Shown: positions 1 to 64,000 of the stretch, in pieces | Position numbering within the stretch: position 1 is the stretch's first letter | How the letters are laid out: each line of letters begins with the position of its first letter | DNA from: Algisphaera agarilytica | Lineage (GTDB): Bacteria > Planctomycetota > Phycisphaerae > Phycisphaerales > Phycisphaeraceae | DNA: 64,000 nucleotides | Direction of reading: 5' to 3' | NCBI RefSeq assembly: GCF_014207595.1 | Contig: NZ_JACHGY010000001.1 | Location: 4,000,212-4,064,211, forward strand | Program-made: the position numbers and the translations under genes | Notes under the pieces: generated by a model | What the model was told of the DNA's origin: nothing | Database searches by the model: none | Seen by the model: the letters and a program-made list of their open reading frames with translations, nothing else

Positions 1-1920
1 GAGGGCGAAGGAGGGGAACGGCTGGCAGAGCACGTAGGCCGCGGCGATGTTGATCGCCGAGACGTTGTATTTCTCGGCCAACTCGAACGCACGCTCTCGG
101 CGCTGGCGGTTCTCCGGCGAGTCCCAGGAGTTGTCGTGGTCCCAAATGCCGGCCTTGCCCGTCGCTTGCCGCGAGAGGAAGTAGCCCCGCGCCTGGCTGG
201 ACCAGGCGAAGTTGGCGATCTGGTTTTCGATGAGGTATTCGCGGAACTCATCGGTCGTGGCGGCGATGCAGCCGGCCCAGACCGGGTTGATCATCCGCGC
301 CAGGGAGAAGTTGTTGCTCAGGAGGCTGAAGCCCTGTTTGCCGTTGGCCTTGGCGTATTCGTTGGCTTCGACAAAGCGTTCCTGGGTCCAGTTGCTGCCG
401 CCGAAGACCTTAATGCGGCCCGCCTGGGCGTGTTCGTTGAGCACGTCGACAAACTCACCCACGGGCACCTCGAGGTTGTCGCGGTGCATGATGTAAATTT
501 CGACGTGGTCGGTCTGCAGGCGGTCGAGCGACTCCAGCAGCTGTGAGGTCAGCGCTTCGGGGTTGCAGTGCGGGGTGTGGGCGCCCTTGGCGATGATGTT
601 GATCTGGTCGCGCACGCCGCGGCTGGTGTGCCACTGGGCGAGGAGCCTCTCGGGGCCACCGCCGCCGTAGATCCAGGCGGTATCGAAGGTGTTGCCGCCG
701 CGCTCGATCCAGTCGTCGAACATGACCGCGGTGTGGGCGAAGGTGCGTTGGTTGTCGCAGCCCATGACGAAGCGCGAGACGTCGCGGTCGAGGCCGGGCA
801 CGCGGTTGTACTGCATGTTGTGGCCGTCTCTGGGGGCCAGGGCGCGTCCGCTGATCGGGGTGGGGAAGCCTTCGGGGGTTTCCTGCGGGTAGGTCAGGCC
901 GATGGCTTGCCGCCACTGGTCGAGGGTGTCCATCTGGCCGAGCGTGTCGTCCCAGGTCATGGCGGGGCTGTCGGCTTCGAGTTTGCCCGCGAGGATGGCG
1001 TCGGTGGCGACCTTGATCTCGTAGCCGAAGGCCGAATGCTGCGACTCGATTTCGTGGACGGTGTCTTCGCCCTTCACGGTGACGATGATCTTGCCTTGCT
1101 CGGCGCCGTCCCGGCTGTTGAGCCAGGGGTTGGGGACAGAGATGGTGCCGAGTTCGCCGGCGATGTGGCAGGTGTTGTCCAGCGACGCACGGACCGCGGT
1201 GGCGACCTCGGCGATCGCGCCCGTCTCAAACTCGAGGTGGGCCGCGGCCCATTCGTCGACGCCCGTCTCGCCGAGGTGGCCCGAGGCCGTGACCTTGGTG
1301 GGGTTGAGGAACGGCTTGCCGACCGAGGCCCCCGCGATGAGGCGGGCGTATTCCACGGCGTAGCAGCCCACGTCGAGGATGCCCCCGCCGCCGAGTTCGA
1401 TGTTGAGCAGCCGGCCCTCGGGGTTGGCGCCCCAGTAGTCGGTGTTAAACCCAAATGACACGCGGATCATGCGCACCGGGCCGATCACGCCGCTCTGCAG
1501 GACTTCGACCAGCTTGTGGGCCTGTGGGTGGCAGCGGTCCTTGAACGCGTCCATGAAGAAGACGTTGTTCTCGCGGGCGGCCTGGATCATGGCCATGGCG
1601 TGGCCGTGGTTCAAGCCGACTGGTTTCTCGCAGAGGATGTGCTTGCCGGCCTCGGCGGCCTTGATGGCCCACTCGGGGTGCATCGGGTGGGGCGTGGCGA
1701 TGTAGACCGCATCGACGTCCGGGTCGGCGAGCAGTGCGTCGTAGCTGCCGTGGCAGTTGGCTTCGGGCAGTTCCATCTCGTCGACGAAGGCCTTGGCCTT
1801 GTCCACCGATCGGCTGCCGACCGCGGCGACACGGACGTGGGGCAGGCCACGGGCTCCGTTGACGAAAGCCTTGGCGATGGTTCCGGCACCCAGGATGCCC
1901 CAAGCGACTGATTCGGACAT
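1..1920 (-). CDS. Gfo/Idh/MocA oxidoreductase fused to aldo/keto reductase (C-terminus cut by window edge)
   Basis: The 640 visible residues form one uninterrupted frame with two enzymes in series. Residues 1-350 are a Gfo/Idh/MocA dehydrogenase: the nucleotide-binding GILGAGTIA is at 8-16, the EKP motif at 98-100, and GGGGILDVGCYAV at about 177-189. From about residue 369 an aldo/keto reductase begins, with the catalytic set Asp413, Tyr418, Lys445 and His479 all present. Both families use NAD(P)(H) on sugars or sugar-like carbonyls, so the fusion could interconvert an oxo-sugar in two steps; the substrate is not visible. The frame runs off the left edge, so the last part of the barrel is missing. 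The start is the ATG at 1918-1920. The gene is divergent from an AraC-type regulator, its likely controller. Confidence 0.9.
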   Translation of the reverse strand, partial: MSESVAWGILGAGTIAKAFVNGARGLPHVRVAAVGSRSVDKAKAFVDEMELPEANCHGSYDALLADPDVDAVYIATPHPMHPEWAIKAAEAGKHILCEKPVGLNHGHAMAMIQAARENNVFFMDAFKDRCHPQAHKLVEVLQSGVIGPVRMIRVSFGFNTDYWGANPEGRLLNIELGGGGILDVGCYAVEYARLIAGASVGKPFLNPTKVTASGHLGETGVDEWAAAHLEFETGAIAEVATAVRASLDNTCHIAGELGTISVPNPWLNSRDGAEQGKIIVTVKGEDTVHEIESQHSAFGYEIKVATDAILAGKLEADSPAMTWDDTLGQMDTLDQWRQAIGLTYPQETPEGFPTPISGRALAPRDGHNMQYNRVPGLDRDVSRFVMGCDNQRTFAHTAVMFDDWIERGGNTFDTAWIYGGGGPERLLAQWHTSRGVRDQINIIAKGAHTPHCNPEALTSQLLESLDRLQTDHVEIYIMHRDNLEVPVGEFVDVLNEHAQAGRIKVFGGSNWTQERFVEANEYAKANGKQGFSLLSNNFSLARMINPVWAGCIAATTDEFREYLIENQIANFAWSSQARGYFLSRQATGKAGIWDHDNSWDSPENRQRRERAFELAEKYNVSAINIAAAYVLCQPFPSFAL

Positions 1921-2015
1921 GGTCGATACTCCAATGCAAGCAGGTGTGGCGGACATGAACCGTCCGCTGAAGTCTGAACGGCCCAACAAACTATCCGATT
2001 TCCGGGCATCGGACA

Positions 2016-2045
2016 TTGCCCCCTTGGGCAAAAGCATGTCATAAT
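2016..2045 (+). promoter_or_regulatory. Possible promoter giving a leaderless AraC-type mRNA
   Basis: A TTGCCC (2016-2021) and a CATAAT (2040-2045) are separated by 18 bases. The -10-like box lies 7 bases before the ATG at 2053, so transcription would start at or next to the start codon. No Shine-Dalgarno sequence is present. Read by eye only; the -35 match is weak. Confidence 0.35.
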
Positions 2046-2052
2046 TGGACGT

Positions 2053-2901
2053 ATGGGCCGAGTGCTGAAGCAGGACTACCGCAACGACACGTTCTATCGC
2101 AGCGGACGCCCCGAGCGGGGGCCAGCCTGGTTCGATTGCGGCGTGCTGATCAAGAACGATTTATCGCTTAGCTATCGGAATCGTGTCATCGAAGACCGGC
2201 TTGTTGTGGTTTTTTTGCTTCAAGGGAGCGGTTTGTACGTGGACGGCGACGGCCGGGCTCACCGCGTGAAGGCGGGCGACCTCGTTCCCCATGTCCCGGG
2301 CCGGCGCCACTCTATGGTTCCCGATGAGAACGGCGGGTGGGTGGAGTTCTTCATGCAGGTGCCCGCCGTGTTTTTCCGCGCCTTGTCGGATATGGGCCAC
2401 CTCCCGGACGATGACGGGATCCGCCACCCCGGCGTGCGGAAGGACCTGTTGGCGGGGATTGACGACCTGATGGACGCGGTGCGGGACGCGGATGAACTCG
2501 ATGCGCCGCGGCTGTTGAATCAGGCGCACGGCCTGTTGAACGACTTCTATCGGCCGGCCTCCGAGGTGGTGGGGGAGGGGTCGCACCAGGCCGCGATCGA
2601 GGCGGTGTGTGAGGCGTTGTCGGGGGTGGATGGGGCGGAGGTGGATGTGTCGGCCATGGCCGAGGCGTACGGCTTGAGTTACGAGCGGCTGAGGAAATTG
2701 TTCCGGGAAAAGGTGGGGCTACCGCCGGGCGAGTACCGCATCCGACGCCGGATCGACCGGGCCCGCACGATGATCGCCGAGCGGGGGTTGAGCAACAAGG
2801 CGGTCGCTTTCGAGCTGGGGTACCCCGACCCGTTTGCGTTCTCCAAGCAGTTCAAGAAGTACGTAGGGATGAGCCCTTCGGCGTTTCGGGCGCACCTGTA
2901 A
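2053..2901 (+). CDS. AraC family transcriptional regulator
   Basis: This 282-residue protein has a cupin-like ligand-binding N-terminal half (about 1-150, with the Gly/His/Pro-rich pattern around GDLVPHVPGRRHS) and a C-terminal AraC DNA-binding domain (about 185-282) with two helix-turn-helix units. The second contains ELGYPDPFAFSKQFKKYVG, the classic AraC signature. Family members of this layout sense sugars or small metabolites and activate a neighbouring gene. The divergent fusion oxidoreductase, 132 bp away, is the obvious target, which is inference from position. The ATG at 2053 has no ribosome binding site. Confidence 0.92.
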   Translation: MGRVLKQDYRNDTFYRSGRPERGPAWFDCGVLIKNDLSLSYRNRVIEDRLVVVFLLQGSGLYVDGDGRAHRVKAGDLVPHVPGRRHSMVPDENGGWVEFFMQVPAVFFRALSDMGHLPDDDGIRHPGVRKDLLAGIDDLMDAVRDADELDAPRLLNQAHGLLNDFYRPASEVVGEGSHQAAIEAVCEALSGVDGAEVDVSAMAEAYGLSYERLRKLFREKVGLPPGEYRIRRRIDRARTMIAERGLSNKAVAFELGYPDPFAFSKQFKKYVGMSPSAFRAHL

Positions 2902-2943
2902 TTTGGTTTGTTGATGTGTGCTAAGCCGCAACCGGCAAGACCA

Positions 2944-3705
2944 TTAGCCTTGCTCGGGGCTGGCGGCGCTCAGGTCGAGTGTCTCGGGTAACTCGTCGCC
3001 TTCGGCCAGATGAACCAGGCCTTGCTCATCCTTGGTGGCCAGACCCAACTCGGTCAGGGCGTTGAGCGCGGCCTGCTGCTCGGCCTGCTTCTTGGAGTTG
3101 GCCCAGGCGGAGCTGAACCGGCGGCCCTCGATCTCGATGCACACCTCAAACGCCTTGGCGTGGTCCGGCCCTTTTTCATCGAGCAGGATGTAGGTCGGGT
3201 TGCAGGGCAGCAGCTTCTGCGAGAGTTGTTGCAGCACGCTCTTGAAGTTCTGCTGGTGCCGAGACGTGGCGGCTTCGTGGATGTACGGCTCCATGTGCTT
3301 GACGATGAAGTCCTTGGCGGCCTCCATGCCCCCATCGAGGTAGATCGCGGCGATGATCGATTCGAGCACCGCGGCGGCGACGCTGGCGGGCAGGGACGGC
3401 CGGCCCGACATGCCCTTGCCGAGGTTGAGCAGGGCGTCGAGTTTGATCGCGATGGTGACCTCGGCACAGACCCGGCGAGAGACCACCGCCGACTTGATCT
3501 TGGTCATGTCGCCTTCGAGCAGGTCCGGGAAGTTCTGGTAGAGGTATTCGCAGACGACGTAGCCGAGGATGGCGTCGCCGAGGAACTCCATCCGCTCGTT
3601 GGACTTCCGGCGGTCGTCCGCGGAGGAGGCGTGGGTGAGGGCTTCCTCAAGAAGGTCGGTGTTATTGAACCGATATCCCAGTACATCAAACGTTTCTTCG
3701 GGCAT
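2944..3705 (-). CDS. rnc: Ribonuclease III
   Basis: Cytoplasmic endonuclease that cuts double-stranded RNA and matures rRNA precursors. The 253-residue protein carries the RNase III signature ERMEFLGDAI at 37-46, with the metal-binding acidic residues, and a C-terminal double-stranded RNA-binding domain at about 160-230 (AWANSKKQAEQQAALNAL). A short acidic tail follows. Length is normal for the family (220-260). It converges with the AraC gene (42 bp gap) and is divergent from the S55-like peptidase gene. Start is the ATG at 3705. The 234 bp between this gene and the next hold no recognisable gene. Confidence 0.95.
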   Translation of the reverse strand: MPEETFDVLGYRFNNTDLLEEALTHASSADDRRKSNERMEFLGDAILGYVVCEYLYQNFPDLLEGDMTKIKSAVVSRRVCAEVTIAIKLDALLNLGKGMSGRPSLPASVAAAVLESIIAAIYLDGGMEAAKDFIVKHMEPYIHEAATSRHQQNFKSVLQQLSQKLLPCNPTYILLDEKGPDHAKAFEVCIEIEGRRFSSAWANSKKQAEQQAALNALTELGLATKDEQGLVHLAEGDELPETLDLSAASPEQG

Positions 3706-3939
3706 CGCGCTAACCTGAGAGATGAACTTTCAATCCATCCGAGGCGTATCACGGGTACGTCGCTCGGAACAAGCGGTGGCGCGACGGGTGCTCGGTCGGG
3801 GTGATGTGGGCACGGATGCCGTGAAATCAATTCAACACATCAACCATCGAGGCGATCAGCCGTGACGACAGCGATAAAACAGTATTGGACCGGCCCGACT
3901 GCTTGTCAAAGGTTTGTTCGGCGAATAGGCTTATTTCCT

Positions 3940-5931
3940 ATGCATACCCATTCGATGCGGCGGTTTCTTTGTGTGCTTGGCGTTTGTCTGCTGTTGACGA
4001 CGGGCGCGACTCCAATCCATGCGGCCGATCCTGATCCGGCCCCCGCGGCGCCGACGCCGATCATGGCCTTCGACGAGGTCAAGGTCGGCATGAAAGGCTA
4101 CGGCAAGACCGTCTTCCACGGCAGCGAGGTCGAGCCGTTCGGCTTCGAAGTGGTCAGCGTGATCAGCGATTCCTCCGCTCAGCGGGGCACCGTGTGGGTG
4201 ATCTGCTCGGACGAACGCATGATGCGTAGCGGTCCGGTGCAGGGCATGTCCGGCTCGCCGATGTACGTCTGGGAAGAAGGCGAAGAAGGCACGATCGGCG
4301 AAGGCGGGCGGCTGATCGGCGCGTTTGCGTTTGGCTACTCGGATGTGAATGTGTGTTTGGTCGGCGTGCAGCCGATCGAGTACATGCGTGAGGTGGGGGA
4401 CCGAGCGCTGGAAGAAGACCTGGATGAGGCTCAGGTGTCGCAGGTGCCGCCCGGGACGATGCAGCGCTCGATCGTCGCGCTGGAGACGGCGGCCGAGCGC
4501 GTCGGGGCTTCGGAGCAGGCACGCTCGGGCTTGCTCCGGATGCAAGAGCTGATGAGCCATTCGCCTCAACTCAAGCCCACGCAGACCCAGGCCGAGGCTT
4601 TGGCATCGGTTCAGGTGCCCGCCGGTTTGGCCACGGGCGGTGATGTGGTTCCGATGCACCTGCCGATGTCGGTGGGCAACGCCCAGACGGCAGAGTTCTT
4701 TGCTCCACTACTCGCACCGGCCGGGATCGCGGCGAGGTCCAGCCCGATCACCTCGGTGGCGGGCAAGCCGCCGAGCAATGTCGATCCCGCAAAGGTGAAG
4801 CTCGAACCGGGCAGCGTCCTGAGCATCCCGCTGGCTTATGGCGACATGGACGTGAACGCCGCGGGCACCGTGACCGATGTCCTGCCCGACGGCACCGTGC
4901 TGGGCTTCGGCCACGCGATGAACTCGGTGGGTTCTTCACGTCTGCCGATGGCCTCGGGTTACACGCACTTTGTGGTCTCGCGTGATTCGATCAGCTTCAA
5001 GCTGGCGTCCAGCCTCGACATCGTCGGCAGCATCGTCCGTGACGAGGCCAGCGCTGTGGCGGGTGTGGGCGATATCGCGTTCATCTCGGCTCCGGTGAAC
5101 ATCCAGGTTGACCTGCCCGCTCAGCCCACCCGCAACTACAGCTACCACGCGGTCGACCACTTCCTGCTGACCCCCAACATCGTGGCGCTGCTTGCGTCGT
5201 CGAGCCTCAACGCGGTGCAGGGCACGCCGATCCTCCACACCATGCACGCCACCGGCACGATGACCTTCACCGGCGGCCGCACCTTCGAGCTCGACAGCCT
5301 GATCCCCGGCCAAGGCATGAACGGCCTCATGTTCGACATGCTCCCGCCGATGATTGCGCTGATGCAGAACCCGTTCGAGCCGCTCAAGCTCGAGTCGGCC
5401 GACCTGACCATCAAGGTCGAAGAAGGCATCCACATGGCGTCCATGGTGTCGGCCAGCCTAGACCAGCGTGTCGCCAAGCCCGGCGATACCGTGCAGGTCA
5501 CGCTCACGCTCCAGCCGTTCGACGGCCCGGCGTTCACCCGGACCCTGCCTTTCACCCTGCCCACCGACCTTACCGAGGGCGAGTATCAACTGCTCATCAG
5601 CGACGCGGATTCGTATAGCTACCGCATGATTGCTTCCCGGCCAGACTTGGCCAACATCGACGATGCGGATCAGCTCCTGCGGGCGTTGCAGACCATCGCG
5701 GACGTTGATCCGCGGGGGATCTACGTCGGGCTACCGCTGCAACGCCAAGGCATCGCGGTGGGAGGGCAGGCGATGAACGACCTGCCCTCGAGCCGAGCGA
5801 TGGTGCTCGCTTCGACCGCGTCTTCCACCACCATGCCCTTCCCGCGATTCGTCGAATCGGCCTATCCCGCGGATCAGGTCATCTCCGGCGAACTCTTTTT
5901 GCCGCTGCGGGTCGTCCCCGATCAGCCTTGA
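3940..5931 (+). CDS. SpoIVB/S55-type secreted peptidase-like protein
   Basis: A long exported protein (663 residues from this start). After a hydrophobic signal sequence (RRFLCVLGVCLLLTTGA) comes a region resembling the SpoIVB S55 serine peptidase domain, with GMSGSP at about 102-107 (Ser106 the likely nucleophile), preceded by VKVGMKGYGKTVF. The remaining 450 residues are beta-rich and unassigned. In Bacillus, SpoIVB cuts an envelope partner to start signalling; here, in an organism with no sign of sporulation, an envelope signalling or surveillance role is inferred. The frame is open to a GTG at 3862 with a possible GAGG in front, but that adds 26 residues before the signal peptide. The ATG at 3940, or the one at 3955, fits better. 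Confidence 0.75.
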   Translation: MHTHSMRRFLCVLGVCLLLTTGATPIHAADPDPAPAAPTPIMAFDEVKVGMKGYGKTVFHGSEVEPFGFEVVSVISDSSAQRGTVWVICSDERMMRSGPVQGMSGSPMYVWEEGEEGTIGEGGRLIGAFAFGYSDVNVCLVGVQPIEYMREVGDRALEEDLDEAQVSQVPPGTMQRSIVALETAAERVGASEQARSGLLRMQELMSHSPQLKPTQTQAEALASVQVPAGLATGGDVVPMHLPMSVGNAQTAEFFAPLLAPAGIAARSSPITSVAGKPPSNVDPAKVKLEPGSVLSIPLAYGDMDVNAAGTVTDVLPDGTVLGFGHAMNSVGSSRLPMASGYTHFVVSRDSISFKLASSLDIVGSIVRDEASAVAGVGDIAFISAPVNIQVDLPAQPTRNYSYHAVDHFLLTPNIVALLASSSLNAVQGTPILHTMHATGTMTFTGGRTFELDSLIPGQGMNGLMFDMLPPMIALMQNPFEPLKLESADLTIKVEEGIHMASMVSASLDQRVAKPGDTVQVTLTLQPFDGPAFTRTLPFTLPTDLTEGEYQLLISDADSYSYRMIASRPDLANIDDADQLLRALQTIADVDPRGIYVGLPLQRQGIAVGGQAMNDLPSSRAMVLASTASSTTMPFPRFVESAYPADQVISGELFLPLRVVPDQP

Positions 5932-6010
5932 CCGGATGGCTGCGACTTCAGACTTCTAACGGATTGAACCAAGATTTACCGCCGACTCGGCACCACCTCA
6001 GGATGAAACT

Positions 6011-8461
6011 TTGACGCCAACCCCTCCACGATTCGTCCGTCCGCTGCTCGCTCTGGCCGTGCTCTGCCCGGTCGCATTGCCCTCGGCCTACGCCATCCAA
6101 CCCCAACGCTGGACCCACTCCACCGAGGCCGACTTCGAGGCCGGCGAGCTCGACGGGGTCGTGGTCACGAACCTGGGCGACATCAAGCTGGCCACCGCGG
6201 TGGATTCGCTCGGCGAGTTCCCCGAAGAGGTCACCGTGATCTACGACATGGCCGTCGTGGGCGAGACGACCTTCATCGCTGCGGGCCCGGCGGGCAAGCT
6301 GTTGAAGCTGGTCGACGGTGAGATCACCGAGCTGGCCGACCTCCCCGACCATCAGGTGTTCGCGCTGCTTGCTTCCAGCGAAGGCTTTGTCACCGCGGCC
6401 CTCAGCGGCCAGGAGTCGAAGCTCGTGGCCTACGACGCCGAGGGCGAAGTGCTGCGTGAAATGCTGCTGCCCGAAGACGTCCGCTACATCTGGGACATGG
6501 CCACGCGAAACGACGGCGAACAGTTGGTGCTCGCCACCGGGCCCGAAGGCAAAGTCCTGGGTGTCAACGCCGACGGGGAAACGGTCGAGCTGCTCGACAC
6601 CGCACAGGCCAACGTGCTTTGTCTGGCCGAAGGGGCCAATGGTGCAATCTTTGCGGGGACCGACACCGATGGCTTGGTGTACCGCCTGGATGCCGAGGGC
6701 GTGGCCTTTGTGGCCTACGACGCCGACGAGCCCGAAATCGGAGCGCTCTTGGTTGCCGAGGACGGCAGCGTCTACGTGGGCACCGCCGACGCCGAGCAAG
6801 CCACGCCCGGCCGGATGGAAGACCCCACCGAAGAAGAAACCGGCCGCCCCGAACCCGAGGGTGACGCCGAGGCCGCACCGCCGGCCGAGTTGCCGGGCGA
6901 TCCCGAGCCGCAGCCTCTCGATACCGCCGAGGGTGCCGAAGCCGCCGAAGGCGTTGCCGAGGAAACCGAAGCGGGCGCCGAAGCGGCGACCGAGGAAGCC
7001 GCCGCCGAAGATGCAGCGGCCGAGGACTCGGCGGAGGAGACTGAAATCGCCGAAGCCGGGCCGCCGTCGCCCGAGCAGCTTGACGCCCTCCGCGAAGAAG
7101 TACGCAAGCGTCTCCTGGCCGCGCGCAAGTCCGGCAAGGTCGCGGCGGGACCCGCCAGCGGCAAGTCTGCAGCGCGTCCCACGCGCAACGCTCGCCCCGC
7201 CTCCACCGGCGGCGACAAGTCCGGCAACGCGGTCTACCGCATCGACACCCAGGGCTTTGTCAGCGAGGTCTTCCGCGAATCGGTCGCGGTGCTGGACCTC
7301 GTCGAGCAGGCCGATGGGCACATCCTCGTGGGCACCGGCAGCGAAGGGCAGCTCTACCGGCTGGACCCCGCGGCGGGTGAAACCAGTGTGCTCAACGATC
7401 TCGAAGCCCAGCAGCTGCTAACGCTCGTTGTGGCGGACGGTCGCATCCTGGTCGGCGGCTCGAACCCCGCGGCCTTGATCGAACTTACGGATGAAACCGC
7501 CGGCGAAGGCAGTTACACCAGCGATGTGCTGGACGCGACGCACATCAGCCTCTGGGGCACCTTCCTCGTCACCGCACAGGGGATGGGTGACAACGGCACG
7601 GTCCAGGTCGAAACCCGCTCGGGCAACGTGTCCGACCCCGAGATCGCTGCTTGGTCGGAATGGTCCGTGGCGGAGTCGGTGACGGCTCAAGTTGCAGATC
7701 CGTTGCAGCCGCGGGAGTACACCATCGGCTCGCCGCCCGCGCGGTTCCTGCAATACCGGCTCACGCTTCAGGGTGGCGATACGGCAGAGGCCGGCGGCCC
7801 AACCGTGGGCAAAGTCGAACTCGCCTACGTCACCCCGAACCTCCGGCCGAGCGTGTCGAGTTTCACCGCGGCCTACCCCGATTTCGCGGGGGTCGATCAG
7901 CCCGCCAGCCCGGCCATGAGCATCGGCTGGGAAGCGACCGACGAAAACGGCGACCGCTTGCTGTACGACCTGGAGTTCAAACCCGCCGCCGCGACCAAGA
8001 ACGGCTGGCTCCCGCTTGTCGAGGACCTGGCCGACGCGTCCTATGAATGGGACACCCGCAAGGTGCCGGACGGGCGGTACCACCTCCGCGTCACGGCGGA
8101 CGACCGCCTGGACAACCCCGGCGATATGGCGATGCAGGCCCGCCGCCTGGCCGACCCTGTGCTGATCGACAACACCCCGCCCGCCGCGGGCGAGCTCAAG
8201 GTCGAGGTCACCGGCACCACCGCCAAGGTCTCCGCCACCGCGAAGGACGCCTACTCGCCGATCCAATCGGTCGCCTACACCCTCGACGACGCCAAGGAGT
8301 ACACGCCCGTCCTCCCTGATGACCTGATCTACGACTCGACAAGCGAGGCCTGGTCGGCTACACTCTCCGACCTTTCGCCCGGCGGCCACAGCCTGACCGT
8401 GCGGACCCTCGACGCCCGCGGCAACGCGACCTACACGTCGACCTTGTTTGAAGTCAAGTAA
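6011..8461 (+). CDS. Secreted beta-propeller-like protein with acidic linker
   Basis: An 816-residue exported protein of unknown function. Signal peptide at about 1-28 (LLALAVLCPVALPSAYA). Residues 50-260 and 400-500 contain repeated short strands of the form AAGPAGKLLKLVDGE, LATGPEGKVLGVNADG and VGTGSEGQLYRLD, typical of WD40/NHL/PQQ-like propeller blades. Between them lies an Ala/Glu-rich segment (about 265-350). The C-terminal third looks like fibronectin-type sandwiches. The start is a TTG at 6011, 8 bases after AGGA; an in-place ATG at 6004 opens only a three-codon frame ending at the TGA that overlaps the TTG. The 79 bp gap from the S55-like gene may place both in one operon. Confidence 0.7.
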   Translation: MTPTPPRFVRPLLALAVLCPVALPSAYAIQPQRWTHSTEADFEAGELDGVVVTNLGDIKLATAVDSLGEFPEEVTVIYDMAVVGETTFIAAGPAGKLLKLVDGEITELADLPDHQVFALLASSEGFVTAALSGQESKLVAYDAEGEVLREMLLPEDVRYIWDMATRNDGEQLVLATGPEGKVLGVNADGETVELLDTAQANVLCLAEGANGAIFAGTDTDGLVYRLDAEGVAFVAYDADEPEIGALLVAEDGSVYVGTADAEQATPGRMEDPTEEETGRPEPEGDAEAAPPAELPGDPEPQPLDTAEGAEAAEGVAEETEAGAEAATEEAAAEDAAAEDSAEETEIAEAGPPSPEQLDALREEVRKRLLAARKSGKVAAGPASGKSAARPTRNARPASTGGDKSGNAVYRIDTQGFVSEVFRESVAVLDLVEQADGHILVGTGSEGQLYRLDPAAGETSVLNDLEAQQLLTLVVADGRILVGGSNPAALIELTDETAGEGSYTSDVLDATHISLWGTFLVTAQGMGDNGTVQVETRSGNVSDPEIAAWSEWSVAESVTAQVADPLQPREYTIGSPPARFLQYRLTLQGGDTAEAGGPTVGKVELAYVTPNLRPSVSSFTAAYPDFAGVDQPASPAMSIGWEATDENGDRLLYDLEFKPAAATKNGWLPLVEDLADASYEWDTRKVPDGRYHLRVTADDRLDNPGDMAMQARRLADPVLIDNTPPAAGELKVEVTGTTAKVSATAKDAYSPIQSVAYTLDDAKEYTPVLPDDLIYDSTSEAWSATLSDLSPGGHSLTVRTLDARGNATYTSTLFEVK

Positions 8462-8525
8462 TGTCAAGGGCTTAACGGATTACGCCCTTGCCCAACCCGA
8501 GTAATTCTGCCCCCGAGAATCCCCG

Positions 8526-8675
8526 ATGTCCACCCACTACCCCAAACGTCGCAGCCTGATCAAGCGTGCCCGCAAGTTCGGTTTCCGCGCCCGCATGCGG
8601 TCCAGCGCCGGCCGCAAGCTGATCAACCGTAAACGCCGCGCCGGCCGCAGCGTTAACGTGCGTCGCAGCTTCTAA
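8526..8675 (+). CDS. rpmH: 50S ribosomal protein L34
   Basis: A 49-codon gene for the small, very basic L34 protein of the large ribosomal subunit. The core KFGFRARMRSSAGRKLINRK matches the L34 signature (GFRARM, then the G-R-x-[LVI]-[IL]-x-x-[RK]-R pattern). The N-terminus is MSTHYPKRRS instead of the proteobacterial MKRTFQPS, a form I associate with planctomycetes. In most bacteria rpmH sits with rnpA, yidC and dnaA near the origin; none of those is here. A rho-independent terminator follows 33 bases after the stop. Confidence 0.93.
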   Translation: MSTHYPKRRSLIKRARKFGFRARMRSSAGRKLINRKRRAGRSVNVRRSF

Positions 8676-8708
8676 GCCCGCGGCGAATCTCAAGCGAAAC
8701 GAAATCTG

Positions 8709-8735
8709 ACCACGGCTTCACGGCCGTGGTTTTTC
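8709..8735 (+). terminator. Rho-independent terminator of rpmH
   Basis: The stem ACCACGGC (8709-8716) pairs with GCCGTGGT (8723-8730) over a six-base loop and is followed by a run of five T. Position and structure fit an intrinsic terminator for rpmH. Confidence 0.85.
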
Positions 8736-8806
8736 GTGCGCGGGCAGTGGGGCGATCCATTTCAAATTAGAGCATTCCTATTCCACCTGTAGCGTCGGCG
8801 TCAATC

Positions 8807-8912
8807 CCCCTCCCTTGAGGGAGGGGTTAGGGGATGGTGAGTAACCTCGCCCCAAACCGCGGCAAACCGCAAGCCTCGACACCCTCCCCCGGCCCCTCCC
8901 TCAAGGGAGGGG
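8807..8912. repeat. Paired REP-like palindromes
   Basis: Two 20-base near-palindromes, CCCCTCCCTTGAGGGAGGGG (8807-8826) and CCCCTCCCTCAAGGGAGGGG (8893-8912), are exact reverse complements of each other, 66 bases apart. The layout is that of a mobile REP/BIME-type unit. They occupy the only gap of more than 300 bases in the window (8676-8986), which otherwise holds just the rpmH terminator and no gene that I can see. Confidence 0.75.
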
Positions 8913-8986
8913 AGATGATAAGACGCTAGGGGTGAAGTCGTTGTGCGAGAGCTGCGACGCCACGCGTCGCTGTGTTGCACACAGGC

Positions 8987-10042
8987 TCAAAGCCGCTGTT
9001 CAAGCTCGGCGATGCGCCGCTCCAGTGCCTTGATTTGGCTGGCCATTGCGGGGACGCGCTTCTGGCTGAGCACCACGCGTTTGGCGTCGCTCAGCGGCGT
9101 GGCGGGGGTGCCGCCCCAGGTCTCGCCGTCGGGGATGTCGGTCATGACCTTGGCGTCGGCGGCGATGGTGACGTGGCTACCGATCTTGAGGTGGCCCGCG
9201 AGGCCGACCTGCCCGCCCATGGTGACGAAGTCGCCGGTGGTGGTGGACCCGGCGATGCCGACGTGGGCGACGATCATGTTGAACCGGCCGAGCTTCACGC
9301 CGTGGCCGATGACGACGTTGTCCGAGAGCTTGGTCCCGTCGCCGATCACGGTGCTGCCGAGCGCCGCGCGGTCGATGCTGCAGTTGGCTCCGATCTCCAC
9401 GTCGTTGCCGACCACGGCGTTACCCGCCTGGGGGATCTTGTGGTGGCGGACTTCGTCATCGCCGTCGCGCTGGGCGGTGGCGTAGCCCAGGCCGTCTTCA
9501 CCGATGACGGTATTGGCGTGGACGGTGACGCGGTCGCCGATGACGCTGCGGTCGTAGACGCACACGCCCGGGTGCAGCGTGGTGTCGTTGCCGATGACGG
9601 CCTTTTTACCGATGTAGCAGCCGGGGTAGAGGATCACGCGGTCGCCCAGCCGGGCGCCGGGGGCGACGTAGGCGAAGGGGCGGACGGTGCAGAGCTCGCC
9701 GACGATGGCGGTTTCGTCGATGTAGGCCTGGGGGCTGATGCCCACTGCGGGCTGCGGGCGGAAGCCGTGCAGCTTCACCATCGCCTGGCGGAAGGCGAAA
9801 TACGGATTGTCGGCGATCAGGACCGAGCAGCCGTTGGCCCGCTTGGCATCGTCGGGCGACACCACGACCGCCTCGGCTTTCGTGGTCGCCAGCTGGTCGG
9901 TGTAGCGGGGGTTATTCAGGAAACTCAGGTCGCCTGGGCCGGCGTCTTCGAGCGTGGCGCAGCCGACGATCTCGGCGTCGGGGTCGCCTTGCAGCGTGGC
10001 ACCGATCATCTCGGCGAGCTCAACTAACTTGATACTGGACAT
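8987..10042 (-). CDS. lpxD: UDP-3-O-(3-hydroxyacyl)glucosamine N-acyltransferase
   Basis: Third enzyme of lipid A synthesis: it adds the second hydroxyacyl chain, from acyl-carrier protein, to UDP-3-O-acyl-glucosamine in the cytoplasm. The 351-residue protein has the LpxD N-terminal domain (GDLSFLNNPRYTDQLATT at about 44-61), a left-handed beta-helix built of hexapeptide repeats (for example VIGDRVTVHANTVIGEDG) and a C-terminal helix ending in a coiled stretch (ALERRIAELEQRL). The frame is open 13 codons further upstream, but the ATG at 10042 starts the conserved IKLVELAEMIGA block. It stands apart from lpxA, lpxB and fabZ. Confidence 0.95.
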   Translation of the reverse strand: MSSIKLVELAEMIGATLQGDPDAEIVGCATLEDAGPGDLSFLNNPRYTDQLATTKAEAVVVSPDDAKRANGCSVLIADNPYFAFRQAMVKLHGFRPQPAVGISPQAYIDETAIVGELCTVRPFAYVAPGARLGDRVILYPGCYIGKKAVIGNDTTLHPGVCVYDRSVIGDRVTVHANTVIGEDGLGYATAQRDGDDEVRHHKIPQAGNAVVGNDVEIGANCSIDRAALGSTVIGDGTKLSDNVVIGHGVKLGRFNMIVAHVGIAGSTTTGDFVTMGGQVGLAGHLKIGSHVTIAADAKVMTDIPDGETWGGTPATPLSDAKRVVLSQKRVPAMASQIKALERRIAELEQRL

Positions 10043-10090
10043 AGGCCCATTGTAATTGATCCGCCGCCTTGCACGGAACAAATCGATGCG

Positions 10091-10160
10091 CGTAGGTCAG
10101 GCATGCTTGCCTGACGCCGAGTTGCAGAAAACCGTGTCAGGCAAGCATGCCTGACCTACG
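10091..10160. repeat. Perfect 25-base inverted repeat (REP-like)
   Basis: Arms at 10091-10115 and 10136-10160 are exact reverse complements with a 20-base spacer. Each arm contains a smaller palindrome (GTCAGGCATGCTTGCCTGAC). No T-run follows on either side, so this looks like a dispersed extragenic repeat, though the hairpin could protect the 3' end of the upstream mRNA. It separates the phosphatase gene from lpxD. Confidence 0.8.
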
Positions 10161-10180
10161 AAAACGCGATGGCCGGTGGC

Positions 10181-12145
10181 TCACGCCGAGGCGTTCTCTT
10201 CCGGGACCAGCCGCGCCACGACGACGGTGATGTCGTCGAGTTGGGGCTCGTCCTTGCCGCCCTTGAACGTGTTGAGGTCGTCGATGATCTGCTTGACGAT
10301 GTGCTCGGCAGGCTTGTCGTGGTTCTTGCGGATCAGCTCGTACAGCGGTTCCTTGCCGTACATCTCGCCCTCGTTGGGTTGACGGCATTCCCAGATGCCG
10401 TCGGTGCCAAACAGCAGCAACGCTCGCGGCGGCAGGTTCTCGTGGATCGTCTCGGTGAACTCCCAGCTCGGCTCAACGCCCAGCGGCAGGTCGTGGCCCT
10501 CGATCTCGAAGAACTCGTCTTTGTCGGGGTCGTACACGATGATCGGGTCGTGCCCGGCCGAGACCAGAGTGATCTCGCGGGCGGGGCGGTCCAGCACCGC
10601 GTACATCAGCGTCATGAATCGCCCATCCGGGCTGTCGTGGTAGAGCGACGTGTTGACCGACTCGATCATCGGCTCCAGCGGGCCCGGCGGCAGGGCACGC
10701 GAACGCAGCAGCGCCCGCGCGGTGCACATCAAGAGGGCGGCCGCAACGCCGTGGCCGGTGATGTCGCCGACCGCGATCGCCAGCGACCCGGGCTTCCATT
10801 CGCCCAAGTCCAGGTAGTCGTAATAGTCCCCGCCGGTGCGGTCGGCCGGGATGTTGATGCCCGCCACGTCCAGCCCGTCGACCTCGGGCTCTTTGTCCGG
10901 GAGTAACCCCTGCTGGATCGACTGGGCGACCTTGAGCGAGTCGGCCATGTACGCCCGTTCCTCGAGCTTGGGCACCATGTCGTTAAACGCGGTGGCGAGT
11001 TGGCCGATCTCGTCACGGCTGGCGGAAGGGGCGCGGGCGGAGAAATCGCCCTCCGAAATTTTCATGGCCGAGTGCGTGAGCTTGCGGATGGGTTCGACGA
11101 AGTGCCGGGCCGTGAGCAAACCGATCAACACCGCGACCAGGCCGACGATGAGCAGGATGAAGGTCTGCTGCTGCCGCAGCTCGCGCAGCGGCTGGTCAAA
11201 GTCCGAGCGCGGCTTAACCACGCCGACCACCCAGTCGCGTCGCTGCATCGGCGAATAGCTGACGATCATGGTCTCCCGGCTCTCGGGCGCCACGAAGCTC
11301 TCGCTGCCGCGCATCACCGCGCCGGTCATGCTCACGGCCATCTCGGGATCGAGCCCGGCCGACTCGATCTCATCCAGCCCGTAACGCACCTGCGAATCGA
11401 TGGTCGCCCGGACTTCGTCACTGAGCGGGGCCAGGCTCTTATAGAGCATCTCGGGGTTCGGGTGAGCGAGGATGATCCCCGCCCGGTCGATCAACGCCAC
11501 AAACCCTTCGCCGCCCACGGCCGACTGCTGGCAGATCTCGTGGACCTTCTCGCCGGCCAGCTTCAGCACCAGCACGCCGACGATGTTCTGCTCCGCATCA
11601 AACACCGGGCTGGAGAAGTAGATGCCCGGCCGACGCGTGGTCTTGCCGACCAAAATCTCGGAGGTGTATTTTTCCCCCGCCATCGCCGCCTGCATGTACT
11701 TGCGGAACGTCAGGTCCTGGCCGACGTTTTTCGAACTGGTCGAGGCGATGCCCGTGCCCTCGGGGTTGGCGATGAACGCCGAGGCGATATCGGGGTTGGT
11801 CGCCTTGATGTCGTCCAGCAGCTTCTGCACGGGCGGGAGCTTGGCGTCTCGCTGGTCAACCGGCGCGGCGCAGAACTCGATCACGTACTCGTTGCGGGCC
11901 ATGAGCTGTTGCAGGTTGCCCACGTCAAGGATCAGGCGATCGATCTCCGTCGCCGTCACGTTGGCCAGCAGCTCCAGGCTCTCGAGCGCCAGCGTCTCCA
12001 CCGTATTGATCCCCCGGCGGATGTTGAACACCGTCGCGATGGTCAACGGCACCAGCGACGCGATCAGCAGCAGCACCCCGAGCTTAAGCGCGATGGGCAG
12101 CGGCATCTGGCCGGAGGCGGATCGGGAAGGGGCGTTGTCGGGCAT
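10181..12145 (-). CDS. Membrane receptor with HAMP and SpoIIE-type PP2C phosphatase
   Basis: A 654-residue transmembrane signalling protein. Membrane helix at about 20-42, an extracytoplasmic Cache-like sensor at 45-320, a second membrane helix at about 328-347, a HAMP linker at 348-400, and a SpoIIE/RsbU serine phosphatase at about 405-640 with the metal-binding RTGGDYYDY (436-444) and GDITGHG (460-466). Such proteins dephosphorylate anti-anti-sigma (STAS) proteins and so release a sigma factor in response to an outside signal. No STAS, anti-sigma or sigma gene is in the window, so its target is unknown. The gene is monocistronic or leads into lpxD across a repeat. Confidence 0.9.
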   Translation of the reverse strand: MPDNAPSRSASGQMPLPIALKLGVLLLIASLVPLTIATVFNIRRGINTVETLALESLELLANVTATEIDRLILDVGNLQQLMARNEYVIEFCAAPVDQRDAKLPPVQKLLDDIKATNPDIASAFIANPEGTGIASTSSKNVGQDLTFRKYMQAAMAGEKYTSEILVGKTTRRPGIYFSSPVFDAEQNIVGVLVLKLAGEKVHEICQQSAVGGEGFVALIDRAGIILAHPNPEMLYKSLAPLSDEVRATIDSQVRYGLDEIESAGLDPEMAVSMTGAVMRGSESFVAPESRETMIVSYSPMQRRDWVVGVVKPRSDFDQPLRELRQQQTFILLIVGLVAVLIGLLTARHFVEPIRKLTHSAMKISEGDFSARAPSASRDEIGQLATAFNDMVPKLEERAYMADSLKVAQSIQQGLLPDKEPEVDGLDVAGINIPADRTGGDYYDYLDLGEWKPGSLAIAVGDITGHGVAAALLMCTARALLRSRALPPGPLEPMIESVNTSLYHDSPDGRFMTLMYAVLDRPAREITLVSAGHDPIIVYDPDKDEFFEIEGHDLPLGVEPSWEFTETIHENLPPRALLLFGTDGIWECRQPNEGEMYGKEPLYELIRKNHDKPAEHIVKQIIDDLNTFKGGKDEPQLDDITVVVARLVPEENASA

Positions 12146-12210
12146 GCCGGTCTCGTCTTGATGGGGGCGGGAAGTGATCGGGAAAAGGGCCTGCGAGTAT
12201 GCTAAAGATT

Positions 12211-12573
12211 CTACTCGCTGGCGTCGCGTTCCAAATACTCCCGCAGCGCCCCGGCGTTGTTGAGCCGCTCTTCCTTGCTGGCGAACACCAGCGTCACCAC
12301 CTCGTGCCCCGCGATCTGTTCCCGCAGCGCCGCGACACCTTCCGGGTTCGCATCCAACTCCGCAAAGTATCGCTGGCGAAACTCATCCCACTTCGCCGGG
12401 TCGTGCTGATACCACTGGCGCAACGCATCCGACGGGGCGGTGTCCTTGGCCCAGTAGTCGATGTTCGCTTTGTCTTTGGAGATACCGCGTGGCCAGAGGC
12501 GGTCGGCAAGGATGCGAAAGCCATCGCTTTGGTTAGACGAAATGTGAACACGTTTGATCTGGAATTGTGACAT
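12211..12573 (-). CDS. DUF488 family protein (YeaO-like)
   Basis: A 121-residue soluble protein. The pattern IKRVHISSNQSDGFRILADR and then LWPRGISK is the DUF488 signature, followed by the usual WYQHDPAKWDEFRQRYFAEL helix. The family's function is not established. The frame extends seven codons up to a GTG, but the ATG at 12573 puts the conserved IKRV four residues from the N-terminus, as in relatives. It lies 30 bp downstream of the DUF6891-like gene on the same strand. Confidence 0.88.
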   Translation of the reverse strand: MSQFQIKRVHISSNQSDGFRILADRLWPRGISKDKANIDYWAKDTAPSDALRQWYQHDPAKWDEFRQRYFAELDANPEGVAALREQIAGHEVVTLVFASKEERLNNAGALREYLERDASE

Positions 12574-12603
12574 GATTTGTAGAGGGATCGACACTACATC
12601 GCG

Positions 12604-13251
12604 TTAAGCATCTGGCTTTGCAAGGCGACGTTTCCAATCCAGTTTCACATGAATGCGTTTGGCCAGCGTTTCATCCCATGTGACTTCCAGGCCTTGTTCC
12701 CGCATTGCGTGGGCAATCATCAAACCAATGTCGACAGATGGCTGTTCGCCCTCTAACACAGAGCCATAACTCAGATACACCCCGTACCCTTCAACGGCAC
12801 TTTCGGTGTCTTGCTCGTGATAATGCGCGCAGCCAATGATTTCACGCCCTTTGTCTTGCTCGGCTTGAATCTCATCCCAGATTTCGGCGCTTGCGCAGGT
12901 ACCGCAGCAACTGAAATTGTGCCTGCACACCACTCCTTTATCTTCGAGGGATGCATAGGCCATGTCGAAGCGATCACAGTCTGTCTTTTCGGGCCAAGTT
13001 TGCTCAGCTTTAAGGTGGTTTGCGATGGCTGAATTCAGGGCTGACTCTGCGTGTGGACGAAGTGCGACAATGTCGTGTTCATCTTCGAGCACCTCCAGAG
13101 CCCTGTCGACAACGTTATTCAGGTCAGCAAAACCGCTGGCAACATCACGCTCGATGTAACCAGTTACTTCGTTGATAGCTTCCTTCAGCGAGGAGCCATC
13201 ATCTGTGATCGAGGTGTTATTCGAATTTTTTCGTTTAAACCAGCCAAACAT
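12604..13251 (-). CDS. DUF6891-like protein with conserved Cys/His motif
   Basis: A 215-residue soluble protein of unknown function. The stretch GVVCRHNFSCCGTCASAEIW, followed by YHEQDTESAVEGYGVYLSYG, matches my memory of the DUF6891 domain; the clustered Cys and His suggest a metal or redox site, which is inference. The first 20 residues are polar (FKRKNSNNTS) and probably unstructured. The gene is visibly AT-richer than its neighbours, with a different codon feel, so recent transfer is possible. It follows nuoG by 35 bp. Confidence 0.75.
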   Translation of the reverse strand: MFGWFKRKNSNNTSITDDGSSLKEAINEVTGYIERDVASGFADLNNVVDRALEVLEDEHDIVALRPHAESALNSAIANHLKAEQTWPEKTDCDRFDMAYASLEDKGVVCRHNFSCCGTCASAEIWDEIQAEQDKGREIIGCAHYHEQDTESAVEGYGVYLSYGSVLEGEQPSVDIGLMIAHAMREQGLEVTWDETLAKRIHVKLDWKRRLAKPDA

Positions 13252-13286
13252 ACAGACTCCCGGATAGTAAAGATGGCTAAATCAAG

Positions 13287-14921
13287 TCACAACTGCACGT
13301 ACTCCACATCCGCGACCTTGGCATCGGCGGCTTCGGGGAGGTGCATCTCGGTGGCGAAGCCGTCGCCCATCTCGGTGCGCCAGTCGAAGGGGTTGTAGAG
13401 CTTGCGTTCCATCTTGCCGGCGACGGCCATGAGGTCCAGGGCGATCTGGCCCTCGGTCTTGGCGAGCTCGATGACGGGCAGCGCCTGCTCGAAGTGTTGG
13501 TGGCGGCCGTTGACGTTTTCGAAGCTGCCGGACTTTTCGACCCAAGTCGCGCCTGGGAGGACGACGTCGGCGGCTTCGGTGATCGCGGACGGCAGGGTGT
13601 CGATGACGACGGTGTAGCGGTCCTTGTCGCTCGCGGCGGCGACGACTTCGGGCGTGGCCCATTCGCTGGGGTAGTTGCCGGTGAAAACCAGGGCGCGGTT
13701 GTGGGTGAGATCGCCCATCAGCTGGTCGAAGCTCTTGACCTCGTCGCTGACCATCTCCAGCGCTCGGCGGACGCCGCGGGCGTTGGGGGCTTTCTCGGCA
13801 TACACGGTGTAGCCGCCGGGGAAGGTCTTGTCTTCGCCGTCGAACGGCACGGGGCCCACGGCCAGTACCGCGTTCTCGTCGATCGACGTGATCATCTTGC
13901 CCAAGAGGTACGCCTCTTCGCTGGCGAGCATCGGGCTGACGACCAGCGCCAGCGTGCCCCGGCCCTTCTTGAGCACGGTGAGTTCGAGCTGCTCGAACAC
14001 CTGGGCGTAGGCGGCGTTCCAGTCGAGCTCTTCGAGGCTGCCGTGGACCTTGTGCAGGGGGGAGCGCAGGCGGTCTTGGTGGTGGACGAACTTCCAGCCG
14101 TAGCGGATCTCATCGGAGGTCCACCAGGTATTGACGTCCATGTTGGTGCGGGGCTTGATGCGGTAGACCTTGTCTTCGTTGGTCTCGATGGACAGGTTGT
14201 CGCCCGACGCGGTGATGCCGTCGATGGACGGGGTCTTCTTGAGGTTCCAGACGCGCATCGACATGAGGAAGTCTTTGTCGAGCAGGGCCCCGACGGGGCA
14301 GATGTCGATGACGTTGGCCGAGAGCTCGTTGTCCAGCGGCTTGCCGGGGAAGACGTCGATCTGTTCGGAGCTGCCGCGTCCGAAGATGCCGATCTCGTCG
14401 GTGCCGGTGACTTCGCGGGTGAAGCGGACGCATCGCGTGCACATGATGCAGCGGTCGCTGTAGAGCAGGACGTTGGGCCCGAGGTCTTTCTTGGGCTGCT
14501 TGATCTTGGTTTCTTCGAAGCGGGACTGCGATCGGCCGTACTGGTAGCTGTAGTCCTGCAGCGAGCACTCGCCGGCCTGGTCACAGACGGGGCAGTCCAG
14601 CGGGTGGTTGATCAGCAGCATCTCCATCACCGATTTCTGGTTGGCGATGGTCTTGGGCGAGTTGGTGAGGTGAACCTCCATGCCCTCGGCGGCGGGGGTC
14701 TGGCAGGTCGGCACGAGCTTGGGGATCAACTCGACCTTGTTGTCGTTGCGGGGGTTAGGCGCACCGACCTCCGCGAGGCAGATGCGGCAGGACGCGACCA
14801 CGGACATGCCGGGGTGGTAGCAGTAGTGGGGGATTTCGATGTTGTTGTCGAGGGCGACCTGCAGGATGGATTTCTTGCCTTCCCAGGTGCATTCACGGCC
14901 GTCGATGGTGAGCTTCTGCAT
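13287..14921 (-). CDS. nuoG: NADH-quinone oxidoreductase subunit G, short form
   Basis: Peripheral-arm subunit of respiratory complex I that relays electrons through iron-sulfur clusters. All N-terminal ligand sets are present: Cys34, Cys45, Cys48, Cys73 for the 2Fe-2S cluster; His106, Cys110, Cys113, Cys119 for the His-ligated cluster; Cys158, Cys161, Cys164, Cys208 for a 4Fe-4S cluster. A shortened molybdopterin-oxidoreductase-like domain follows (about 240-520). At 544 residues it is shorter than E. coli NuoG (about 900). No other nuo gene is near, so it could also serve a related NAD-linked dehydrogenase or hydrogenase, though complex I is more likely. Confidence 0.82.
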   Translation of the reverse strand: MQKLTIDGRECTWEGKKSILQVALDNNIEIPHYCYHPGMSVVASCRICLAEVGAPNPRNDNKVELIPKLVPTCQTPAAEGMEVHLTNSPKTIANQKSVMEMLLINHPLDCPVCDQAGECSLQDYSYQYGRSQSRFEETKIKQPKKDLGPNVLLYSDRCIMCTRCVRFTREVTGTDEIGIFGRGSSEQIDVFPGKPLDNELSANVIDICPVGALLDKDFLMSMRVWNLKKTPSIDGITASGDNLSIETNEDKVYRIKPRTNMDVNTWWTSDEIRYGWKFVHHQDRLRSPLHKVHGSLEELDWNAAYAQVFEQLELTVLKKGRGTLALVVSPMLASEEAYLLGKMITSIDENAVLAVGPVPFDGEDKTFPGGYTVYAEKAPNARGVRRALEMVSDEVKSFDQLMGDLTHNRALVFTGNYPSEWATPEVVAAASDKDRYTVVIDTLPSAITEAADVVLPGATWVEKSGSFENVNGRHQHFEQALPVIELAKTEGQIALDLMAVAGKMERKLYNPFDWRTEMGDGFATEMHLPEAADAKVADVEYVQL

Positions 14922-14989
14922 AGTATGTGTATCGTATGGGCGTGGGCAGGTGACGGCAAAAAAGGTTGGGCCCGCCGGAGGACTTTTCG

Positions 14990-15907
14990 ATGCGGAGACG
15001 AGACGTGATCAAGAGCGGAGCGGCGGCGGCGGCGGGGCTGGTGGCTGTACCGGCGGTGCGATCCGAGCCGCATGCCCCCGATCAGGCGTCGCCAGAGCCG
15101 TGGATCGCGTTGCTCAGCGACCCCCATATCGATACGGCCGAGTCGAAAGTCGTCAAGGGCGTGAACATGGCCGAGCACCTCACCGAGGTGATCCATCGCC
15201 TGCGTGCCGCAACGCAGCGCCCCGAACACGTCATGATCAACGGCGACTGCGCATTGGGCTCGGGTGAAACTGGTGACTACGCGTTGCTTCGCCGGCTGCT
15301 GTCGCCGATGGAAGACGAACAGTGGAGCGTGCGGCTCGCCCTGGGCAATCACGATCACCGCGAGCGGTTCATCGAGGGCCTTGGACGTTCAAGCGAGATT
15401 TACCGGACCTTCGGCCGACACCACCAGGCGATCCGCGGGCACGGCAACTCCGTGTGGCTGATCCTGGACTCGCTCCGGGAGACCGACGAGGTCGCCGGCG
15501 AGCTCGGGCCCGTACAACGCCAATGGATCAGCGATCAGCTCGACCAAATCGAAGCGAGCGATCCGACGGCCAGGGTGTTCCTCCTGACTCACCACCAACC
15601 CGAGGACCCCAAAGACCCGGACGACGACGGCTACGGCCTGGCCGACAGCAACGCCCTGATCGATCTCCTGTGGAACCGCCGGCAAGTCAAAGCGATCTTC
15701 CACGGCCACAAACACGCCTGGGGCATCCGCGAAGCCAACGGCATCCATATCGTCGGCCTGCCCGCCACGTCCTACGTGTTCAAAGACGGCGAACAACCCG
15801 GCTACGTCGAAGCCCGCGTCCGCCCAGACCACATCGAACTGACCCAGCGATGCCTGAACGCCCAACATCCCGCCGAGGGCCAAACGCACGCCTTGGCGTA
15901 TCGCTGA
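14990..15907 (+). CDS. Tat-exported calcineurin-like metallophosphoesterase
   Basis: A 305-residue phosphoesterase with a Tat-like leader (MRRRDVIKSGAAAAAG). All metal-binding blocks of the calcineurin fold are visible: LLSDPHID, INGDCA, GNHDHRE, LTHHQ and FHGHKH. Relatives hydrolyse phosphodiesters or nucleotides outside the cytoplasm; the substrate cannot be read here. Start is the ATG at 14990, preceded by GGAGGA with 7 bases of spacing, one of the few strong ribosome binding sites in the window. Divergent from nuoG, 68 bp between the start codons. Confidence 0.88.
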   Translation: MRRRDVIKSGAAAAAGLVAVPAVRSEPHAPDQASPEPWIALLSDPHIDTAESKVVKGVNMAEHLTEVIHRLRAATQRPEHVMINGDCALGSGETGDYALLRRLLSPMEDEQWSVRLALGNHDHRERFIEGLGRSSEIYRTFGRHHQAIRGHGNSVWLILDSLRETDEVAGELGPVQRQWISDQLDQIEASDPTARVFLLTHHQPEDPKDPDDDGYGLADSNALIDLLWNRRQVKAIFHGHKHAWGIREANGIHIVGLPATSYVFKDGEQPGYVEARVRPDHIELTQRCLNAQHPAEGQTHALAYR

Positions 15908-15976
15908 GCCAAACGTGGCTCTGAACCGAAAAACCCTTGTAAACCAAGGGAATGGCTCGAAATCAACCCCACCTGG

Positions 15977-16008
15977 GCCCCTAGGGGCAAGTTATACATA
16001 ACATGTAT
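15977..16008. promoter_or_regulatory. Tandem palindromes in AT-rich leader
   Basis: A perfect 12-base palindrome GCCCCTAGGGGC (15977-15988) is followed by ATACAT-AAC-ATGTAT (15994-16008) in an abruptly AT-rich stretch. They lie about 105-136 bases before the orphan gene that follows and could be an operator or promoter element. A small hairpin (15934-15950) precedes them but lacks a T-run. The 15908-16112 gap holds no gene that I can see. Confidence 0.35.
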
Positions 16009-16112
16009 TATAGGACTTAAGGTCGAGGTCTAAGCTTACGACAAGTTCGGGTAAATTGGTTTTTGAGATGGAGCGAGCCGTGGCCGTTCTGGCCGTGCTC
16101 GGGAGTGATTTA

Positions 16113-16808
16113 ATGCAGAAACCGGTTCTCAATGTGAAGCTGATCTGCCTACACCTCTTGGCTCTGGCTATGGCTATTCCTGCGGCATCCCACACACTTC
16201 CTGAAGACGCTCCTGAGTCTTCGGCTTTGGAGCGATATGAGGAAAAGATTTACCAAGCTCGTATCGATCGAATTGTATTTTACGAATTGGAGATAAAGAA
16301 ATCGGAGTCGTATTTCAGGCGCGAGTATGGCCGTATGCCCAGGCGAGATAATTACACACGATTGGCGGAACGTGATGTAAACCGCGCCGATCTGTATTAC
16401 AGCATGAAGGATGCGCTTTCTGGTCTTAAGAGAGACGAAACGTCCGGTATTCTGGTCAGCTTAGATGTGGTCAATCCGGTGGCATACGACACAGGGTTGC
16501 TCCACCAAAATATCCAAGGCAAGCAGTTTTTCTTTGTAGTTAAAGAACTTTTATCTGAAGACGAATGCCGTATTGCGGTCAGCTACGAAGACCGGTCAGG
16601 TACCCAGGGCGAACTTCACGAGAGATACGCCGATCATTTTGTTCGCGACATTTTGATTGTTGGGGCAAGTACCGAAAACCTAATCGTTGATGAGCAGTTG
16701 CCGGTTCACTGGAGGCTGCGTCCACATGAGGTCATTGGAGTGCGCGACAACTCTGTGTGGATGATTCATCCCATCATGAGTGATGAGGATGGGATATCTA
16801 ATGATTAA
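16113..16808 (+). CDS. Exported protein of unknown function (low GC)
   Basis: I do not recognise this 231-residue protein. It has a signal peptide (about 1-28, LICLHLLALAMAIPAASHT), then a charged helical segment rich in Glu, Arg and Tyr (30-110) and a beta-rich C-terminal half ending in acidic residues. No cysteines suggest disulfides and no catalytic motif stands out. Start is the ATG at 16113 with GGGAG 8 bases before; upstream in-frame codons would bury the signal peptide. Base composition is clearly lower in GC than in flanking genes, which suggests acquisition. It converges on the GH117 gene with only 13 bp between them. Confidence 0.65.
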   Translation: MQKPVLNVKLICLHLLALAMAIPAASHTLPEDAPESSALERYEEKIYQARIDRIVFYELEIKKSESYFRREYGRMPRRDNYTRLAERDVNRADLYYSMKDALSGLKRDETSGILVSLDVVNPVAYDTGLLHQNIQGKQFFFVVKELLSEDECRIAVSYEDRSGTQGELHERYADHFVRDILIVGASTENLIVDEQLPVHWRLRPHEVIGVRDNSVWMIHPIMSDEDGISND

Positions 16809-16821
16809 TACGCATTGGCCT

Positions 16822-18036
16822 CTAGGAATTTAGGCGATGTTTGTTTTCCTCGTCGATGCGTTCGCGTTGGGCGTCGCTGAGGCCGTGGCTGTAGAAGAAT
16901 TCGGGTTCGAGGTAGTAGTGATGGTGCTTCTTCATCTCGGGGTCGTAGTGGTCGAGGCTGAGGCTGCAGTCGAAGCGCATCAGGATACTGGCGCTCTTTT
17001 CCCATGAGTAGGCGGGAGCGAGGTGGCTGATGCCCCAGGTGATGCCCCGGCCGTTGCCGTTGCTGTCGAACGCGTCGGGGACGTACGGGCCGGCGGCGAT
17101 GGGCATGAGTTCGACCATGGAGGCGATCTCGAAGTTCACGCCGTCCTCGGCGTACTGAACCGTGAAGTGCTCGTTGCCGTCTTTGATGACCATGGCGGCG
17201 ACCCCCCCTTTGAACGGGAACATGGCGGTCTCGTGGCCCGAGTTGAGGACGGGGTTGAGCGGGTGTTTTTTGAAGGGTCCGAGGGGATCGTCGGCGATGG
17301 CGAGGCCGGTCATGCGGACCAGTTCGGGGTCGCCGTCGAAATCGGATTTGTAGTAGAGGTAGATCTTGTCCTGATAGACGATCGGGTAAGGGTCGTGGAT
17401 GGAGTACTGGTCCCATTCGCCCGCTTCGCCGTTTTCGATGACCACTTTGTTGAGCGGTGTCCACGGGCCGTCGGGCGAATCTGCATGCGACACCGCGACG
17501 GGGCAGTCGTCGCCTCTGAGGCCGCTGGCCTCCATGAAGGCCTGGTAATACAGGTAGTACTTGCCTTTGTAGACCAGGATGTCCGTCGTGGTGACGGAGC
17601 GCCAGCCGACTTCAGGTTTAGGTGGGCGCGGGATGGCAACGCCCTGCTCTTCCCAGGTGAAGCCGTCCTCGCTGGTGGCGTACCAGATCTCGGAGAGGTC
17701 CCAGTCGGCGGACGGGATGGTGTCGGTGGCCTGCGCAGCGTTCCGTAAGCCAACGGGCTTGGTTTCGGTGTGGCGGTAGGTGTACCAGACGTAGTACTTG
17801 CCGTTTTCGAAGATGACTTTGGAGGGATCGCGGCGGGTGATGGTGCCGTCGAAGTTGTTGTAGTCGAACCCCTTCAGTTCGGTGTATTTGAACTGCGTGT
17901 AGAGCGGGTTGTCTTCGGGGCGCGGCGCCGGGTATTGGTTGTAGTTCCGCTCCATGGCGGCGCTGAGCTCGCGGGACGGTTTCTCCTTGGGGAGAACAAA
18001 GGGGAAGCCTTTTTGATCGGGATTTGAATCGCTCAT
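16822..18036 (-). CDS. GH117 3,6-anhydro-alpha-L-galactosidase
   Basis: A 404-residue five-bladed propeller glycosidase that removes 3,6-anhydro-L-galactose from the non-reducing end of neoagaro-oligosaccharides. Visible family blocks: YTELKGFDYNNFDG then TRRDPSKVI (about 67-75), YSIHDPYPIV (211-220) and SGHETAMFPF (266-275). Asp70, Asp215 and Glu269 lie where the family's acidic residues are expected. There is no signal peptide, so it should act in the cytoplasm on imported oligosaccharides, as known relatives do. No agarase, porphyranase, transporter or anhydrogalactose pathway gene is next to it. It implies contact with red algae. Confidence 0.85.
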   Translation of the reverse strand: MSDSNPDQKGFPFVLPKEKPSRELSAAMERNYNQYPAPRPEDNPLYTQFKYTELKGFDYNNFDGTITRRDPSKVIFENGKYYVWYTYRHTETKPVGLRNAAQATDTIPSADWDLSEIWYATSEDGFTWEEQGVAIPRPPKPEVGWRSVTTTDILVYKGKYYLYYQAFMEASGLRGDDCPVAVSHADSPDGPWTPLNKVVIENGEAGEWDQYSIHDPYPIVYQDKIYLYYKSDFDGDPELVRMTGLAIADDPLGPFKKHPLNPVLNSGHETAMFPFKGGVAAMVIKDGNEHFTVQYAEDGVNFEIASMVELMPIAAGPYVPDAFDSNGNGRGITWGISHLAPAYSWEKSASILMRFDCSLSLDHYDPEMKKHHHYYLEPEFFYSHGLSDAQRERIDEENKHRLNS

Positions 18037-18127
18037 AGATTTGCTTAGGGAGGTGTCGGGTTCATCGGTGACGTTGGATTAGCGTATCCTACGGTTTTCT
18101 GAGATTGTTAACATCTGGGATTCTCTC

Positions 18128-18895
18128 ATGCCCGAGCCCCTCTTTCAAAACGTTGCCGGTCGCTACGACGCGGTGTTGTGTGACATCGACGGCTGCCTGC
18201 TCAACGAAGCCGGCGGGCCGTTGGATTTGGTGGCGCTGAATAAGATCGCCGAGCACAACGTCCGGGCCAAGACGGACCGGGATCGGCCGTTGGTGACGGT
18301 GTGCACCGGTCGGCCGTTGCCGTTTTCCGAGTGCATGTGCCGGTTGATTGCGAACGATGTGTTGCCGTGCGTGTGTGAGAACGGCGTGTGGGTGTACGAC
18401 CCGTCGGTCAACGGGTATCACCTGGACCCGGCGATCACCAACGAGCATGTGGATGCGGCGGTCGCGTTCCGCCGATGGTGTCTTGATGTATATGCCGATC
18501 AGGGCGTTTCGAGCCAGCCCGGCAAGAATGCCAGCGTCAGCCTGTACCACCGCGACCCGGACTTTCTGGAGTCGATCAAGCCCCGGCTGGCGGAGGCGTG
18601 TGCGGAGCACGGCTGGCCGTTCCGCGTGGGCGGCACGTGGAACTACATCAACTGCGACCTGGAGCACATCTCCAAGGCCACGGGCATCGATCAATTCCTC
18701 AAACGCACGGGGCTCGATCCGAAGCGGCTCGCGGGTGTCGGCGACACCAAGGGCGACATCGCGATTGCCGAGTCGGTCGCGTGGTTCGGCGTGCCGGCGA
18801 ATCGTGACCCCGCGATCGATGCGCATGCGACGTACATCTCACCTCTCGAGCAGGCGGACGGCGTGGTCGACATGCTCGAGCGGCTCTGCGATTGA
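18128..18895 (+). CDS. HAD-IIB family sugar-phosphatase-like hydrolase
   Basis: A 255-residue cytoplasmic HAD phosphatase. Motif I is CDIDGCLL, with the nucleophile Asp19 and acid Asp21; motif II is VCTGRPLPF; motif IV is GVGDTKGDIAIAES near the C-terminus. The Cof/sucrose-phosphatase type of cap lies between about 90 and 170. Substrates of this group are mostly phosphorylated sugars. It is divergent from GH117 (91 bp), which hints at sugar metabolism without proving it. It converges with the small gene that follows. Confidence 0.82.
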   Translation: MPEPLFQNVAGRYDAVLCDIDGCLLNEAGGPLDLVALNKIAEHNVRAKTDRDRPLVTVCTGRPLPFSECMCRLIANDVLPCVCENGVWVYDPSVNGYHLDPAITNEHVDAAVAFRRWCLDVYADQGVSSQPGKNASVSLYHRDPDFLESIKPRLAEACAEHGWPFRVGGTWNYINCDLEHISKATGIDQFLKRTGLDPKRLAGVGDTKGDIAIAESVAWFGVPANRDPAIDAHATYISPLEQADGVVDMLERLCD

Positions 18896-18912
18896 GCGTA
18901 TTTTGAATGACT

Positions 18913-19260
18913 TCAGAGACCGGCGATATCCGCGGCGCGTTTCAGCGTCGTCCGCGTGATGTTCATCATCAGGTCGGGCGGCCAATCGAGGGTCTGATCG
19001 TTGAGATAGATGTCGGGCACAACCGCGAGGGTCATCGTGCGGACTTCTTCTTCGATGGAGCGCCTTCGTTGTTCGCCGGCGTCGGGCGTGCTGCCGTCTA
19101 CCGGGTCGTTGAGGTCGTAGGCGAGCATCAGCGTCGTGACCTGCCAATCGAAATAGCCCTGCAGGGCGCTTTCGTTGGCGGCCTGATCGCCGGCGGGATC
19201 GGAGGCGTCGGGCAGGTGCAGCGTGCGTTGTCCGGGGAGCTGTGTGATCGGGTCAAGCAT
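18913..19260 (-). CDS. Small conserved-context protein downstream of hisA
   Basis: A 115-residue soluble protein that I do not recognise. It is acidic, has no membrane segment or cysteine, and starts MLDPITQLPGQRTLHLPDAS. Its ATG at 19260 overlaps the end of hisA (stop 19253-19255) by eight bases, so the two are almost surely translated together. A longer reading from 19335 would overlap hisA much further and is unlikely. A role tied to histidine synthesis or simply to co-expression cannot be told apart from sequence alone. Confidence 0.6.
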   Translation of the reverse strand: MLDPITQLPGQRTLHLPDASDPAGDQAANESALQGYFDWQVTTLMLAYDLNDPVDGSTPDAGEQRRRSIEEEVRTMTLAVVPDIYLNDQTLDWPPDLMMNITRTTLKRAADIAGL

Positions 19261-19993
19261 CGATCGCCCTGCCTTTCTCGAAGACGGCCAGGGCGTCGTC
19301 GATGGTGAAGGTGTTTTCGTACAGCGAGCGGCCAATAATGGCCCCCTGCACCGGGAGCTCGCGGAGGGCCGCCAGGTGCTCGAGCGTGCCGACGCCGCCG
19401 GAGGCGACGATGGGCGTGTGCGTGGCTTCGCACATGGCCTTGGTCTGTTCGATGTTGGGGCCCTTCAGCGTGCCGTCGGTGGCGATGTCGGTGTAGACGA
19501 TCGCGGCGAGCGGCCAGTCGCTGACTTTCTGGGCGACCTCGATGGCGGTGGTGTCGGTGGTTTCTTCCCAGCCGGACACGGCGAGCTTGCCCTCGCGGGC
19601 GTCGAGGCCCAGGACGAGTCGGCCGCGGTAGGTCGGGTTGCCCATGAGCGACTCGAACCAGTCCCAGTTGCGCAGGGCGGCGGTGCCGATGATCGCGCGG
19701 GTCACGCCGATGTGCAGGAGGGCGTCGATGGTGGCCTCGCTTCGGACCCCCCCGCCGACCTCGACCTTGAGGCTGGTCTTGGAGCAGATGTCGTGGATCT
19801 CGTCACGGTGGGCGAGCTGGCCGGTCTTGGCGCCGTCGAGGTCGACGACGTGGAGCCAGGTGGCGCCGGCGTCTTCGAACTGTTTGGCTTGGTCGAGCGG
19901 GTTGTCGCCGTAGGTCGTTTGCTGGGCGTAGTCACCCTGCATGAGGCGGACGACTTTGCCGCCGCGGAGGTCGATAGCGGGAAAAAGATGCAT
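19253..19993 (-). CDS. hisA: ProFAR isomerase HisA
   Basis: Fourth step of histidine synthesis: isomerises ProFAR to PRFAR in the cytoplasm. The 246-residue TIM barrel begins MHLFPAIDLRGGKVVRLMQG, with catalytic Asp8, and carries the second half-barrel aspartate in YTDIATDGTLKGPN. Phosphate-binding loops VEVGGGVRS and VASGGVGTLEHL are both present. Length is normal. It is not next to other his genes; the next gene overlaps its 3' end. A hairpin repeat lies upstream (20028-20070). Confidence 0.95.
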   Translation of the reverse strand: MHLFPAIDLRGGKVVRLMQGDYAQQTTYGDNPLDQAKQFEDAGATWLHVVDLDGAKTGQLAHRDEIHDICSKTSLKVEVGGGVRSEATIDALLHIGVTRAIIGTAALRNWDWFESLMGNPTYRGRLVLGLDAREGKLAVSGWEETTDTTAIEVAQKVSDWPLAAIVYTDIATDGTLKGPNIEQTKAMCEATHTPIVASGGVGTLEHLAALRELPVQGAIIGRSLYENTFTIDDALAVFEKGRAIDA

Positions 19994-20027
19994 AGGTTTT
20001 AGTCTAGCTGAAGTTTTCGATACAAGC

Positions 20028-20070
20028 GCCTGCGCGGCGAGCGGCAGGGGCTCTGCCCCTGCACCCCGAA
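20028..20070. repeat. Dispersed hairpin repeat, copy 1
   Basis: The conserved GCCTGCGCGGCG block is followed by a hairpin, GCAGGGGC-TCT-GCCCCTGC (20044-20062), and ACCCC. A second copy with the same block, hairpin and ACCCC tail is at 61391-61433. Both copies lie between two minus-strand genes. Confidence 0.75.
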
Positions 20071-20097
20071 GGCATCGGGCACTTGTTGGGGTGAAGG

Positions 20098-20628
20098 TTA
20101 TTCGCCGTAGGGCTTGGTGGTGGGGTCGTTGGGATTCTGATGGTAGCGCTTGGCGAGTTCGACGTAGTGTTTGGCGAGCCAGCCGAGGTATTGCTTTTCT
20201 TTGTCGTTGGTTTCACGCATGACCCGGCCGGGCACGCCCATGACGACGTGGTCGTCGGGCACTTCGAGGCCCGGAGGGACCAGGGCGCCCGCGGCGATGA
20301 GGCAGCGCTGGCCGATGACGGTTTCGCCGAGGACGGTGGCGTGCATGCCGATGAGGCTGCCGTCGCCGACCGCCCTGCCGTGGACCACGGCGTTGTGGCC
20401 GATGGTGACGTATTCGCCGATGACGTTGGGCTGGCCCGAGTCGCAGTGGACGGTGGCGTTGTCCTGGATGTTGGTGCCCCGGCCGATGGTGATGGGGGCG
20501 ACATCGCCGCGGATGACGCCGCCGGGCCAGACGTTGACGCCGTCGCCGAGCGTGAGCTGGCCGGTCAGGCGTGCGGTGTCGGCGATGTAGGCCGATCGCC
20601 CCTCGACTTGGATGCATCGCATGGTCAT
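20098..20628 (-). CDS. Gamma carbonic anhydrase family protein
   Basis: A 176-residue left-handed beta-helix protein of the gamma carbonic anhydrase/YrdA type. Hexapeptide repeats run through VWPGGVIRGDVAPITIGRG, and the zinc-ligand histidines are in VHCDSGQP, TIGHNAVVHG and SLIGMHA. True gamma enzymes hydrate CO2; many relatives are inactive or serve complex I, so activity is not certain. It is transcribed toward hisA with a repeat between them. Start is the ATG at 20628. Confidence 0.9.
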   Translation of the reverse strand: MTMRCIQVEGRSAYIADTARLTGQLTLGDGVNVWPGGVIRGDVAPITIGRGTNIQDNATVHCDSGQPNVIGEYVTIGHNAVVHGRAVGDGSLIGMHATVLGETVIGQRCLIAAGALVPPGLEVPDDHVVMGVPGRVMRETNDKEKQYLGWLAKHYVELAKRYHQNPNDPTTKPYGE

Positions 20629-20695
20629 GCCCGGGATTGTAGTGACCTGGCCCGAAAGTTGAACCCGCCGCCGGGGCCGCTATGGTAGGCGCACC

Positions 20696-21094
20696 GTGCG
20701 AGCCCTTTTCGCCTCTCGATGGTTCCGTGTGACCGCCCTGCTGTGGGTGGTGGGCTTTTTCGTGGTCTTCATGCCCGCCCACCGCCGGGGGATCGTGGCG
20801 CTGCCCAACGCCCCGCTGGCCCAGATGGCGGACCCCGCGGACTCGTCCAAATCGGACAAGCCGTTTTGCCCGCTCTGCACGATCTCGCAAGACACGCCCG
20901 CCCCGGCCGACGCGCCGGTGAGCTGTGCGATCTGTCACCTCAAAGCCAACCTCGACACCCCGCCGACGCTGATCGTACCGCCGGTGTTCGTTGATGAGTT
21001 GGACTACGCCCTCTTTGAGCTGCGTGAGCTGGAGCTGGTCTCCGCCGCGTCGCAGCACCGCATCCTCGGCCGAGCCCCGCCGACCCACGCCTGA
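20696..21094 (+). CDS. Small membrane protein with CPLC and CAIC motifs
   Basis: A 132-residue protein that I do not recognise with certainty. One N-terminal membrane helix (about 10-26, FRVTALLWVVGFFVVFMP) is followed by a segment with two CxxC pairs, FCPLCTIS and SCAICHLK. The layout recalls small DUF2946-like proteins linked to metal uptake, which I offer only as a possibility. Start is the GTG at 20696, since no in-frame ATG precedes the helix. It heads a short same-strand run with a pseudopilin (51 bp gap) and a His-rich PEP-CTERM protein. Confidence 0.65.
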   Translation: MRALFASRWFRVTALLWVVGFFVVFMPAHRRGIVALPNAPLAQMADPADSSKSDKPFCPLCTISQDTPAPADAPVSCAICHLKANLDTPPTLIVPPVFVDELDYALFELRELELVSAASQHRILGRAPPTHA

Positions 21095-21145
21095 CCCCGT
21101 GGATCGTGTTTGAGGTTCTGATTTTCTCACCGAGGAAGGCTCGAC

Positions 21146-21838
21146 GTGCGCTATCGCACCGCGTTTACGCTTATTGAATTGCTGGTAGTGATTTCGATCA
21201 TCGCCCTGCTGATCGGCATCCTGCTGCCGGTGCTGGGCAACGCCCGTCGCACCGCCCAGGCCACGAAGTGCCTGTCGAACATCCGGCAGATCGAGACGGC
21301 CAACTGGCTCTACGTCCTCGACCACGACGGATTGCTGTTGCCCACTAGCCACAGCGGCAAATCGTGGATCGAACATCTGCGTGATCAGTACAGCCCCGAA
21401 CTGGTAATGCGATCGCCGCTCGATACCAGCCCACACTTTGTGGGCGGCACCCCTACGCCTTCGACCGGGCAGTATCGCGAGACCAGCTATTCGCTGAACC
21501 TTGTCCTTTCACCAGACGGAGTTGATATAGGCCTCCCTGACGCGGTGGCCAGTATCGACTCGGTTCCCCAGCCCGCCAATACGATCCACACCGCCATCAC
21601 CGTTTTCGAGGGAGAGTTTGCGGCCTCTGACCACTTTCACCCGCATGGCTGGGCCCATCCCTCCCCAGACTTTTCTGCGGCCCTCGCTGCCAACGAACTC
21701 GAGACCTCGGCCTACGGCGGTGAACCCGAAACTCGTGAAGCGATCGGCGGCTACGGCTACCTCGACGGCCACGCCGCCACCCACCCGTTCCAAGACAACT
21801 ACACCGACGCCATCAATCACTTGTTCAAACCCAACTAA
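21146..21838 (+). CDS. Type II secretion-like pseudopilin
   Basis: A 230-residue protein with a textbook class III signal: FTLIELLVVISIIALLIGIL, where prepilin peptidase cuts before Phe and methylates it. The rest is a globular domain with a GYLDGHAATHPF stretch near the C-terminus that resembles the DG motif of the large planctomycete H-X9-DG pseudopilin family. These proteins are abundant in planctomycetes and their job is mostly unknown; a role in a type II secretion-like pseudopilus or in uptake of large molecules is inference. Start is the GTG at 21146. Confidence 0.85.
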   Translation: MRYRTAFTLIELLVVISIIALLIGILLPVLGNARRTAQATKCLSNIRQIETANWLYVLDHDGLLLPTSHSGKSWIEHLRDQYSPELVMRSPLDTSPHFVGGTPTPSTGQYRETSYSLNLVLSPDGVDIGLPDAVASIDSVPQPANTIHTAITVFEGEFAASDHFHPHGWAHPSPDFSAALAANELETSAYGGEPETREAIGGYGYLDGHAATHPFQDNYTDAINHLFKPN

Positions 21839-21897
21839 CCCACTCAGCCTTTTCGCAAGCCCGCGACGAGGCCTCTGAATCACACCCAGGAAGTACC

Positions 21898-22752
21898 ATG
21901 AATCACAAAGTTTCCACCACCGCCCTTTCGACCGCCCTGGCACTGACCTCGGCCGTCCCCGCCCTGGCCCACGACGGCCGCCGCCTGGACATTCAAATCA
22001 ACGACGACCAGATCGTCACACAGGGCTACATCAGCGGCTCGAACCCCGTCGACGACGGCAACGGCATCCGCCGCGACTACTACAACGCGGTCCATAGCCA
22101 TTGGGGCACGATCGCGGGGAGCTCGGTGACTTCGTTGCCGGGTTTCGACATCGAGGCGCCGTCGGACCTCGGTGGTCGCGGCCTGACGCTGACGGTCGAA
22201 GGCGCGTACAAGTGGGCCGACGCTCCTTTTGCCGACTTTGCGGGCGGCCATAGTCACACCCACGCCTCGGGCAGCCATACCGCCCCGATGCACAGCAGCC
22301 CGACGCACTTCATGCCCGACTTCCAGCTTCTGGACGGGCAGGAAGAAGCCATCGACCTCTACTTCACCAATGTCCCTACCGCCTCAGCTGTCCGAAGCAG
22401 CACCTTGGACACGCTTGATTCGATCGCGCTCAGCGACTCGGTTGCGCTCGATGCCCACTACGACCTGCGGTTCGAGTACCTCGCGGGGAGTGGCGGCAGC
22501 CTGATCAACAGCGCTGCGCCGCTGACCGATGTGTACCTGCTCAAGGTCAAGCTCACCGCAGATGGGAACGATGCCCCCGCCGAGAGTGATTCGATCCACA
22601 TCATCCTGTCGCCGGCGGGCACGAACGTCGCCGGCTCGCACGGCCTGTCGCTGGCGATCGAAGAGCACCTGGGCACTCCGATCCCCGAGCCGGCGTCGTT
22701 GGCGCTGCTCGCCATGGGTGGGCTTGCGTTGGCCGGGCGTCGACGCGGGTAA
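21898..22752 (+). CDS. His-rich PEP-CTERM sorted protein
   Basis: A 284-residue exported protein. It has a signal peptide (about 1-24, ending VPALAH), a beta-rich body, a histidine cluster (GGHSHTHASGSHTAPMHSS at about 118-136) and a C-terminal PEP-CTERM tripartite signal: IPEPASLALLAMGGLALAGR, a Pro-Glu-Pro box, a hydrophobic helix and an Arg-rich end. PEP-CTERM proteins are processed by exosortase and placed on the surface or in the exopolysaccharide layer. The histidines could bind zinc or copper. The exosortase itself is not in this window. Confidence 0.85.
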   Translation: MNHKVSTTALSTALALTSAVPALAHDGRRLDIQINDDQIVTQGYISGSNPVDDGNGIRRDYYNAVHSHWGTIAGSSVTSLPGFDIEAPSDLGGRGLTLTVEGAYKWADAPFADFAGGHSHTHASGSHTAPMHSSPTHFMPDFQLLDGQEEAIDLYFTNVPTASAVRSSTLDTLDSIALSDSVALDAHYDLRFEYLAGSGGSLINSAAPLTDVYLLKVKLTADGNDAPAESDSIHIILSPAGTNVAGSHGLSLAIEEHLGTPIPEPASLALLAMGGLALAGRRRG

Positions 22753-22787
22753 TGAGCCGTTAGCTAATCAAACTCGACACGTGAATC

Positions 22788-22819
22788 ACACCGCCCCGCC
22801 AACTATGTCGGGGCGGTGT
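22788..22819. terminator. Bidirectional hairpin between convergent genes
   Basis: An 11-bp perfect stem, ACACCGCCCCG (22788-22798) with CGGGGCGGTGT (22809-22819), lies between the PEP-CTERM gene and the convergent methyltransferase gene. There is no long T-run, so termination strength is uncertain. Confidence 0.65.
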
Positions 22820-22822
22820 GCG

Positions 22823-23809
22823 TTAAGGCTTGGTGGCGGTCACCATTCCCAGCGTGTAAGGCACGGCTTCGATCGGCGTACAGCAGCCCCGCTCTAGCCC
22901 GGCGGTATGAAGCAGGTCGATCACATCATCGGGCTGGTGGGTCTGGCCCGCGCGGGTACGCAGCGCGAGTCCCAATGTGTAGAGCGTGCGGTTCAGGTCG
23001 CCCGCAGCTTGGCCGGGGAACACGTCGATGACGACCAGACGCCCACCGGGGCGCAATGTCGCGGCCAGGCGTTTCAAGGTTTGCCCGAGCGCGTCAGGGG
23101 GCATGAGGTGGGCCACGTTGGCCAGGATCACCACGTCATGGCTATCGGCGGGGAATGACGCTTCAGCGAGATCGCCGGGCATCAACTCCAATCGATCGGC
23201 CAGTCCCATACGCTGGGCTGTGGCCTTAGCCACTTCCAAAACCGCGGGCCAATCCGCGGCGGTCACCCCGGCTTGCGGCAATCGTTTGGCGAGGCTCAGG
23301 CTCCAGATCGCCGAGCCCGCACCCGCATCGAGGATACTCACCTTTCCCTCCGCATCGAGGGTCGCGGCGAGAGATTCCGCGGCCCACGACGCGGCGGGCG
23401 CGAGCATCCAGCCCAACGCCGCGGCCTGGCCTTGGTAGCGGGCTTCGCTCTCGGCCGGGTCGTCCATCTGCGCCATCGGCTCGGACGTCTGCAAAAACTC
23501 GGGCAGGTGATGCCAGTATGGATCGCCCAGCGTTCGGTACGGTCCGCGCAGCAGGCCATCACCCAAGGGGCTCAACCTCCACAACCCGTCTCCATGTTCA
23601 ACGACACCGAGTGTCTTCAGCACGTCACACAACATCGCGATGGGCTGGGCCTGCGCATCCAGTTGCTCCGCAAGCGCGGACGCAGAGCTCGGCGATTGCG
23701 CGAGCGTATCGAGCAGCCCCGACGATACCGCGGTGCGGTACACATGGTCAGCGCCGTTGGCCGCCATCAACTGGAAGTAGTTCTCCAAAGTGGGCGTCGG
23801 GTCGTTCAT
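22823..23809 (-). CDS. SAM-dependent methyltransferase, O-methyltransferase type
   Basis: A 328-residue protein with a winged-helix dimerisation domain (about 10-100) and a class I methyltransferase fold. Motif I is ILDAGAGSAIWSLSLAKR and the motif V region is PGGRLVVIDVFP. The layout is that of acetylserotonin- or antibiotic-type O-methyltransferases; the substrate is unknown. Its ATG at 23809 overlaps the stop of the hydrolase-methyltransferase gene as ATGA, so the two are coupled. A longer reading from 23851 would overlap that gene further. Confidence 0.85.
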   Translation of the reverse strand: MNDPTPTLENYFQLMAANGADHVYRTAVSSGLLDTLAQSPSSASALAEQLDAQAQPIAMLCDVLKTLGVVEHGDGLWRLSPLGDGLLRGPYRTLGDPYWHHLPEFLQTSEPMAQMDDPAESEARYQGQAAALGWMLAPAASWAAESLAATLDAEGKVSILDAGAGSAIWSLSLAKRLPQAGVTAADWPAVLEVAKATAQRMGLADRLELMPGDLAEASFPADSHDVVILANVAHLMPPDALGQTLKRLAATLRPGGRLVVIDVFPGQAAGDLNRTLYTLGLALRTRAGQTHQPDDVIDLLHTAGLERGCCTPIEAVPYTLGMVTATKP

Positions 23810-25614
23810 GGCTTCACCTTCCTTGCTAGTGACACGGTAAAGATGCCCCACTCGTCAACGAGAGTCTGCACCTTCTCGAAACCCGCCGCCCGCACGAGTT
23901 GGTCGAGTTCGGCTTGGGTCCGCCGACGCATCACCCACGACTGGCCGCGGTGACTGGGCAGCGTGCGCGCGATCATTTCGACCTGCGGGTGCCAGGGTTG
24001 GCCGGTGTAAACCAGGTACCCCCCTGCCGATAGCCCCGCGGCCAGGCCTTTGAGCGATTCGAGGATGGGCGCGTTCTCGGGAAAGAGCTCATAGAGCCCG
24101 GAGACCACCGCGACGTCCGGCGTCGGCGTGATGCCAGCCAGCGACGCGGCGTCGAACGCATCGCCGGGCTCGTAGGACACATCATTCACCGCCAAACTTT
24201 CGGCATGCTGCCGGGCATCCTCAAGGTTGGCAGGATCGAAGTCACGCAGCGTTGCGGAGACGCCGGTCCCTTCGACCGCTTTGATCGCTTCGAGGGTGTA
24301 TCGACCGCAGCCCGCTGCGATATCAAGCAAGTGCACATTGGCTTCTTCGGGGCGGTCCTGCGCGGCGAGCGTGATAGCGTGGCCGATCATCTCGTGGAGG
24401 TGCAGTCGTCGTTGGCGTATGCCGCGCCAACCCAGCGCATCCAGATACGCCCGGTCGAGTAGCCGGCCGATACCTAACGATCCCTGGGCGTGGTTCTCGT
24501 AGACATAGTCCAACGACTTTCCGGAGTCGAAACCGGTGTCGAACCCCAGCCGAACGCCGCGGCTGGTTCGGCCCAATGTCTTGAGCGCTGCGGTCTGCGC
24601 CAGATAGAACAGGTTCTTCGGTGACAGTGTAGGCAGCTGCGTGTTGAGCCATTGGTACTCGTTGAACGTGAAGCCGTGCTCGTCGGCATCTAGCAACGCC
24701 GACTCTTTCGCGGATTGAGCGAAACGCTCGTCCAGGAAGCCGCGGATGGCATCGAGCACCGGCTCGCGATCCGCCTCGTGCAACACGTCGTGGTACATCT
24801 TGGGGAATACGCGCAGCTTCTTCGTGGGCGAGCCGAGCCTGTCGAAGAAATTCCGCTGCGCATTGAGGCTCACCACGTAATCTGAGCCACCTGAGAGCAT
24901 GAGCGTCGGCGTCTGGATCGCGCCGGCGTCGTCGATCAGGCGGCTGCCCGCATCGTGTAGTCCGAGCAGAATATTGACGGCGATGGCTTTGGCGATTTTC
25001 GGGTCGGCGTCGTAGGACGCGGCCTGGGCCGGGTCGTGCGTGAGCATCTTCGCCTTCACATAACTCTTCACGAAAGTCTTGCGCTTGCCGCGGAGCTTTT
25101 GCAGCAGCCGCAGCCCGGGGATGGCCAACGGCACGTACAACCGCACACGCAGCGCGGGCGTAGCGAGGATGAGGCCGCGCAGCCGCGGGGCGTGGCTGTG
25201 CACCCACGACGCCACAGTCACCGCGCCGACACTGTGGGCGAGGATCACCATGTCTTCTGTGGCAACGCCGTGGGCTTCGGTGAGGTGGCGGATGAACATG
25301 TCCACGTCGCGCACCATCGCGCCGAAGCTGGGCGCATAGCCGCGTTCACCGGGCGACTCGCCGTGGCCACGGGCGTCCCAGGCGAAGAGTTGCGTATCCT
25401 TGAGGCCGAGCGCTTCGACGACGTCGACAAACCGGCCCGAGTGCTCGTGTCCGCGGTGAAACATCACCAACGTGCGTTTGGCGGGCTGGGCGGGCTGCCA
25501 GTGGCGGTAGAACAGCTCGGTGCCGTCGAAGCTGGTGAACGTCCAGGTCTGTTCACTCATCGGCGTTGCGGTGCGTGCAGCCTCGTTAGAGGGGGCTGGA
25601 GCGAGGGTGTTCAT
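23806..25614 (-). CDS. Bifunctional alpha/beta hydrolase-methyltransferase
   Basis: A 602-residue fusion. The first half (about 20-320) is an alpha/beta hydrolase like monoacylglycerol lipase or lysophospholipase, with the oxyanion stretch HRGHEHSGRF and nucleophile elbow AHSVG (Ser128). The second half (about 360-600) is a class I SAM methyltransferase with DIAAGCGRYTLEAI. Proteins with this pairing are known from many bacteria and are thought to remodel lipids; the reaction is not established. Start is the ATG at 25614 with GGGAAGG six bases before; the frame is open to 25683. It is first in a two-gene operon, and palindromes lie upstream. Confidence 0.87.
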   Translation of the reverse strand: MNTLAPAPSNEAARTATPMSEQTWTFTSFDGTELFYRHWQPAQPAKRTLVMFHRGHEHSGRFVDVVEALGLKDTQLFAWDARGHGESPGERGYAPSFGAMVRDVDMFIRHLTEAHGVATEDMVILAHSVGAVTVASWVHSHAPRLRGLILATPALRVRLYVPLAIPGLRLLQKLRGKRKTFVKSYVKAKMLTHDPAQAASYDADPKIAKAIAVNILLGLHDAGSRLIDDAGAIQTPTLMLSGGSDYVVSLNAQRNFFDRLGSPTKKLRVFPKMYHDVLHEADREPVLDAIRGFLDERFAQSAKESALLDADEHGFTFNEYQWLNTQLPTLSPKNLFYLAQTAALKTLGRTSRGVRLGFDTGFDSGKSLDYVYENHAQGSLGIGRLLDRAYLDALGWRGIRQRRLHLHEMIGHAITLAAQDRPEEANVHLLDIAAGCGRYTLEAIKAVEGTGVSATLRDFDPANLEDARQHAESLAVNDVSYEPGDAFDAASLAGITPTPDVAVVSGLYELFPENAPILESLKGLAAGLSAGGYLVYTGQPWHPQVEMIARTLPSHRGQSWVMRRRTQAELDQLVRAAGFEKVQTLVDEWGIFTVSLARKVKP

Positions 25615-25709
25615 GGGTAACCTTCCCGGTGAGGCGTTGTGATCAAAACCCATCTGCACAGACGCCGATGAGCCGACTTGCACGTGCTACGCGGTTAGAG
25701 CCGGCCGGG

Positions 25710-25756
25710 TTTTCGAAAAAACCAGGGTTCACGAAATTTCGTAAGTAATTACTTAC
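25710..25756. promoter_or_regulatory. Cluster of three palindromes, operator-like
   Basis: TTTTCGAAAA (25710-25719), ACGAAATTTCGT (25731-25742) and GTAAGTAATTACTTAC (25741-25756) are all perfect palindromes in an AT-rich patch. The last overlaps the nadB stop codon. They sit 96-142 bases before the hydrolase-methyltransferase gene and resemble TetR/MarR-type operators, but no such regulator gene is next to them. Confidence 0.5.
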
Positions 25757-27441
25757 TTAGTGGCTTCGGCGCCCTGTTCGACGGGAATGGTCGTGGGTTC
25801 AGGCTGTCCTTTGACCCAGGTTTCGTGGACGCGGAAGTCGTCGCTCGTCTCGGGGTAGTCGAGGCGGGTGTGGGTGCCGCGCGTTTCCAAACGCCACGCG
25901 GCGGCGCGGGTGATCAGTGCGCCGACGGTCAGCAGGTTCTGCACTTCCCAACCGAGGCGGTCGTCGAAGATCTTGTCCATGGTGTAGCGGGCCCAGAACA
26001 GGAACATCTCGCCGACTTCCTTGAGGTGGTCGCCTTCGCGTTCGATCCCGACGTGACGCCACATGACGCTGCGCAGGCTCGATCGGACGTCGGCGAGGTC
26101 GAGCTCGCTGCGCTCGGACAGGCGGATGTCCGAGACGATCCGGGCGGGGCGTCGCCCGTTGGCCTGGACCATTTCCAAAGCGGCTTCGCCCGCCGACTTG
26201 CCGAGCACGAGTCCTTCCAGCAGCGAGTTGCTGGCCAGGCGGTTGGCACCGTTGAGCCCGCTGCAGGAGACCTCGCCCGCGGCGTAGAGGCCGGGCAGGC
26301 TGGTTCGGCCCTGGGCGTCGGTGCGGACGCCGCCGATCATGTAGTGGGCCGAGGGGTGGACGGGGATGGTGTCGGTGGCGGGGTCGAGGTCGAATTCCCG
26401 CAGCAGCCGTTCGATGCCAGGGAAGCGTTCGTTGAAGCGTTCCGTGCCGAGGTGTCGGGCGTCGAGGTAGACGTGGGTGTGGCCGGTCTTGGCCATCTGC
26501 GCGAGGATGCTGCGCGAGACGATGTCACGCGGGGCGAGCTCGGCCCGCTCGTCGTAGTCGGGCATAAAGCGGTGGCTCGAGCGGTCGATCAGGTGCGCCC
26601 CTTCGCCGCGCACCGCTTCGGTGATCAGGCTCCGCGACGCACCGGCGATGTAGAGCGTGGTCGGGTGGAACTGATAGAAGGCCAGGTCCTGAAGCTCGGC
26701 CCCGGCGCGGTAGGCCATGGCTACGCCGTCGCCCGTAGCGACGCGGGGGTTGGTCGATTCGCGGTACACCTGCCCGGCCCCGCCGGACGCGAGCACGGTG
26801 GCGGCGGCCCAGATGACCTGCAGGCCGTACTTGGGGTGGTGCGTGATCGCGCCGAGCACCTGCCCGCCGCTTTCGCTGGTGTTGTCGGCGGTGATCAGGT
26901 CGAGGACGAAGCATTCCTGGAAGAAGCGGATGCGCGGATCGTTCTCGATGCGTTGCCCGAGGCATTGGCCCAGCGCCTTGCCGGTGGCGTCGCCGTCGGT
27001 GTGGAGGATGCGGTGGTGGGAGTGGCCGCCCTCTTTGCCGAGCGCCGGGGTGCTGTCGTCCTCGGAGGCGAGGTCGAAGCGCATCCCCCAGTCCATGAGT
27101 TCGCGGACCCGCTCGCCGCCCTCCTGCACGATCTGCGTCACCACGGATTCGTCACACAGCCCGGCACCCGCGACCATCGTGTCGCGGACGTGATCGGCCA
27201 CCGAGTCGGCCTCGCTGATTACCGCGGCGATGCCGCCCTGGGCCCAGAAGGTGTTGGACTGTTTGAGCTTGCCTTTCGCCACGACGATGACGTCCGCCTC
27301 GTCGTGCCCTTCGGTCGCCGCCAACGCCGCCCGCATGCCCGCAACCCCCCCGCCGATGACCAACACGTCCGTGAAGATCTGCGGCAGCAGCGTGGCACGG
27401 AATGGGATGAGGTATCGGCGGTCGGTGTAGACAGAGTGCAT
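25753..27441 (-). CDS. nadB: L-aspartate oxidase
   Basis: First enzyme of the de novo NAD route: a flavoprotein that oxidises L-aspartate to iminoaspartate for NadA. The 562-residue protein has the FAD-binding VLVIGGGVAGMRAALAA, the succinate dehydrogenase/fumarate reductase-like blocks QGGIAAV and HRILHTDGDATGKAL, and the active-site region LYAAGEVSCSGLNGANRLAS. Start is the ATG at 27441; the frame is open to 27549, but that stretch is repeat sequence. NadA and NadC are not adjacent. A palindrome overlaps the stop. Confidence 0.94.
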   Translation of the reverse strand: MHSVYTDRRYLIPFRATLLPQIFTDVLVIGGGVAGMRAALAATEGHDEADVIVVAKGKLKQSNTFWAQGGIAAVISEADSVADHVRDTMVAGAGLCDESVVTQIVQEGGERVRELMDWGMRFDLASEDDSTPALGKEGGHSHHRILHTDGDATGKALGQCLGQRIENDPRIRFFQECFVLDLITADNTSESGGQVLGAITHHPKYGLQVIWAAATVLASGGAGQVYRESTNPRVATGDGVAMAYRAGAELQDLAFYQFHPTTLYIAGASRSLITEAVRGEGAHLIDRSSHRFMPDYDERAELAPRDIVSRSILAQMAKTGHTHVYLDARHLGTERFNERFPGIERLLREFDLDPATDTIPVHPSAHYMIGGVRTDAQGRTSLPGLYAAGEVSCSGLNGANRLASNSLLEGLVLGKSAGEAALEMVQANGRRPARIVSDIRLSERSELDLADVRSSLRSVMWRHVGIEREGDHLKEVGEMFLFWARYTMDKIFDDRLGWEVQNLLTVGALITRAAAWRLETRGTHTRLDYPETSDDFRVHETWVKGQPEPTTIPVEQGAEATK

Positions 27442-27450
27442 GAGAGGAGA

Positions 27451-27565
27451 TTGGGCGATTTCGTGATTAGGTGATTGTGCGATTGGCGGCGGGTAGCTCA
27501 GATTCTCAGGAACAATTGCTGGACAGGCGATGCGGTGTTGGGGCATCAATCACCAAATCGCCCAA
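27451..27565. repeat. Inverted repeat upstream of nadB
   Basis: TTGGGCGATTT (27451-27461) and GTGATTG (27471-27477) recur inverted as CAATCAC (27547-27553) and AAATCGCCCAA (27555-27565). The two arms differ by an eight-base insertion. It looks like a dispersed intergenic element between the lipoprotein gene and nadB. Confidence 0.6.
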
Positions 27566-27584
27566 CCCCTAAATCGCAAAACGC

Positions 27585-28025
27585 TCACTCCAACACCCCT
27601 TTGCCGGAGAACAGCACCAGGGGGAGCGGGATGCCGGTCTCGGTCAGGAAGCTTCGGAGGTAGTTTTCTGGAGAATAGGTCACGCTGCCGTTGATTTCCC
27701 AAGATTTCCCCGAGAGCGCTTGGCCATCGGTTTGGATCGCGGCGGGGAGGCGGATCGCCTGGACGCCCTTGGGCCCCAGGACCCGGGCGGGGATTTCGAC
27801 ATAGGCGTAGGACCCGGCGTCTGCGACCGAGAGCGTGTACGACGCTTCGGGCAGCTGGATCGCCACGTCGTTGGGGTTGCTCATCACCACGGCCACCTCG
27901 ACGCGGGCCCCTTGCGGCGATTCCTGGGTCAGCTCGGCGCCCACCACCTCCAGGGACGGGGGCACGGCGCTGATGCACCCGGTTAGACCGGCCACGCAAA
28001 TCACGATGACAGCAACGAATCGCAT
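27585..28025 (-). CDS. LEA14-like lipoprotein (WHy domain)
   Basis: A 146-residue lipoprotein. The leader MRFVAVIVICVAGLTGC ends in a lipobox, with Cys17 to be lipidated. The mature part is a single LEA type 2/WHy-like beta-sandwich: VGAELTQESPQGARVEVAVV, then MSNPNDVAIQLPEASYTLSV, the NPN turn being typical. Bacterial members sit in the outer membrane or periplasm and are linked to stress or to secreted-effector binding; the role here is unknown. Start is the ATG at 28025; earlier in-frame codons lack a signal. The 209 bp upstream hold no gene that I can see. Confidence 0.78.
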   Translation of the reverse strand: MRFVAVIVICVAGLTGCISAVPPSLEVVGAELTQESPQGARVEVAVVMSNPNDVAIQLPEASYTLSVADAGSYAYVEIPARVLGPKGVQAIRLPAAIQTDGQALSGKSWEINGSVTYSPENYLRSFLTETGIPLPLVLFSGKGVLE

Positions 28026-28234
28026 TTCACAATTGTACGAGATTTCATTTCCCGGCAACATCATCCGGGCCGCGGCGGGCGCATCATCCCAACCGCCACC
28101 GCTTCGCTGACCGTTACAACCCACACGCTTGGAACGACCTGCACGCAGCCTTTCGCCAGGCCTCAGAAAGCTCACAACCGCCTGTTGCATACCCGCTGCT
28201 CCGCCGATGGATCGGCAGAGGAGAAGTACCGCCC

Positions 28235-28663
28235 ATGGCGTCCACCGAGAGAACATGCGGCTCCTGCACCGCGTGCTGCAGCAGCCTGGTCATTGAAGAG
28301 CTTTCGAAGCCGGCGTTTACCGATTGCCCGCACGAGTGTGCCGGGGGCTGTGATGCCTACGCCTCGCGTCCGACCTCCTGCCGGGACTTCCGCTGCCTGT
28401 GGCTCGATGGCCACCTCGAAGAGAACGACCGGCCCGATAAGCTCGGCGTCATCTTCACCACCACCCACGATGAACAGGTCGGCGTCCACCCGCTGATCGT
28501 CGAAGCGGAGCCGCAAGGCGTCGATCGTCCAGCAGTTCAGGACGCCATCCAACGGCTGACCGAAAAATCACCGGTGCTGGTTCTGACACCCGCCGGCGGC
28601 ACGTTCCATCCCAAACGTCGGCAAACCACAACGCCGCTGACCATCGATGGCCAGGCGGCGTAG
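28235..28663 (+). CDS. Cysteine-cluster protein (YkgJ-like)
   Basis: A 142-residue soluble protein with seven or more clustered cysteines in its first 60 residues: TCGSCTACCSS, then DCPHECAGGCDAYASRP, then SCRDFRCLWL. The spacing resembles the YkgJ/UPF0153 zinc- or iron-sulfur-binding family. The C-terminal half is a small unassigned domain. Function is not established for the family. The ATG at 28235 is preceded by GAGGAGAA about ten bases upstream. It converges with the flavodoxin-fold gene. Confidence 0.72.
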   Translation: MASTERTCGSCTACCSSLVIEELSKPAFTDCPHECAGGCDAYASRPTSCRDFRCLWLDGHLEENDRPDKLGVIFTTTHDEQVGVHPLIVEAEPQGVDRPAVQDAIQRLTEKSPVLVLTPAGGTFHPKRRQTTTPLTIDGQAA

Positions 28664-28695
28664 GTGTGATGGGTTGTCTATAGAAATTCAACGGC

Positions 28696-29454
28696 TCAGC
28701 GCTTGTGCTCGGGGCTGGCGAAGTCGCTCTTGCATCCCGCGTCCCAGGCTTCGGGCTGGTTGCCGTGCGCCGGGATGCCGCCGGCGTCTTTGAGCATGCG
28801 CGCCAGGTGCAGGCAGTTCCACACGAGGAACGTGGTGTTGCGGTTGGTGAAGTCGTTCTCGGGGCCGCCCGAGCCGGGATCGCGGTACGACGGGCCCGGG
28901 CCGGCTTCACCCATCCACCCGGCATCGGCCTGGGGCGGGACGGTGTAGCCGATGTGTGACAGCGAGAACAGGATGTTCATCGCGCAGTGCTTCACGCCGT
29001 CTTCGTTGCCGGTGATCAGTGTGGCGCCGACCTTGCCGTAGTCGCGGTACTGGCCCTTCTCGTTGAACGAGTGGGTGTAGCCGTACATGCGTTCGAGCGT
29101 GCGGTTGCAGACCGACGACTTCTCGCCGAGCCACACCGAAGTGCAGAGGATCAGGATGTCACAGGCATCGACCTCGGCCTGGATCTGCGGCCAGTCGTCA
29201 CGCTCCCATTCGGGGGTCTGCGACATGTCTTGACCGAGCCCGGCCGCGATCTCGTAGTCGACCGGACGGATGACCTTGTGGCTGACGTTGTTCGCATCGA
29301 GGATGCCTTGCGCCACACCGATGAGCCCCTCGGTGTGGGACATCCGCGGCGAACGCTCGAGGGTGCAGTTGAGAAACAGCACCTTGAGGTCGTCGTAGGT
29401 CGCCGGGGCGATCGTGCACTGCTGCTTGGTAATCTTCTCGAGTTGCTCGGACAT
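28696..29454 (-). CDS. Flavodoxin-fold NAD(P)H-dependent FMN reductase-like protein
   Basis: A 252-residue protein with a flavodoxin-like fold: LKVLFLNCTLERSPRMSHTE forms the phosphate-binding loop, and DILILCTSVWLGEKSSVCNR the second flavin contact. Relatives reduce flavins, quinones or azo compounds with NAD(P)H. The C-terminal 70 residues are Gly/Pro-rich and unusual. Start is the ATG at 29454, with GGAG six bases before it; the upstream in-frame ATG at 29487 is less likely. The 109 bp to rho show no terminator that I can identify. Confidence 0.82.
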   Translation of the reverse strand: MSEQLEKITKQQCTIAPATYDDLKVLFLNCTLERSPRMSHTEGLIGVAQGILDANNVSHKVIRPVDYEIAAGLGQDMSQTPEWERDDWPQIQAEVDACDILILCTSVWLGEKSSVCNRTLERMYGYTHSFNEKGQYRDYGKVGATLITGNEDGVKHCAMNILFSLSHIGYTVPPQADAGWMGEAGPGPSYRDPGSGGPENDFTNRNTTFLVWNCLHLARMLKDAGGIPAHGNQPEAWDAGCKSDFASPEHKR

Positions 29455-29563
29455 CCACGGCTCCTGTGATGAAAGTAGTTGATTCACTTCGATACACGAC
29501 AGTCAACCGGCAGGCGCACGCGCATTATTTCAGGCTCGGAGGATTTCAAGCACAGGGTTTTCC

Positions 29564-31009
29564 TCAATCGCCGGTCATCTTCATCAGGAACTCGGCGTTG
29601 GTCGGCGTCTTCATCAGACGGCTCTTGAGCATCTCCATGGCTTCGACGACGTTCATGTCGGCGAGCACCTTGCGAAGGCGGTAGACCAGCTTCAGCTCGG
29701 TCGGGTCCATCAGCAGCTCTTCCCGGCGGGTGCCCGAGGCGGCGATGTCGATCGCGGGGTAAACCCGTTTCTCGACCAGGCGGCGGTCCAGGTGCAGCTC
29801 GGAGTTACCGGTGCCCTTGAACTCTTCGAAGATGATGTCATCGGCCTTGCTGCCGGTGTCGGTCAGCGCGGTGGCGAGGATGGTCAGCGAGCCGCCGTTC
29901 TCGATCGCCCGGGCGCTGCCGAAGAACTTCTTGGGGCGTTGCAGGGCGTTGGAGTCGAGGCCGCCGGTCATGATCTTGCCGGTGTGGGGCATCTCGGCGT
30001 TGTAGGCGCGGGCCATCCGGGTGATCGAGTCCATGAGGATGATCACGTCGTGGCCGTATTCGACCATCCGGCGAGACTTCTCGATGACCATTTCACACAC
30101 CTGTACGTGGCGGGTGGTGTTCTCGTCGAACGTCGAGGCGACGACTTCGACTTCCGGGGGCGTGTTCGCCTTGAAGTCGGTGACTTCCTCGGGGCGTTCG
30201 TCGATGAGCAGCACGAACACCTTGCAGGTCGGGTAGTTCACGATCAGCGACTTGGCCATCTTCTGGAGGAGGACGGTCTTACCGGTACGCGGCGGCGCGA
30301 CGATCAGGCCACGCTGACCCTTACCGACGGGGGCGACCAGGTCGACGATACGCATCTCGAAGTTGTTGTCGTCGCCGGGGGTTTCCATCACGAACCGCTC
30401 GTAGGGGTGGAGCGGCGTGAGGTCGTCGAAGTCTTTGAGCTCGTTGAGGTGCTGCGGGTCTTCGCCGTTGATGGCGTCGACGCGGAGCAGCGCGAAGTAG
30501 CGCTCGGATTCCTTGGGCGGACGGATCGTGCCGGCGACGACGTGGCCGACCTTGAGTCCGAACCGGCGGATCTGCGACGGGCTGACGTAGATGTCGTCCG
30601 GGCAAGCGAGGTAGGACTGGTCGGGGCTGCGGAGGAAGCCGAAGCCGTCCGGCAGGATTTCCAGAACGCCTTCGCCGTACATCAGGCCCTTGGCCGAGAA
30701 GTGCTTCTCGAGGATCTTGAAGATCAGACGGTTCTTGACGAGGCCTTCGATGTCCTTCTCGCTGAGTCCTTCGTTCTCGGCGAGCTTGAGCAGTTCTGCG
30801 TCGCTCATCACTTCGAGGTCGCGGACGGTGAGGTCGGCCTTCTTGGCCTCCTCGTAGTGCTCCTGCGTCTCGGCGTCGAGCTCTTGGTCGGACTGCGGCG
30901 CGGGGGGAGCGACTTTCTTTTCTTCACCCGACGAAGCCTTGGCTTTGGTCTTTCGGGAAGATTTTTTCTTGCTGACTTTTTTCTTGGTCGTGGTGGATTT
31001 CTCAGCCAT
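29564..31009 (-). CDS. rho: Transcription termination factor Rho
   Basis: Hexameric RNA helicase that ends transcription at C-rich sites. The 481-residue protein has a Lys-rich N-terminal extension (about 1-40), the Rho N-terminal helix domain (60-100), the RNA-binding cold-shock domain with GFGFLRS (122-128), and the ATPase with Walker A APPRTGKT (238-245), [16 protein letters not shown] and GGLDSNAL Q-loop regions. It is 60 residues longer than E. coli Rho because of the extension. The start is the ATG at 31009; the frame is open to 31228 without support. The 265 bp before the gene hold no gene and probably the promoter. Confidence 0.96.
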
Positions 31010-31274
31010 GAGAACGGGTACTCCTGGGGTGGCCGTGCCGCGCACAACATGCGGCAGGTTGGGGGGTGGGTGGAACGGGGGATGTTGTGAAGGGTGAACT
31101 AAATCGAGGTGTCTGAACGAATCATCGGTCCTTGGGCATACCCTGATCGGCATACCTGTTTTTTTAGGGGGGTATTTCAAGCGACGCCTGCTGGACGAGG
31201 GTCCCCACCCACCAGCACGGTCATTCAAAGCTCAATAGCGAATCGACCGTGCCGCGGCAGGGTCTGTGTCGTCA

Positions 31275-31922
31275 TCACGAGCTTTTCGAGAGAGCCCAAT
31301 CGAGTAGCCGACGGGCTTGAGTCTGAACAACCGATGGATCGGCGTCGTTGCTGAAGACATAATCGGCACGCGCACGCTTGATGTCAAGCGGCATCTGGTT
31401 TTTCTCTCGACGCTCCAGCTCCTGGGCCGACCAACCGCGGGTGCGGGCCACCCGCTCCTGACGAACTTCCAAGGGCGCATCGATATAAACCAATACGTCG
31501 CAATCGCCTTCGAGTTCGCGCTCGAGCAGCAGCGGGCAGTCTTCGATAATCGCCAGGACATCGGCATCGCCTCGATAGAGCGACCGCAGCTCGCTCCGGC
31601 GGGCGTGCACCAGTGGGTGGACCAGCGATTCGAGACGGGCCAACTCGCACGGGTCGTCGAAGACCTTCGCGCCGATCGCCGAGCGGTTCACGCTGCCGTC
31701 GGCTTCCAAGACACCTGCCCCCCACCAGCCGACGAGGGTGCCCTTGACTTCCGGGCGGTCCAGCACCTCCCGCGCGATGGCGTCTGCGTCGATCACCGCC
31801 GCGCCCTCATGGGCCAACAGCTTGGCGACGTGGCTCTTCCCCGAGCCCGGGCCGCCGAGCAAGCCGATCACGGGCTTGGTCTTCGACGAAAGGCTGGCGG
31901 CAGAGCGTGGTTCGTAACCCAT
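31275..31922 (-). CDS. coaE: Dephospho-CoA kinase
   Basis: Last step of coenzyme A synthesis: phosphorylates dephospho-CoA with ATP. The 215-residue P-loop kinase has LGGPGSGKS at 22-30, the DADAIAREVL substrate loop, and the lid region VARTRGWSAQELERREKNQM. An N-terminal tail of about 17 residues precedes the usual start of the fold. It is followed by rho in the same direction, a pairing also seen in other planctomycetes to my knowledge. Confidence 0.93.
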   Translation of the reverse strand: MGYEPRSAASLSSKTKPVIGLLGGPGSGKSHVAKLLAHEGAAVIDADAIAREVLDRPEVKGTLVGWWGAGVLEADGSVNRSAIGAKVFDDPCELARLESLVHPLVHARRSELRSLYRGDADVLAIIEDCPLLLERELEGDCDVLVYIDAPLEVRQERVARTRGWSAQELERREKNQMPLDIKRARADYVFSNDADPSVVQTQARRLLDWALSKSS

Positions 31923-31975
31923 CGCCCTATCCTAGCCGACTGGGTCGATTCGTCGAGAGTCTTGGCTGCGGAAGT

Positions 31976-33403
31976 TTACGGCTTGAGGTCGCGGATTTTG
32001 ACCGAACGCCCGAACGCCTCGATGAGCGGCTCCAGCTCGACGCCGTAGTCGTCTTCGAGCGCTTCCTCCCAACTCTTGCCGTCCTTGATCCCGTTGATGA
32101 AAGCTTGGTACCGCTTGCCGTTCTGCTTGATCATGAAGCCGGTGAGCAGATTGGCCATGGGGTAGTGGTGGCCTTCGATATGGCTCGCGTAAAAGAAGGC
32201 GTTCCCGCCGAGCGATTTATTCTGCCGCATCAGGCTCAGGCCGTAGTCGATATTGCGTGCGAGTGAGCTTTCGCCGAAGCCGCCCTTGTCTACCAATTCC
32301 GATGAGACGTACTCGGCAAGGCCTTCGTTGATCCAACTCGGCAGGAAGGGGTATGAGCGGTAGCGGTGGTTGAACATGTGGACCGCTTCGTGCACCAGCA
32401 CCCGTGCGAAATCCAGATCGCGGCGTTGCTTGAAAAGCGCCACCTCGCTCTTGCCGGTGCCGTACGAGAGGCATAGCCCCAGCGTCCCGCGGGAATCGTG
32501 CTGGTGGTGCAAGAGAAAGTACTTGTGGTAGTCCGCTTCGTTCTGAAACACGATGATCAAACCCCGGCCCAGGAAAATGTTTTCCCCTTTTTCCAGGCCG
32601 AAGATGTCCGACAAGCGGTCGTACATCTCATCGAGCAGGCCGGCCCACTGGCGGGCTTCCTTCGGCGGTAGGTCGGAGTAAAACAGGAAATAGTCCGAGG
32701 CGTCTTCATAGAGCCGGAGGCGCAGGTTGATCTTCTTTTGGGCTTCGAGCATCTCCGCCTTTAGCTTTTCGACGTTTGACGCCATCACCTCGTCGGAAAG
32801 ATCGCCCCAGAACTGGGACTGGATGTCACCGACCGTGACCGGGCCGCCCAGGCCGGATCCACCCTCGCCGTGGTCGTGGGTGTGCGTGTGGCCGGGCTGT
32901 TCCTCGATGACTTCTTCGGGCTCGGGCTCGTCGTAATCCACGACCTCGCCATCGCGGACCCGATCGATCTTCGACGCCAGCCCGGGTTCGATCCGCAGCG
33001 CCCGCTTCCACGCGCTCTCGGCCAGCTTTTCGCCGTCTTCCCGTTCATACAGCAGCGACCCCAGGGTGTACCAGCCCCGGGCGTCATCCCGGGCGAGAAA
33101 CTTTTCCTGCACCCACATCACCCGGTCCGGCCGGAGCGAGTCCCACGCGATCTGCTTGGTCTCCCCTTCCACCGTTTTCATGGTGAAATCGAAGTCGTCG
33201 TACTCGGTGAGCCAACCCCGCAGACGCTCGCCGCCGTCCGGAGCGACGGTCAGCTTCACCGGCGGCTCCACCACGATCGGCTCGGACCACACCGTGGACG
33301 TCCAAGCCAAACCCAGCAGCGTCAGCGCCAACCACGAGGCCCGCACGAGGCGTTTGCGGGCTGTCGTGCGCCGATCCGCATTATGGAATGGAGGTGTTTT
33401 CAT
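31976..33403 (-). CDS. Exported DUF1570-like gluzincin metallopeptidase
   Basis: A 475-residue exported protein. Signal-like segment at about 20-40 (SWLALTLLGLAWTSTVWS). In the C-terminal half the zinc motif HEAVH (338-342) is followed by NEGLAEY (359-365), with Glu360 or Glu364 as third ligand, the gluzincin arrangement seen in planctomycete DUF1570 proteins. Upstream are a tetratricopeptide-like stretch and a His-rich acidic loop, PGHTHTHDHGEGG (170-182), which may bind metal. Substrate unknown. Its ATG at 33403 lies 23 bases inside the end of the preceding gene. Confidence 0.78.
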   Translation of the reverse strand: MKTPPFHNADRRTTARKRLVRASWLALTLLGLAWTSTVWSEPIVVEPPVKLTVAPDGGERLRGWLTEYDDFDFTMKTVEGETKQIAWDSLRPDRVMWVQEKFLARDDARGWYTLGSLLYEREDGEKLAESAWKRALRIEPGLASKIDRVRDGEVVDYDEPEPEEVIEEQPGHTHTHDHGEGGSGLGGPVTVGDIQSQFWGDLSDEVMASNVEKLKAEMLEAQKKINLRLRLYEDASDYFLFYSDLPPKEARQWAGLLDEMYDRLSDIFGLEKGENIFLGRGLIIVFQNEADYHKYFLLHHQHDSRGTLGLCLSYGTGKSEVALFKQRRDLDFARVLVHEAVHMFNHRYRSYPFLPSWINEGLAEYVSSELVDKGGFGESSLARNIDYGLSLMRQNKSLGGNAFFYASHIEGHHYPMANLLTGFMIKQNGKRYQAFINGIKDGKSWEEALEDDYGVELEPLIEAFGRSVKIRDLKP

Positions 33404-33752
33404 GATCGAGTCTTTCCCGGATGAGTGCTTCTAATTGTTCGATCGTTTCCGCGTGGGCAAGTTCTTCTGAATTCAGCCAAATACGCGCCTCCTTCTCGTC
33501 TTCCTTCAACACGGCGGGCCAATCCACCGTTTCCAGATCGTAGCGCTCCTTCGCCTCGTCACGGTGCAAGAACTCGATGTCGTGTTCGAGACCTTCGATG
33601 AATCTGGCCCACCGTTTCTTCATCCCCAATGCATGGTGCGTGACGGCGCAAAGGGAACAGCGGTAGGTCTTGGGGGAAATCAATTTGTGGGCGCTGTCCC
33701 ACGCAGCGCCCAGCCAACCCGCGTCGGCGTTGTAGACGAAAATCAGTTTCAC
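33381..33752 (-). CDS. Small conserved uncharacterised protein
   Basis: A 123-residue soluble protein. The N-terminus, MKLIFVYNADAGWLGAAWDS, with HKLISPKTYRCSLCAVTHHA, matches a recurring but unnamed bacterial family (YNAD...SP.TY.C.LC) that I recall without a known function. The CxxC pair could bind metal or take part in redox chemistry. Its end overlaps the metallopeptidase gene by 23 bases, so the two are co-expressed. It is 36 bp downstream of the solute-binding protein gene. Confidence 0.72.
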   Translation of the reverse strand: MKLIFVYNADAGWLGAAWDSAHKLISPKTYRCSLCAVTHHALGMKKRWARFIEGLEHDIEFLHRDEAKERYDLETVDWPAVLKEDEKEARIWLNSEELAHAETIEQLEALIRERLDHENTSIP

Positions 33753-33788
33753 GGCCGAGGCCCGAGAGGGAAAAACGACGATGCCGAA

Positions 33789-35366
33789 TCACCGGCCCAT
33801 GCTGGCGATCTGCCGATAGTTGTCACGGAAAAACAAGGTCCAGGCCAGCTTGTCCTTGAGCTTTTGGTCATCGTCCCGGCCACGGAAGCGGTCCATGAAA
33901 TCCGCGAGTACGCCCGCCGCTTCGGAGTGACGCGGGTGATCCACGTCACCGACCGCCGACTGCCAATCGTTAGCCAGCTCTTCGTCCGGCCAGGTCAGCG
34001 TCAGTTCTGGCGGCATCTCGTCGAACAGCCGGAGCATCTCTGGCTTGTCGGGGTGATCATCAGGAGTACGAAGGATCGCCCGCCAGGCGGCGATCAGGTC
34101 CTGGTGGACATCGATCGCCATCGCCTGCGACACGGGCGATACCGCCGAGAAAAAGTCCGGCATGCCGGGCATGATCGGGACGGCCGTGGGGTACGGGTCG
34201 ATCTGAGGATCGGACCAGGTGGCTTTCTCCTCGGCGGTGTAAAGGTCGGCGCGGATCGGTTGCCGACGCAGTTCGTAGCGGATCGGGCCGCCCTCGGTGT
34301 CGAGCTTGGCTTGCCAGAGCCGCTGGGACTCTTTGCTGAGGAGCCAGGTGATGAACTGCTCGGCGGTCTCACGGTGCGGCGCGCCACGCAGCAACGACAC
34401 CGGGTCGGCCGTGGTCGCCGTCATGCTCTTGCCATCAACAACGGGGTCGGCGTAACCCACACGGCTCATGCCCTGGCCTTCGGTGTCGCCCGACCATCCC
34501 GCCGCGGCGATGGCCCCGGCCTGGGTGCGACCGTAGAAGTCGATGCACATGCCCGCCGCGGCTTCACCCGAAGAGACGTCGACCGGCACCTTGCTGGCGG
34601 CGCTGGCGAAGTAGCGGGCGTTGGCAAACACGCGACGCATCACCGCCCACCCTTCGGTCCACCCCGTGCGCTTGAGCAGGGTATTGAACGTCGCCCCGAT
34701 CGAGCCGGAGTGGCCGGGGTCAGCCAGCGCTACCCAGTTCTGGTACGCCGGGTCGGTCAGGTCGGCCCAAGTCGTGGGTTCTTTGAGATCGAGCATGACC
34801 AGGAGGTCGCGGTTGTAGACGATGCCGAAGCTGGACAACGCGGTGCCGATCCAGAGCTTGTCGGGGTGATAAAGCTGTTCGCCGCCGATGAGCGCTTGAG
34901 GAAACGCCTCGTCAAGAACCGCCTGAGGGATATCCGCGGGCACGGCGACGGCGATCTTCACCTCTTCGCCGTCTCGTTTAATCTTGAGCCCGCTGGCCAG
35001 CTTGTTGTGGTCGTATTCCCCGCCGCCGAAGAACAGGTCGGCTCCGATGCCGCTGTCTTCCTGACTCTTTTTGGCCTTGGCTTCGAACTGAGCCAGGATG
35101 GTTTTACGCAGGTCCGAGGTGCCGCCCGAGGCACGCCAGTCGAACTTGACCGGCGACAGCCCCTGCTCGCCCCGCCAGGCGTTGAACGCGTGGGACATCT
35201 CGAGACGGATCTGCTCGTTGTGCGGGGTGTAGATGATCAGGCGTTCGCCGGCGCCGTCGCTGTCGGTCAGCTTGCCCGAGGCGTCGTTGGGGCGGAGCAG
35301 GAAGGGCACGCCCACCACCAGGAGCATCAACGTCACGATCACGATCTTCGCCAGGTGTTCTCGCAT
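33789..35366 (-). CDS. Extracellular solute-binding protein, iron-type
   Basis: A 525-residue protein with an N-terminal hydrophobic anchor (IVIVTLMLLVVGVPFLL) and a periplasmic binding fold close to Fe3+ ABC-transporter binding proteins: LIIYTPHNEQIRLEMSHAFN, ADLFFGGGEYDHNKLASGL and IGTALSSFGIVYNRDLLV. It is longer than usual (300-350) by about 150 residues at the C-terminus. No permease or ATPase gene is adjacent; the next genes code for a small unknown protein and a metallopeptidase. It may serve a transporter encoded elsewhere. Start ATG at 35366, divergent from tadA. Confidence 0.82.
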   Translation of the reverse strand: MREHLAKIVIVTLMLLVVGVPFLLRPNDASGKLTDSDGAGERLIIYTPHNEQIRLEMSHAFNAWRGEQGLSPVKFDWRASGGTSDLRKTILAQFEAKAKKSQEDSGIGADLFFGGGEYDHNKLASGLKIKRDGEEVKIAVAVPADIPQAVLDEAFPQALIGGEQLYHPDKLWIGTALSSFGIVYNRDLLVMLDLKEPTTWADLTDPAYQNWVALADPGHSGSIGATFNTLLKRTGWTEGWAVMRRVFANARYFASAASKVPVDVSSGEAAAGMCIDFYGRTQAGAIAAAGWSGDTEGQGMSRVGYADPVVDGKSMTATTADPVSLLRGAPHRETAEQFITWLLSKESQRLWQAKLDTEGGPIRYELRRQPIRADLYTAEEKATWSDPQIDPYPTAVPIMPGMPDFFSAVSPVSQAMAIDVHQDLIAAWRAILRTPDDHPDKPEMLRLFDEMPPELTLTWPDEELANDWQSAVGDVDHPRHSEAAGVLADFMDRFRGRDDDQKLKDKLAWTLFFRDNYRQIASMGR

Positions 35367-35434
35367 GGGAACAGTTTAGCGTGAGCCGGGGTGGGTCTCC
35401 CGTTAAAAAATGGCCTGCGTTAAACTCTTTGGCG

Positions 35435-35956
35435 ATGCCCCCGCCACCCCCCGGCCCCGAACGCGACGAGTACTTCATGCGCCTTGCGCTGGACGAGGCC
35501 CGCCGCGCCGCCGAGCTCGGCGAGGTGCCCGTGGGTGCGGTGGTTTACCGGCTGGAGGATGGGCAGGTGATGGCCACCGCGCACAACCTCCGCGAGAACG
35601 ACGCCGACCCCACCGCCCACGCCGAGGTGATTGCTCTGCGGGAAGCGGCCCGTCAGCGCGGCGTGTGGCGGCTGGAGACCTGTGGCCTGGCGGTCACGCT
35701 CGAACCCTGCCCGATGTGCGCCGGGGCGATCGTGAACGCCCGGATCGGCGAACTGATCTACGGCGCGGCCGATCCCAAGATGGGGTGCGTCGATACGCTG
35801 CACCACCTCTGCGCCGAGCCGAGGTTCAACCACCGTTTAACCCACCGGTCGGGCATCTTGGCGGACGAATGTTCACAGGTACTCAAAGATTTCTTCGCCG
35901 CTCGGCGTGGGAAAGGTAGTGCTCCGGATAAGCCCCGCCCCAGGCCTGCTGATTAA
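35435..35956 (+). CDS. tadA: tRNA-specific adenosine deaminase
   Basis: Converts adenosine 34 of tRNA-Arg(ACG) to inosine. The 173-residue protein carries the zinc deaminase motif: His62-Ala-Glu64 and PCPMC with Cys92 and Cys95. The proton-shuttling Glu64 is present. The C-terminal extension is Lys/Pro-rich. Start is the ATG at 35435, which opens a Pro run (MPPPPPG); the frame is open to 35381. Its stop overlaps the end of the convergent MMPL gene by four bases. Confidence 0.93.
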   Translation: MPPPPPGPERDEYFMRLALDEARRAAELGEVPVGAVVYRLEDGQVMATAHNLRENDADPTAHAEVIALREAARQRGVWRLETCGLAVTLEPCPMCAGAIVNARIGELIYGAADPKMGCVDTLHHLCAEPRFNHRLTHRSGILADECSQVLKDFFAARRGKGSAPDKPRPRPAD

Positions 35957-38703
35957 ACAGACTTGGCGCCCGCCGGCGATGCCTTGCCCGGGATAAGCAT
36001 CAGCATGAGCAGCCCGGGGATTGCGATCGCAAGGCACGCCGCGACGGCGGTGGCGGTCAGCCCCGGCGCGTGCGCAGAGCGCAGCCCGGCCGCCAGAAGG
36101 AACCCCCCCGCGACCACCAGGCCGAACGCCTCTCCGCCCGCGGCATGTCGAAGCGTCAAAAGTTCGACTTGTGATGCGTCACGCCGAACACGGGCGCCGA
36201 TCCAAAGCACAACCACACCGCCCACCGCCGGCCACACGCTCCAACTCAGCGCAGTCATGGGTTGAGACAACCAACCCACCCCCGCGACCATGACCAACCC
36301 GCTCGTCACGATCCCCAAGCCAGCGCCTAAGCCCGAACACACGCCCAATCCGCAGAGCACGATCACCACGGGCAACACAAGCCCCGCGATGGCAACCAGA
36401 GCAATCGACAGCGTCGAGAAAGACCCGCTTCGCATCATCGTGCGTTCGAGCGACCCGGTGACTTCGGGTTCGATCTCACGGACTGAATCGTGAAATGAAA
36501 CGATTGCCTGAGCAGAGGGCCAATCCGTTGCGCCCGATGGAGGGCTGGCTTTGAGGCGGTACCACGGTTCGGCGTCTTCCGCCGCGTCGTCGGGCAACGC
36601 ATACCAGGACGCAAAGAGCCCGCCGTTGCGTTGCAGGTCCGTCACCGTCAAAGGCGTGGGGTCGAGCATCCCCGTGACCAGCGTGCCTGCTTCGCGGCGG
36701 GTGACGTCGTAGTCGCGCTGCAGTGCAGTGAGTCGAGCCTGCCGTTCCTGCGCATCCAACGACTCCGCTTCGCGGACAAAACCTTCAGCCGCTTCGATCA
36801 TCCTCGGGTGCCAATCTCCCAGGTCTTGTTTGGTACCTGCGGGCATCAGCCCGATCCCTTGGCGGATCAACTGGACCTGATCGATGAGATCGACGGGGCT
36901 TGTCTGAGTAGGGCTTTTCGCGAGGGCGGCGGCGGACCGCGCCGCGGCACCGAGCGACACTTCCATCTCGTTCATGATGGCGTCGATCGCGGTTCGGTCT
37001 TCGGGGAGTAGTCGGCCGATGCCGGTGACCTGTTCGACCTCAGGGAGTGCGCGGAGCGCCGTCGCTCGATTCTGAGCATCCTCCATACCCCGCGCGAGGA
37101 TCGACAACGGCATGTCCCACTCCCCGCCCTCGACCCAGGCCCGCTCCCGCCAGATCGCGCCTTCGGTTTGCTCGGGGATGAAGCCCGACGTCTCGGCACC
37201 CCGGGGCGTGAACGCGGCCGATGCCCCGATGCCCGCCACGACCACGACCGCCAAGGCCCATGCGATGCGTGGCCGGTTGGCGCTGGCCTCCGCCAGGGTT
37301 TGGGCCAACTCGCCGCGCGACGCATTTTTAGAGGAAGTATGGGGCGAGCGGTTAGCGGGCAATAGTGCCGTGCCCACCATCACCACGACTGCCCAAGCGA
37401 GAACCATGCCAAGCATCGCGATCAGCCCCGCCTCACGCAGCCCCATCACAGCTGGGCCGGACCCACCTAACCCCAAGACCGCCATGGCTTGCTCGTCCCA
37501 CACGATGAACCATGCTGCAACCCCGCACACCGCCAAACACGCCAGAGCCAGCACCGGGCCCACGGCCACGATTCCCGTTCGGCGATCCGCTCCCCTCGCG
37601 CAGGCCCCCGCCAGGAACAACCCGCCGTAGAGTGAGGACAAGCCCGCCAGGACAACGCCGATCATCGCCAGGGCGTTGATCTCACCAAGCAGTAACCCGA
37701 TCAGCCCCAGCGTGCATACGGCCGAAACACCGGGCAGCGCGACGGCCACCACCGGAAGCCATAAGCTCCGCCACGCCAACCCCGAAAGCAGCAAGATCCC
37801 GATCAGCGCTCCGCCCACGGCACGCTGTGAAGCGGTGCGGATCACCGACTCCGCCTCGCGGCTGGTGGGCACGTACCCGGTGACCCCCAGCTCCAGCGTT
37901 TCAAAACGCAGCCGGATTGTTTCGACCTGCCGACGGAGCGCGGCCAGCGAGCCCTCGTAGCCGGGCCGCTCATCGATGCCTTCCGCAAGCTCGACGCGGA
38001 GCACGAGCAGTCGGCCGCTTGCCGAGCGCAGCAGTTCCCATTCGGGTTGGCCGGCCGCGGTGGCCAGGGCCGCCCAGAGGTCAACGGGTTCCTCGGGAGG
38101 TGTTTGCATGCGCTGGGTCATCGCGTCCATCAGCCCGACAAAGACCGCCGCACCCTCGGCCAGGTTAGGTCCTTCCTCATCGTCGCTGCTGATGGTCTGG
38201 ATCGCGCTCTGCATGGCCCGCGCCATGCCGGCGTTGAGCAACGCGCTAGGCGTGTCACTTTCAAGAAGAGGTTTGAGCTGCGCGATGCTGGAACTGAGAG
38301 CCTTTACGTCTTCCAGCGGGAGCGTGCGGATGAGCTTCGGGCTGGACTGCGCGGGGTTGAGTCCCCAATGCACCGTCGCCACCTTGGGCTCTTCTTCCAG
38401 AGATTCACCTAAGGCGTACGCCGCTTCGGTCGCGATAGCTTCGTGTTCGCCTGCTTCCCCCGTATCGATCAGCACGATGGCTTCCTGCCGGGTGTCAAAC
38501 AGCTCGCGGTACTCGGCGTAGCGCTGCTCGCCGGGGTTGGATGCGTCGAAGAGCGAGCCGAGGCTGGTCACCGACAAACGCGGGATCCCGAAGCCGGCCA
38601 GCGCGGCAGTCAATAACGCGGTCACAAAAAGCACCGCAACCCGCCCGCGTCCTTGGGCGAGCGGCAATTTGTGCATCCATGTTTCGACGGTCCGGTAGGG
38701 CAT
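35953..38703 (-). CDS. MMPL/RND family transporter
   Basis: A 916-residue inner-membrane protein with the RND layout: helix at about 23-42, a large outer domain (50-270), a block of five or six helices (275-430), a short loop with ANRSPHTSSKN, a helix near 475, a second outer domain (500-770) and a final helix block (775-905). MMPL proteins export or flip lipids and hydrophobic compounds with the proton gradient. No adaptor or outer-membrane gene is beside it. It follows pdeM by six bases and is probably the last gene of the long operon from 46084. Confidence 0.85.
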   Translation of the reverse strand: MPYRTVETWMHKLPLAQGRGRVAVLFVTALLTAALAGFGIPRLSVTSLGSLFDASNPGEQRYAEYRELFDTRQEAIVLIDTGEAGEHEAIATEAAYALGESLEEEPKVATVHWGLNPAQSSPKLIRTLPLEDVKALSSSIAQLKPLLESDTPSALLNAGMARAMQSAIQTISSDDEEGPNLAEGAAVFVGLMDAMTQRMQTPPEEPVDLWAALATAAGQPEWELLRSASGRLLVLRVELAEGIDERPGYEGSLAALRRQVETIRLRFETLELGVTGYVPTSREAESVIRTASQRAVGGALIGILLLSGLAWRSLWLPVVAVALPGVSAVCTLGLIGLLLGEINALAMIGVVLAGLSSLYGGLFLAGACARGADRRTGIVAVGPVLALACLAVCGVAAWFIVWDEQAMAVLGLGGSGPAVMGLREAGLIAMLGMVLAWAVVVMVGTALLPANRSPHTSSKNASRGELAQTLAEASANRPRIAWALAVVVVAGIGASAAFTPRGAETSGFIPEQTEGAIWRERAWVEGGEWDMPLSILARGMEDAQNRATALRALPEVEQVTGIGRLLPEDRTAIDAIMNEMEVSLGAAARSAAALAKSPTQTSPVDLIDQVQLIRQGIGLMPAGTKQDLGDWHPRMIEAAEGFVREAESLDAQERQARLTALQRDYDVTRREAGTLVTGMLDPTPLTVTDLQRNGGLFASWYALPDDAAEDAEPWYRLKASPPSGATDWPSAQAIVSFHDSVREIEPEVTGSLERTMMRSGSFSTLSIALVAIAGLVLPVVIVLCGLGVCSGLGAGLGIVTSGLVMVAGVGWLSQPMTALSWSVWPAVGGVVVLWIGARVRRDASQVELLTLRHAAGGEAFGLVVAGGFLLAAGLRSAHAPGLTATAVAACLAIAIPGLLMLMLIPGKASPAGAKSV

Positions 38704-38709
38704 GGGCGC

Positions 38710-39432
38710 TCAGTCGGCGGGTTCGGAGGCGGTGGGCTTTCGGGGTTGGCGTGACCGCCGGTTCGCTGCGGTGGCCCCGAACACCTCGGCCACCTCGGTC
38801 GGCCCCACGGCAAAGACGCGATCCTTACGGCTAGGCAGGATCGCCTTCATCCCGGTAAACGCGCCAAACCCCGGCAACACCGCCTGCCGGGTTTTGAAGT
38901 GGAAGCACGCCGCGCGGAGCCGCGACTTGCCCAGGCCTTCCAGAATTACCGCGGGGTGGATGTGGCCGCACAGCGTTACCGCGTTGCTGACCACGTCCGG
39001 CTCGTGGGCGAAGGCCACCGCTTGATCGGATTCGTCACGCCAAGGGCCGCACACGCATTCGATATCCAGCGAGGACGGCGGGTCGCCGGCTTGGCGGTCG
39101 TGATTCCCGCGGACATTGATGACACGCAATCCGTCCCAGCGGTTGCGCCACACCCGGAGCTGTTCGATCAACTCCTCGGTGACGCCGTTGCGTGAGTGGA
39201 AAAAGTCGCCGAGCACGATCAGCCGCTTCGCACCCGTGGCTTCGAGGGCGACGTCGAGGCGTTCGAGGTTGTGCCGTGTCGTCCCGCGGGGCACGGGGAC
39301 GCCGGCGCTGCGGAAGTGGTCCGACTTCCCGAAGTGGGGGTCGGCGATAATCAGGGTCCGCTGTTCTTTCCAAATCATCGAGCGGTCGGGGCGTAGGCCC
39401 CACGTCTGTCCGCCCCATTCGAGTTCACTCAT
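38710..39432 (-). CDS. pdeM: Ligase-associated DNA damage response endonuclease PdeM
   Basis: A 240-residue metallophosphoesterase of the bacterial ligase-associated repair set. Motifs LIIADPHFGKSDHFR, LGDFFHSR, VRGNHDRQ and CGHIHPAV give the full metal site. The start MSELEWGGQTWGLRPDRS matches family members and has GGAG eight bases before the ATG at 39432; an ATG at 39471 lies 2 bp after the helicase stop but adds 13 odd residues. Cytoplasmic; thought to cut DNA ends during repair. Confidence 0.9.
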   Translation of the reverse strand: MSELEWGGQTWGLRPDRSMIWKEQRTLIIADPHFGKSDHFRSAGVPVPRGTTRHNLERLDVALEATGAKRLIVLGDFFHSRNGVTEELIEQLRVWRNRWDGLRVINVRGNHDRQAGDPPSSLDIECVCGPWRDESDQAVAFAHEPDVVSNAVTLCGHIHPAVILEGLGKSRLRAACFHFKTRQAVLPGFGAFTGMKAILPSRKDRVFAVGPTEVAEVFGATAANRRSRQPRKPTASEPAD

Positions 39433-39473
39433 CGTCAGGACTCCGTTCCGATCGTGGGTGCCTCCGGGCATGT

Positions 39474-41945
39474 CTACCGGCCCGCGGCCGCTTCCAACCT
39501 CATGACCATTTTACCGACCTGATCCTGCCACGACTGGCTGGTCAGGTGTTGTTCACGCAATCGCTCAGCCCACAGCGGAAACGCCATCGGCGTTAACCGC
39601 TCGGTCTGGCGGGGCTCGAGCCGCATCTGCTCCAACTCCTTGAGTGCCGCGGTCAGGCGGGTGACCTCAAGCTGCTGCTCCAGTACTTCCCGCCGGGCCT
39701 GGTCGAGCAGGAGGTTGTCGGGATCGAAATCGGTGAACACATCGAAGAACAGCTCCGAAGACGCCTGGAGGTGGCGGTTGGTGACTTGCTGGCCGGGGTA
39801 TCCGGTCTGGATCAGCCCCGCGACCCGGGCGATGTCGCGGAAAGCCCGCCGGGCGAGTTGGGAGGTGTTGAGCGCTTCGAGCAGATGCTCCAGCAGATCG
39901 TCGCGGTGCAGCAGACGCCGCCAGTCGGCCTCGGTCAGCTCCGGATCTTCCGGCGAGAGCAGCTCGATGCCGTAGTCGTTCACGGTGACCGTCACCGCCC
40001 GGGGCGCTTCGCGGGTCAGCCGGTGGGCAAGCAGGGTACCCAGCCCTTCGTGGACCAGTCGGCCCTGCAGCGGGTAGAGGAACGTGTGGTGCCCGTCGCG
40101 GCTGGTGGTGGTTTCGATCAGCAGCTTGCCGCTGCCCGGCACCACGGACCATTGGGTCTGCAGCTCCAGCAACGGGGCAACGGCCCGCATCTCGGGCGGC
40201 AGGTCGTCCGCGGAGCTGCCGCGTTGCCTGATGTCGTCGAGCCGTGCGCGGACCGCGTCGGCGAGTTGGGTGCTCAACGGGGTGCGGCCGCCCTGCCAAC
40301 GCGGGACCTGGGCTTTCTTGCCCTTGGCCTTCTTCACCGTGGCGACCATCGCGCGGACACGCACCAGCTGCAAGAGGTGGCCGGCGAAGACAAACTTGTC
40401 GCCGGGCTTGAGGAAGCCGACGAATCCTTCTTCGACGGTGCCGAGCTTCTTGCCGTTAGCGAACTTCACGGCGATGGCGGCGTCGGAGGTGATCGTGCCG
40501 ATGCCCAGGCGGTGGTTGCGCGCGATCTTGTTCGAGGCGACGCCGAAGCGTCCGTCGTCGTCTTCTACGACCCGGGCGTATTGCGGGTAGACCTTCAACG
40601 TCTCTCCGCCCCGCCGGACGAAGTCGAGACACCACTCCCACTCCTGGTCGGTAAGGTTGCGGTAGGCGTGACTCGAACGGACCTCGGCCAGCATGTCGCC
40701 CGAGGTGAAGCCGCCGCCCATCGCGCACGTGACCAGGTGCTGAGCCAACACGTCCAGCGGCCGATCCAGCGGCCGCCGTGATTCGATCCGGCGGGCCGCC
40801 GCCGCATCACGCGCCGCCGCGAAGTCGATGATCTCCAGCGCGTTCGTCGGCACGCCGATCACCCGGCTCACCTTGCCGGGCTGGTGCCCGCTGCGTCCGG
40901 CCCGCTGCAGCAGCCTGGCCACGCCTTTGGGCGACGCCACCTGGATCACCTGCTCCACCGGCGAAAAATCCACGCCGAGGTCCAGGCTCGACGTGCACAC
41001 GCAGCACCGCAGCCCGCCTTGGCGCAGCAGGTCTTCGACGGCCTGGCGTGACTTGCGGTCGATCGAGCCGTGGTGCAACGCGACCTCGCCGATCCAGTCG
41101 GGGCGTTTAGCGATGATCTCGTTGAACCAGATCTCGGCCTGTGAACGCGTGTTGGTAAACAGCAGCGTGCTGCCCGCGTTTTCCAGGACCGCCAGCACCT
41201 GTGGCAACAGCGTGATGCCCAGGTGGCCCGCCCAGGGGAAGCGGTCCATGTCGTCGGGCAGGAGCGTGGTGATCTCGATCTGTTTGTGGTCGGGGCCGTG
41301 GATGAGTTGGCCGGTGGGAGCCAGGCCGGGGCCCAGCAGGGTGTCCATCGCCTCGGGCAGGTTGCCGAGGGTGGCGGAGAGTCCCCAGACCGAGAGTTCG
41401 GGGTTCCACGTGCGTAGCCGGGCGAGGCCGAGCTCGGTCTGCGTGCCGCGTTTGGTGGACATGAGCTCGTGCCACTCGTCGACGATCACGGTCTGCAGCC
41501 CACGGAATTTTTGCCGGGCGTCTGCGTAGGACAGCAGCACTGACAAACTCTCGGGCGTGGTGACCAACGCGCTGGGCAGCCGTTTCTTTTGTCGTGCTTT
41601 GACCGTCGCCGACACATCACCCGTGCGTCGCTCCACGGTCCACGGCAAGCCCAACGCCCCGATGGGTTTTTTGAGGTTCTCCTCGGTGTCGGTCGCCAGC
41701 GCCCGCAACGGCGTGATCCAGAGCACCCGAATCGGTTCGGTTTGTTTGTCTTGCCAGGTGCTTTGCTCGGGATGCCCGTCACACCACCGCATCAGCGACG
41801 GCAGCCAGGCCGAGTAGGTCTTGCCCATGCCCGTCGGGGCGTGCAGCAGTCCCGATTCGCCCGCCAGCTGCGACGCCCACGCGTCACGCTGAAACGCAAA
41901 CGGCTCGCCCACCGCATCTCGGAACCAGGACTCAACGGGATTCAT
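39474..41945 (-). CDS. Ligase-associated DEXH-box helicase (Lhr family)
   Basis: An 823-residue superfamily 2 helicase. Walker A is APTGMGKT (36-43), motif II is VDEWHEL, the SAT motif is GLSATLGNLPEA, and motif VI is LQRAGRSGHQPG. The C-terminal half has the winged-helix and Lhr-core extension. The gene is the helicase member of the pdeM-helicase-ligase-exonuclease set; its start overlaps the ligase stop by four bases (ATGA). The set is thought to repair DNA damage such as crosslinks; the role is known mostly from gene linkage. Confidence 0.93.
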   Translation of the reverse strand: MNPVESWFRDAVGEPFAFQRDAWASQLAGESGLLHAPTGMGKTYSAWLPSLMRWCDGHPEQSTWQDKQTEPIRVLWITPLRALATDTEENLKKPIGALGLPWTVERRTGDVSATVKARQKKRLPSALVTTPESLSVLLSYADARQKFRGLQTVIVDEWHELMSTKRGTQTELGLARLRTWNPELSVWGLSATLGNLPEAMDTLLGPGLAPTGQLIHGPDHKQIEITTLLPDDMDRFPWAGHLGITLLPQVLAVLENAGSTLLFTNTRSQAEIWFNEIIAKRPDWIGEVALHHGSIDRKSRQAVEDLLRQGGLRCCVCTSSLDLGVDFSPVEQVIQVASPKGVARLLQRAGRSGHQPGKVSRVIGVPTNALEIIDFAAARDAAAARRIESRRPLDRPLDVLAQHLVTCAMGGGFTSGDMLAEVRSSHAYRNLTDQEWEWCLDFVRRGGETLKVYPQYARVVEDDDGRFGVASNKIARNHRLGIGTITSDAAIAVKFANGKKLGTVEEGFVGFLKPGDKFVFAGHLLQLVRVRAMVATVKKAKGKKAQVPRWQGGRTPLSTQLADAVRARLDDIRQRGSSADDLPPEMRAVAPLLELQTQWSVVPGSGKLLIETTTSRDGHHTFLYPLQGRLVHEGLGTLLAHRLTREAPRAVTVTVNDYGIELLSPEDPELTEADWRRLLHRDDLLEHLLEALNTSQLARRAFRDIARVAGLIQTGYPGQQVTNRHLQASSELFFDVFTDFDPDNLLLDQARREVLEQQLEVTRLTAALKELEQMRLEPRQTERLTPMAFPLWAERLREQHLTSQSWQDQVGKMVMRLEAAAGR

Positions 41946-43543
41946 CGGGAAGTGGTCGCCCTCAGCAGTGTCTGCAACGACTCCAGCGTATCCGCATCCT
42001 GAGGCTTTTTGTCGGTCCGCCAGCGGTGCATGCGGGGAAATCGCAGGGCGATGCCCGATTTGTGACGGTCCGATTCGTTGATCCCTTCGAAGGCGATCTC
42101 AAAAACCAGCTCCGGCTCGACCTGCCGGAAAGCGCCCTTCTTGCCCAGGGTGTGGGTCTTGATGAAGTGATCAACCTTCGCGAACTCCTCATCGGTCAGG
42201 CCCGAATACGCCTTGGTCACCGGGACCAGTTCGCTCTTGCCGGGCTCACCGGACCACACAGCGAAGGTGTAATCGGTGAAGAGCGAACTGCGCCGCCCGC
42301 TGCCCCGCTGGGCGTAGACCATGACGCAGTCGACTGTGTACGGATCGACCTTCCACTTCCACCACGCCCCCTTGACCCGCCCTGCGGCGTAGGGGGCGTC
42401 GTTGCGTTTAAGCATGACGCCTTCGACCCCGCGTTCGCGCGATTCTTCACGCAAATCGGCCAAGCCGGTCCAATCCGTTGCTTCGATCAGTGGTGAGCGT
42501 TTTACACTCGGCTCTTCCGGCAACACCGCCTCGAGTCGTGCACGCCGTTCTCGGGTCGACAAATCACGGACATCGGCGCCGCCTTGCTCGAGCAGGTCGT
42601 AGGCCATGAACACCACCGGCACATCGGCGAATAGCATCGGCTCCATCCGCTTGCGGTTCAGCCGTCGTTGCAGCAACGAGAAACCCAGGGGTCGGCCGTT
42701 TTCGTAGGCCAGAACCTCGCCGTCCAAGACCGTGCCGTCGGGCAGCGCATCCCCGACCGCGCGAAGCTCGGGGAAGGCCTCGGTGATCAGTTCGTCCCCA
42801 CGCGACCAGACCATCGTCTGCCCGCCCCGCCGGATAATCTGGGCGCGGATGCCATCCCACTTCCACTCGGCGGCCCACTCCCGAATGTCGCCCAGAGCCG
42901 CGGGATCGCTTTCGAGTTGATGGGCCAGGTAGAACGGGTACGGCCGGGCGTCGTCGTCTTCCGAACCCGCGAGCAGTTTTTCGTACGCCCCGGGCGTGGG
43001 CTCGATCGGCTTCCCGCTCAGGCGGTGTTGCATCACCGCGGCGTCCACTTCCGCGGCCTGGGCCAAGGCGTTGATGACCACCTTTTTAGCCGCGCCGAAA
43101 CGGAAGTTGCTGGAGATCAGTTTGTGGAAGAGGAAACGCTGGGTCTGATCGAAGCACTTCCAGGTCTCCATCACCGACACCTTCTGCTCGGCCTCGGTCA
43201 TCTGAGCCAGCGGCAGGATCCGCTCACTCACGATCTGATGGAGCGGATCGTCGTTGGCCTCGGCAGGCTCGGGCAGGACCAGTGAAAGGGTTTCGGATAG
43301 ATCGCCCACCGCGCTGTAGCACTCGTTGAACAGCCAAGGCTCCAGCCCCGCCGCCTCGGCCGCCCACGCCCGCAGCCGTTTGTAAGGCACCGCGCGGATC
43401 AGCTTCTGCCCGGTCAATACACGCAGAGCCCAAACCGCGTCGGCCGGTGGAGCCAATTCGAAATAACGTCGTAGCGCTGCGGTCTTCTCCGAGGTCCGCG
43501 TCGTTGCGTCGACTTCCATGAACAGGCGGGTGAACAACTTCAC
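41942..43543 (-). CDS. ATP-dependent DNA ligase (ligase-associated repair set)
   Basis: A 533-residue ATP-dependent DNA ligase with an N-terminal DNA-binding domain (about 1-190), the adenylation domain with EWKWDGIRAQ (catalytic Lys228) and a C-terminal OB fold with WWKWKVDPYTVD. It belongs to the group always found with the DEXH helicase. Start is the GTG at 43543, which overlaps the exonuclease stop (GTGA) and begins VKLFTRLFMEVDATTRTSEK, as in relatives; the frame is open 105 codons further but that is a shadow of the exonuclease gene. Confidence 0.93.
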   Translation of the reverse strand: MKLFTRLFMEVDATTRTSEKTAALRRYFELAPPADAVWALRVLTGQKLIRAVPYKRLRAWAAEAAGLEPWLFNECYSAVGDLSETLSLVLPEPAEANDDPLHQIVSERILPLAQMTEAEQKVSVMETWKCFDQTQRFLFHKLISSNFRFGAAKKVVINALAQAAEVDAAVMQHRLSGKPIEPTPGAYEKLLAGSEDDDARPYPFYLAHQLESDPAALGDIREWAAEWKWDGIRAQIIRRGGQTMVWSRGDELITEAFPELRAVGDALPDGTVLDGEVLAYENGRPLGFSLLQRRLNRKRMEPMLFADVPVVFMAYDLLEQGGADVRDLSTRERRARLEAVLPEEPSVKRSPLIEATDWTGLADLREESRERGVEGVMLKRNDAPYAAGRVKGAWWKWKVDPYTVDCVMVYAQRGSGRRSSLFTDYTFAVWSGEPGKSELVPVTKAYSGLTDEEFAKVDHFIKTHTLGKKGAFRQVEPELVFEIAFEGINESDRHKSGIALRFPRMHRWRTDKKPQDADTLESLQTLLRATTSR

Positions 43544-44595
43544 GCCGAGTCGCTGCTTTCCGTGGAGGGCTCGGTCGAGGTTTCGGTGTCGGTGTCGAGT
43601 TCGCCGACGTACCGCGTGGATATTTCGTCCGCCTCCACCCCCTGCTCTTGCAGGTAGCGGGCGACGACGGCCGTGTACCCGTGCGTAGCGCCGACGCTCT
43701 CGCATCCGGTGGCCTTGATTGTTTCCAGCAGCCCGGTCCAATCCACGTGATCCGACAGCACAAAGCCGCGGTCCACCCCACGCCGTCGGCGGTTGCCACG
43801 TACCGCCATCCACCCCGAAGCGAAGGCGAGCGACGCGGGCGAAAACTTCTTGAGCCATGCCGTCCCCAGCACCGACGGCGGGGCAACAACCAGCCCCTTC
43901 CCCTTCACCGCCTTGCGGCTCTCGGCGGTCGAGGTCGTCACTCCGGGCACGTCCACGCCCGCTGCGCCGTACACCTCACAGAACCGCTTTACCGAGCCGT
44001 GCACGACGATGTGGCCTAAGCAGCGGTCGACCAGCGACAACACCCTTTGCGCCTTGCCCAGGGCGTAGGCGAAGACCACGCTGGTCCTCCCCGCCGCTTG
44101 GTTGGCCAGCCACCACGCGTTGATCTGCTCAGCGATCTCGGCCTCGGGCCGCCACTTGTAGATCGGCAATCCGAACGTACACTCGGTGATCAGCCGGTGA
44201 CAACGGATCGGCTCGAAGGGATCACAGGTCTTATCCGGCTGCGTTTTGTAATCACCCGTGACCACCTCGACCCGCCCGGCGTGTTCGACCCGTACCTGGG
44301 CCGAGCCCAGCAGGTGCCCCGCGGGGTGGAGGCTGACCTCGACGCCGTTGATGCAGGTGGTCTGGCCGTAGGCGATCCCTTCGATCTTCGCGCCGTTGTG
44401 GACGCGTGGCCGGAGGACTTCGACGCCGACTTCCGAACAGAGGTAACGCTGGCTGCCGGGGGTGGCGTGGTCGGAGTGGGCGTGGGTCACGACCGCGCGG
44501 TCCACGGGTCGCCAGGGGTCCACGTAGAAACCGCCCTGTTCGCAATAGAGTCCGCGTTCGGTCGGGCGGATCAGCCGGTCATCGCGATCACCCAT
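43540..44595 (-). CDS. Ligase-associated DNA exonuclease, metallo-beta-lactamase fold
   Basis: A 351-residue nuclease of the beta-CASP/metallo-beta-lactamase type. The metal site THAHSDH (37-43) is present, with further ligands in HPAGHLLGSAQVRV and VTGDYKTQ and the C-terminal SDHVDWTGLLETI. It is related to SNM1 and to mRNA 3'-processing exonucleases. It is the first of the four repair genes; the start ATG at 44595 is three bases after the stop of the preceding membrane-protein gene. Confidence 0.92.
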   Translation of the reverse strand: MGDRDDRLIRPTERGLYCEQGGFYVDPWRPVDRAVVTHAHSDHATPGSQRYLCSEVGVEVLRPRVHNGAKIEGIAYGQTTCINGVEVSLHPAGHLLGSAQVRVEHAGRVEVVTGDYKTQPDKTCDPFEPIRCHRLITECTFGLPIYKWRPEAEIAEQINAWWLANQAAGRTSVVFAYALGKAQRVLSLVDRCLGHIVVHGSVKRFCEVYGAAGVDVPGVTTSTAESRKAVKGKGLVVAPPSVLGTAWLKKFSPASLAFASGWMAVRGNRRRRGVDRGFVLSDHVDWTGLLETIKATGCESVGATHGYTAVVARYLQEQGVEADEISTRYVGELDTDTETSTEPSTESSDSA

Positions 44596-44598
44596 CGG

Positions 44599-45054
44599 CT
44601 ACCCCCGCATCACCAACGCCAACATCCAGATCACCAGCCCGCCGCGCAGCGTCCAGCCCGCCGTCCGCAACCAATTCGTGTTCACCAGCAGGCGGCAAGC
44701 CTTTGGATCAAACCCCCTGGCCAGTTTCACGTGTTGAGGCACCGAGCAACAAAAAGTCACGCCCCACACCAACAACACCAAGCCAAGCCCCACCCATGGC
44801 ATCCATCCGGGCAGCACCAGCCCCAATTCTGCATCAGGTTTAACGATCACTAACCCAACCGCAGAAACCAACTCCACCATCATCGGCGGCAGAACGATCG
44901 GGGTGATGGCGCGCGTGTGTCGTGCCTCGTAGGCCGCGAATTGTGGCTCGCTCACGCCATCGAACAGCGGGTAGTGGACCCGCTGCACCATCCAGATCAG
45001 GCCGACCATGTACAGGGTGGCCGCCGCATTCGTGAGAAGAATCGCCTCGAACAT
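44599..45054 (-). CDS. Four-helix membrane protein (DUF1772-like)
   Basis: A 151-residue integral membrane protein with about four helices: FEAILLTNAAATLYMVGLIW, then near 50-70 (VLPPMMVELVSAVGLVIV), near 85-105 and near 130-148. The pattern, with VQRVHYPLF and a CCSVPQH loop, recalls the DUF1772 family of unknown function. The ATG at 45054 is preferred over a TTG at 45063. It is the third gene in the operon and directly precedes the exonuclease. Confidence 0.75.
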   Translation of the reverse strand: MFEAILLTNAAATLYMVGLIWMVQRVHYPLFDGVSEPQFAAYEARHTRAITPIVLPPMMVELVSAVGLVIVKPDAELGLVLPGWMPWVGLGLVLLVWGVTFCCSVPQHVKLARGFDPKACRLLVNTNWLRTAGWTLRGGLVIWMLALVMRG

Positions 45055-45065
45055 GAAACCCAATC

Positions 45066-45638
45066 TTAAGAGATGGCGTTTGCTTCTCGGTTGAAAAACC
45101 GGGTCGCGGGCTCGGCGTCCTCGGCGAAAAGCTCGGTCATCCGTCGATGGCGGTGTTCAAACAGCTTCCGCAGATCGCGCCGCACCATCGCCGCATCCAC
45201 CAAGCCCGCCACGGGCCCACCCGGCGGGCGGTAGCGGATCACATCGCGGGTCGTGGTGCCTCCGCCTTCGGGTTCGAAGGTGTGCAGGTGAGAGAAGTGT
45301 GCGTAGGGGCCAGCCGCCTGGACGTCGACGAATCGTCTGGGGTACTCGACCTCGGTGATGCGGGTCCGCCAACACACGCCGATCCCGTGGAGCCGTAGCC
45401 GGTACTCGTATTCGACGCCGGGGGCGATCGCCGGGGGTATCTCGTCCGGGGAAAGGTTGAGGATGTCGAACTGCATGAAGCCGGGGATCACGTGATTCAT
45501 GTGCCGGCAGTCCGCGACGAACGCCCAGATGTTCATGGCGTCGGCGGGCAGCCACTGCCGGGCCTGCATGACGTAGTCCCGACCATCCCGTTCGAAATGG
45601 ATCTCGCCGGGAGTCGACGGGTGATCGTGCGGGCTCAT
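45066..45638 (-). CDS. SRPBCC family protein
   Basis: A 190-residue START/Bet v1-like protein with a hydrophobic cavity for lipids or polyketides. Visible blocks: WLPADAMNIWAFVADCRHMN, YRLRLHGIGVCWRTRITEVE and HLHTFEPEGGGTTTRDVIRY. Family members with light-related neighbours are common near photolyases, and a photolyase is one gene cluster away. Start ATG at 45638 overlaps the stop of the upstream gene (ATGA). Confidence 0.82.
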   Translation of the reverse strand: MSPHDHPSTPGEIHFERDGRDYVMQARQWLPADAMNIWAFVADCRHMNHVIPGFMQFDILNLSPDEIPPAIAPGVEYEYRLRLHGIGVCWRTRITEVEYPRRFVDVQAAGPYAHFSHLHTFEPEGGGTTTRDVIRYRPPGGPVAGLVDAAMVRRDLRKLFEHRHRRMTELFAEDAEPATRFFNREANAIS

Positions 45639-46084
45639 GTGGGAACCGCCTCGGCCTCGGGCGTCTTGAGAGGACGATCGCGGTAAGCGGCCCAGAGGAT
45701 CAGCCCGAACGGGACCCACCAGATCAGGTCGTTGGTCGGGATGGTCCAGCCAAACGCGGGAGACAACTCACCGCGGATCAGTGCCCCGTCGACATAGCCG
45801 ATCGGCCCCAGGATCTTGCCGAGCAGCCCCACCAGCACGATCGGCCAGTGCCGCAGCGGGTTGGTCGCCGCGATCGCGTAGCCGATTCCGTAGACCCCGA
45901 CGATCATGCCCACGCACTGCCAGATCGCGGGGTGGCGTGGAGGCTCCATCCCCACCAGCGTGAAGAAGTGCTCCGGGAACAGCACCACCCAGGCCCCCCA
46001 CACCAGGTTGTATCCCGCCGCGGCGAACAGCACCCAGGACATCCAGGGCGGTGGTTGGGTGGCTTGTGAGTTGCGAATCTGCAT
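45635..46084 (-). CDS. Small membrane protein, first gene of the repair operon
   Basis: A 149-residue protein with four predicted membrane helices (near 15-35, 55-75, 82-100 and 122-138); WGAWVVLFPEHFF and GKILGPIGYVDGALIRGELS recur in small uncharacterised membrane proteins. Function unknown. The codon before the ATG at 46084 is GTG, so the start may be one codon earlier. It heads the run of eight minus-strand genes down to 35953. Confidence 0.7.
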   Translation of the reverse strand: MQIRNSQATQPPPWMSWVLFAAAGYNLVWGAWVVLFPEHFFTLVGMEPPRHPAIWQCVGMIVGVYGIGYAIAATNPLRHWPIVLVGLLGKILGPIGYVDGALIRGELSPAFGWTIPTNDLIWWVPFGLILWAAYRDRPLKTPEAEAVPT

Positions 46085-46176
46085 CACCCAACACTAGGCG
46101 GTCCGTCGGGTTTCGGCAGTCCTTGGCATATACTTTTGTTATGCCGCCTTCATCATGCCCGGCCGGGAGTACCGCG

Positions 46177-47223
46177 ATGCGAACGATCTTTTTTGGAGTC
46201 TTGACCAGCTTTGCTTTGGCGTGGTTCAGCGTCGGGCAGCCCGCCCTTGCCGCGGGCGGCGGGCCCGAGGCGGAAGCCGATCCGTTTGCCGAACCCAACG
46301 AGAACGCCCCCGCCGAAGCCGAACCCTTCGCCGACGCCTTAGCTGAAGACCCGGGTATCGAGCTGAACCTGGTGCCGTCGAATTTCAACCTCAACCGGTC
46401 GATCAGCTTCGACGACCAGGGCGAGCCCCGCCACCGAAACAACCAGCTCTCGATCAACTTCCGTTGCTTCTACGAGACCGACACGAAGCCGCTGTCGTAC
46501 CGCGATATCGAGATCACCTCGGTCATCACCTCGGCGGGCGAAGAGCTGGAGGTCGATCCCAATCGGCAGAACCGCCACCAGCAGCAGATCCACGCCAACC
46601 GTCAGCGCAACGGCAAGCCCTACTTCGATATCTACGTCAACCTCCCCGCTCCGTCGCGACACGCCGACGAGATCACCGAGCTCCGGGGCAAGCTCAAGAT
46701 GGAGCTATCCCAAGGCCCCGAACGGGTGCTGCGTTTCTCGCCGTTATCGGATTACGTGGATAAAAAGTTCCGCGTCACGGACATGGACGACTCGCCGATG
46801 TCGATCAGCTTGATCGAGGCCCACAACAACCAGCCGGCCATGATCGAGTGGCGATACGCCCGTTCGATCGAGCCGCTGATCCAGGAGATCAAGTTCTACC
46901 GGCGGAACGGCGTCGAGTTTGAAGCGAACCGCCACGGGGGCAATAGCGACAACACCAGCCGCAGCCAACGCTTCTCCGTGGGGCCGGCCGACGATGTGAT
47001 CATGGTCGTGCGTCTGTTCCGGCAGACGCGCACCGTTGAAGTCCCCTTCGTGGTAAGGGATATGCCGCTGCCGGTCGCTGAGCCGCGGGGGCCGCGTTTT
47101 GATCTGGCGATCGCCACCGAGCCGCTGGGCGGAGCGGTCGGGCTCGAGCCGGTTGACGGTGAGGTGCCCGTGGGCCCGGGCGCTCCCGGTGAGAACGACC
47201 TGCCCATCATCATTTTGGAGTGA
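46177..47223 (+). CDS. Exported protein of unknown function
   Basis: A 348-residue exported protein that I do not recognise. The signal peptide is at about 1-25 (FFGVLTSFALAWFSVGQPALA), followed by an Ala/Glu/Pro-rich linker (26-60) and a beta-rich domain that mixes charged strands, such as ITSVITSAGEELEVDP, with FVVRDMPLP near the end. No catalytic motif seen. The ATG at 46177 has GGGAG eight bases before it; an ATG at 46141 would displace the signal peptide. It is divergent from the repair operon and converges on the photolyase gene. Confidence 0.7.
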   Translation: MRTIFFGVLTSFALAWFSVGQPALAAGGGPEAEADPFAEPNENAPAEAEPFADALAEDPGIELNLVPSNFNLNRSISFDDQGEPRHRNNQLSINFRCFYETDTKPLSYRDIEITSVITSAGEELEVDPNRQNRHQQQIHANRQRNGKPYFDIYVNLPAPSRHADEITELRGKLKMELSQGPERVLRFSPLSDYVDKKFRVTDMDDSPMSISLIEAHNNQPAMIEWRYARSIEPLIQEIKFYRRNGVEFEANRHGGNSDNTSRSQRFSVGPADDVIMVVRLFRQTRTVEVPFVVRDMPLPVAEPRGPRFDLAIATEPLGGAVGLEPVDGEVPVGPGAPGENDLPIIILE

Positions 47224-47229
47224 CGGTGT

Positions 47230-48705
47230 TCACTGCCCCTTAACCGCGTCGAGCGCGGCCAGCGCCGAGTCGCGGGCCTGCTTGTGATCGACGATGGGGT
47301 ACGGGTACGTTTCGCCCAGCGTGATGCCCGCCGCGGCGAGCTGCATCGGCGGAGCCTCCCACGGCTTGTGCAAGATGCGGTCGGGCAAGGCCGCGATCTC
47401 CGGCACCCACTGCCGGACATACTCACCGTCCTTGTCAAACTTCTCGCCCTGCAGGATCGGGTTGAAGATGCGGAAGTACGGCGCCGCGTCCGCCCCGCAG
47501 CCCCCGGCCCACTGCCAGCCCAAAGTGTTGTTCGCCAAGTCCGCATCCAACAGCGTGTCCCAGAACCACTCGGCACCCTGTTCCCACGAAATCAACAAGT
47601 CTTTCACGAGAAACGACGCGACGATCATCCGCACCCGGTTGTGCATCCAGCCGGTGGCGTACAGCTCACGCATCCCCGCGTCGATGATCGGGTAACCCGT
47701 CTGACCGCGCTGCCAATTTTTGAGATGCTCGGCATCTTCTTTCCACGGGAAGCGGGCGTATTTCTTCTGCAGCGGCTCGCGTGGCGTCTCGGGGAAGTGG
47801 TAGAGCACGTGGTAGGCGAATTCACGCCAACCCAGTTCCTGGACGTAGTGTTCGCACTGCTTGAGTTCGTCCTTGGAGAGGTTGCGTCGGCCGTCGGCCA
47901 TGAATTTGCGGGCGGCGTGGTAGCACTGCCGCGGGCTGATCTCGCCGTGCACAAGGTGGGGCGAGAGCTTGGAGGTTCCGGGCTTGGCGGGGAAGTTGCG
48001 GTCGTCTTTGTATTGGCGGATCGCGTCGTCGAGGAAGGTGTCGAGTTTTTCCTGCGCCGCGGGTTCGCCGGGGGTGAACGCCTCGGCCAGGCCGTCTTTC
48101 CAGTCCCGCGTGGGTTCGAGGCCGAGGGCTTCGAGTACGACCGATGCCGGCCACTGACTCGGCGCGGGGATCGACTCGGGCGCTTCGCGCGGCAGGTCGG
48201 GAGTGGGCTGGTTCTTCGCGTTCCGCCAGAACGGCGAGAACACTTTGTACGGCCCCCCGCCGCCGGTCTCGATTTCCCAGGGCTCGTAGAGCAGGTGGCT
48301 GTTGAAACTCTCCGCGGCAATCGAACGCTCGTCACGCAACCAACGCTTGATGTTCTGGTCACGCTCGATCGAGGCCGGCTCGTAGCGCCGGTTCCAGAAC
48401 ACCGCGCACGCGGATGTTTGCGTGATCAATTCTTCGAGAACTTCTTGGGTGGGGCCTTCACGAAGCACAAGCTGAGAGCCAAGCGCTTTCAGCGATTGAT
48501 CCAGGGACCTAAGCGAGTGGTGCAGCCACCACCGCCGCGCGCCGCCCGCCGCCCAACCGCCCTCTTCTTCCGGCGACCAGATGTACACCGGCACCACCGC
48601 CCCGCCCTGTTCGTTTGCACGCTCCACCGCCGCGAGCAGCGCGGGGTTGTCCGCCAAACGCAGATCCTGTCGGAACCAGACGATCGTCACCGGGGCTTGA
48701 TTCAT
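47230..48705 (-). CDS. phr: Deoxyribodipyrimidine photolyase
   Basis: A 491-residue light-driven repair enzyme for pyrimidine dimers. It has the N-terminal antenna Rossmann domain (TIVWFRQDLRLADNPAL) and the FAD-binding helical domain with ELGWREFAYHVLYHFPETP, RQGQTGYPIIDAGMREL-like and TGWMHNRVRMIVASFLVKDL blocks. The WxxGxGxDxxPYFRIFNP segment is complete, as in class I CPD photolyases; a cryptochrome-type role cannot be excluded. It sits 16 bp downstream of the SRPBCC-epimerase gene, in the same direction. Confidence 0.93.
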   Translation of the reverse strand: MNQAPVTIVWFRQDLRLADNPALLAAVERANEQGGAVVPVYIWSPEEEGGWAAGGARRWWLHHSLRSLDQSLKALGSQLVLREGPTQEVLEELITQTSACAVFWNRRYEPASIERDQNIKRWLRDERSIAAESFNSHLLYEPWEIETGGGGPYKVFSPFWRNAKNQPTPDLPREAPESIPAPSQWPASVVLEALGLEPTRDWKDGLAEAFTPGEPAAQEKLDTFLDDAIRQYKDDRNFPAKPGTSKLSPHLVHGEISPRQCYHAARKFMADGRRNLSKDELKQCEHYVQELGWREFAYHVLYHFPETPREPLQKKYARFPWKEDAEHLKNWQRGQTGYPIIDAGMRELYATGWMHNRVRMIVASFLVKDLLISWEQGAEWFWDTLLDADLANNTLGWQWAGGCGADAAPYFRIFNPILQGEKFDKDGEYVRQWVPEIAALPDRILHKPWEAPPMQLAAAGITLGETYPYPIVDHKQARDSALAALDAVKGQ

Positions 48706-48721
48706 GCCTGTTCATAGGCGG

Positions 48722-50071
48722 CTAAGGACGCCCAAGCAACTCGCGGAGCGCTTGTTCGAGGTGGGGCTGACGGAAAGTGAAGCCCGAGCCCGTCAGACGC
48801 ATCGGCTCGACCCGCTGGCCGGCGAGCAGGGCTTCGTCTGCCATGCCGCCAAACGCCCGGCGCAACGCAAATCGCGGCGCGGGGAAGACCGTGGGACGAC
48901 GCAAGACCCGCCCCAGCGTTTTGGTGAACTCGCGGTTGGTCACCGGCTCGGGTGCGACCAGATTCACCGGCCCGCTCATCTTCCGGTCGAAGATCGCGTG
49001 CATCATCGCCCGGATATGGTCGTCCAGCGTGATCCAGCTCATGTATTGATCGCCCCGCCCGAGTCGACCCCCGAGGCCCATCTTGAAGATCGGCAGCATC
49101 TTTTTCAGCGCCCCGCCGCGCGGGTGCAGCACGATGCCCGTACGCAGATTCACCACCCGGATGCCGATGTCCGTGGCGGTCTGGGTCGCGGCCTCCCACT
49201 CTCGGCCAACGTCGGCCAGGAAGCCCTCGCCCGCGGCGGAGTCTTCGGTGAGCAGGGAATCGCCGCGGTTGCCGTAGTACCCGATCGCCGACCCGCTGAG
49301 CATGACTCGGGGTCGGGCTTCCTGGGGCATACGCGACAGCTGTTCGCACAGCAGGCGGGTGCGGTCGACGCGGCTGCGGTGGATCCGGCTACGCACGTCT
49401 TCGCTCCAACGCTGCGCGATCGGCTCGCCCGCTAGGTGGACCAGCACGTCCGCCCCGGCGATCGCGTCCAGGTCGAAGGTGAGGCCGTCGCGGCGTGCGA
49501 CCGGCCGCGGTTGGTGGCCGCCCGTGCTGAGGAACGCCGACAACGCCCGCCCCAGCATGCCCGACGCGCCGGTGATCGCCACCGTCAGGCTGCGTCCCCG
49601 GGTGAAATTCTGGTGGTCAACCATGTCCGCCACGAGCGTCGCGTGGCGGTGGTCGAACATCTTCTTGATCTGCTTGCGGATGAACAGGGCATACGCCAGG
49701 CTGCCCAACGGGCCGAACGGCGGCTTCAGTTCGATCGAGTCCCGCATGACACACCGAAGCGCGTTGCCGTCGAGCGTGGGCTCAACGCGGTGGGTGTGGA
49801 CCCACTCAGAGAACGGGCCGGACACCTGCCGGTCTTTGAACTGCAGGCCCGCGATGAAGTCTTCGTGTTCGGCGACCCACTTGCGGGGCCAGGGGGCCAT
49901 GACGCGGAGGGTGACACGCTCGCCGTCACGGATGCCGCCGAACTCGAGCACCTTGGTGTTGTCCCAGGGCGGGGTGAGCCGCTCAAAAGCGCCGGGCCGG
50001 GTATGCCACGCGAACACCTCGTGCTGCGGTGCGGGGATCTCGGTGACTTTCTCGAATCGGCGTTTGAACAT
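48722..50071 (-). CDS. SRPBCC-TIGR01777 epimerase fusion
   Basis: A 449-residue protein with an N-terminal SRPBCC domain (about 1-150, RRFEKVTEIPAPQHEVFAWH) and a C-terminal NAD-binding epimerase of the TIGR01777/YfcH type (about 160-449): AITGASGMLGRALSAFL, VHLAGEPIAQRW and SGSAIGYYG. Such fusions are often next to photolyases, as here. The substrate is unknown. Start is the ATG at 50071; the frame is open to 50143. It is divergent from the polyketide operon by 74 bp. Confidence 0.88.
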   Translation of the reverse strand: MFKRRFEKVTEIPAPQHEVFAWHTRPGAFERLTPPWDNTKVLEFGGIRDGERVTLRVMAPWPRKWVAEHEDFIAGLQFKDRQVSGPFSEWVHTHRVEPTLDGNALRCVMRDSIELKPPFGPLGSLAYALFIRKQIKKMFDHRHATLVADMVDHQNFTRGRSLTVAITGASGMLGRALSAFLSTGGHQPRPVARRDGLTFDLDAIAGADVLVHLAGEPIAQRWSEDVRSRIHRSRVDRTRLLCEQLSRMPQEARPRVMLSGSAIGYYGNRGDSLLTEDSAAGEGFLADVGREWEAATQTATDIGIRVVNLRTGIVLHPRGGALKKMLPIFKMGLGGRLGRGDQYMSWITLDDHIRAMMHAIFDRKMSGPVNLVAPEPVTNREFTKTLGRVLRRPTVFPAPRFALRRAFGGMADEALLAGQRVEPMRLTGSGFTFRQPHLEQALRELLGRP

Positions 50072-50145
50072 GAGGTGTATGGTAGACCCAAAGGGCTCGG
50101 GCTTCACCACCGGGCCAGCCCCAAAGCGGTGCATATACTTCACGC

Positions 50146-50907
50146 ATGGATGCGATCGCGACGACGCAACCCGAACTTCCGCCCAGCGTCTCGCAGAGGC
50201 GTCTGGTGCCGGAGGTGATGGACGACCCCGAGCTCGACCCGGCGTTGCACGAAGCGGCGCTGCGCGGACTGGGGCGGATCAACCGCGTGTCCCGGTCGGC
50301 GGCTATGTTGTGGCCCTCGATCGAGAAAGCAGCGGCGAGAAACTCCGGACGGGTTCTCCGTGTGTTGGACCTGGCCTGCGGGGGCGGCGACGTGCTGATC
50401 CAGCTCGCCCGTGGTGCGAAACGCAAAGGACTGCGGGTGGCGTTTGCCGGGGCTGATGTCAGCCCGGTGGCCCTGGACTTCGCCGCCGAGCAAGCCCGGC
50501 AAGCGGGGTTAGAGATCGATTGGATCCCGATCGATGTGTTCGAGCAGCCGCTGCCCGATTCGTTCGACCTCACCATGAACAGCCTCTTCATGCACCACCT
50601 CACAGCCGAGCAGGCGGTGGCGGTGTTCGGAAAGATGAAAGCGGCGTCGCCTACCGTGCTGATCAACGACCTGCGTCGCGGCCCGGTCGCCTACGCCATC
50701 ACGGTTGCGGGCACCCGTCTGCTGTCGCGCAGCCCGGTGGTCCACGTGGACGGCCCGCGTTCGGTCCGCGCGGCGTGGACCCCGAAGGAACTGCTGGCCC
50801 TCGCCCACGCCGCGGGTTTGCAGGGCGCGACCGTGCAACACCGCTTCCCCTGGCGGATGCTACTGAAATGGAACGCTTCCTCGGCAGATAAGGGAGGCGT
50901 GTCGTGA
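50146..50907 (+). CDS. Class I SAM methyltransferase of the type III PKS operon
   Basis: A 253-residue methyltransferase with motif I VLDLACGGGD (73-82), NSLFMHHLT in the middle and a C-terminal cap. It resembles the UbiE-like O- or C-methyltransferases that accompany bacterial type III polyketide synthases. Its end overlaps the next gene by four bases (GTGA). It is inferred to methylate the phenolic or pyrone product made by the third gene. Confidence 0.87.
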   Translation: MDAIATTQPELPPSVSQRRLVPEVMDDPELDPALHEAALRGLGRINRVSRSAAMLWPSIEKAAARNSGRVLRVLDLACGGGDVLIQLARGAKRKGLRVAFAGADVSPVALDFAAEQARQAGLEIDWIPIDVFEQPLPDSFDLTMNSLFMHHLTAEQAVAVFGKMKAASPTVLINDLRRGPVAYAITVAGTRLLSRSPVVHVDGPRSVRAAWTPKELLALAHAAGLQGATVQHRFPWRMLLKWNASSADKGGVS

Positions 50908-52091
50908 GTGAAACATGCATCGACGCCGTGGTGATCGGGGCGGGGCCCGCTGGCGCACTGGCAGCGCGTGGATTGGCGTTGCAAGGCCACTCGGTGTGGC
51001 TAGTCGACAAGCAATCGTTCCCACGCCCGAAAGTTTGCGGGTGCTGCCTGAATCAATACGCGATCACCTCGCTGGAGCGGGTTGGAATCACCGGATTGGT
51101 CGAGCGACTCGGCGGTCGACCCCTGGAGCGGTTGCACATGATCGCGGGTGGCAGGTCAGCAGATGTGCCGTTGCCACGCGGGGTGTCGCTGTCACGCGGG
51201 GCGCTGGACGGGGCATTGATCGAAGCGGCAAAGTTGGCCGGGGCGGACTTCATCGACGGCGTCTCCGCCAAAGTGCAGACGCTTGGCGGGACCGCCGAGG
51301 AAGGACACCGGGTGTCGCTGGGCTCGGGCAACTCGGTGGTGGCACGCGTGCTGGTCATCGCCGACGGCCTGGGCGGGTCCAGCCTCTCGGCGGTCGAAGG
51401 CTACCGCGTCGAGACCGCCCCGGCCTCGCGCATCGGCCTGGGCGGCGTGACCCGATCACCCGTCACTCAACCCACGATCCCCCGCGGCACGATCGCGATG
51501 GCTTGTGGCCAGGACGGGTACCTCGGCGTGGTCGAACTCGAAGACGGCCGGCTCGACTTCGCCGCCGCCATCGATGCCGCCGCCATCAAGCAAGCGGGCG
51601 GGATCGCGCAGGCGGCGCGACGGCTCGTCGAGCAGTCCGGGCTTGGCGATCACGATTGGCCGATGGACGACGTCGAACGCTGGCGAGCCACCCCGGCCCT
51701 GACGCGTACCCGCAAGCGTATCGCGGGGCCGGGGCTGTTCGTCGTGGGAGATGCCGCGGGCTACGTTGAGCCGTTTACCGGCGAGGGGATGGCTTGGGCG
51801 ATCGCGGGCGGGAGTGCCGTCAGCGAAGTTGCGTCCGAAGCGGTCCAGAAATGGGACACCTCTCAAGAAATCAGGTGGGTCGAACGCCACCGCGCCCGTA
51901 TCCGCAACCGCCAGGCGGGGTGCAAGCTGGTGGCCGCAACGCTGCGTCGGCCGTGGTTAACACGCGTGGTGGTGCGATCGCTGTCCGCCTGGCCGGGCAT
52001 CGCCAACCCGTTGGTCCGTCGCATCGCCGCCCCCGCAACCGCAAGTGATCCTGCTCCAACGCCATACACAAGGGAAGGATCATTCGCATGA
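50904..52091 (+). CDS. FAD-dependent oxidoreductase (geranylgeranyl reductase-like)
   Basis: A 395-residue flavoprotein: FAD-binding IGAGPAGALA at 11-20, the dinucleotide glutamate/arginine region VDKQSFPRPKVCGCCLNQ, and the second FAD motif VVGDAAGYVEPFTGEGM near 280. It belongs to the geranylgeranyl reductase/monooxygenase family that partners type III synthases and hydroxylates or reduces the polyketide. The GTG start at 50904 overlaps the methyltransferase stop; its own stop overlaps the synthase ATG. Confidence 0.88.
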   Translation: MSETCIDAVVIGAGPAGALAARGLALQGHSVWLVDKQSFPRPKVCGCCLNQYAITSLERVGITGLVERLGGRPLERLHMIAGGRSADVPLPRGVSLSRGALDGALIEAAKLAGADFIDGVSAKVQTLGGTAEEGHRVSLGSGNSVVARVLVIADGLGGSSLSAVEGYRVETAPASRIGLGGVTRSPVTQPTIPRGTIAMACGQDGYLGVVELEDGRLDFAAAIDAAAIKQAGGIAQAARRLVEQSGLGDHDWPMDDVERWRATPALTRTRKRIAGPGLFVVGDAAGYVEPFTGEGMAWAIAGGSAVSEVASEAVQKWDTSQEIRWVERHRARIRNRQAGCKLVAATLRRPWLTRVVVRSLSAWPGIANPLVRRIAAPATASDPAPTPYTREGSFA

Positions 52092-53215
52092 GTCTTTTGA
52101 TCCAGGGCCTGGGCACCGCACAACCGCCCCACGCGCTCGAACAAGAAGCCATGGCCGCCTCGGCTTTGCCCTGCTCCTGCAGCAACGAACGCCAGCGGAA
52201 GCTGCTGCCCACGCTCTACCGACGCGCCCACGTCGAACGCCGCCACAGCGTGGTGGTCAACGCCAAGAACGGCCACGCCAAGCTGCCCGTGCACGACCGG
52301 ATGCTGGCGTTCTACCCGCCCGCTTCCGACGCCAACGACCGCGGGCCTTCGCTCTCCGACCGCATGCGTCGTTACCCCGAGGAAGCCCTGCCGTTGGCGC
52401 TCGATGCCTGCCGGTCGGCGCTGGACGACGCGGGTGTCGCCCCCAAACAGGTCGGACAACTCGTCGTTGTGTCCTGCACCGGTTTCTCCGCACCCGGGGT
52501 GGACATCGGACTGATCGATGCGTTGGGTTTACCGCCCACGGTTGGCCGAACGATGGTCGGCTTTATGGGCTGCCACGGCGCGATGAACGGGCTGCGTGTG
52601 GCGCGGAGCCTCGCCGATGCGATCACCGAGCCGGATCAACACGTGCTGATGTGCTGCGTTGAGCTTTGCACCCTGCACTTCCAATACGGCTGGGACCCGC
52701 AGAAAGTCGTCGCCAACGCGTTGTTTGCCGACGGCGCTGCCGCGGTGGTCGGAAAGCCCGAACCCGTTGCGCGTCGAGACGACTCTTTTAACCTTCCGCG
52801 TGCCACGGCCCACGGCAGTTGCCTATTGCCCGACTCGCGTGACCTGATGACATGGATTATCCGGGACCACGGGTTTGAGATGACACTCTCGCCCAAGGTG
52901 CCCGACCTCATCCACCAGCACCTGCGTAACTGGATCGAACCCTGGCTGGCTGAGCAGAGCCTGACCGTTGAGCAGATTCAGGGCTGGGCGATCCACCCCG
53001 GCGGGCCGCGGGTTATCACGGCGGTGGAAGAATCGCTCGGATTGCCCGAAGGGGCCGGTGACGGTTCGCGGGAGGTGTTGCGCGAGTGTGGCAACATGTC
53101 CTCGCCGACGGTGCTGTTCATTCTGGACCGGCTCCGCCAGCAAGCCACCCCGCTTCCATGGGTCGCACTGGCGTTTGGCCCCGGCTTAACGATCGAAGCA
53201 ACGCTGTTTCGTTAA
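52088..53215 (+). CDS. Type III polyketide synthase
   Basis: A 375-residue chalcone/stilbene synthase-like enzyme that joins acyl starters with malonyl-CoA. The catalytic triad is complete: Cys162 in GFMGCHGAMNG, His303 in IHPGGPRVI and Asn336 in CGNMSS. The conserved TGFSAPGVD block is at 131-139. Long-chain acyl starters are usual for bacterial members, giving alkylresorcinols or alkylpyrones; the product here is not readable. Overlaps the oxidoreductase by four bases. The product is likely modified by the two upstream enzymes. Confidence 0.93.
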   Translation: MSLLIQGLGTAQPPHALEQEAMAASALPCSCSNERQRKLLPTLYRRAHVERRHSVVVNAKNGHAKLPVHDRMLAFYPPASDANDRGPSLSDRMRRYPEEALPLALDACRSALDDAGVAPKQVGQLVVVSCTGFSAPGVDIGLIDALGLPPTVGRTMVGFMGCHGAMNGLRVARSLADAITEPDQHVLMCCVELCTLHFQYGWDPQKVVANALFADGAAAVVGKPEPVARRDDSFNLPRATAHGSCLLPDSRDLMTWIIRDHGFEMTLSPKVPDLIHQHLRNWIEPWLAEQSLTVEQIQGWAIHPGGPRVITAVEESLGLPEGAGDGSREVLRECGNMSSPTVLFILDRLRQQATPLPWVALAFGPGLTIEATLFR

Positions 53216-53229
53216 GCGGCACATACGGA

Positions 53230-54000
53230 CTACTTCTTGAGCGACGCCGCGTTCGCTTTGGAATTGAGCTTCCAGTCGTACGAGACGAATTGGATTTGGT
53301 CGGTCAGCGGTACACCCAATCGTTCGGTGGCGTAGGCCTTCCAATCCGGCCCGAAGTCTTGGCCGTACCACTCGAAGAGTTTGGTCACGGCCAGGCCGGA
53401 CTGCTGCTTCACGGCGTAGCGTGGGTGGTTGAAGTTCAGCACATAGGCTTCTTGCTCGGCGAGCTGTTCTTCGAGCCGATCTGCGGTGTACGCCTCGGCC
53501 CGCAGCGGGGGGCAGGAGTAGGCGGCACACACCACGGCCCAGTGGATGCGGGGCTCGTCGAATTGCTTGCGGATGATTTCGTGCTCGAGTTGGTTGAGGC
53601 TGAGGGTGCGGCCGGCGAGGTTCCAGATTTCCTGGTCCCAGGGCTTGCCGCCGTGCAGGTCGGTGATGGATTGCGGGGCCTCGTCCCCATTGTAGTTGTC
53701 GAGAATGAGCTGGAGCGTGAACGCGTTGTAGGCGTTGATCAGGGTCGCGAGCCTGGCCTCGGGCTGATCGAGCAGCGGCAACGCTTCGGGGTCGGCCAGC
53801 GAATCCACATACCGGCGCAGCGCCTCGGGCTCGGCATGCAACGCGTCGTAGTCCACGAAACCCGCGTCATCCACGTGGGCCTTGAGCAAGGCGTCGTAGC
53901 CATCGAAGGCGGACGGCTCGGCAACGCTGTTCGACGGGGCGAGCAGGGTCGCAACGGCAAGAATCACGGCGGTCAGGGGTAGGTTGACGAAACGTTGCAT
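53230..54000 (-). CDS. Exported DUF547 protein
   Basis: A 256-residue protein with a signal peptide (LPLTAVILAVATLLAPSNSVA) and the DUF547 domain: LINAYNAFTLQLILDNYN, LEHEIIRKQFDEPRIHWAVV and CAAYSCPPLRAEAY, with conserved Cys and His that suggest a cysteine-protease-like fold. Function unknown. It converges with the polyketide synthase and is divergent from uvrB (91 bp). Start ATG at 54000; the frame is open to 54081. Confidence 0.88.
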   Translation of the reverse strand: MQRFVNLPLTAVILAVATLLAPSNSVAEPSAFDGYDALLKAHVDDAGFVDYDALHAEPEALRRYVDSLADPEALPLLDQPEARLATLINAYNAFTLQLILDNYNGDEAPQSITDLHGGKPWDQEIWNLAGRTLSLNQLEHEIIRKQFDEPRIHWAVVCAAYSCPPLRAEAYTADRLEEQLAEQEAYVLNFNHPRYAVKQQSGLAVTKLFEWYGQDFGPDWKAYATERLGVPLTDQIQFVSYDWKLNSKANAASLKK

Positions 54001-54091
54001 GGTGAGGGTCTCCGGTGTCGCGGGTCTAACCCCGCCAGGGGTGGATTGTATTCCCCGCACGGCGGAATCGGCGGCGTACAATCAAAGCCTC

Positions 54092-56167
54092 ATGGAAGAA
54101 CAACCGTTTCAAATCGTCAGCGAGTTCCAGCCCATGGGCGATCAGCCCGCGGCGATCGACGCCATGGCCGAGCGCCTCATCGCCGGGGAGAAGTACAGCA
54201 CCCTGCTGGGCGCCACCGGCACGGGCAAGACCTTCACGATGGCCCACACCATCGCCCGCGTCGGCAAGCCCACGCTGGTGCTCTCGCACAACAAAACCCT
54301 CGCCGCCCAGCTCTACGAAGAGTTCAAGGAGCTCATGCCCAACAACGCGGTGAGCTACTTCGTCAGCTACTACGACTACTACCAGCCCGAAGCTTACATC
54401 CCCCAGCGCGACATCTACATCGAGAAAGACTCGTCCCGCAACGACGATCTCGACCGCCTCCGCATGGCCAGCACGACCAACCTGGTCTCCCGGCGGGACG
54501 TGGTCGTGGTCGCGTCGGTCTCGTGCATCTTCGGCCTGGGCTCACCCAAGGAATACAAAGAATCGGTTGTGCCCATCCAGAAAGGCGATCTGGTCGACCG
54601 GCAGAAGCTTCTCCGCCGGTTTGCCGACCTGCAGTACACCCGCAGCGAGTTCGAGCTCAAGCGCGGCGGCTTCCGTGTGCGGGGCGATGTGATCGAGCTT
54701 GTGCCGGCCGCGGAGGAGTTTGCGTACCGCATCGAGTTGTTCGGCGATGAGGTCGATAGCCTCGCGCTCATCAACCCGACGTCGGGCGAGCTGCTGGCCG
54801 ACACCGATCGCATAGACGTCTACCCCGCGGTGCAGTACGTGCTGGATGAAGACCGCAAAGAGTTCGCCATCAACGCGATCAAGGCCGAGCTGGAGAACCG
54901 TGTCATGGAGCTGCGCGGCGAGTGCAAGCTGCTCGAAGCGCAACGGCTGCTGGCCCGCACCAAGTACGACCTGGAGATGCTCGACGAGGTCGGCTTCTGC
55001 AACGGCATCGAGAACTACTCCCGCCACCTCGACGGCCGCCAGCCCGGCGAACGGCCGTACTGCCTGCTCGACTTCTTCCCCGCCGACGACTGGCTGATGC
55101 TCATCGACGAGAGCCACGTCACGCTGCCGCAGATCAAGGCGATGTACCACGGCGACCGCCACCGAAAGGAAACACTCGTCGAGCACGGTTTCCGCCTGCC
55201 CTCGGCCCTGGACAACCGCCCACTCAAATACGACGAGGTCGAAGAACTCTGGCCGCAGGTCGTCTTCGTCAGCGCGACCCCCGGCGAATACGAACTCGAA
55301 AACTCCGGCGGCGAGGTCGTCGAACAGATCATCCGCCCCACCGGCCTGGTCGATCCGGTGATCGATATCCGCCCCGCCGACGGCCAGGTGCCCGACCTGC
55401 TGAAGATGATCCAGGAACGCAAAGCCAACGGCGAACGCACGCTGGTCACGACGCTCACCAAACGCCTCGCCGAGGACTTGGCGTCGTACCTCGCCGACCA
55501 GGACATCGACTGCCGGTACCTGCACAGCGAGGTCGAGACGCTCGACCGCGTGGTGATCCTGCGCGAGCTGCGTGAGGGGCAGTTTGATGTGCTGGTCGGG
55601 GTGAACCTGCTGCGGGAGGGCTTGGACCTGCCCGAGGTGTCGCTGGTGGCGATTATGGACGCCGACAAGACCGGATTCCTGCGTAGCGGCACGTCGTTGA
55701 TCCAGCAGATCGGCCGGGCCGCGCGGAACGAAAACGCCTACGTGGTGATGTACGCCGACGAGGTCACCCCCGCGATGAAGGAAGCGATCGACGAGACCAA
55801 CCGCCGCCGTGAGAAGCAGCTCGCCTACAACGCCGAGCACGGCATCACGCCCAAGACCATCAAGAAAGCCATCCGACGCGGCATCGAGATGGAGCTGCGT
55901 GCCCGCAAGACCGCCAAGGATGCGCTGTCTGGTGATGAGAAAGAGTACGACCGCGCCGAGCTGTTGCAGGAACTCGAAGCCCAGATGCTCGAGGCCGCCC
56001 AGGCCTTAGAGTTCGAAAAAGCCGCGTCGATCCGCGACAAGGTCAAGGAAATCAAAGCCGCCCCGGCGATGACCAAGGTCAAGCTCAGCAAGAAGAAGTC
56101 CAAGCCCAAGCCCGGCACCCCGGGCACCAAGGTGCGCAAGCTCAGCAAGAAACGCTCTTCGCGGTAA
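54092..56167 (+). CDS. uvrB: UvrABC excinuclease subunit B
   Basis: DNA-damage-verifying helicase of nucleotide excision repair. The 691-residue protein has Walker A GATGTGKT (40-47), the beta-hairpin YYDYYQPEAY near 92-101, and helicase motifs VTTLTKRLAEDL and LREGLDLPEVSLVAIMDADK. A C-terminal UVR domain, which contacts UvrC, is followed by a Lys-rich tail. Start is the ATG at 54092; the frame is open to 53984. It is followed after 41 bp by the adaptor gene. With the photolyase and the ligase set, the window carries three DNA-repair systems. Confidence 0.96.
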   Translation: MEEQPFQIVSEFQPMGDQPAAIDAMAERLIAGEKYSTLLGATGTGKTFTMAHTIARVGKPTLVLSHNKTLAAQLYEEFKELMPNNAVSYFVSYYDYYQPEAYIPQRDIYIEKDSSRNDDLDRLRMASTTNLVSRRDVVVVASVSCIFGLGSPKEYKESVVPIQKGDLVDRQKLLRRFADLQYTRSEFELKRGGFRVRGDVIELVPAAEEFAYRIELFGDEVDSLALINPTSGELLADTDRIDVYPAVQYVLDEDRKEFAINAIKAELENRVMELRGECKLLEAQRLLARTKYDLEMLDEVGFCNGIENYSRHLDGRQPGERPYCLLDFFPADDWLMLIDESHVTLPQIKAMYHGDRHRKETLVEHGFRLPSALDNRPLKYDEVEELWPQVVFVSATPGEYELENSGGEVVEQIIRPTGLVDPVIDIRPADGQVPDLLKMIQERKANGERTLVTTLTKRLAEDLASYLADQDIDCRYLHSEVETLDRVVILRELREGQFDVLVGVNLLREGLDLPEVSLVAIMDADKTGFLRSGTSLIQQIGRAARNENAYVVMYADEVTPAMKEAIDETNRRREKQLAYNAEHGITPKTIKKAIRRGIEMELRARKTAKDALSGDEKEYDRAELLQELEAQMLEAAQALEFEKAASIRDKVKEIKAAPAMTKVKLSKKKSKPKPGTPGTKVRKLSKKRSSR

Positions 56168-56208
56168 CCTGTAGCGGTCTCCACCCCCCCCTCCCCAAGG
56201 ACCCCGGG

Positions 56209-57081
56209 ATGCTTGAATCACTCTCGAAACAGATCGGCGTGCTCACATTCATGGCCGCCGTCGCGATCCTTCCCCACCACGCGTCGTCCGAGCCGGTAGA
56301 GGGCATCGTTTTGCCCAGCAAGCAGGTCGTGCTCAACGCGCCGCTGCCCTCGATCCTCAAGGAGTTCACCGTGCGGGAGGGCGACAAGGTGGAAGCCGAG
56401 CAGCCTCTGGCGTTCATGGACGACAGCCTGCAGCAGGCCTCCCTGAAATCGGCCGAGTTTCAGGCGGCCAGCATGACCGCCATCCGCAACGCCGAGCTGG
56501 TCCTGGAAGACGCCCAGATCCAGGTGGAACGGATCCTCGAAGCCCAGAGTTCGGACGCCGCCAGTGAATGGGAAGTCCGCCGGACCAAGCTGCAGGCCGA
56601 AACCGCTGCCGCCCAGCTCGAACAAGCCCGCGAGCAGCAGGAACTGGCCAAGATTCAACTCGAACTCGAACGCGCCCGGCTCGAGCGCTACGCGGTGCTC
56701 GCCCCGTTCACCGGCCGAGTCCTGCGGATCGACGCCGAGGCCGGCGCCTCGCTGACGCAGCAGGACCAACTGCTCACCCTCGTGGCGATGGACCCGCTCG
56801 AAGCCCACTTCCACCTGCCCAGCACCGACTACGGCAAACTCGAAGTCGGCCGGGAGTACACCCTGGCGACCGACGCGTCGCGGCAGCTGTCGTTCAACGC
56901 CAAGCTGATCACCATCGACCCGGTGATCGACCCAGCCAGCCAAACGTTCCGCGTGGTGTTCGAGATCGACAACGCCGACGAAGCGTTGCCCTCCGGCTTT
57001 GCCGTGTGGGTCGATCCCGACGCCGTGGGCGGAGAAGCCGCCGCCGCGGTGTCGACCGAATCACACGGTTTTCTTGATTAA
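56209..57081 (+). CDS. Periplasmic membrane-fusion adaptor (HlyD/RND type)
   Basis: A 290-residue adaptor. Signal-like N-terminus (about 5-27, IGVLTFMAAVAILPHHASS), first lipoyl half with PLPSILKEFTVREGDKVEAE, a coiled coil (about 85-165, rich in Glu, Gln and Ala), the second lipoyl half with YAVLAPFTGRVLRIDAEAG and a beta-barrel. Such proteins bridge inner- and outer-membrane pumps. It has no pump of its own alongside, but converges on three genes for a SecA paralogue and two further HlyD-like proteins, so a shared machine is inferred. Confidence 0.86.
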   Translation: MLESLSKQIGVLTFMAAVAILPHHASSEPVEGIVLPSKQVVLNAPLPSILKEFTVREGDKVEAEQPLAFMDDSLQQASLKSAEFQAASMTAIRNAELVLEDAQIQVERILEAQSSDAASEWEVRRTKLQAETAAAQLEQAREQQELAKIQLELERARLERYAVLAPFTGRVLRIDAEAGASLTQQDQLLTLVAMDPLEAHFHLPSTDYGKLEVGREYTLATDASRQLSFNAKLITIDPVIDPASQTFRVVFEIDNADEALPSGFAVWVDPDAVGGEAAAAVSTESHGFLD

Positions 57082-57092
57082 CGTGCCGATAT

Positions 57093-57150
57093 CTGTCTTT
57101 GCCGCTTGCGGCTAAGCGTCCGAGTGCTGAGCAGCAAGCGGCAAAGACAG
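57093..57150. repeat. 17-base perfect inverted repeat between convergent genes
   Basis: CTGTCTTTGCCGCTTGC (57093-57109) is repeated inverted at 57134-57150 with a 24-base loop. It lies between the adaptor and SecA-like genes and may end transcription from both sides, or be a dispersed repeat. No T-run. Confidence 0.7.
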
Positions 57151-57155
57151 AGGAT

Positions 57156-59129
57156 TTACTCCACCCCGGCGAAGCCCAGCGAATCGGCGATCTGTTCGTC
57201 CTGTTTGAGGACCTGCTTGCGCATCGCCCTTGAACGCGACTGTGCCCGGCGTTGAGCGCGTTGGAAGAAGAACGGCACCCACCGGAGGCGGCCGTATCGG
57301 CGGATCAACTCGTCCTCCAGGCTCAGGAACATCACCGCATCGCCGGGGTCGCCCTGCCGACCCGCCCGGCCGAACAGCTGCCGGTCCACGCGGCGCGAGT
57401 CGTGGCGTTCGGTCGCGATGATCTGTAGGCCGCCGAGTTCGACCACGCCCTCGCCGAGTTTCACGTCGGTGCCACGCCCGGCCATGTTGGTGGCGATGGT
57501 GACTTGGCCACGCTGCCCCGCCGCCGCGACGACCTCGGCCTCCTCGGCGTGGCGGATGGCGTTGAGCACCTGATGCTCGATGCCGCGCTGGGTCAGCCGT
57601 TCGCTGAGCGTTTCGCTCGCGCCGACGCTGCGTGTGCCCACGAGGATCGGCCGTCCGGTGTCGTGCAGGCGTTGGACCTCGTCCGCGACGGCGTCCCACT
57701 TGGCGTCCTCGGTCGGCAGAATGCGATCGTTCGCCAGCTTGCGGATGATCGGGCGGTGGGTCGGGATGTAGGCCGTGGGCGTGCGGTAGGTCTGCCAGAG
57801 TTCGCGGCGTTCTTCCCAGGCCGTGCCCGTCATGCCCGAGAGGTTGCGGTACATGCGGAAGAAGCGTTGAAAACTGACACGGGCCATCGTCGCCTTGGGC
57901 GGTTCGACTTCCACACCTTCTTTGGCCGCGACCGCCTGGTGCAGGCCGTCGCGCCACTCGCGGTCGGGCATGAGCCGGCCGGTGGATTCGTCGACGATCA
58001 CGACCTTGTCGCCCTGCACGACGTATTGGATGCCGGCGACGTACAACTCCCGGGCGGTGATCGCCTGGACGATCATCTCCTCGGCCCGACGCTGTCCCGC
58101 CCAGATGCCGCCCAGCGATTCGGTGACCTCGGCGACCTTGTTCCGGCCGCGGCTGGTCAGCCGGATGTCGCGGAACTGGCGGTTCACCGTGAAGTCTTTG
58201 CGGACCTCAAACACCTGGGCGAGTTCCGCGGCTTTAATGAAGGCTTCGACCTGCTGGGCATTGGGCGAGGGGCCGGAGATGATCAGCGGCGTGACGGCCT
58301 CGTCGATCAGCACCGAGTCGGCCTCGTCGACGATGACGTGCTCGAGCCCGCGCATCACGACGCGCTGCGCCGCCCCGGCGGGGTTGTTGTCGCCCAGCCC
58401 GCCGCCCAGCATGAGTTGGTTGAGCATCGTGTCGGTCAGGCCACGCTGCGGGCCCAGGGTGAGCTTGTCGCGGAGGTAGTCGGCGGCGGCTTCTTTGTTG
58501 GTGGTGTAGGTCACATCCGCCGCGTAGCCCGCGCGGCGGACCGGCGGGTCCATGTCGCTGGTGACCGAAGCGACGGTCAGGCCGCACGCCTCGTAGACCG
58601 GCCGCATCAGGTCCGCGTCCCGCCGAGCGAGGTAGTCGTTGACCGTGATGACGTGCACGCCGCGTCCGGCCCAGCCGGCCACGGTCGCGGGCAGCGTGGC
58701 GATCAGCGTCTTGCCCTCGCCGGTGGCGACCTCGGCGATGCAGCCGTCGTGCATGGCCAACGCCGCGGCGATCTGGGTGGGGTAGGCCTTCAGCCCGATC
58801 GCGCGGAACGCCGACTCGCGGATGAGCGCGAACCCACGGGTCACATCGTCGGCCGTCTCACGACCCCGCCGGAACACCGCCCGCATCTCCAGGACCTGTT
58901 GCCGGAGCTCGTCGATGTGTAGCGATTCGATTTCCGGGGCCAATGCGATCACCGCGTCGGCCCGTTTGAGGTACCGCCGGGTGCGGGGCAGCCGCGAGAC
59001 GATCGCCGCGGCGCACGCCTCCCAGGCCGCGTCGAGGCCCTCGGGCAGACGCGGGGACGGGGGCCGGCTGGCCAGCATCCGCCACCACGAACTGGGCGGC
59101 AACGCAACTGGTGGATCGAGTCGACTCAT
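57156..59129 (-). CDS. SecA paralogue lacking the C-terminal third
   Basis: A 657-residue SecA-family ATPase. Both nucleotide-binding domains are intact: ATGEGKT (135-141), TVNDYLARRDA (162-172), the Walker B region VDEADSVLIDEA (267-278), NMAGRGTDVKL and QLFGRAGRQGDPGD. The preprotein cross-linking region lies between about 200 and 370. The protein ends after the first long helix that follows SLEDELIRRYG, so the helical wing, two-helix finger and zinc tail of housekeeping SecA (about 900 residues) are absent. It is therefore a specialised motor. Its start is five bases after the stop of the protease-adaptor gene. Confidence 0.9.
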   Translation of the reverse strand: MSRLDPPVALPPSSWWRMLASRPPSPRLPEGLDAAWEACAAAIVSRLPRTRRYLKRADAVIALAPEIESLHIDELRQQVLEMRAVFRRGRETADDVTRGFALIRESAFRAIGLKAYPTQIAAALAMHDGCIAEVATGEGKTLIATLPATVAGWAGRGVHVITVNDYLARRDADLMRPVYEACGLTVASVTSDMDPPVRRAGYAADVTYTTNKEAAADYLRDKLTLGPQRGLTDTMLNQLMLGGGLGDNNPAGAAQRVVMRGLEHVIVDEADSVLIDEAVTPLIISGPSPNAQQVEAFIKAAELAQVFEVRKDFTVNRQFRDIRLTSRGRNKVAEVTESLGGIWAGQRRAEEMIVQAITARELYVAGIQYVVQGDKVVIVDESTGRLMPDREWRDGLHQAVAAKEGVEVEPPKATMARVSFQRFFRMYRNLSGMTGTAWEERRELWQTYRTPTAYIPTHRPIIRKLANDRILPTEDAKWDAVADEVQRLHDTGRPILVGTRSVGASETLSERLTQRGIEHQVLNAIRHAEEAEVVAAAGQRGQVTIATNMAGRGTDVKLGEGVVELGGLQIIATERHDSRRVDRQLFGRAGRQGDPGDAVMFLSLEDELIRRYGRLRWVPFFFQRAQRRAQSRSRAMRKQVLKQDEQIADSLGFAGVE

Positions 59130-59133
59130 CGCC

Positions 59134-61335
59134 TCACATACTCAAGCGCCGCATCAGCATCTGCCGCAACGCCAGCCAGCCCTGCTCGGCCAGCGGCTGC
59201 GGCTCGAAGGTAAACCGCACATGCACCCGCTGCCCCGCCATCAACGGCGGCGCGCCTTCCGGGGCCGGGTCGGGCTTGATGCGGACCTCGAAGAAGGCTT
59301 CTGCGGCTTTCGTGCCCGTTTGGTCGGCCGTGTCCGTCGCCACCGAGCCGCCGGCCATGTAACCCATCGCGGGGCTGAATAGCTCGTTGCCGCCCGACTC
59401 GGCGACGCTCAGCACGGTGCCGTGATACGTCTCGCCGGGCCGGTTGGGGTTCTTGATCTCCACGGACCGCCCGACCCAGTTGCCCACTTCCAATCGGGGC
59501 CCGAGGTATTGGTCGGCCGCGGCGCGGATCACCAGGTCATCCAGCGACGCGACGACGCCCATCGGTTCGCCCCGCTTCACGAACCGGCCGGGCAAACGCT
59601 CGCTGTCGAACGAGACCCACGTCCCCGCAGTCGTCGGTTGGGTTTGCAGATCGGCCAGTTGGTCGGCGATGCGTTGCCGTTGGTCTTCCTGAGCCCGCAA
59701 CTGCCCGCGAAGCGCTTGGGCCACGGCGATGTCTTCCGACATGGCGGCGCGGTAGCGTGCTTCGAGCTGACGCTGGTCGCCCAGCAACTGGTCGTAAGCC
59801 GATTGCAATTCGAGGTTGTCTGCTTCGACCAGCACGTCGCGCTGTTCGGCATCGACCGTCACCGCCTCGCCCGTGGGCATAGCGGTATGGATGAAGCCAT
59901 CCGCCCCGGCGTAGATGCGTTCTAAGGTGACGGGCTCGACCAACGCCGAGGCCCGCCCGCGGTCGGGCACCGGTACCCCGCCGACCAGCACAGCGATCAG
60001 CAGCACCGTCGCCAGCGACGCGTAGATCGCCCGGCCGCGCGTCCGGGTCAGTTCCGGGCTGTTCGCCAAATACTTGATCCACTTTCCCCAGGGGACCAAG
60101 AGGAACGTGACCACCGCGAGGAACGCCATGATCATGCCGATGAAAAACAGCTGGCCCGCCACGAACAACACGATCGTGAAGCCCAGGAACACGCGGTACG
60201 CCGCGGACGCCAGGCCGTAGGTCACGAACCACACGGTTTCGCCCGCGCTGTGGGCCGGGTTCTTAGGGTTCTGCACGGCGTAGACGTGTTTTTTGACCAG
60301 GTAGTAGAGGTAGTCTTTGCTGCGCTGATAGAGATTGGGCAGCTCGGCGAGGTCCGAGAGGATGTAGTAGCCGTCGAAGCGGATCAGCGGGTTGGCGTTG
60401 AAGAGCAGCGTCGAAACGCTGGCGATGAACATGACGTTGTAGGCGATCGCATGGACGGTCGGGGTGTTGACGCCGGTGTTGGCCCAGACGACCGCGGCGA
60501 TCGCGGCACAGGCGATCTCGACGTACATGCCCGCCGCGCCGACGAAGGCCCTGCGCCACTTGCTGCGGAACGCCCAGGCGCTGCTGGCGTCGACGTACGG
60601 CACGGGCGTGAGCACCATGAGCATCAGCCCGATGGTGTGGACCTCGCTGCTGACCTGTTCTTTCTTGCCGAAGTATTTGACGCTGAACCCGTGGCCGAGC
60701 TCGTGGATCAACTTCAGAACGCCGAAGCTGATGTAGAGCAGCGGCAGGTTGGCGGGGTTCAGGATGTCGTTCTTCTGGCTGTAGAGCTCCCCGGCGTTGT
60801 CGGCGATGCTGAACACGCCGTAAGCGACCAATGCCATCCACAACACGATCCCCACCGGCCCGAAGATCCAGCCCACCAGCGGCGACCAGCGATCCAGCAG
60901 GCGATCCGGATCGAACAGCGGCACCCGCGCGAACAACACGTTCATCACGTAGCCACGCACCTGCCGGTTCATCCGTTTCTTGTAGCGGTTGAACATCCCT
61001 GCGGCGTCGGCGGGGAGGTCGGCGTGGATAAGGTTGGACGTGTAGAGCTGGCCGAGGATCTGGATCGCTTCACCTTGGGTGGGCGCGGCGTCGCCGAGCT
61101 GCTCGTTGCAGGCGTCCCAGACCTGGGCCACGGTCCGCCGGCCGTCGAGCATCGCGACGAAGCGGTAGGCCGACTCATCCACCCGGAAGAACTGGTTGTT
61201 CGACGGGTCACGGAACACCACCCACAGCCGGCCCCGGTAGTGCTGGCGGAACGTCTGCACCAACGAACGCAGCCGCGGCGTCATCTCCGCGACGCGGTAC
61301 CAGGATTCGTTGAAGGTGGGGCGATCAATGGCCAT
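59134..61335 (-). CDS. PqqD-like/M50 protease/HlyD fusion membrane protein
   Basis: A 733-residue protein with three parts. Residues about 20-110 resemble PqqD, a peptide-binding winged-helix domain (FRVDESAYRFVAMLDGRRTV). Residues about 150-455 are a site-2 protease of family M50 with several membrane helices, the zinc motif HELGH (211-215) and the second motif NPLIRFDG (315-322). After a last membrane helix (about 437-455), residues 465-725 form a HlyD-type lipoyl domain with coiled coil. The architecture matches what databases call putative peptide zinc metalloproteases, found with modified-peptide exporters. All three activities are inferred from motifs. Confidence 0.88.
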   Translation of the reverse strand: MAIDRPTFNESWYRVAEMTPRLRSLVQTFRQHYRGRLWVVFRDPSNNQFFRVDESAYRFVAMLDGRRTVAQVWDACNEQLGDAAPTQGEAIQILGQLYTSNLIHADLPADAAGMFNRYKKRMNRQVRGYVMNVLFARVPLFDPDRLLDRWSPLVGWIFGPVGIVLWMALVAYGVFSIADNAGELYSQKNDILNPANLPLLYISFGVLKLIHELGHGFSVKYFGKKEQVSSEVHTIGLMLMVLTPVPYVDASSAWAFRSKWRRAFVGAAGMYVEIACAAIAAVVWANTGVNTPTVHAIAYNVMFIASVSTLLFNANPLIRFDGYYILSDLAELPNLYQRSKDYLYYLVKKHVYAVQNPKNPAHSAGETVWFVTYGLASAAYRVFLGFTIVLFVAGQLFFIGMIMAFLAVVTFLLVPWGKWIKYLANSPELTRTRGRAIYASLATVLLIAVLVGGVPVPDRGRASALVEPVTLERIYAGADGFIHTAMPTGEAVTVDAEQRDVLVEADNLELQSAYDQLLGDQRQLEARYRAAMSEDIAVAQALRGQLRAQEDQRQRIADQLADLQTQPTTAGTWVSFDSERLPGRFVKRGEPMGVVASLDDLVIRAAADQYLGPRLEVGNWVGRSVEIKNPNRPGETYHGTVLSVAESGGNELFSPAMGYMAGGSVATDTADQTGTKAAEAFFEVRIKPDPAPEGAPPLMAGQRVHVRFTFEPQPLAEQGWLALRQMLMRRLSM

Positions 61336-61390
61336 AAGTTTGAGTGATTATTGAAACGACTTGTTTGGATACGTTTGAGAAGTTGTGATC

Positions 61391-61433
61391 GCCTGCGCGG
61401 CGGGCGGTCAGGGCTTCGCCCCGACACCCCTAA
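61391..61433. repeat. Dispersed hairpin repeat, copy 2
   Basis: It shares GCCTGCGCGGCG and the ACCCC tail with 20028-20070, and keeps a hairpin of different sequence (GTCAGGGC-TTC-GCCCCGAC, one mismatch). It lies between two genes of the SecA-like cluster. Confidence 0.7.
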
Positions 61434-61445
61434 AGCCAACAATCC

Positions 61446-63374
61446 TCAAATCCACAACTTCAACCGGACCCAGTTGATCGCGTCGCGTGTCCAGACCCAG
61501 CCGATGGGTGCTTGGCGGGAATCGATCTTGGCGACGCCCTCGATGCCGGGCTTGGCCCAGGGTTGGGTGTCGAGGAGTTTCACGCGGACGCGGAACACGT
61601 TGCTGCCGTCGATGACCTCGGCGATGGGGTTGATGCGTTCGACCTCAAACCGCAGCTTGACGCCGGGGTGGGCGGCGGCGGCGAGTTCGCCGACGGCGCC
61701 TTCCGAGGGCACGTCGCCGATCTTGCCGTCCGGCACCCACAACTCGGCCCGCAAGGCGCTCAGCGGCGCGACCTCGAACAACACATCGCCTTTGCTCACC
61801 GGCGAACCCAGCTGCTGCTTCAGGTCGCCCACCACCACCGTGCCCGCGATCGGCGAGCGGATGACCGCGTGATCGATCTGCCAACGCAGCCATTCGAGTT
61901 GCGCCTCGACATTCGCCACCCGGGCCTCGGCGATCTGGCGTTCGACCTGGCTGCCTTCGCGGGCCGCCATCTTGGCTTCTTTTTCGTACCCGAGCTGCTC
62001 TGCTTCGAGACGCGAGAGTTCTGCACGCAACTCCGCGGTGTTCAGCGTCGCCAACGCCTCGCCCTCCGCGACGACGTCGTTCGGCTCGGCTTCTACGGTT
62101 TCGAGGTAGCCCTCGAACGGCGCGGGGATCGAGCGTTGGGTCACCGCCTGGAACGTGAAGGGCGCTTCGACGCGGATCGTGCCGGGCACGAAGATCAACG
62201 CGAGAACCCCGGCCAGCAATGCGATCGCGGTGACTTTCGCCCAGGTGTGTTTCGGTCCGAGCACCGTCGCCAAGCTACGGCGGGCCGAGTCGGCCAGCCG
62301 GGCGCCGAACCAGCGGTCGGTCTCCGACAGCTCCAGCACACGGGGGGTGAACAGGTCTACCGCCATCCGCAGGAACGAGGCCTCTTCCACGGTCAGGGGC
62401 TGATCGATCGGACGCTCGAGGGTGACCACCCCGATCACTTCGCCGCCGCGCCGCATGGGCAGGCTGCACACCGCCGACGGGCCGTGCTTGCTGGAGAGTT
62501 CCTGGGCGGCGCGGTTGACCATGGTGGCTTCGGGCAGCACGGGGTGCAGCACCTCGATGTCCTGGTCGAGCGACTCTTCCATGGCCGACTCGATCGCGCC
62601 GACCAACGCCATCTTGCGGCTGATGTGTTCGGTCTGGCTCATCGCGCGCAGCTTGACGTAACGCCCCGAGAGCAGGCCGATGCTGACCCGGTCGGCCCGC
62701 CACCGCGAGGCGATCTCGTTACACAGCGCGATCGCCGCTGCGCGGAAGCGCCGATGGTCGTTGCTGGCCGAGAGCACGCGGGTCGCGGTGGACAGCCCCC
62801 GCAGGTCGGCATCGCGTTGCTCCAAGACCTGCCGCATCTCGTAGAGACTCAAGAGGCTGATGCTCAACTCGATCCGTTGGCAACGGGCCTGGACGATCTG
62901 GGGGTCGTCGGTGTCCAGCAAAAAGGCCGACACGCCGGAGAATCCGCCGGGGGTTTTGATGGGGACCAGCACGAGGTGGTGAACCATCGGGCGTCCGGGA
63001 TCGGACAGCGCCGCCTGCAGCTGATGCACCTGGGTTTCAGGCGCCAAGGGCGATTGCTGAGTCACCAACTCGATGGCGTGGGCCAGCCAGGACGGCGGCG
63101 ATCCCGTGGCCGGGAGCGGCGGGTAAACCGCCATGATTTCTGAGGTTTTGGCGGAAGGCGGCATCGGCCGATCCGACGGGACAGGCGTCGCTGCAATCTC
63201 ACCCCCCAACCGAACCACCGCTCCCGCGGTCGCCTGCCCAAGCCGGCACTGCGTCGCCAGCAGCTCGGTGAGAAACTGCTCCGGCGGTCCGCTGAAACGG
63301 ACCAGACGCTCGACCAGCCCCGAGGCGGAGCCGCCCCATCGCTGGGCCGCGGTCATCGGCGGGTTCAGGCTCAT
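61446..63374 (-). CDS. GAF domain-HlyD adaptor fusion
   Basis: A 642-residue protein. Two GAF-like segments (about 30-165 and 205-345; the second has VCSLPMRRGGEVIGVVTLER) are followed by one membrane helix (379-397, VTAIALLAGVLALIFVPGT) and a HlyD-like adaptor (404-640: PFEGYLETVEAEPNDVVAEG, a short coiled coil, then HAVIRSPIAGTVVVGDL). The GAF part should lie in the cytoplasm and the adaptor part in the periplasm, so it may couple a cellular signal to export. It is the first long gene of the three-gene minus-strand cluster. Confidence 0.87.
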   Translation of the reverse strand: MSLNPPMTAAQRWGGSASGLVERLVRFSGPPEQFLTELLATQCRLGQATAGAVVRLGGEIAATPVPSDRPMPPSAKTSEIMAVYPPLPATGSPPSWLAHAIELVTQQSPLAPETQVHQLQAALSDPGRPMVHHLVLVPIKTPGGFSGVSAFLLDTDDPQIVQARCQRIELSISLLSLYEMRQVLEQRDADLRGLSTATRVLSASNDHRRFRAAAIALCNEIASRWRADRVSIGLLSGRYVKLRAMSQTEHISRKMALVGAIESAMEESLDQDIEVLHPVLPEATMVNRAAQELSSKHGPSAVCSLPMRRGGEVIGVVTLERPIDQPLTVEEASFLRMAVDLFTPRVLELSETDRWFGARLADSARRSLATVLGPKHTWAKVTAIALLAGVLALIFVPGTIRVEAPFTFQAVTQRSIPAPFEGYLETVEAEPNDVVAEGEALATLNTAELRAELSRLEAEQLGYEKEAKMAAREGSQVERQIAEARVANVEAQLEWLRWQIDHAVIRSPIAGTVVVGDLKQQLGSPVSKGDVLFEVAPLSALRAELWVPDGKIGDVPSEGAVGELAAAAHPGVKLRFEVERINPIAEVIDGSNVFRVRVKLLDTQPWAKPGIEGVAKIDSRQAPIGWVWTRDAINWVRLKLWI

Positions 63375-63472
63375 GTGTGAAATCCCTTTCGTGAAAACCG
63401 TTCGTCCGCGTGTGTCATACGCTTCGCACGCCCGGTAAAGCCCCTGAAAAAGCCCTGCTTCACAGCCCTCAT
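63371..63472 (-). CDS. Possible 33-residue peptide gene upstream of the export cluster
   Basis: An open frame of 33 codons from an ATG at 63472 to a TGA at 63371-63373 that overlaps the ATG of the GAF-HlyD gene as ATGA. The product is basic and rich in Gly, Phe and Arg (QGFFRGFTGRAKRM), without cysteine. The position suits a coupled leader peptide or a peptide substrate of the PqqD/M50 system. The ribosome binding site is poor and a frame this short can arise by chance. Confidence 0.25.
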   Translation of the reverse strand: MRAVKQGFFRGFTGRAKRMTHADERFSRKGFHT

Positions 63473-63481
63473 CCTACCGGC

Positions 63482-63509
63482 TTGCAGGTTTGGCGGACAG
63501 CCCTACAAT
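63482..63509 (+). promoter_or_regulatory. Promoter of tRNA-Val
   Basis: TTGCAG (63482-63487) and TACAAT (63504-63509) with a 16-base spacer give a near-consensus sigma-70 promoter. The -10 box ends 24 bases before the first base of the tRNA. Confidence 0.65.
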
Positions 63510-63533
63510 GTGTCGCTCGGGTTAATCCCAGAC

Positions 63534-63607
63534 GGGCCATTGGCGCAGTTGGCTAGCGCGCCTCGTTGACATCGAGGAGGTCACTGGTTCAAGTCCAGTA
63601 TGGCCCA
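63534..63607 (+). tRNA. tRNA-Val (anticodon GAC)
   Basis: A 74-base cloverleaf. The acceptor GGGCCAT pairs with ATGGCCC, followed by discriminator A. The D arm uses GCGC/GCGC, and the anticodon arm CCTCG-TTGACAT-CGAGG shows anticodon GAC, which reads GUC and GUU valine codons. The T arm has the GTTCAAGTC-type loop. CCA is not encoded and must be added afterwards. Promoter and terminator flank it, so it is a single-gene unit. Confidence 0.95.
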
Positions 63608-63611
63608 CTTC

Positions 63612-63645
63612 TCACCCTCCGCCACCGCGGAGGGTGATTTTTTTT
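63612..63645 (+). terminator. Rho-independent terminator of tRNA-Val
   Basis: An 11-bp perfect stem, TCACCCTCCGC with GCGGAGGGTGA, and a four-base loop, followed by eight T. Strong intrinsic terminator five bases after the tRNA. Confidence 0.92.
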
Positions 63646-63708
63646 GCGCTTCGATGGCGCCAGGTGTTACGACCGGTATCCACATGACTGCGTGGGCATC
63701 GAGGGGTC

Positions 63709-64000
63709 TTATTCAACATCGTTGACCCCGACGGTCTGGTTCAGCACCGCCGGGCCGTTGGTCTCGCGGACGCCCAGGCGTATGTCGCTTTGCGACAGCG
63801 CGGGGGCGGCATCGACGAAGCGCAGCTGGCGGATCACCGCCTGGCCGGGGTCGAGCCTGGGGATCAGACGCTCCTTGCGGGCGTGCCCCTTGAGCTTGGC
63901 GAAGACGCTCAGAGAGATCGGCTCATCGCCGGTGTTCGTGATGATGCAGGTCACCGAGGCGTCCACGGTCGAGGGGGCGGCGCCGTCCTCCAGCGCCAGG
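63709..64000 (-). CDS. C-terminal part of an unknown protein (start beyond window)
   Basis: The last 96 residues of a protein whose start lies past the right edge; the frame is open to position 64000. It is beta-rich (VTCIITNTGDEPISLSVFAK) and resembles a C-terminal beta-sandwich domain of an exported protein, ending VGVNDVE. The family cannot be named. It converges on the tRNA-Val unit. Confidence 0.6.
   Translation of the reverse strand, partial: LALEDGAAPSTVDASVTCIITNTGDEPISLSVFAKLKGHARKERLIPRLDPGQAVIRQLRFVDAAPALSQSDIRLGVRETNGPAVLNQTVGVNDVE

Follow-up and report, generated by a model that had tools for sequence, protein, structure and literature searches.

A single 733-amino-acid protein of Algisphaera agarilytica combines a PqqD/RRE domain, an M50 site-2 protease and a HlyD-like adaptor, and we propose, with a probability of roughly 0.6, that this fusion forms the inner-membrane centre of a system devoted to exporting and processing giant surface proteins that begin with a LEPR-XLL leader and mostly have no clear Sec signal. 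The gene lies in a 64,000-nucleotide stretch of the 4.17-Mb genome, here called the window, whose relevant features are collected in Table 1. The domain architecture of the protein, the operon that encodes it and its genomic association with LEPR-XLL giants were all observed directly and are described below, followed by the mechanism that they suggest.

Table 1. Features of the fusion gene and its surroundings, in window coordinates
Feature	Position	Strand	Basis
PqqD/RRE - M50 site-2 protease - HlyD-like adaptor fusion, 733 aa	59134..61335	(-)	ATG start; open reading frame, profiles and fold
PqqD-like domain, residues 43-103	61027..61209	(-)	Pfam and AF2 model
HELGH zinc-protease motif, residues 211-215	60691..60705	(-)	H211, E212, G214 and H215 invariant in 7/7
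NPLIRFDG second M50 motif, residues 315-322	60370..60393	(-)	Homologue alignment
C-terminal HlyD/barrel-sandwich-like region, residues 472-733	59134..59922	(-)	Weak in A. agarilytica, clear in E. coli plasmid homologue
GAF - HlyD membrane-fusion protein, 642 aa, operon partner upstream of fusion	61446..63374	(-)	Pfam and locus comparison
SecA-like ATPase, 657 aa, start 4 nt after M50 gene	57156..59129	(-)	NBD1, PPXD, NBD2; TGEGKT, DEAD, GRAGRQGD
RND-type membrane fusion protein, 290 aa, convergent, outside operon	56209..57081	(+)	Pfam and NCBIfam

For most homologues the alignment covers almost the full length of the chain, indicating that the fusion is not a chance joining, and the RRE is N-terminal, ahead of the protease core. 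Scored at full length, the protein reaches 22.0 bits against the Pfam PqqD model, below the cut-off of 23.4, and residues 1-119 alone pass that cut-off (26.7 bits, E 7e-6). The same model (PF05402) matched 31 of 36 homologue N-termini at E≤0.01, the 36 having been chosen from 63 homologues (58 planctomycete and 5 plasmid-borne, with the E. coli homologue left out), and a profile built from homologue N-termini retrieved PqqD 3g2b from the PDB (E 7e-4). An AF2 model of residues 1-130, computed from 7 sequences (pLDDT 75, pTM 0.67), has the b-b-b-a-a-a order of an RRE, with strands at 27-33, 36-43 and 48-53 and helices at 54-62, 69-83 and 87-99. Ranked by structure against the PDB, this model placed leader-bound RREs at ranks 1-3 (Z 8.6 for TfuB1, 8.2 and 8.1 for TbiB1), followed by the non-RRE enzyme GdmN (Z 7.2) and then PqqD 5sxy at rank 5 (Z 6.2), scores below 8 being of a size that can reflect a common arrangement. 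Foldseek returned no match to the model at E≤0.001; retroviral integrases filled many of its listings, superposed poorly and were not taken as related. The initial annotation had staked its PqqD assignment on the N-terminal ~120 residues resembling PqqD models, and because the profile and the structure ranking agree, the assignment stands.

The protease core scores 22.6 bits against the Pfam M50 model PF02163 (residues 201-284, cut-off 27.2), a threshold that the E. coli plasmid homologue exceeds, at 34.7 bits. The HExxH motif is kept in 58/58 homologues, 56 times as HE.GH and once each as HEFSH and HELAH, and the pattern NPx(4-5)DG is present in 54 of the 58. The NCBIfam model for daptide metalloproteases, NF041824, aligns to residues 20-413 (E 3e-44) with 151.9 bits against a cut-off of 300. 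The HlyD tail is weak in A. agarilytica (E about 0.16 by Pfam), and in the E. coli plasmid homologue HlyD_3 matches at E 2e-16. The union of PqqD-like domain, M50 protease and HlyD adaptor in one chain, as initially annotated, is thus borne out by the open reading frame, the profiles and the intact M50 motifs, with the tail as its weak point.

We then compared 59 loci and found the M50 gene in 58 of them (the exception being L089); these counts include two pairs that look like the same organisms (L035/L044 and L039/L076). In 53/58 loci the gene directly upstream of the fusion encodes a protein of the GAF/HlyD cluster, and in 35/58 the next gene downstream encodes a SecA-like protein. Pfam detects no scaffold/wing (PF07516) in the A. 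agarilytica SecA-like protein, whose chain ends after NBD2, and the protein scores below the cut-off of every SecA or SecA2 model listed from NCBIfam. The scaffold/wing is also unmatched in the SecA-like counterparts of Pseudosulfitobacter, Methylosinus and Mesorhizobium, and the other SecA of A. agarilytica is a separate gene that keeps it. A role in anti-phage defence was rejected: PADLOC linked only a helicase segment within the SecA-like protein to DpdF, with 18.8 bits. Clustering of picked genes places a protein of ~125 amino acids in 14 loci, and counting small frames as well gives DUF3467-like open reading frames in 20/58; Pfam finds DUF3467 in both planctomycete members scanned. The sole DUF3467 match of A. 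agarilytica lies away from the operon (L119 6723-7073 (+)), where it adjoins an open reading frame that by eye resembles NADH dehydrogenase subunit H. We considered DUF3467 as a SecB-like chaperone and set this aside as an idea only (AF2 pLDDT 43 from 4 sequences; PDB profile hits at chance level, best E 0.14).

Within eight genes of the planctomycete operons, two TolC queries found no TolC-type neighbour at E≤0.01, and three unlabelled neighbours of 468-515 amino acids, checked as TolC candidates, proved unrelated or gave no match; elsewhere, the A. agarilytica genome has four open frames with matches of TolC type. Relatives of the 290-aa RND-type adaptor recur near homologous operons, and at one locus such a relative stands beside an AcrB-type RND pump gene near the operon (L045 12965-16285 (-)). 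Representatives of the recurring neighbours include a prolidase, a short-chain dehydrogenase, a GH88-like protein, a succinate-dehydrogenase-like protein and a response regulator, with two lacking a match, and those scanned look like bystanders. The 984-aa gene upstream was tried as the operon's substrate and rejected: its N-terminus is hydrophobic like a Sec signal, it has one weak relative and it is not conserved, and Pfam gave no match over the 958 residues scanned. Between it and the operon lies a tRNA-Val gene (window 63534-63608 (+)), on the strand opposite to the GAF-adaptor gene. Further away in the window (50146-53215 (+)), genes for a methyltransferase, an FAD-binding oxidoreductase and a chalcone/stilbene-type (type III) polyketide synthase overlap head to tail and form a compact polyketide operon.

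The initial annotation had read the fusion as a device for handling a peptide or protein tail, with a substrate that may be unmodified, and had looked to small peptides encoded near homologues. We collected 142 clusters of 20-90 aa open reading frames within 1.5 kb of 58 homologues and read the 22 clusters present in at least 3 loci, none of which held a precursor-like gene; the largest correspond to parts of DUF3467 and adaptors, and others resemble antisense frames, shadow frames or fragments of longer open reading frames. The recurrent partner that emerged is instead a giant protein with a LEPR-XLL leader. Two classes of modification enzyme were searched: the window holds no radical SAM match at E≤0.001 (16 lie elsewhere in the genome), and no LANC-like match occurs in the whole genome. 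A leader-reading domain joined to a protease and an adaptor, probably acting on the end of a protein with nothing pointing to modification, survives from that reading, and its setting in RiPP or small-peptide biology is not supported.

Large genes adjoining several operons carry an N-terminal LEPR-XLL motif, and the NCBIfam model NF012209 matches three of four giants scanned, one over its cut-off and two 0.1 bit below. A home-made leader profile found a leader-bearing open reading frame in the fetched stretch of 9/59 loci, and none among shuffled sequences. Among the 150 LEPR matches listed, 7 fall 10 kb or less from any of the 63 fusion genes, where 0.86 would be expected (P 3e-5), and in two genomes of one genus (G007 and G036) the single LEPR match at E≤1 is borne by the gene that immediately precedes the operon. 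Used by itself, the LEPR model is noisy: half of the control genomes (7/14) match at E≤1 and 0/14 at E≤0.003, and some matches sit in frames shorter than 300 aa.

Across genomes, we found a fusion homologue at E≤1e-10 in 50 of the 61 nearest genomes (A. agarilytica included) and in 78 of 292 Planctomycetota genomes. LEPR-XLL matches at E≤0.003, a threshold chosen after seeing the matches in the nearest genomes, occur in 27 of the 292, divided between 26/78 fusion carriers and 1/214 non-carriers (Fisher 8e-16, a value that, like the other Fisher values, overstates independence because nearby genomes are related). The fusion and LEPR searches of the 292 genomes used identical settings and are hence taken as the same draw. 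The sole fusion-negative genome with a LEPR match, G187, owes it to what reads like a shadow frame, and it has no fusion homologue; 52 of the 78 fusion-positive genomes lack a LEPR match at this threshold. Among the 61 nearest genomes, 38/50 carriers and 0/11 non-carriers match LEPR at E≤0.01, and these 11 fusion-negative relatives are not independent, since 6 of them fall in one family, f3. In near-complete genomes of the organism's own family, f1, and of f2, LEPR-XLL accompanies 26 of 29 carriers and none of 4 non-carriers (p 9e-4). These two families were picked because each holds both states, f3 containing only negatives and f4-f6 being all positive; in f4-f6 of the order, only 4/12 carriers have LEPR at E≤0.003.

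To describe the leader, we fetched 40 leader regions and retrieved 34 of them with a search pattern. Because that pattern itself specifies some of the motif positions, their invariance is in part built in. The most frequent letters give [LF]-E-[PA]-L-E-P-R-[VL]-L-L-S-A-[DST]-P. The maximal hydropathy over 15 residues stays below 1.7 in 33 of 34 leaders, the other (L143) reaching 1.83, and among proteobacterial starts that of Methylosinus stands at 1.75; both come close to the yardstick of 1.87, which is taken from one Sec-like N-terminus, making this a weak test. A. agarilytica itself has three LEPR matches over the cut-off, none beside the operon: a 2883-aa protein with malectin, kelch, CHRD and CBM domains, a 1134-aa protein with cadherin-like, PA14 and GSDH domains, and a gene interrupted by a run of N (L118 3802-9830; G000:C1 ~2052301-2058329). 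Behind the run of N in this third gene lies a long repeat-protein frame.

Fusion matches also occur in 73 plasmid records, including those of Alphaproteobacteria, Variovorax, Citrobacter and E. coli, of which we inspected 16 in detail. An annotated gene of 12-49 kb heads the operon in 10 of the 16 and a long open frame in three more (L170, L171 and L174); in the remainder, the head is cut by the record start (L173), a 4.2-kb gene (L176) or a 1.5-kb gene (L179). TolC is adjacent in 7/16, and no ABC exporter is annotated in the 16 operons or recognised among the recurring neighbour families scanned. Of 11 upstream genes whose starts were read, five have a clear LEPR-XLL leader (Methylosinus, Mesorhizobium, Pseudosulfitobacter, Pontibrevibacter and Thalassospira), and in each of these alphaproteobacterial plasmids the fusion operon, in Thalassospira without SecA, stands behind the LEPR-leader giant. 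Degenerate leaders begin three others (LEARYMF in Variovorax, LESRQLF in E. coli and Citrobacter), and the last three, an Azospirillum giant, an Alisedimentitalea giant and a short Magnetospirillum gene, show no LEPR motif at their annotated starts. In the Pseudosulfitobacter operon a SapC-family gene (L101 17245-18066) sits between the M50 and SecA-like genes. The genes L101 18059-20083 and L169 8204-10120 are annotated as ‘prepilin peptidase’, a label that looks wrong for both because they match SecA DEAD, PPXD and P-loop models. The Phyllobacterium plasmid carries a separate T1SS on the other strand.

The E. coli plasmids show a compact form of the operon (NZ_CP081687.1 44829-64580; L103/L120) consisting of a DUF4347/cadherin giant, TolC, an adaptor, HlyD and the M50-HlyD gene, without SecA. 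The giant starts with its LESRQLF segment and continues with DUF4347 and cadherin-like domains. The E. coli form of the M50 gene is found in 24/5426 complete E. coli genomes, 22 of them over at least 80% of its length. Neither SecA nor DUF3467 is present in the annotated operons of Variovorax, E. coli and Citrobacter. In the E. coli homologue no PqqD match appears at E≤0.1, and in that of Thalassospira the match falls below the cut-off (E 0.02); Pfam shows no GAF in the partner adaptor of either.

For each mechanistic step, namely docking, clipping and export, we infer a role from the domains present. RREs dock leader peptides as an added strand, and a cytosolic RRE in the fusion would dock the leader [L/F]-E-x-L-E-P-R-x-L-L-S-A in the way that other RREs bind RiPP leaders. 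Together with DUF3467, the truncated SecA, which is an ATPase missing the scaffold/wing, may retain the unfolded chain or pass it on; the M50 site would clip the leader or gate release, and the adaptors with a TolC-type channel would form the duct.

The same components could instead make up a release or surveillance device, in which the giants exit by another route and a complex of GAF protein, M50 protease and adaptor senses and clips them, comparable to the Lap adhesin system that controls retention. The intact M50 motifs and the GAF domain of the partner speak for such a device, and the association with surface giants fits it equally well. We nevertheless regard it as unlikely, as several adaptors, a SecA-type ATPase and TolC in 7/16 plasmid operons look like a conduit, and the device would need another exporter because most leaders have no clear Sec signal. 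It is less probable still that the operon is a pump for small molecules with an incidental RRE-like domain: the adaptors do resemble RND and EmrA types, and an AcrB-type pump gene is present in L045, but this is the only pump among ten neighbours scanned by Pfam, none was recognised among the scanned neighbour families found in at least 3 loci (two of which have no Pfam match), and neither an M50 protease nor a truncated SecA is a pump, nor would a pump account for the co-occurrence with LEPR-XLL.

A cassette for maturation and export of RiPPs or small peptides, close to the daptide metalloprotease setting, would explain the RRE fold and the long alignment to the daptide_HExxH model, and yet the score of 152 is about half the curated cut-off of 300, and the absence of a precursor-like gene from the 22 clusters, of radical SAM from the window and of LANC-like matches from the genome leaves this the least probable of the readings considered. 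The co-occurrence could also reflect nothing beyond shared ancestry, with both families ancestral in these planctomycetes and not working partners, a view to which the concentration of fusion-negative relatives in f3 lends itself. This we consider improbable, given that linkage exceeds expectation, that both are jointly absent from 4/4 negatives of f1 and f2, and that the same pairing recurs on five alphaproteobacterial plasmids.

The export and processing system that we favour shares parts with several known systems and departs from each. With PqqD/RRE proteins (PF05402; PqqD, TfuB1 and TbiB1) it has in common the b3a3 winged-helix domain, which is here fused to a membrane protease and an adaptor, and whose likely ligand is the leader of a giant protein and not that of a RiPP. 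A single daptide metalloprotease model spans both the PqqD-like and the M50 part of the fusion, whereas the fusion has an extra adaptor tail and the searches made found no RiPP genes. HlyD-family adaptors and, in plasmid operons, TolC are shared with type I secretion and tripartite efflux (HlyD-TolC), and, as in type I secretion, the giant substrates are by annotation Ca-binding, Ig-like or tandem-repeat proteins. Type I substrates usually carry a C-terminal signal, whereas here the leader is N-terminal and the operon has a SecA-like ATPase and an M50 protease, with no ABC exporter seen in it. The SecA-like protein shares NBD1, PPXD and NBD2 with intact ATPase motifs with Sec and accessory SecA2, but is without scaffold/wing, and most of the substrates are without a clear Sec signal. 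The leaders of the partner giants match the LEPR-XLL domain model, which is here tied to a machinery.

We advance more tentatively, at somewhat under an even chance, that this is a separate type of protein secretion across Planctomycetota and Proteobacteria, in which an RRE of the RiPP-leader type has been recruited to recognise LEPR-XLL as a signal on chains of thousands of residues, a cut-down SecA motor replaces the ABC exporter and a protease-adaptor couples leader removal to entry into the duct. Each of its component proteins belongs to a known family, and the conduit is similar to that of tripartite exporters. In the open-access literature we found no description of such a machine and no explanation of how giants with LEPR-XLL leaders and no clear signal peptide exit the cell. 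LEPR-XLL is mentioned in passing, with no machinery assigned, in the relevant passages of PMC10868602 and PMC9611531, and a passage of PMC11573180 counts Planctomycetota as one of the bacterial phyla most prone to huge proteins. For the export of LEPR-XLL giants, the operon described here offers candidates for the machine, for the signal and for the reader of that signal. If the proposal is true, RREs would work outside peptide natural products, and a SecA motor would work without its usual scaffold.
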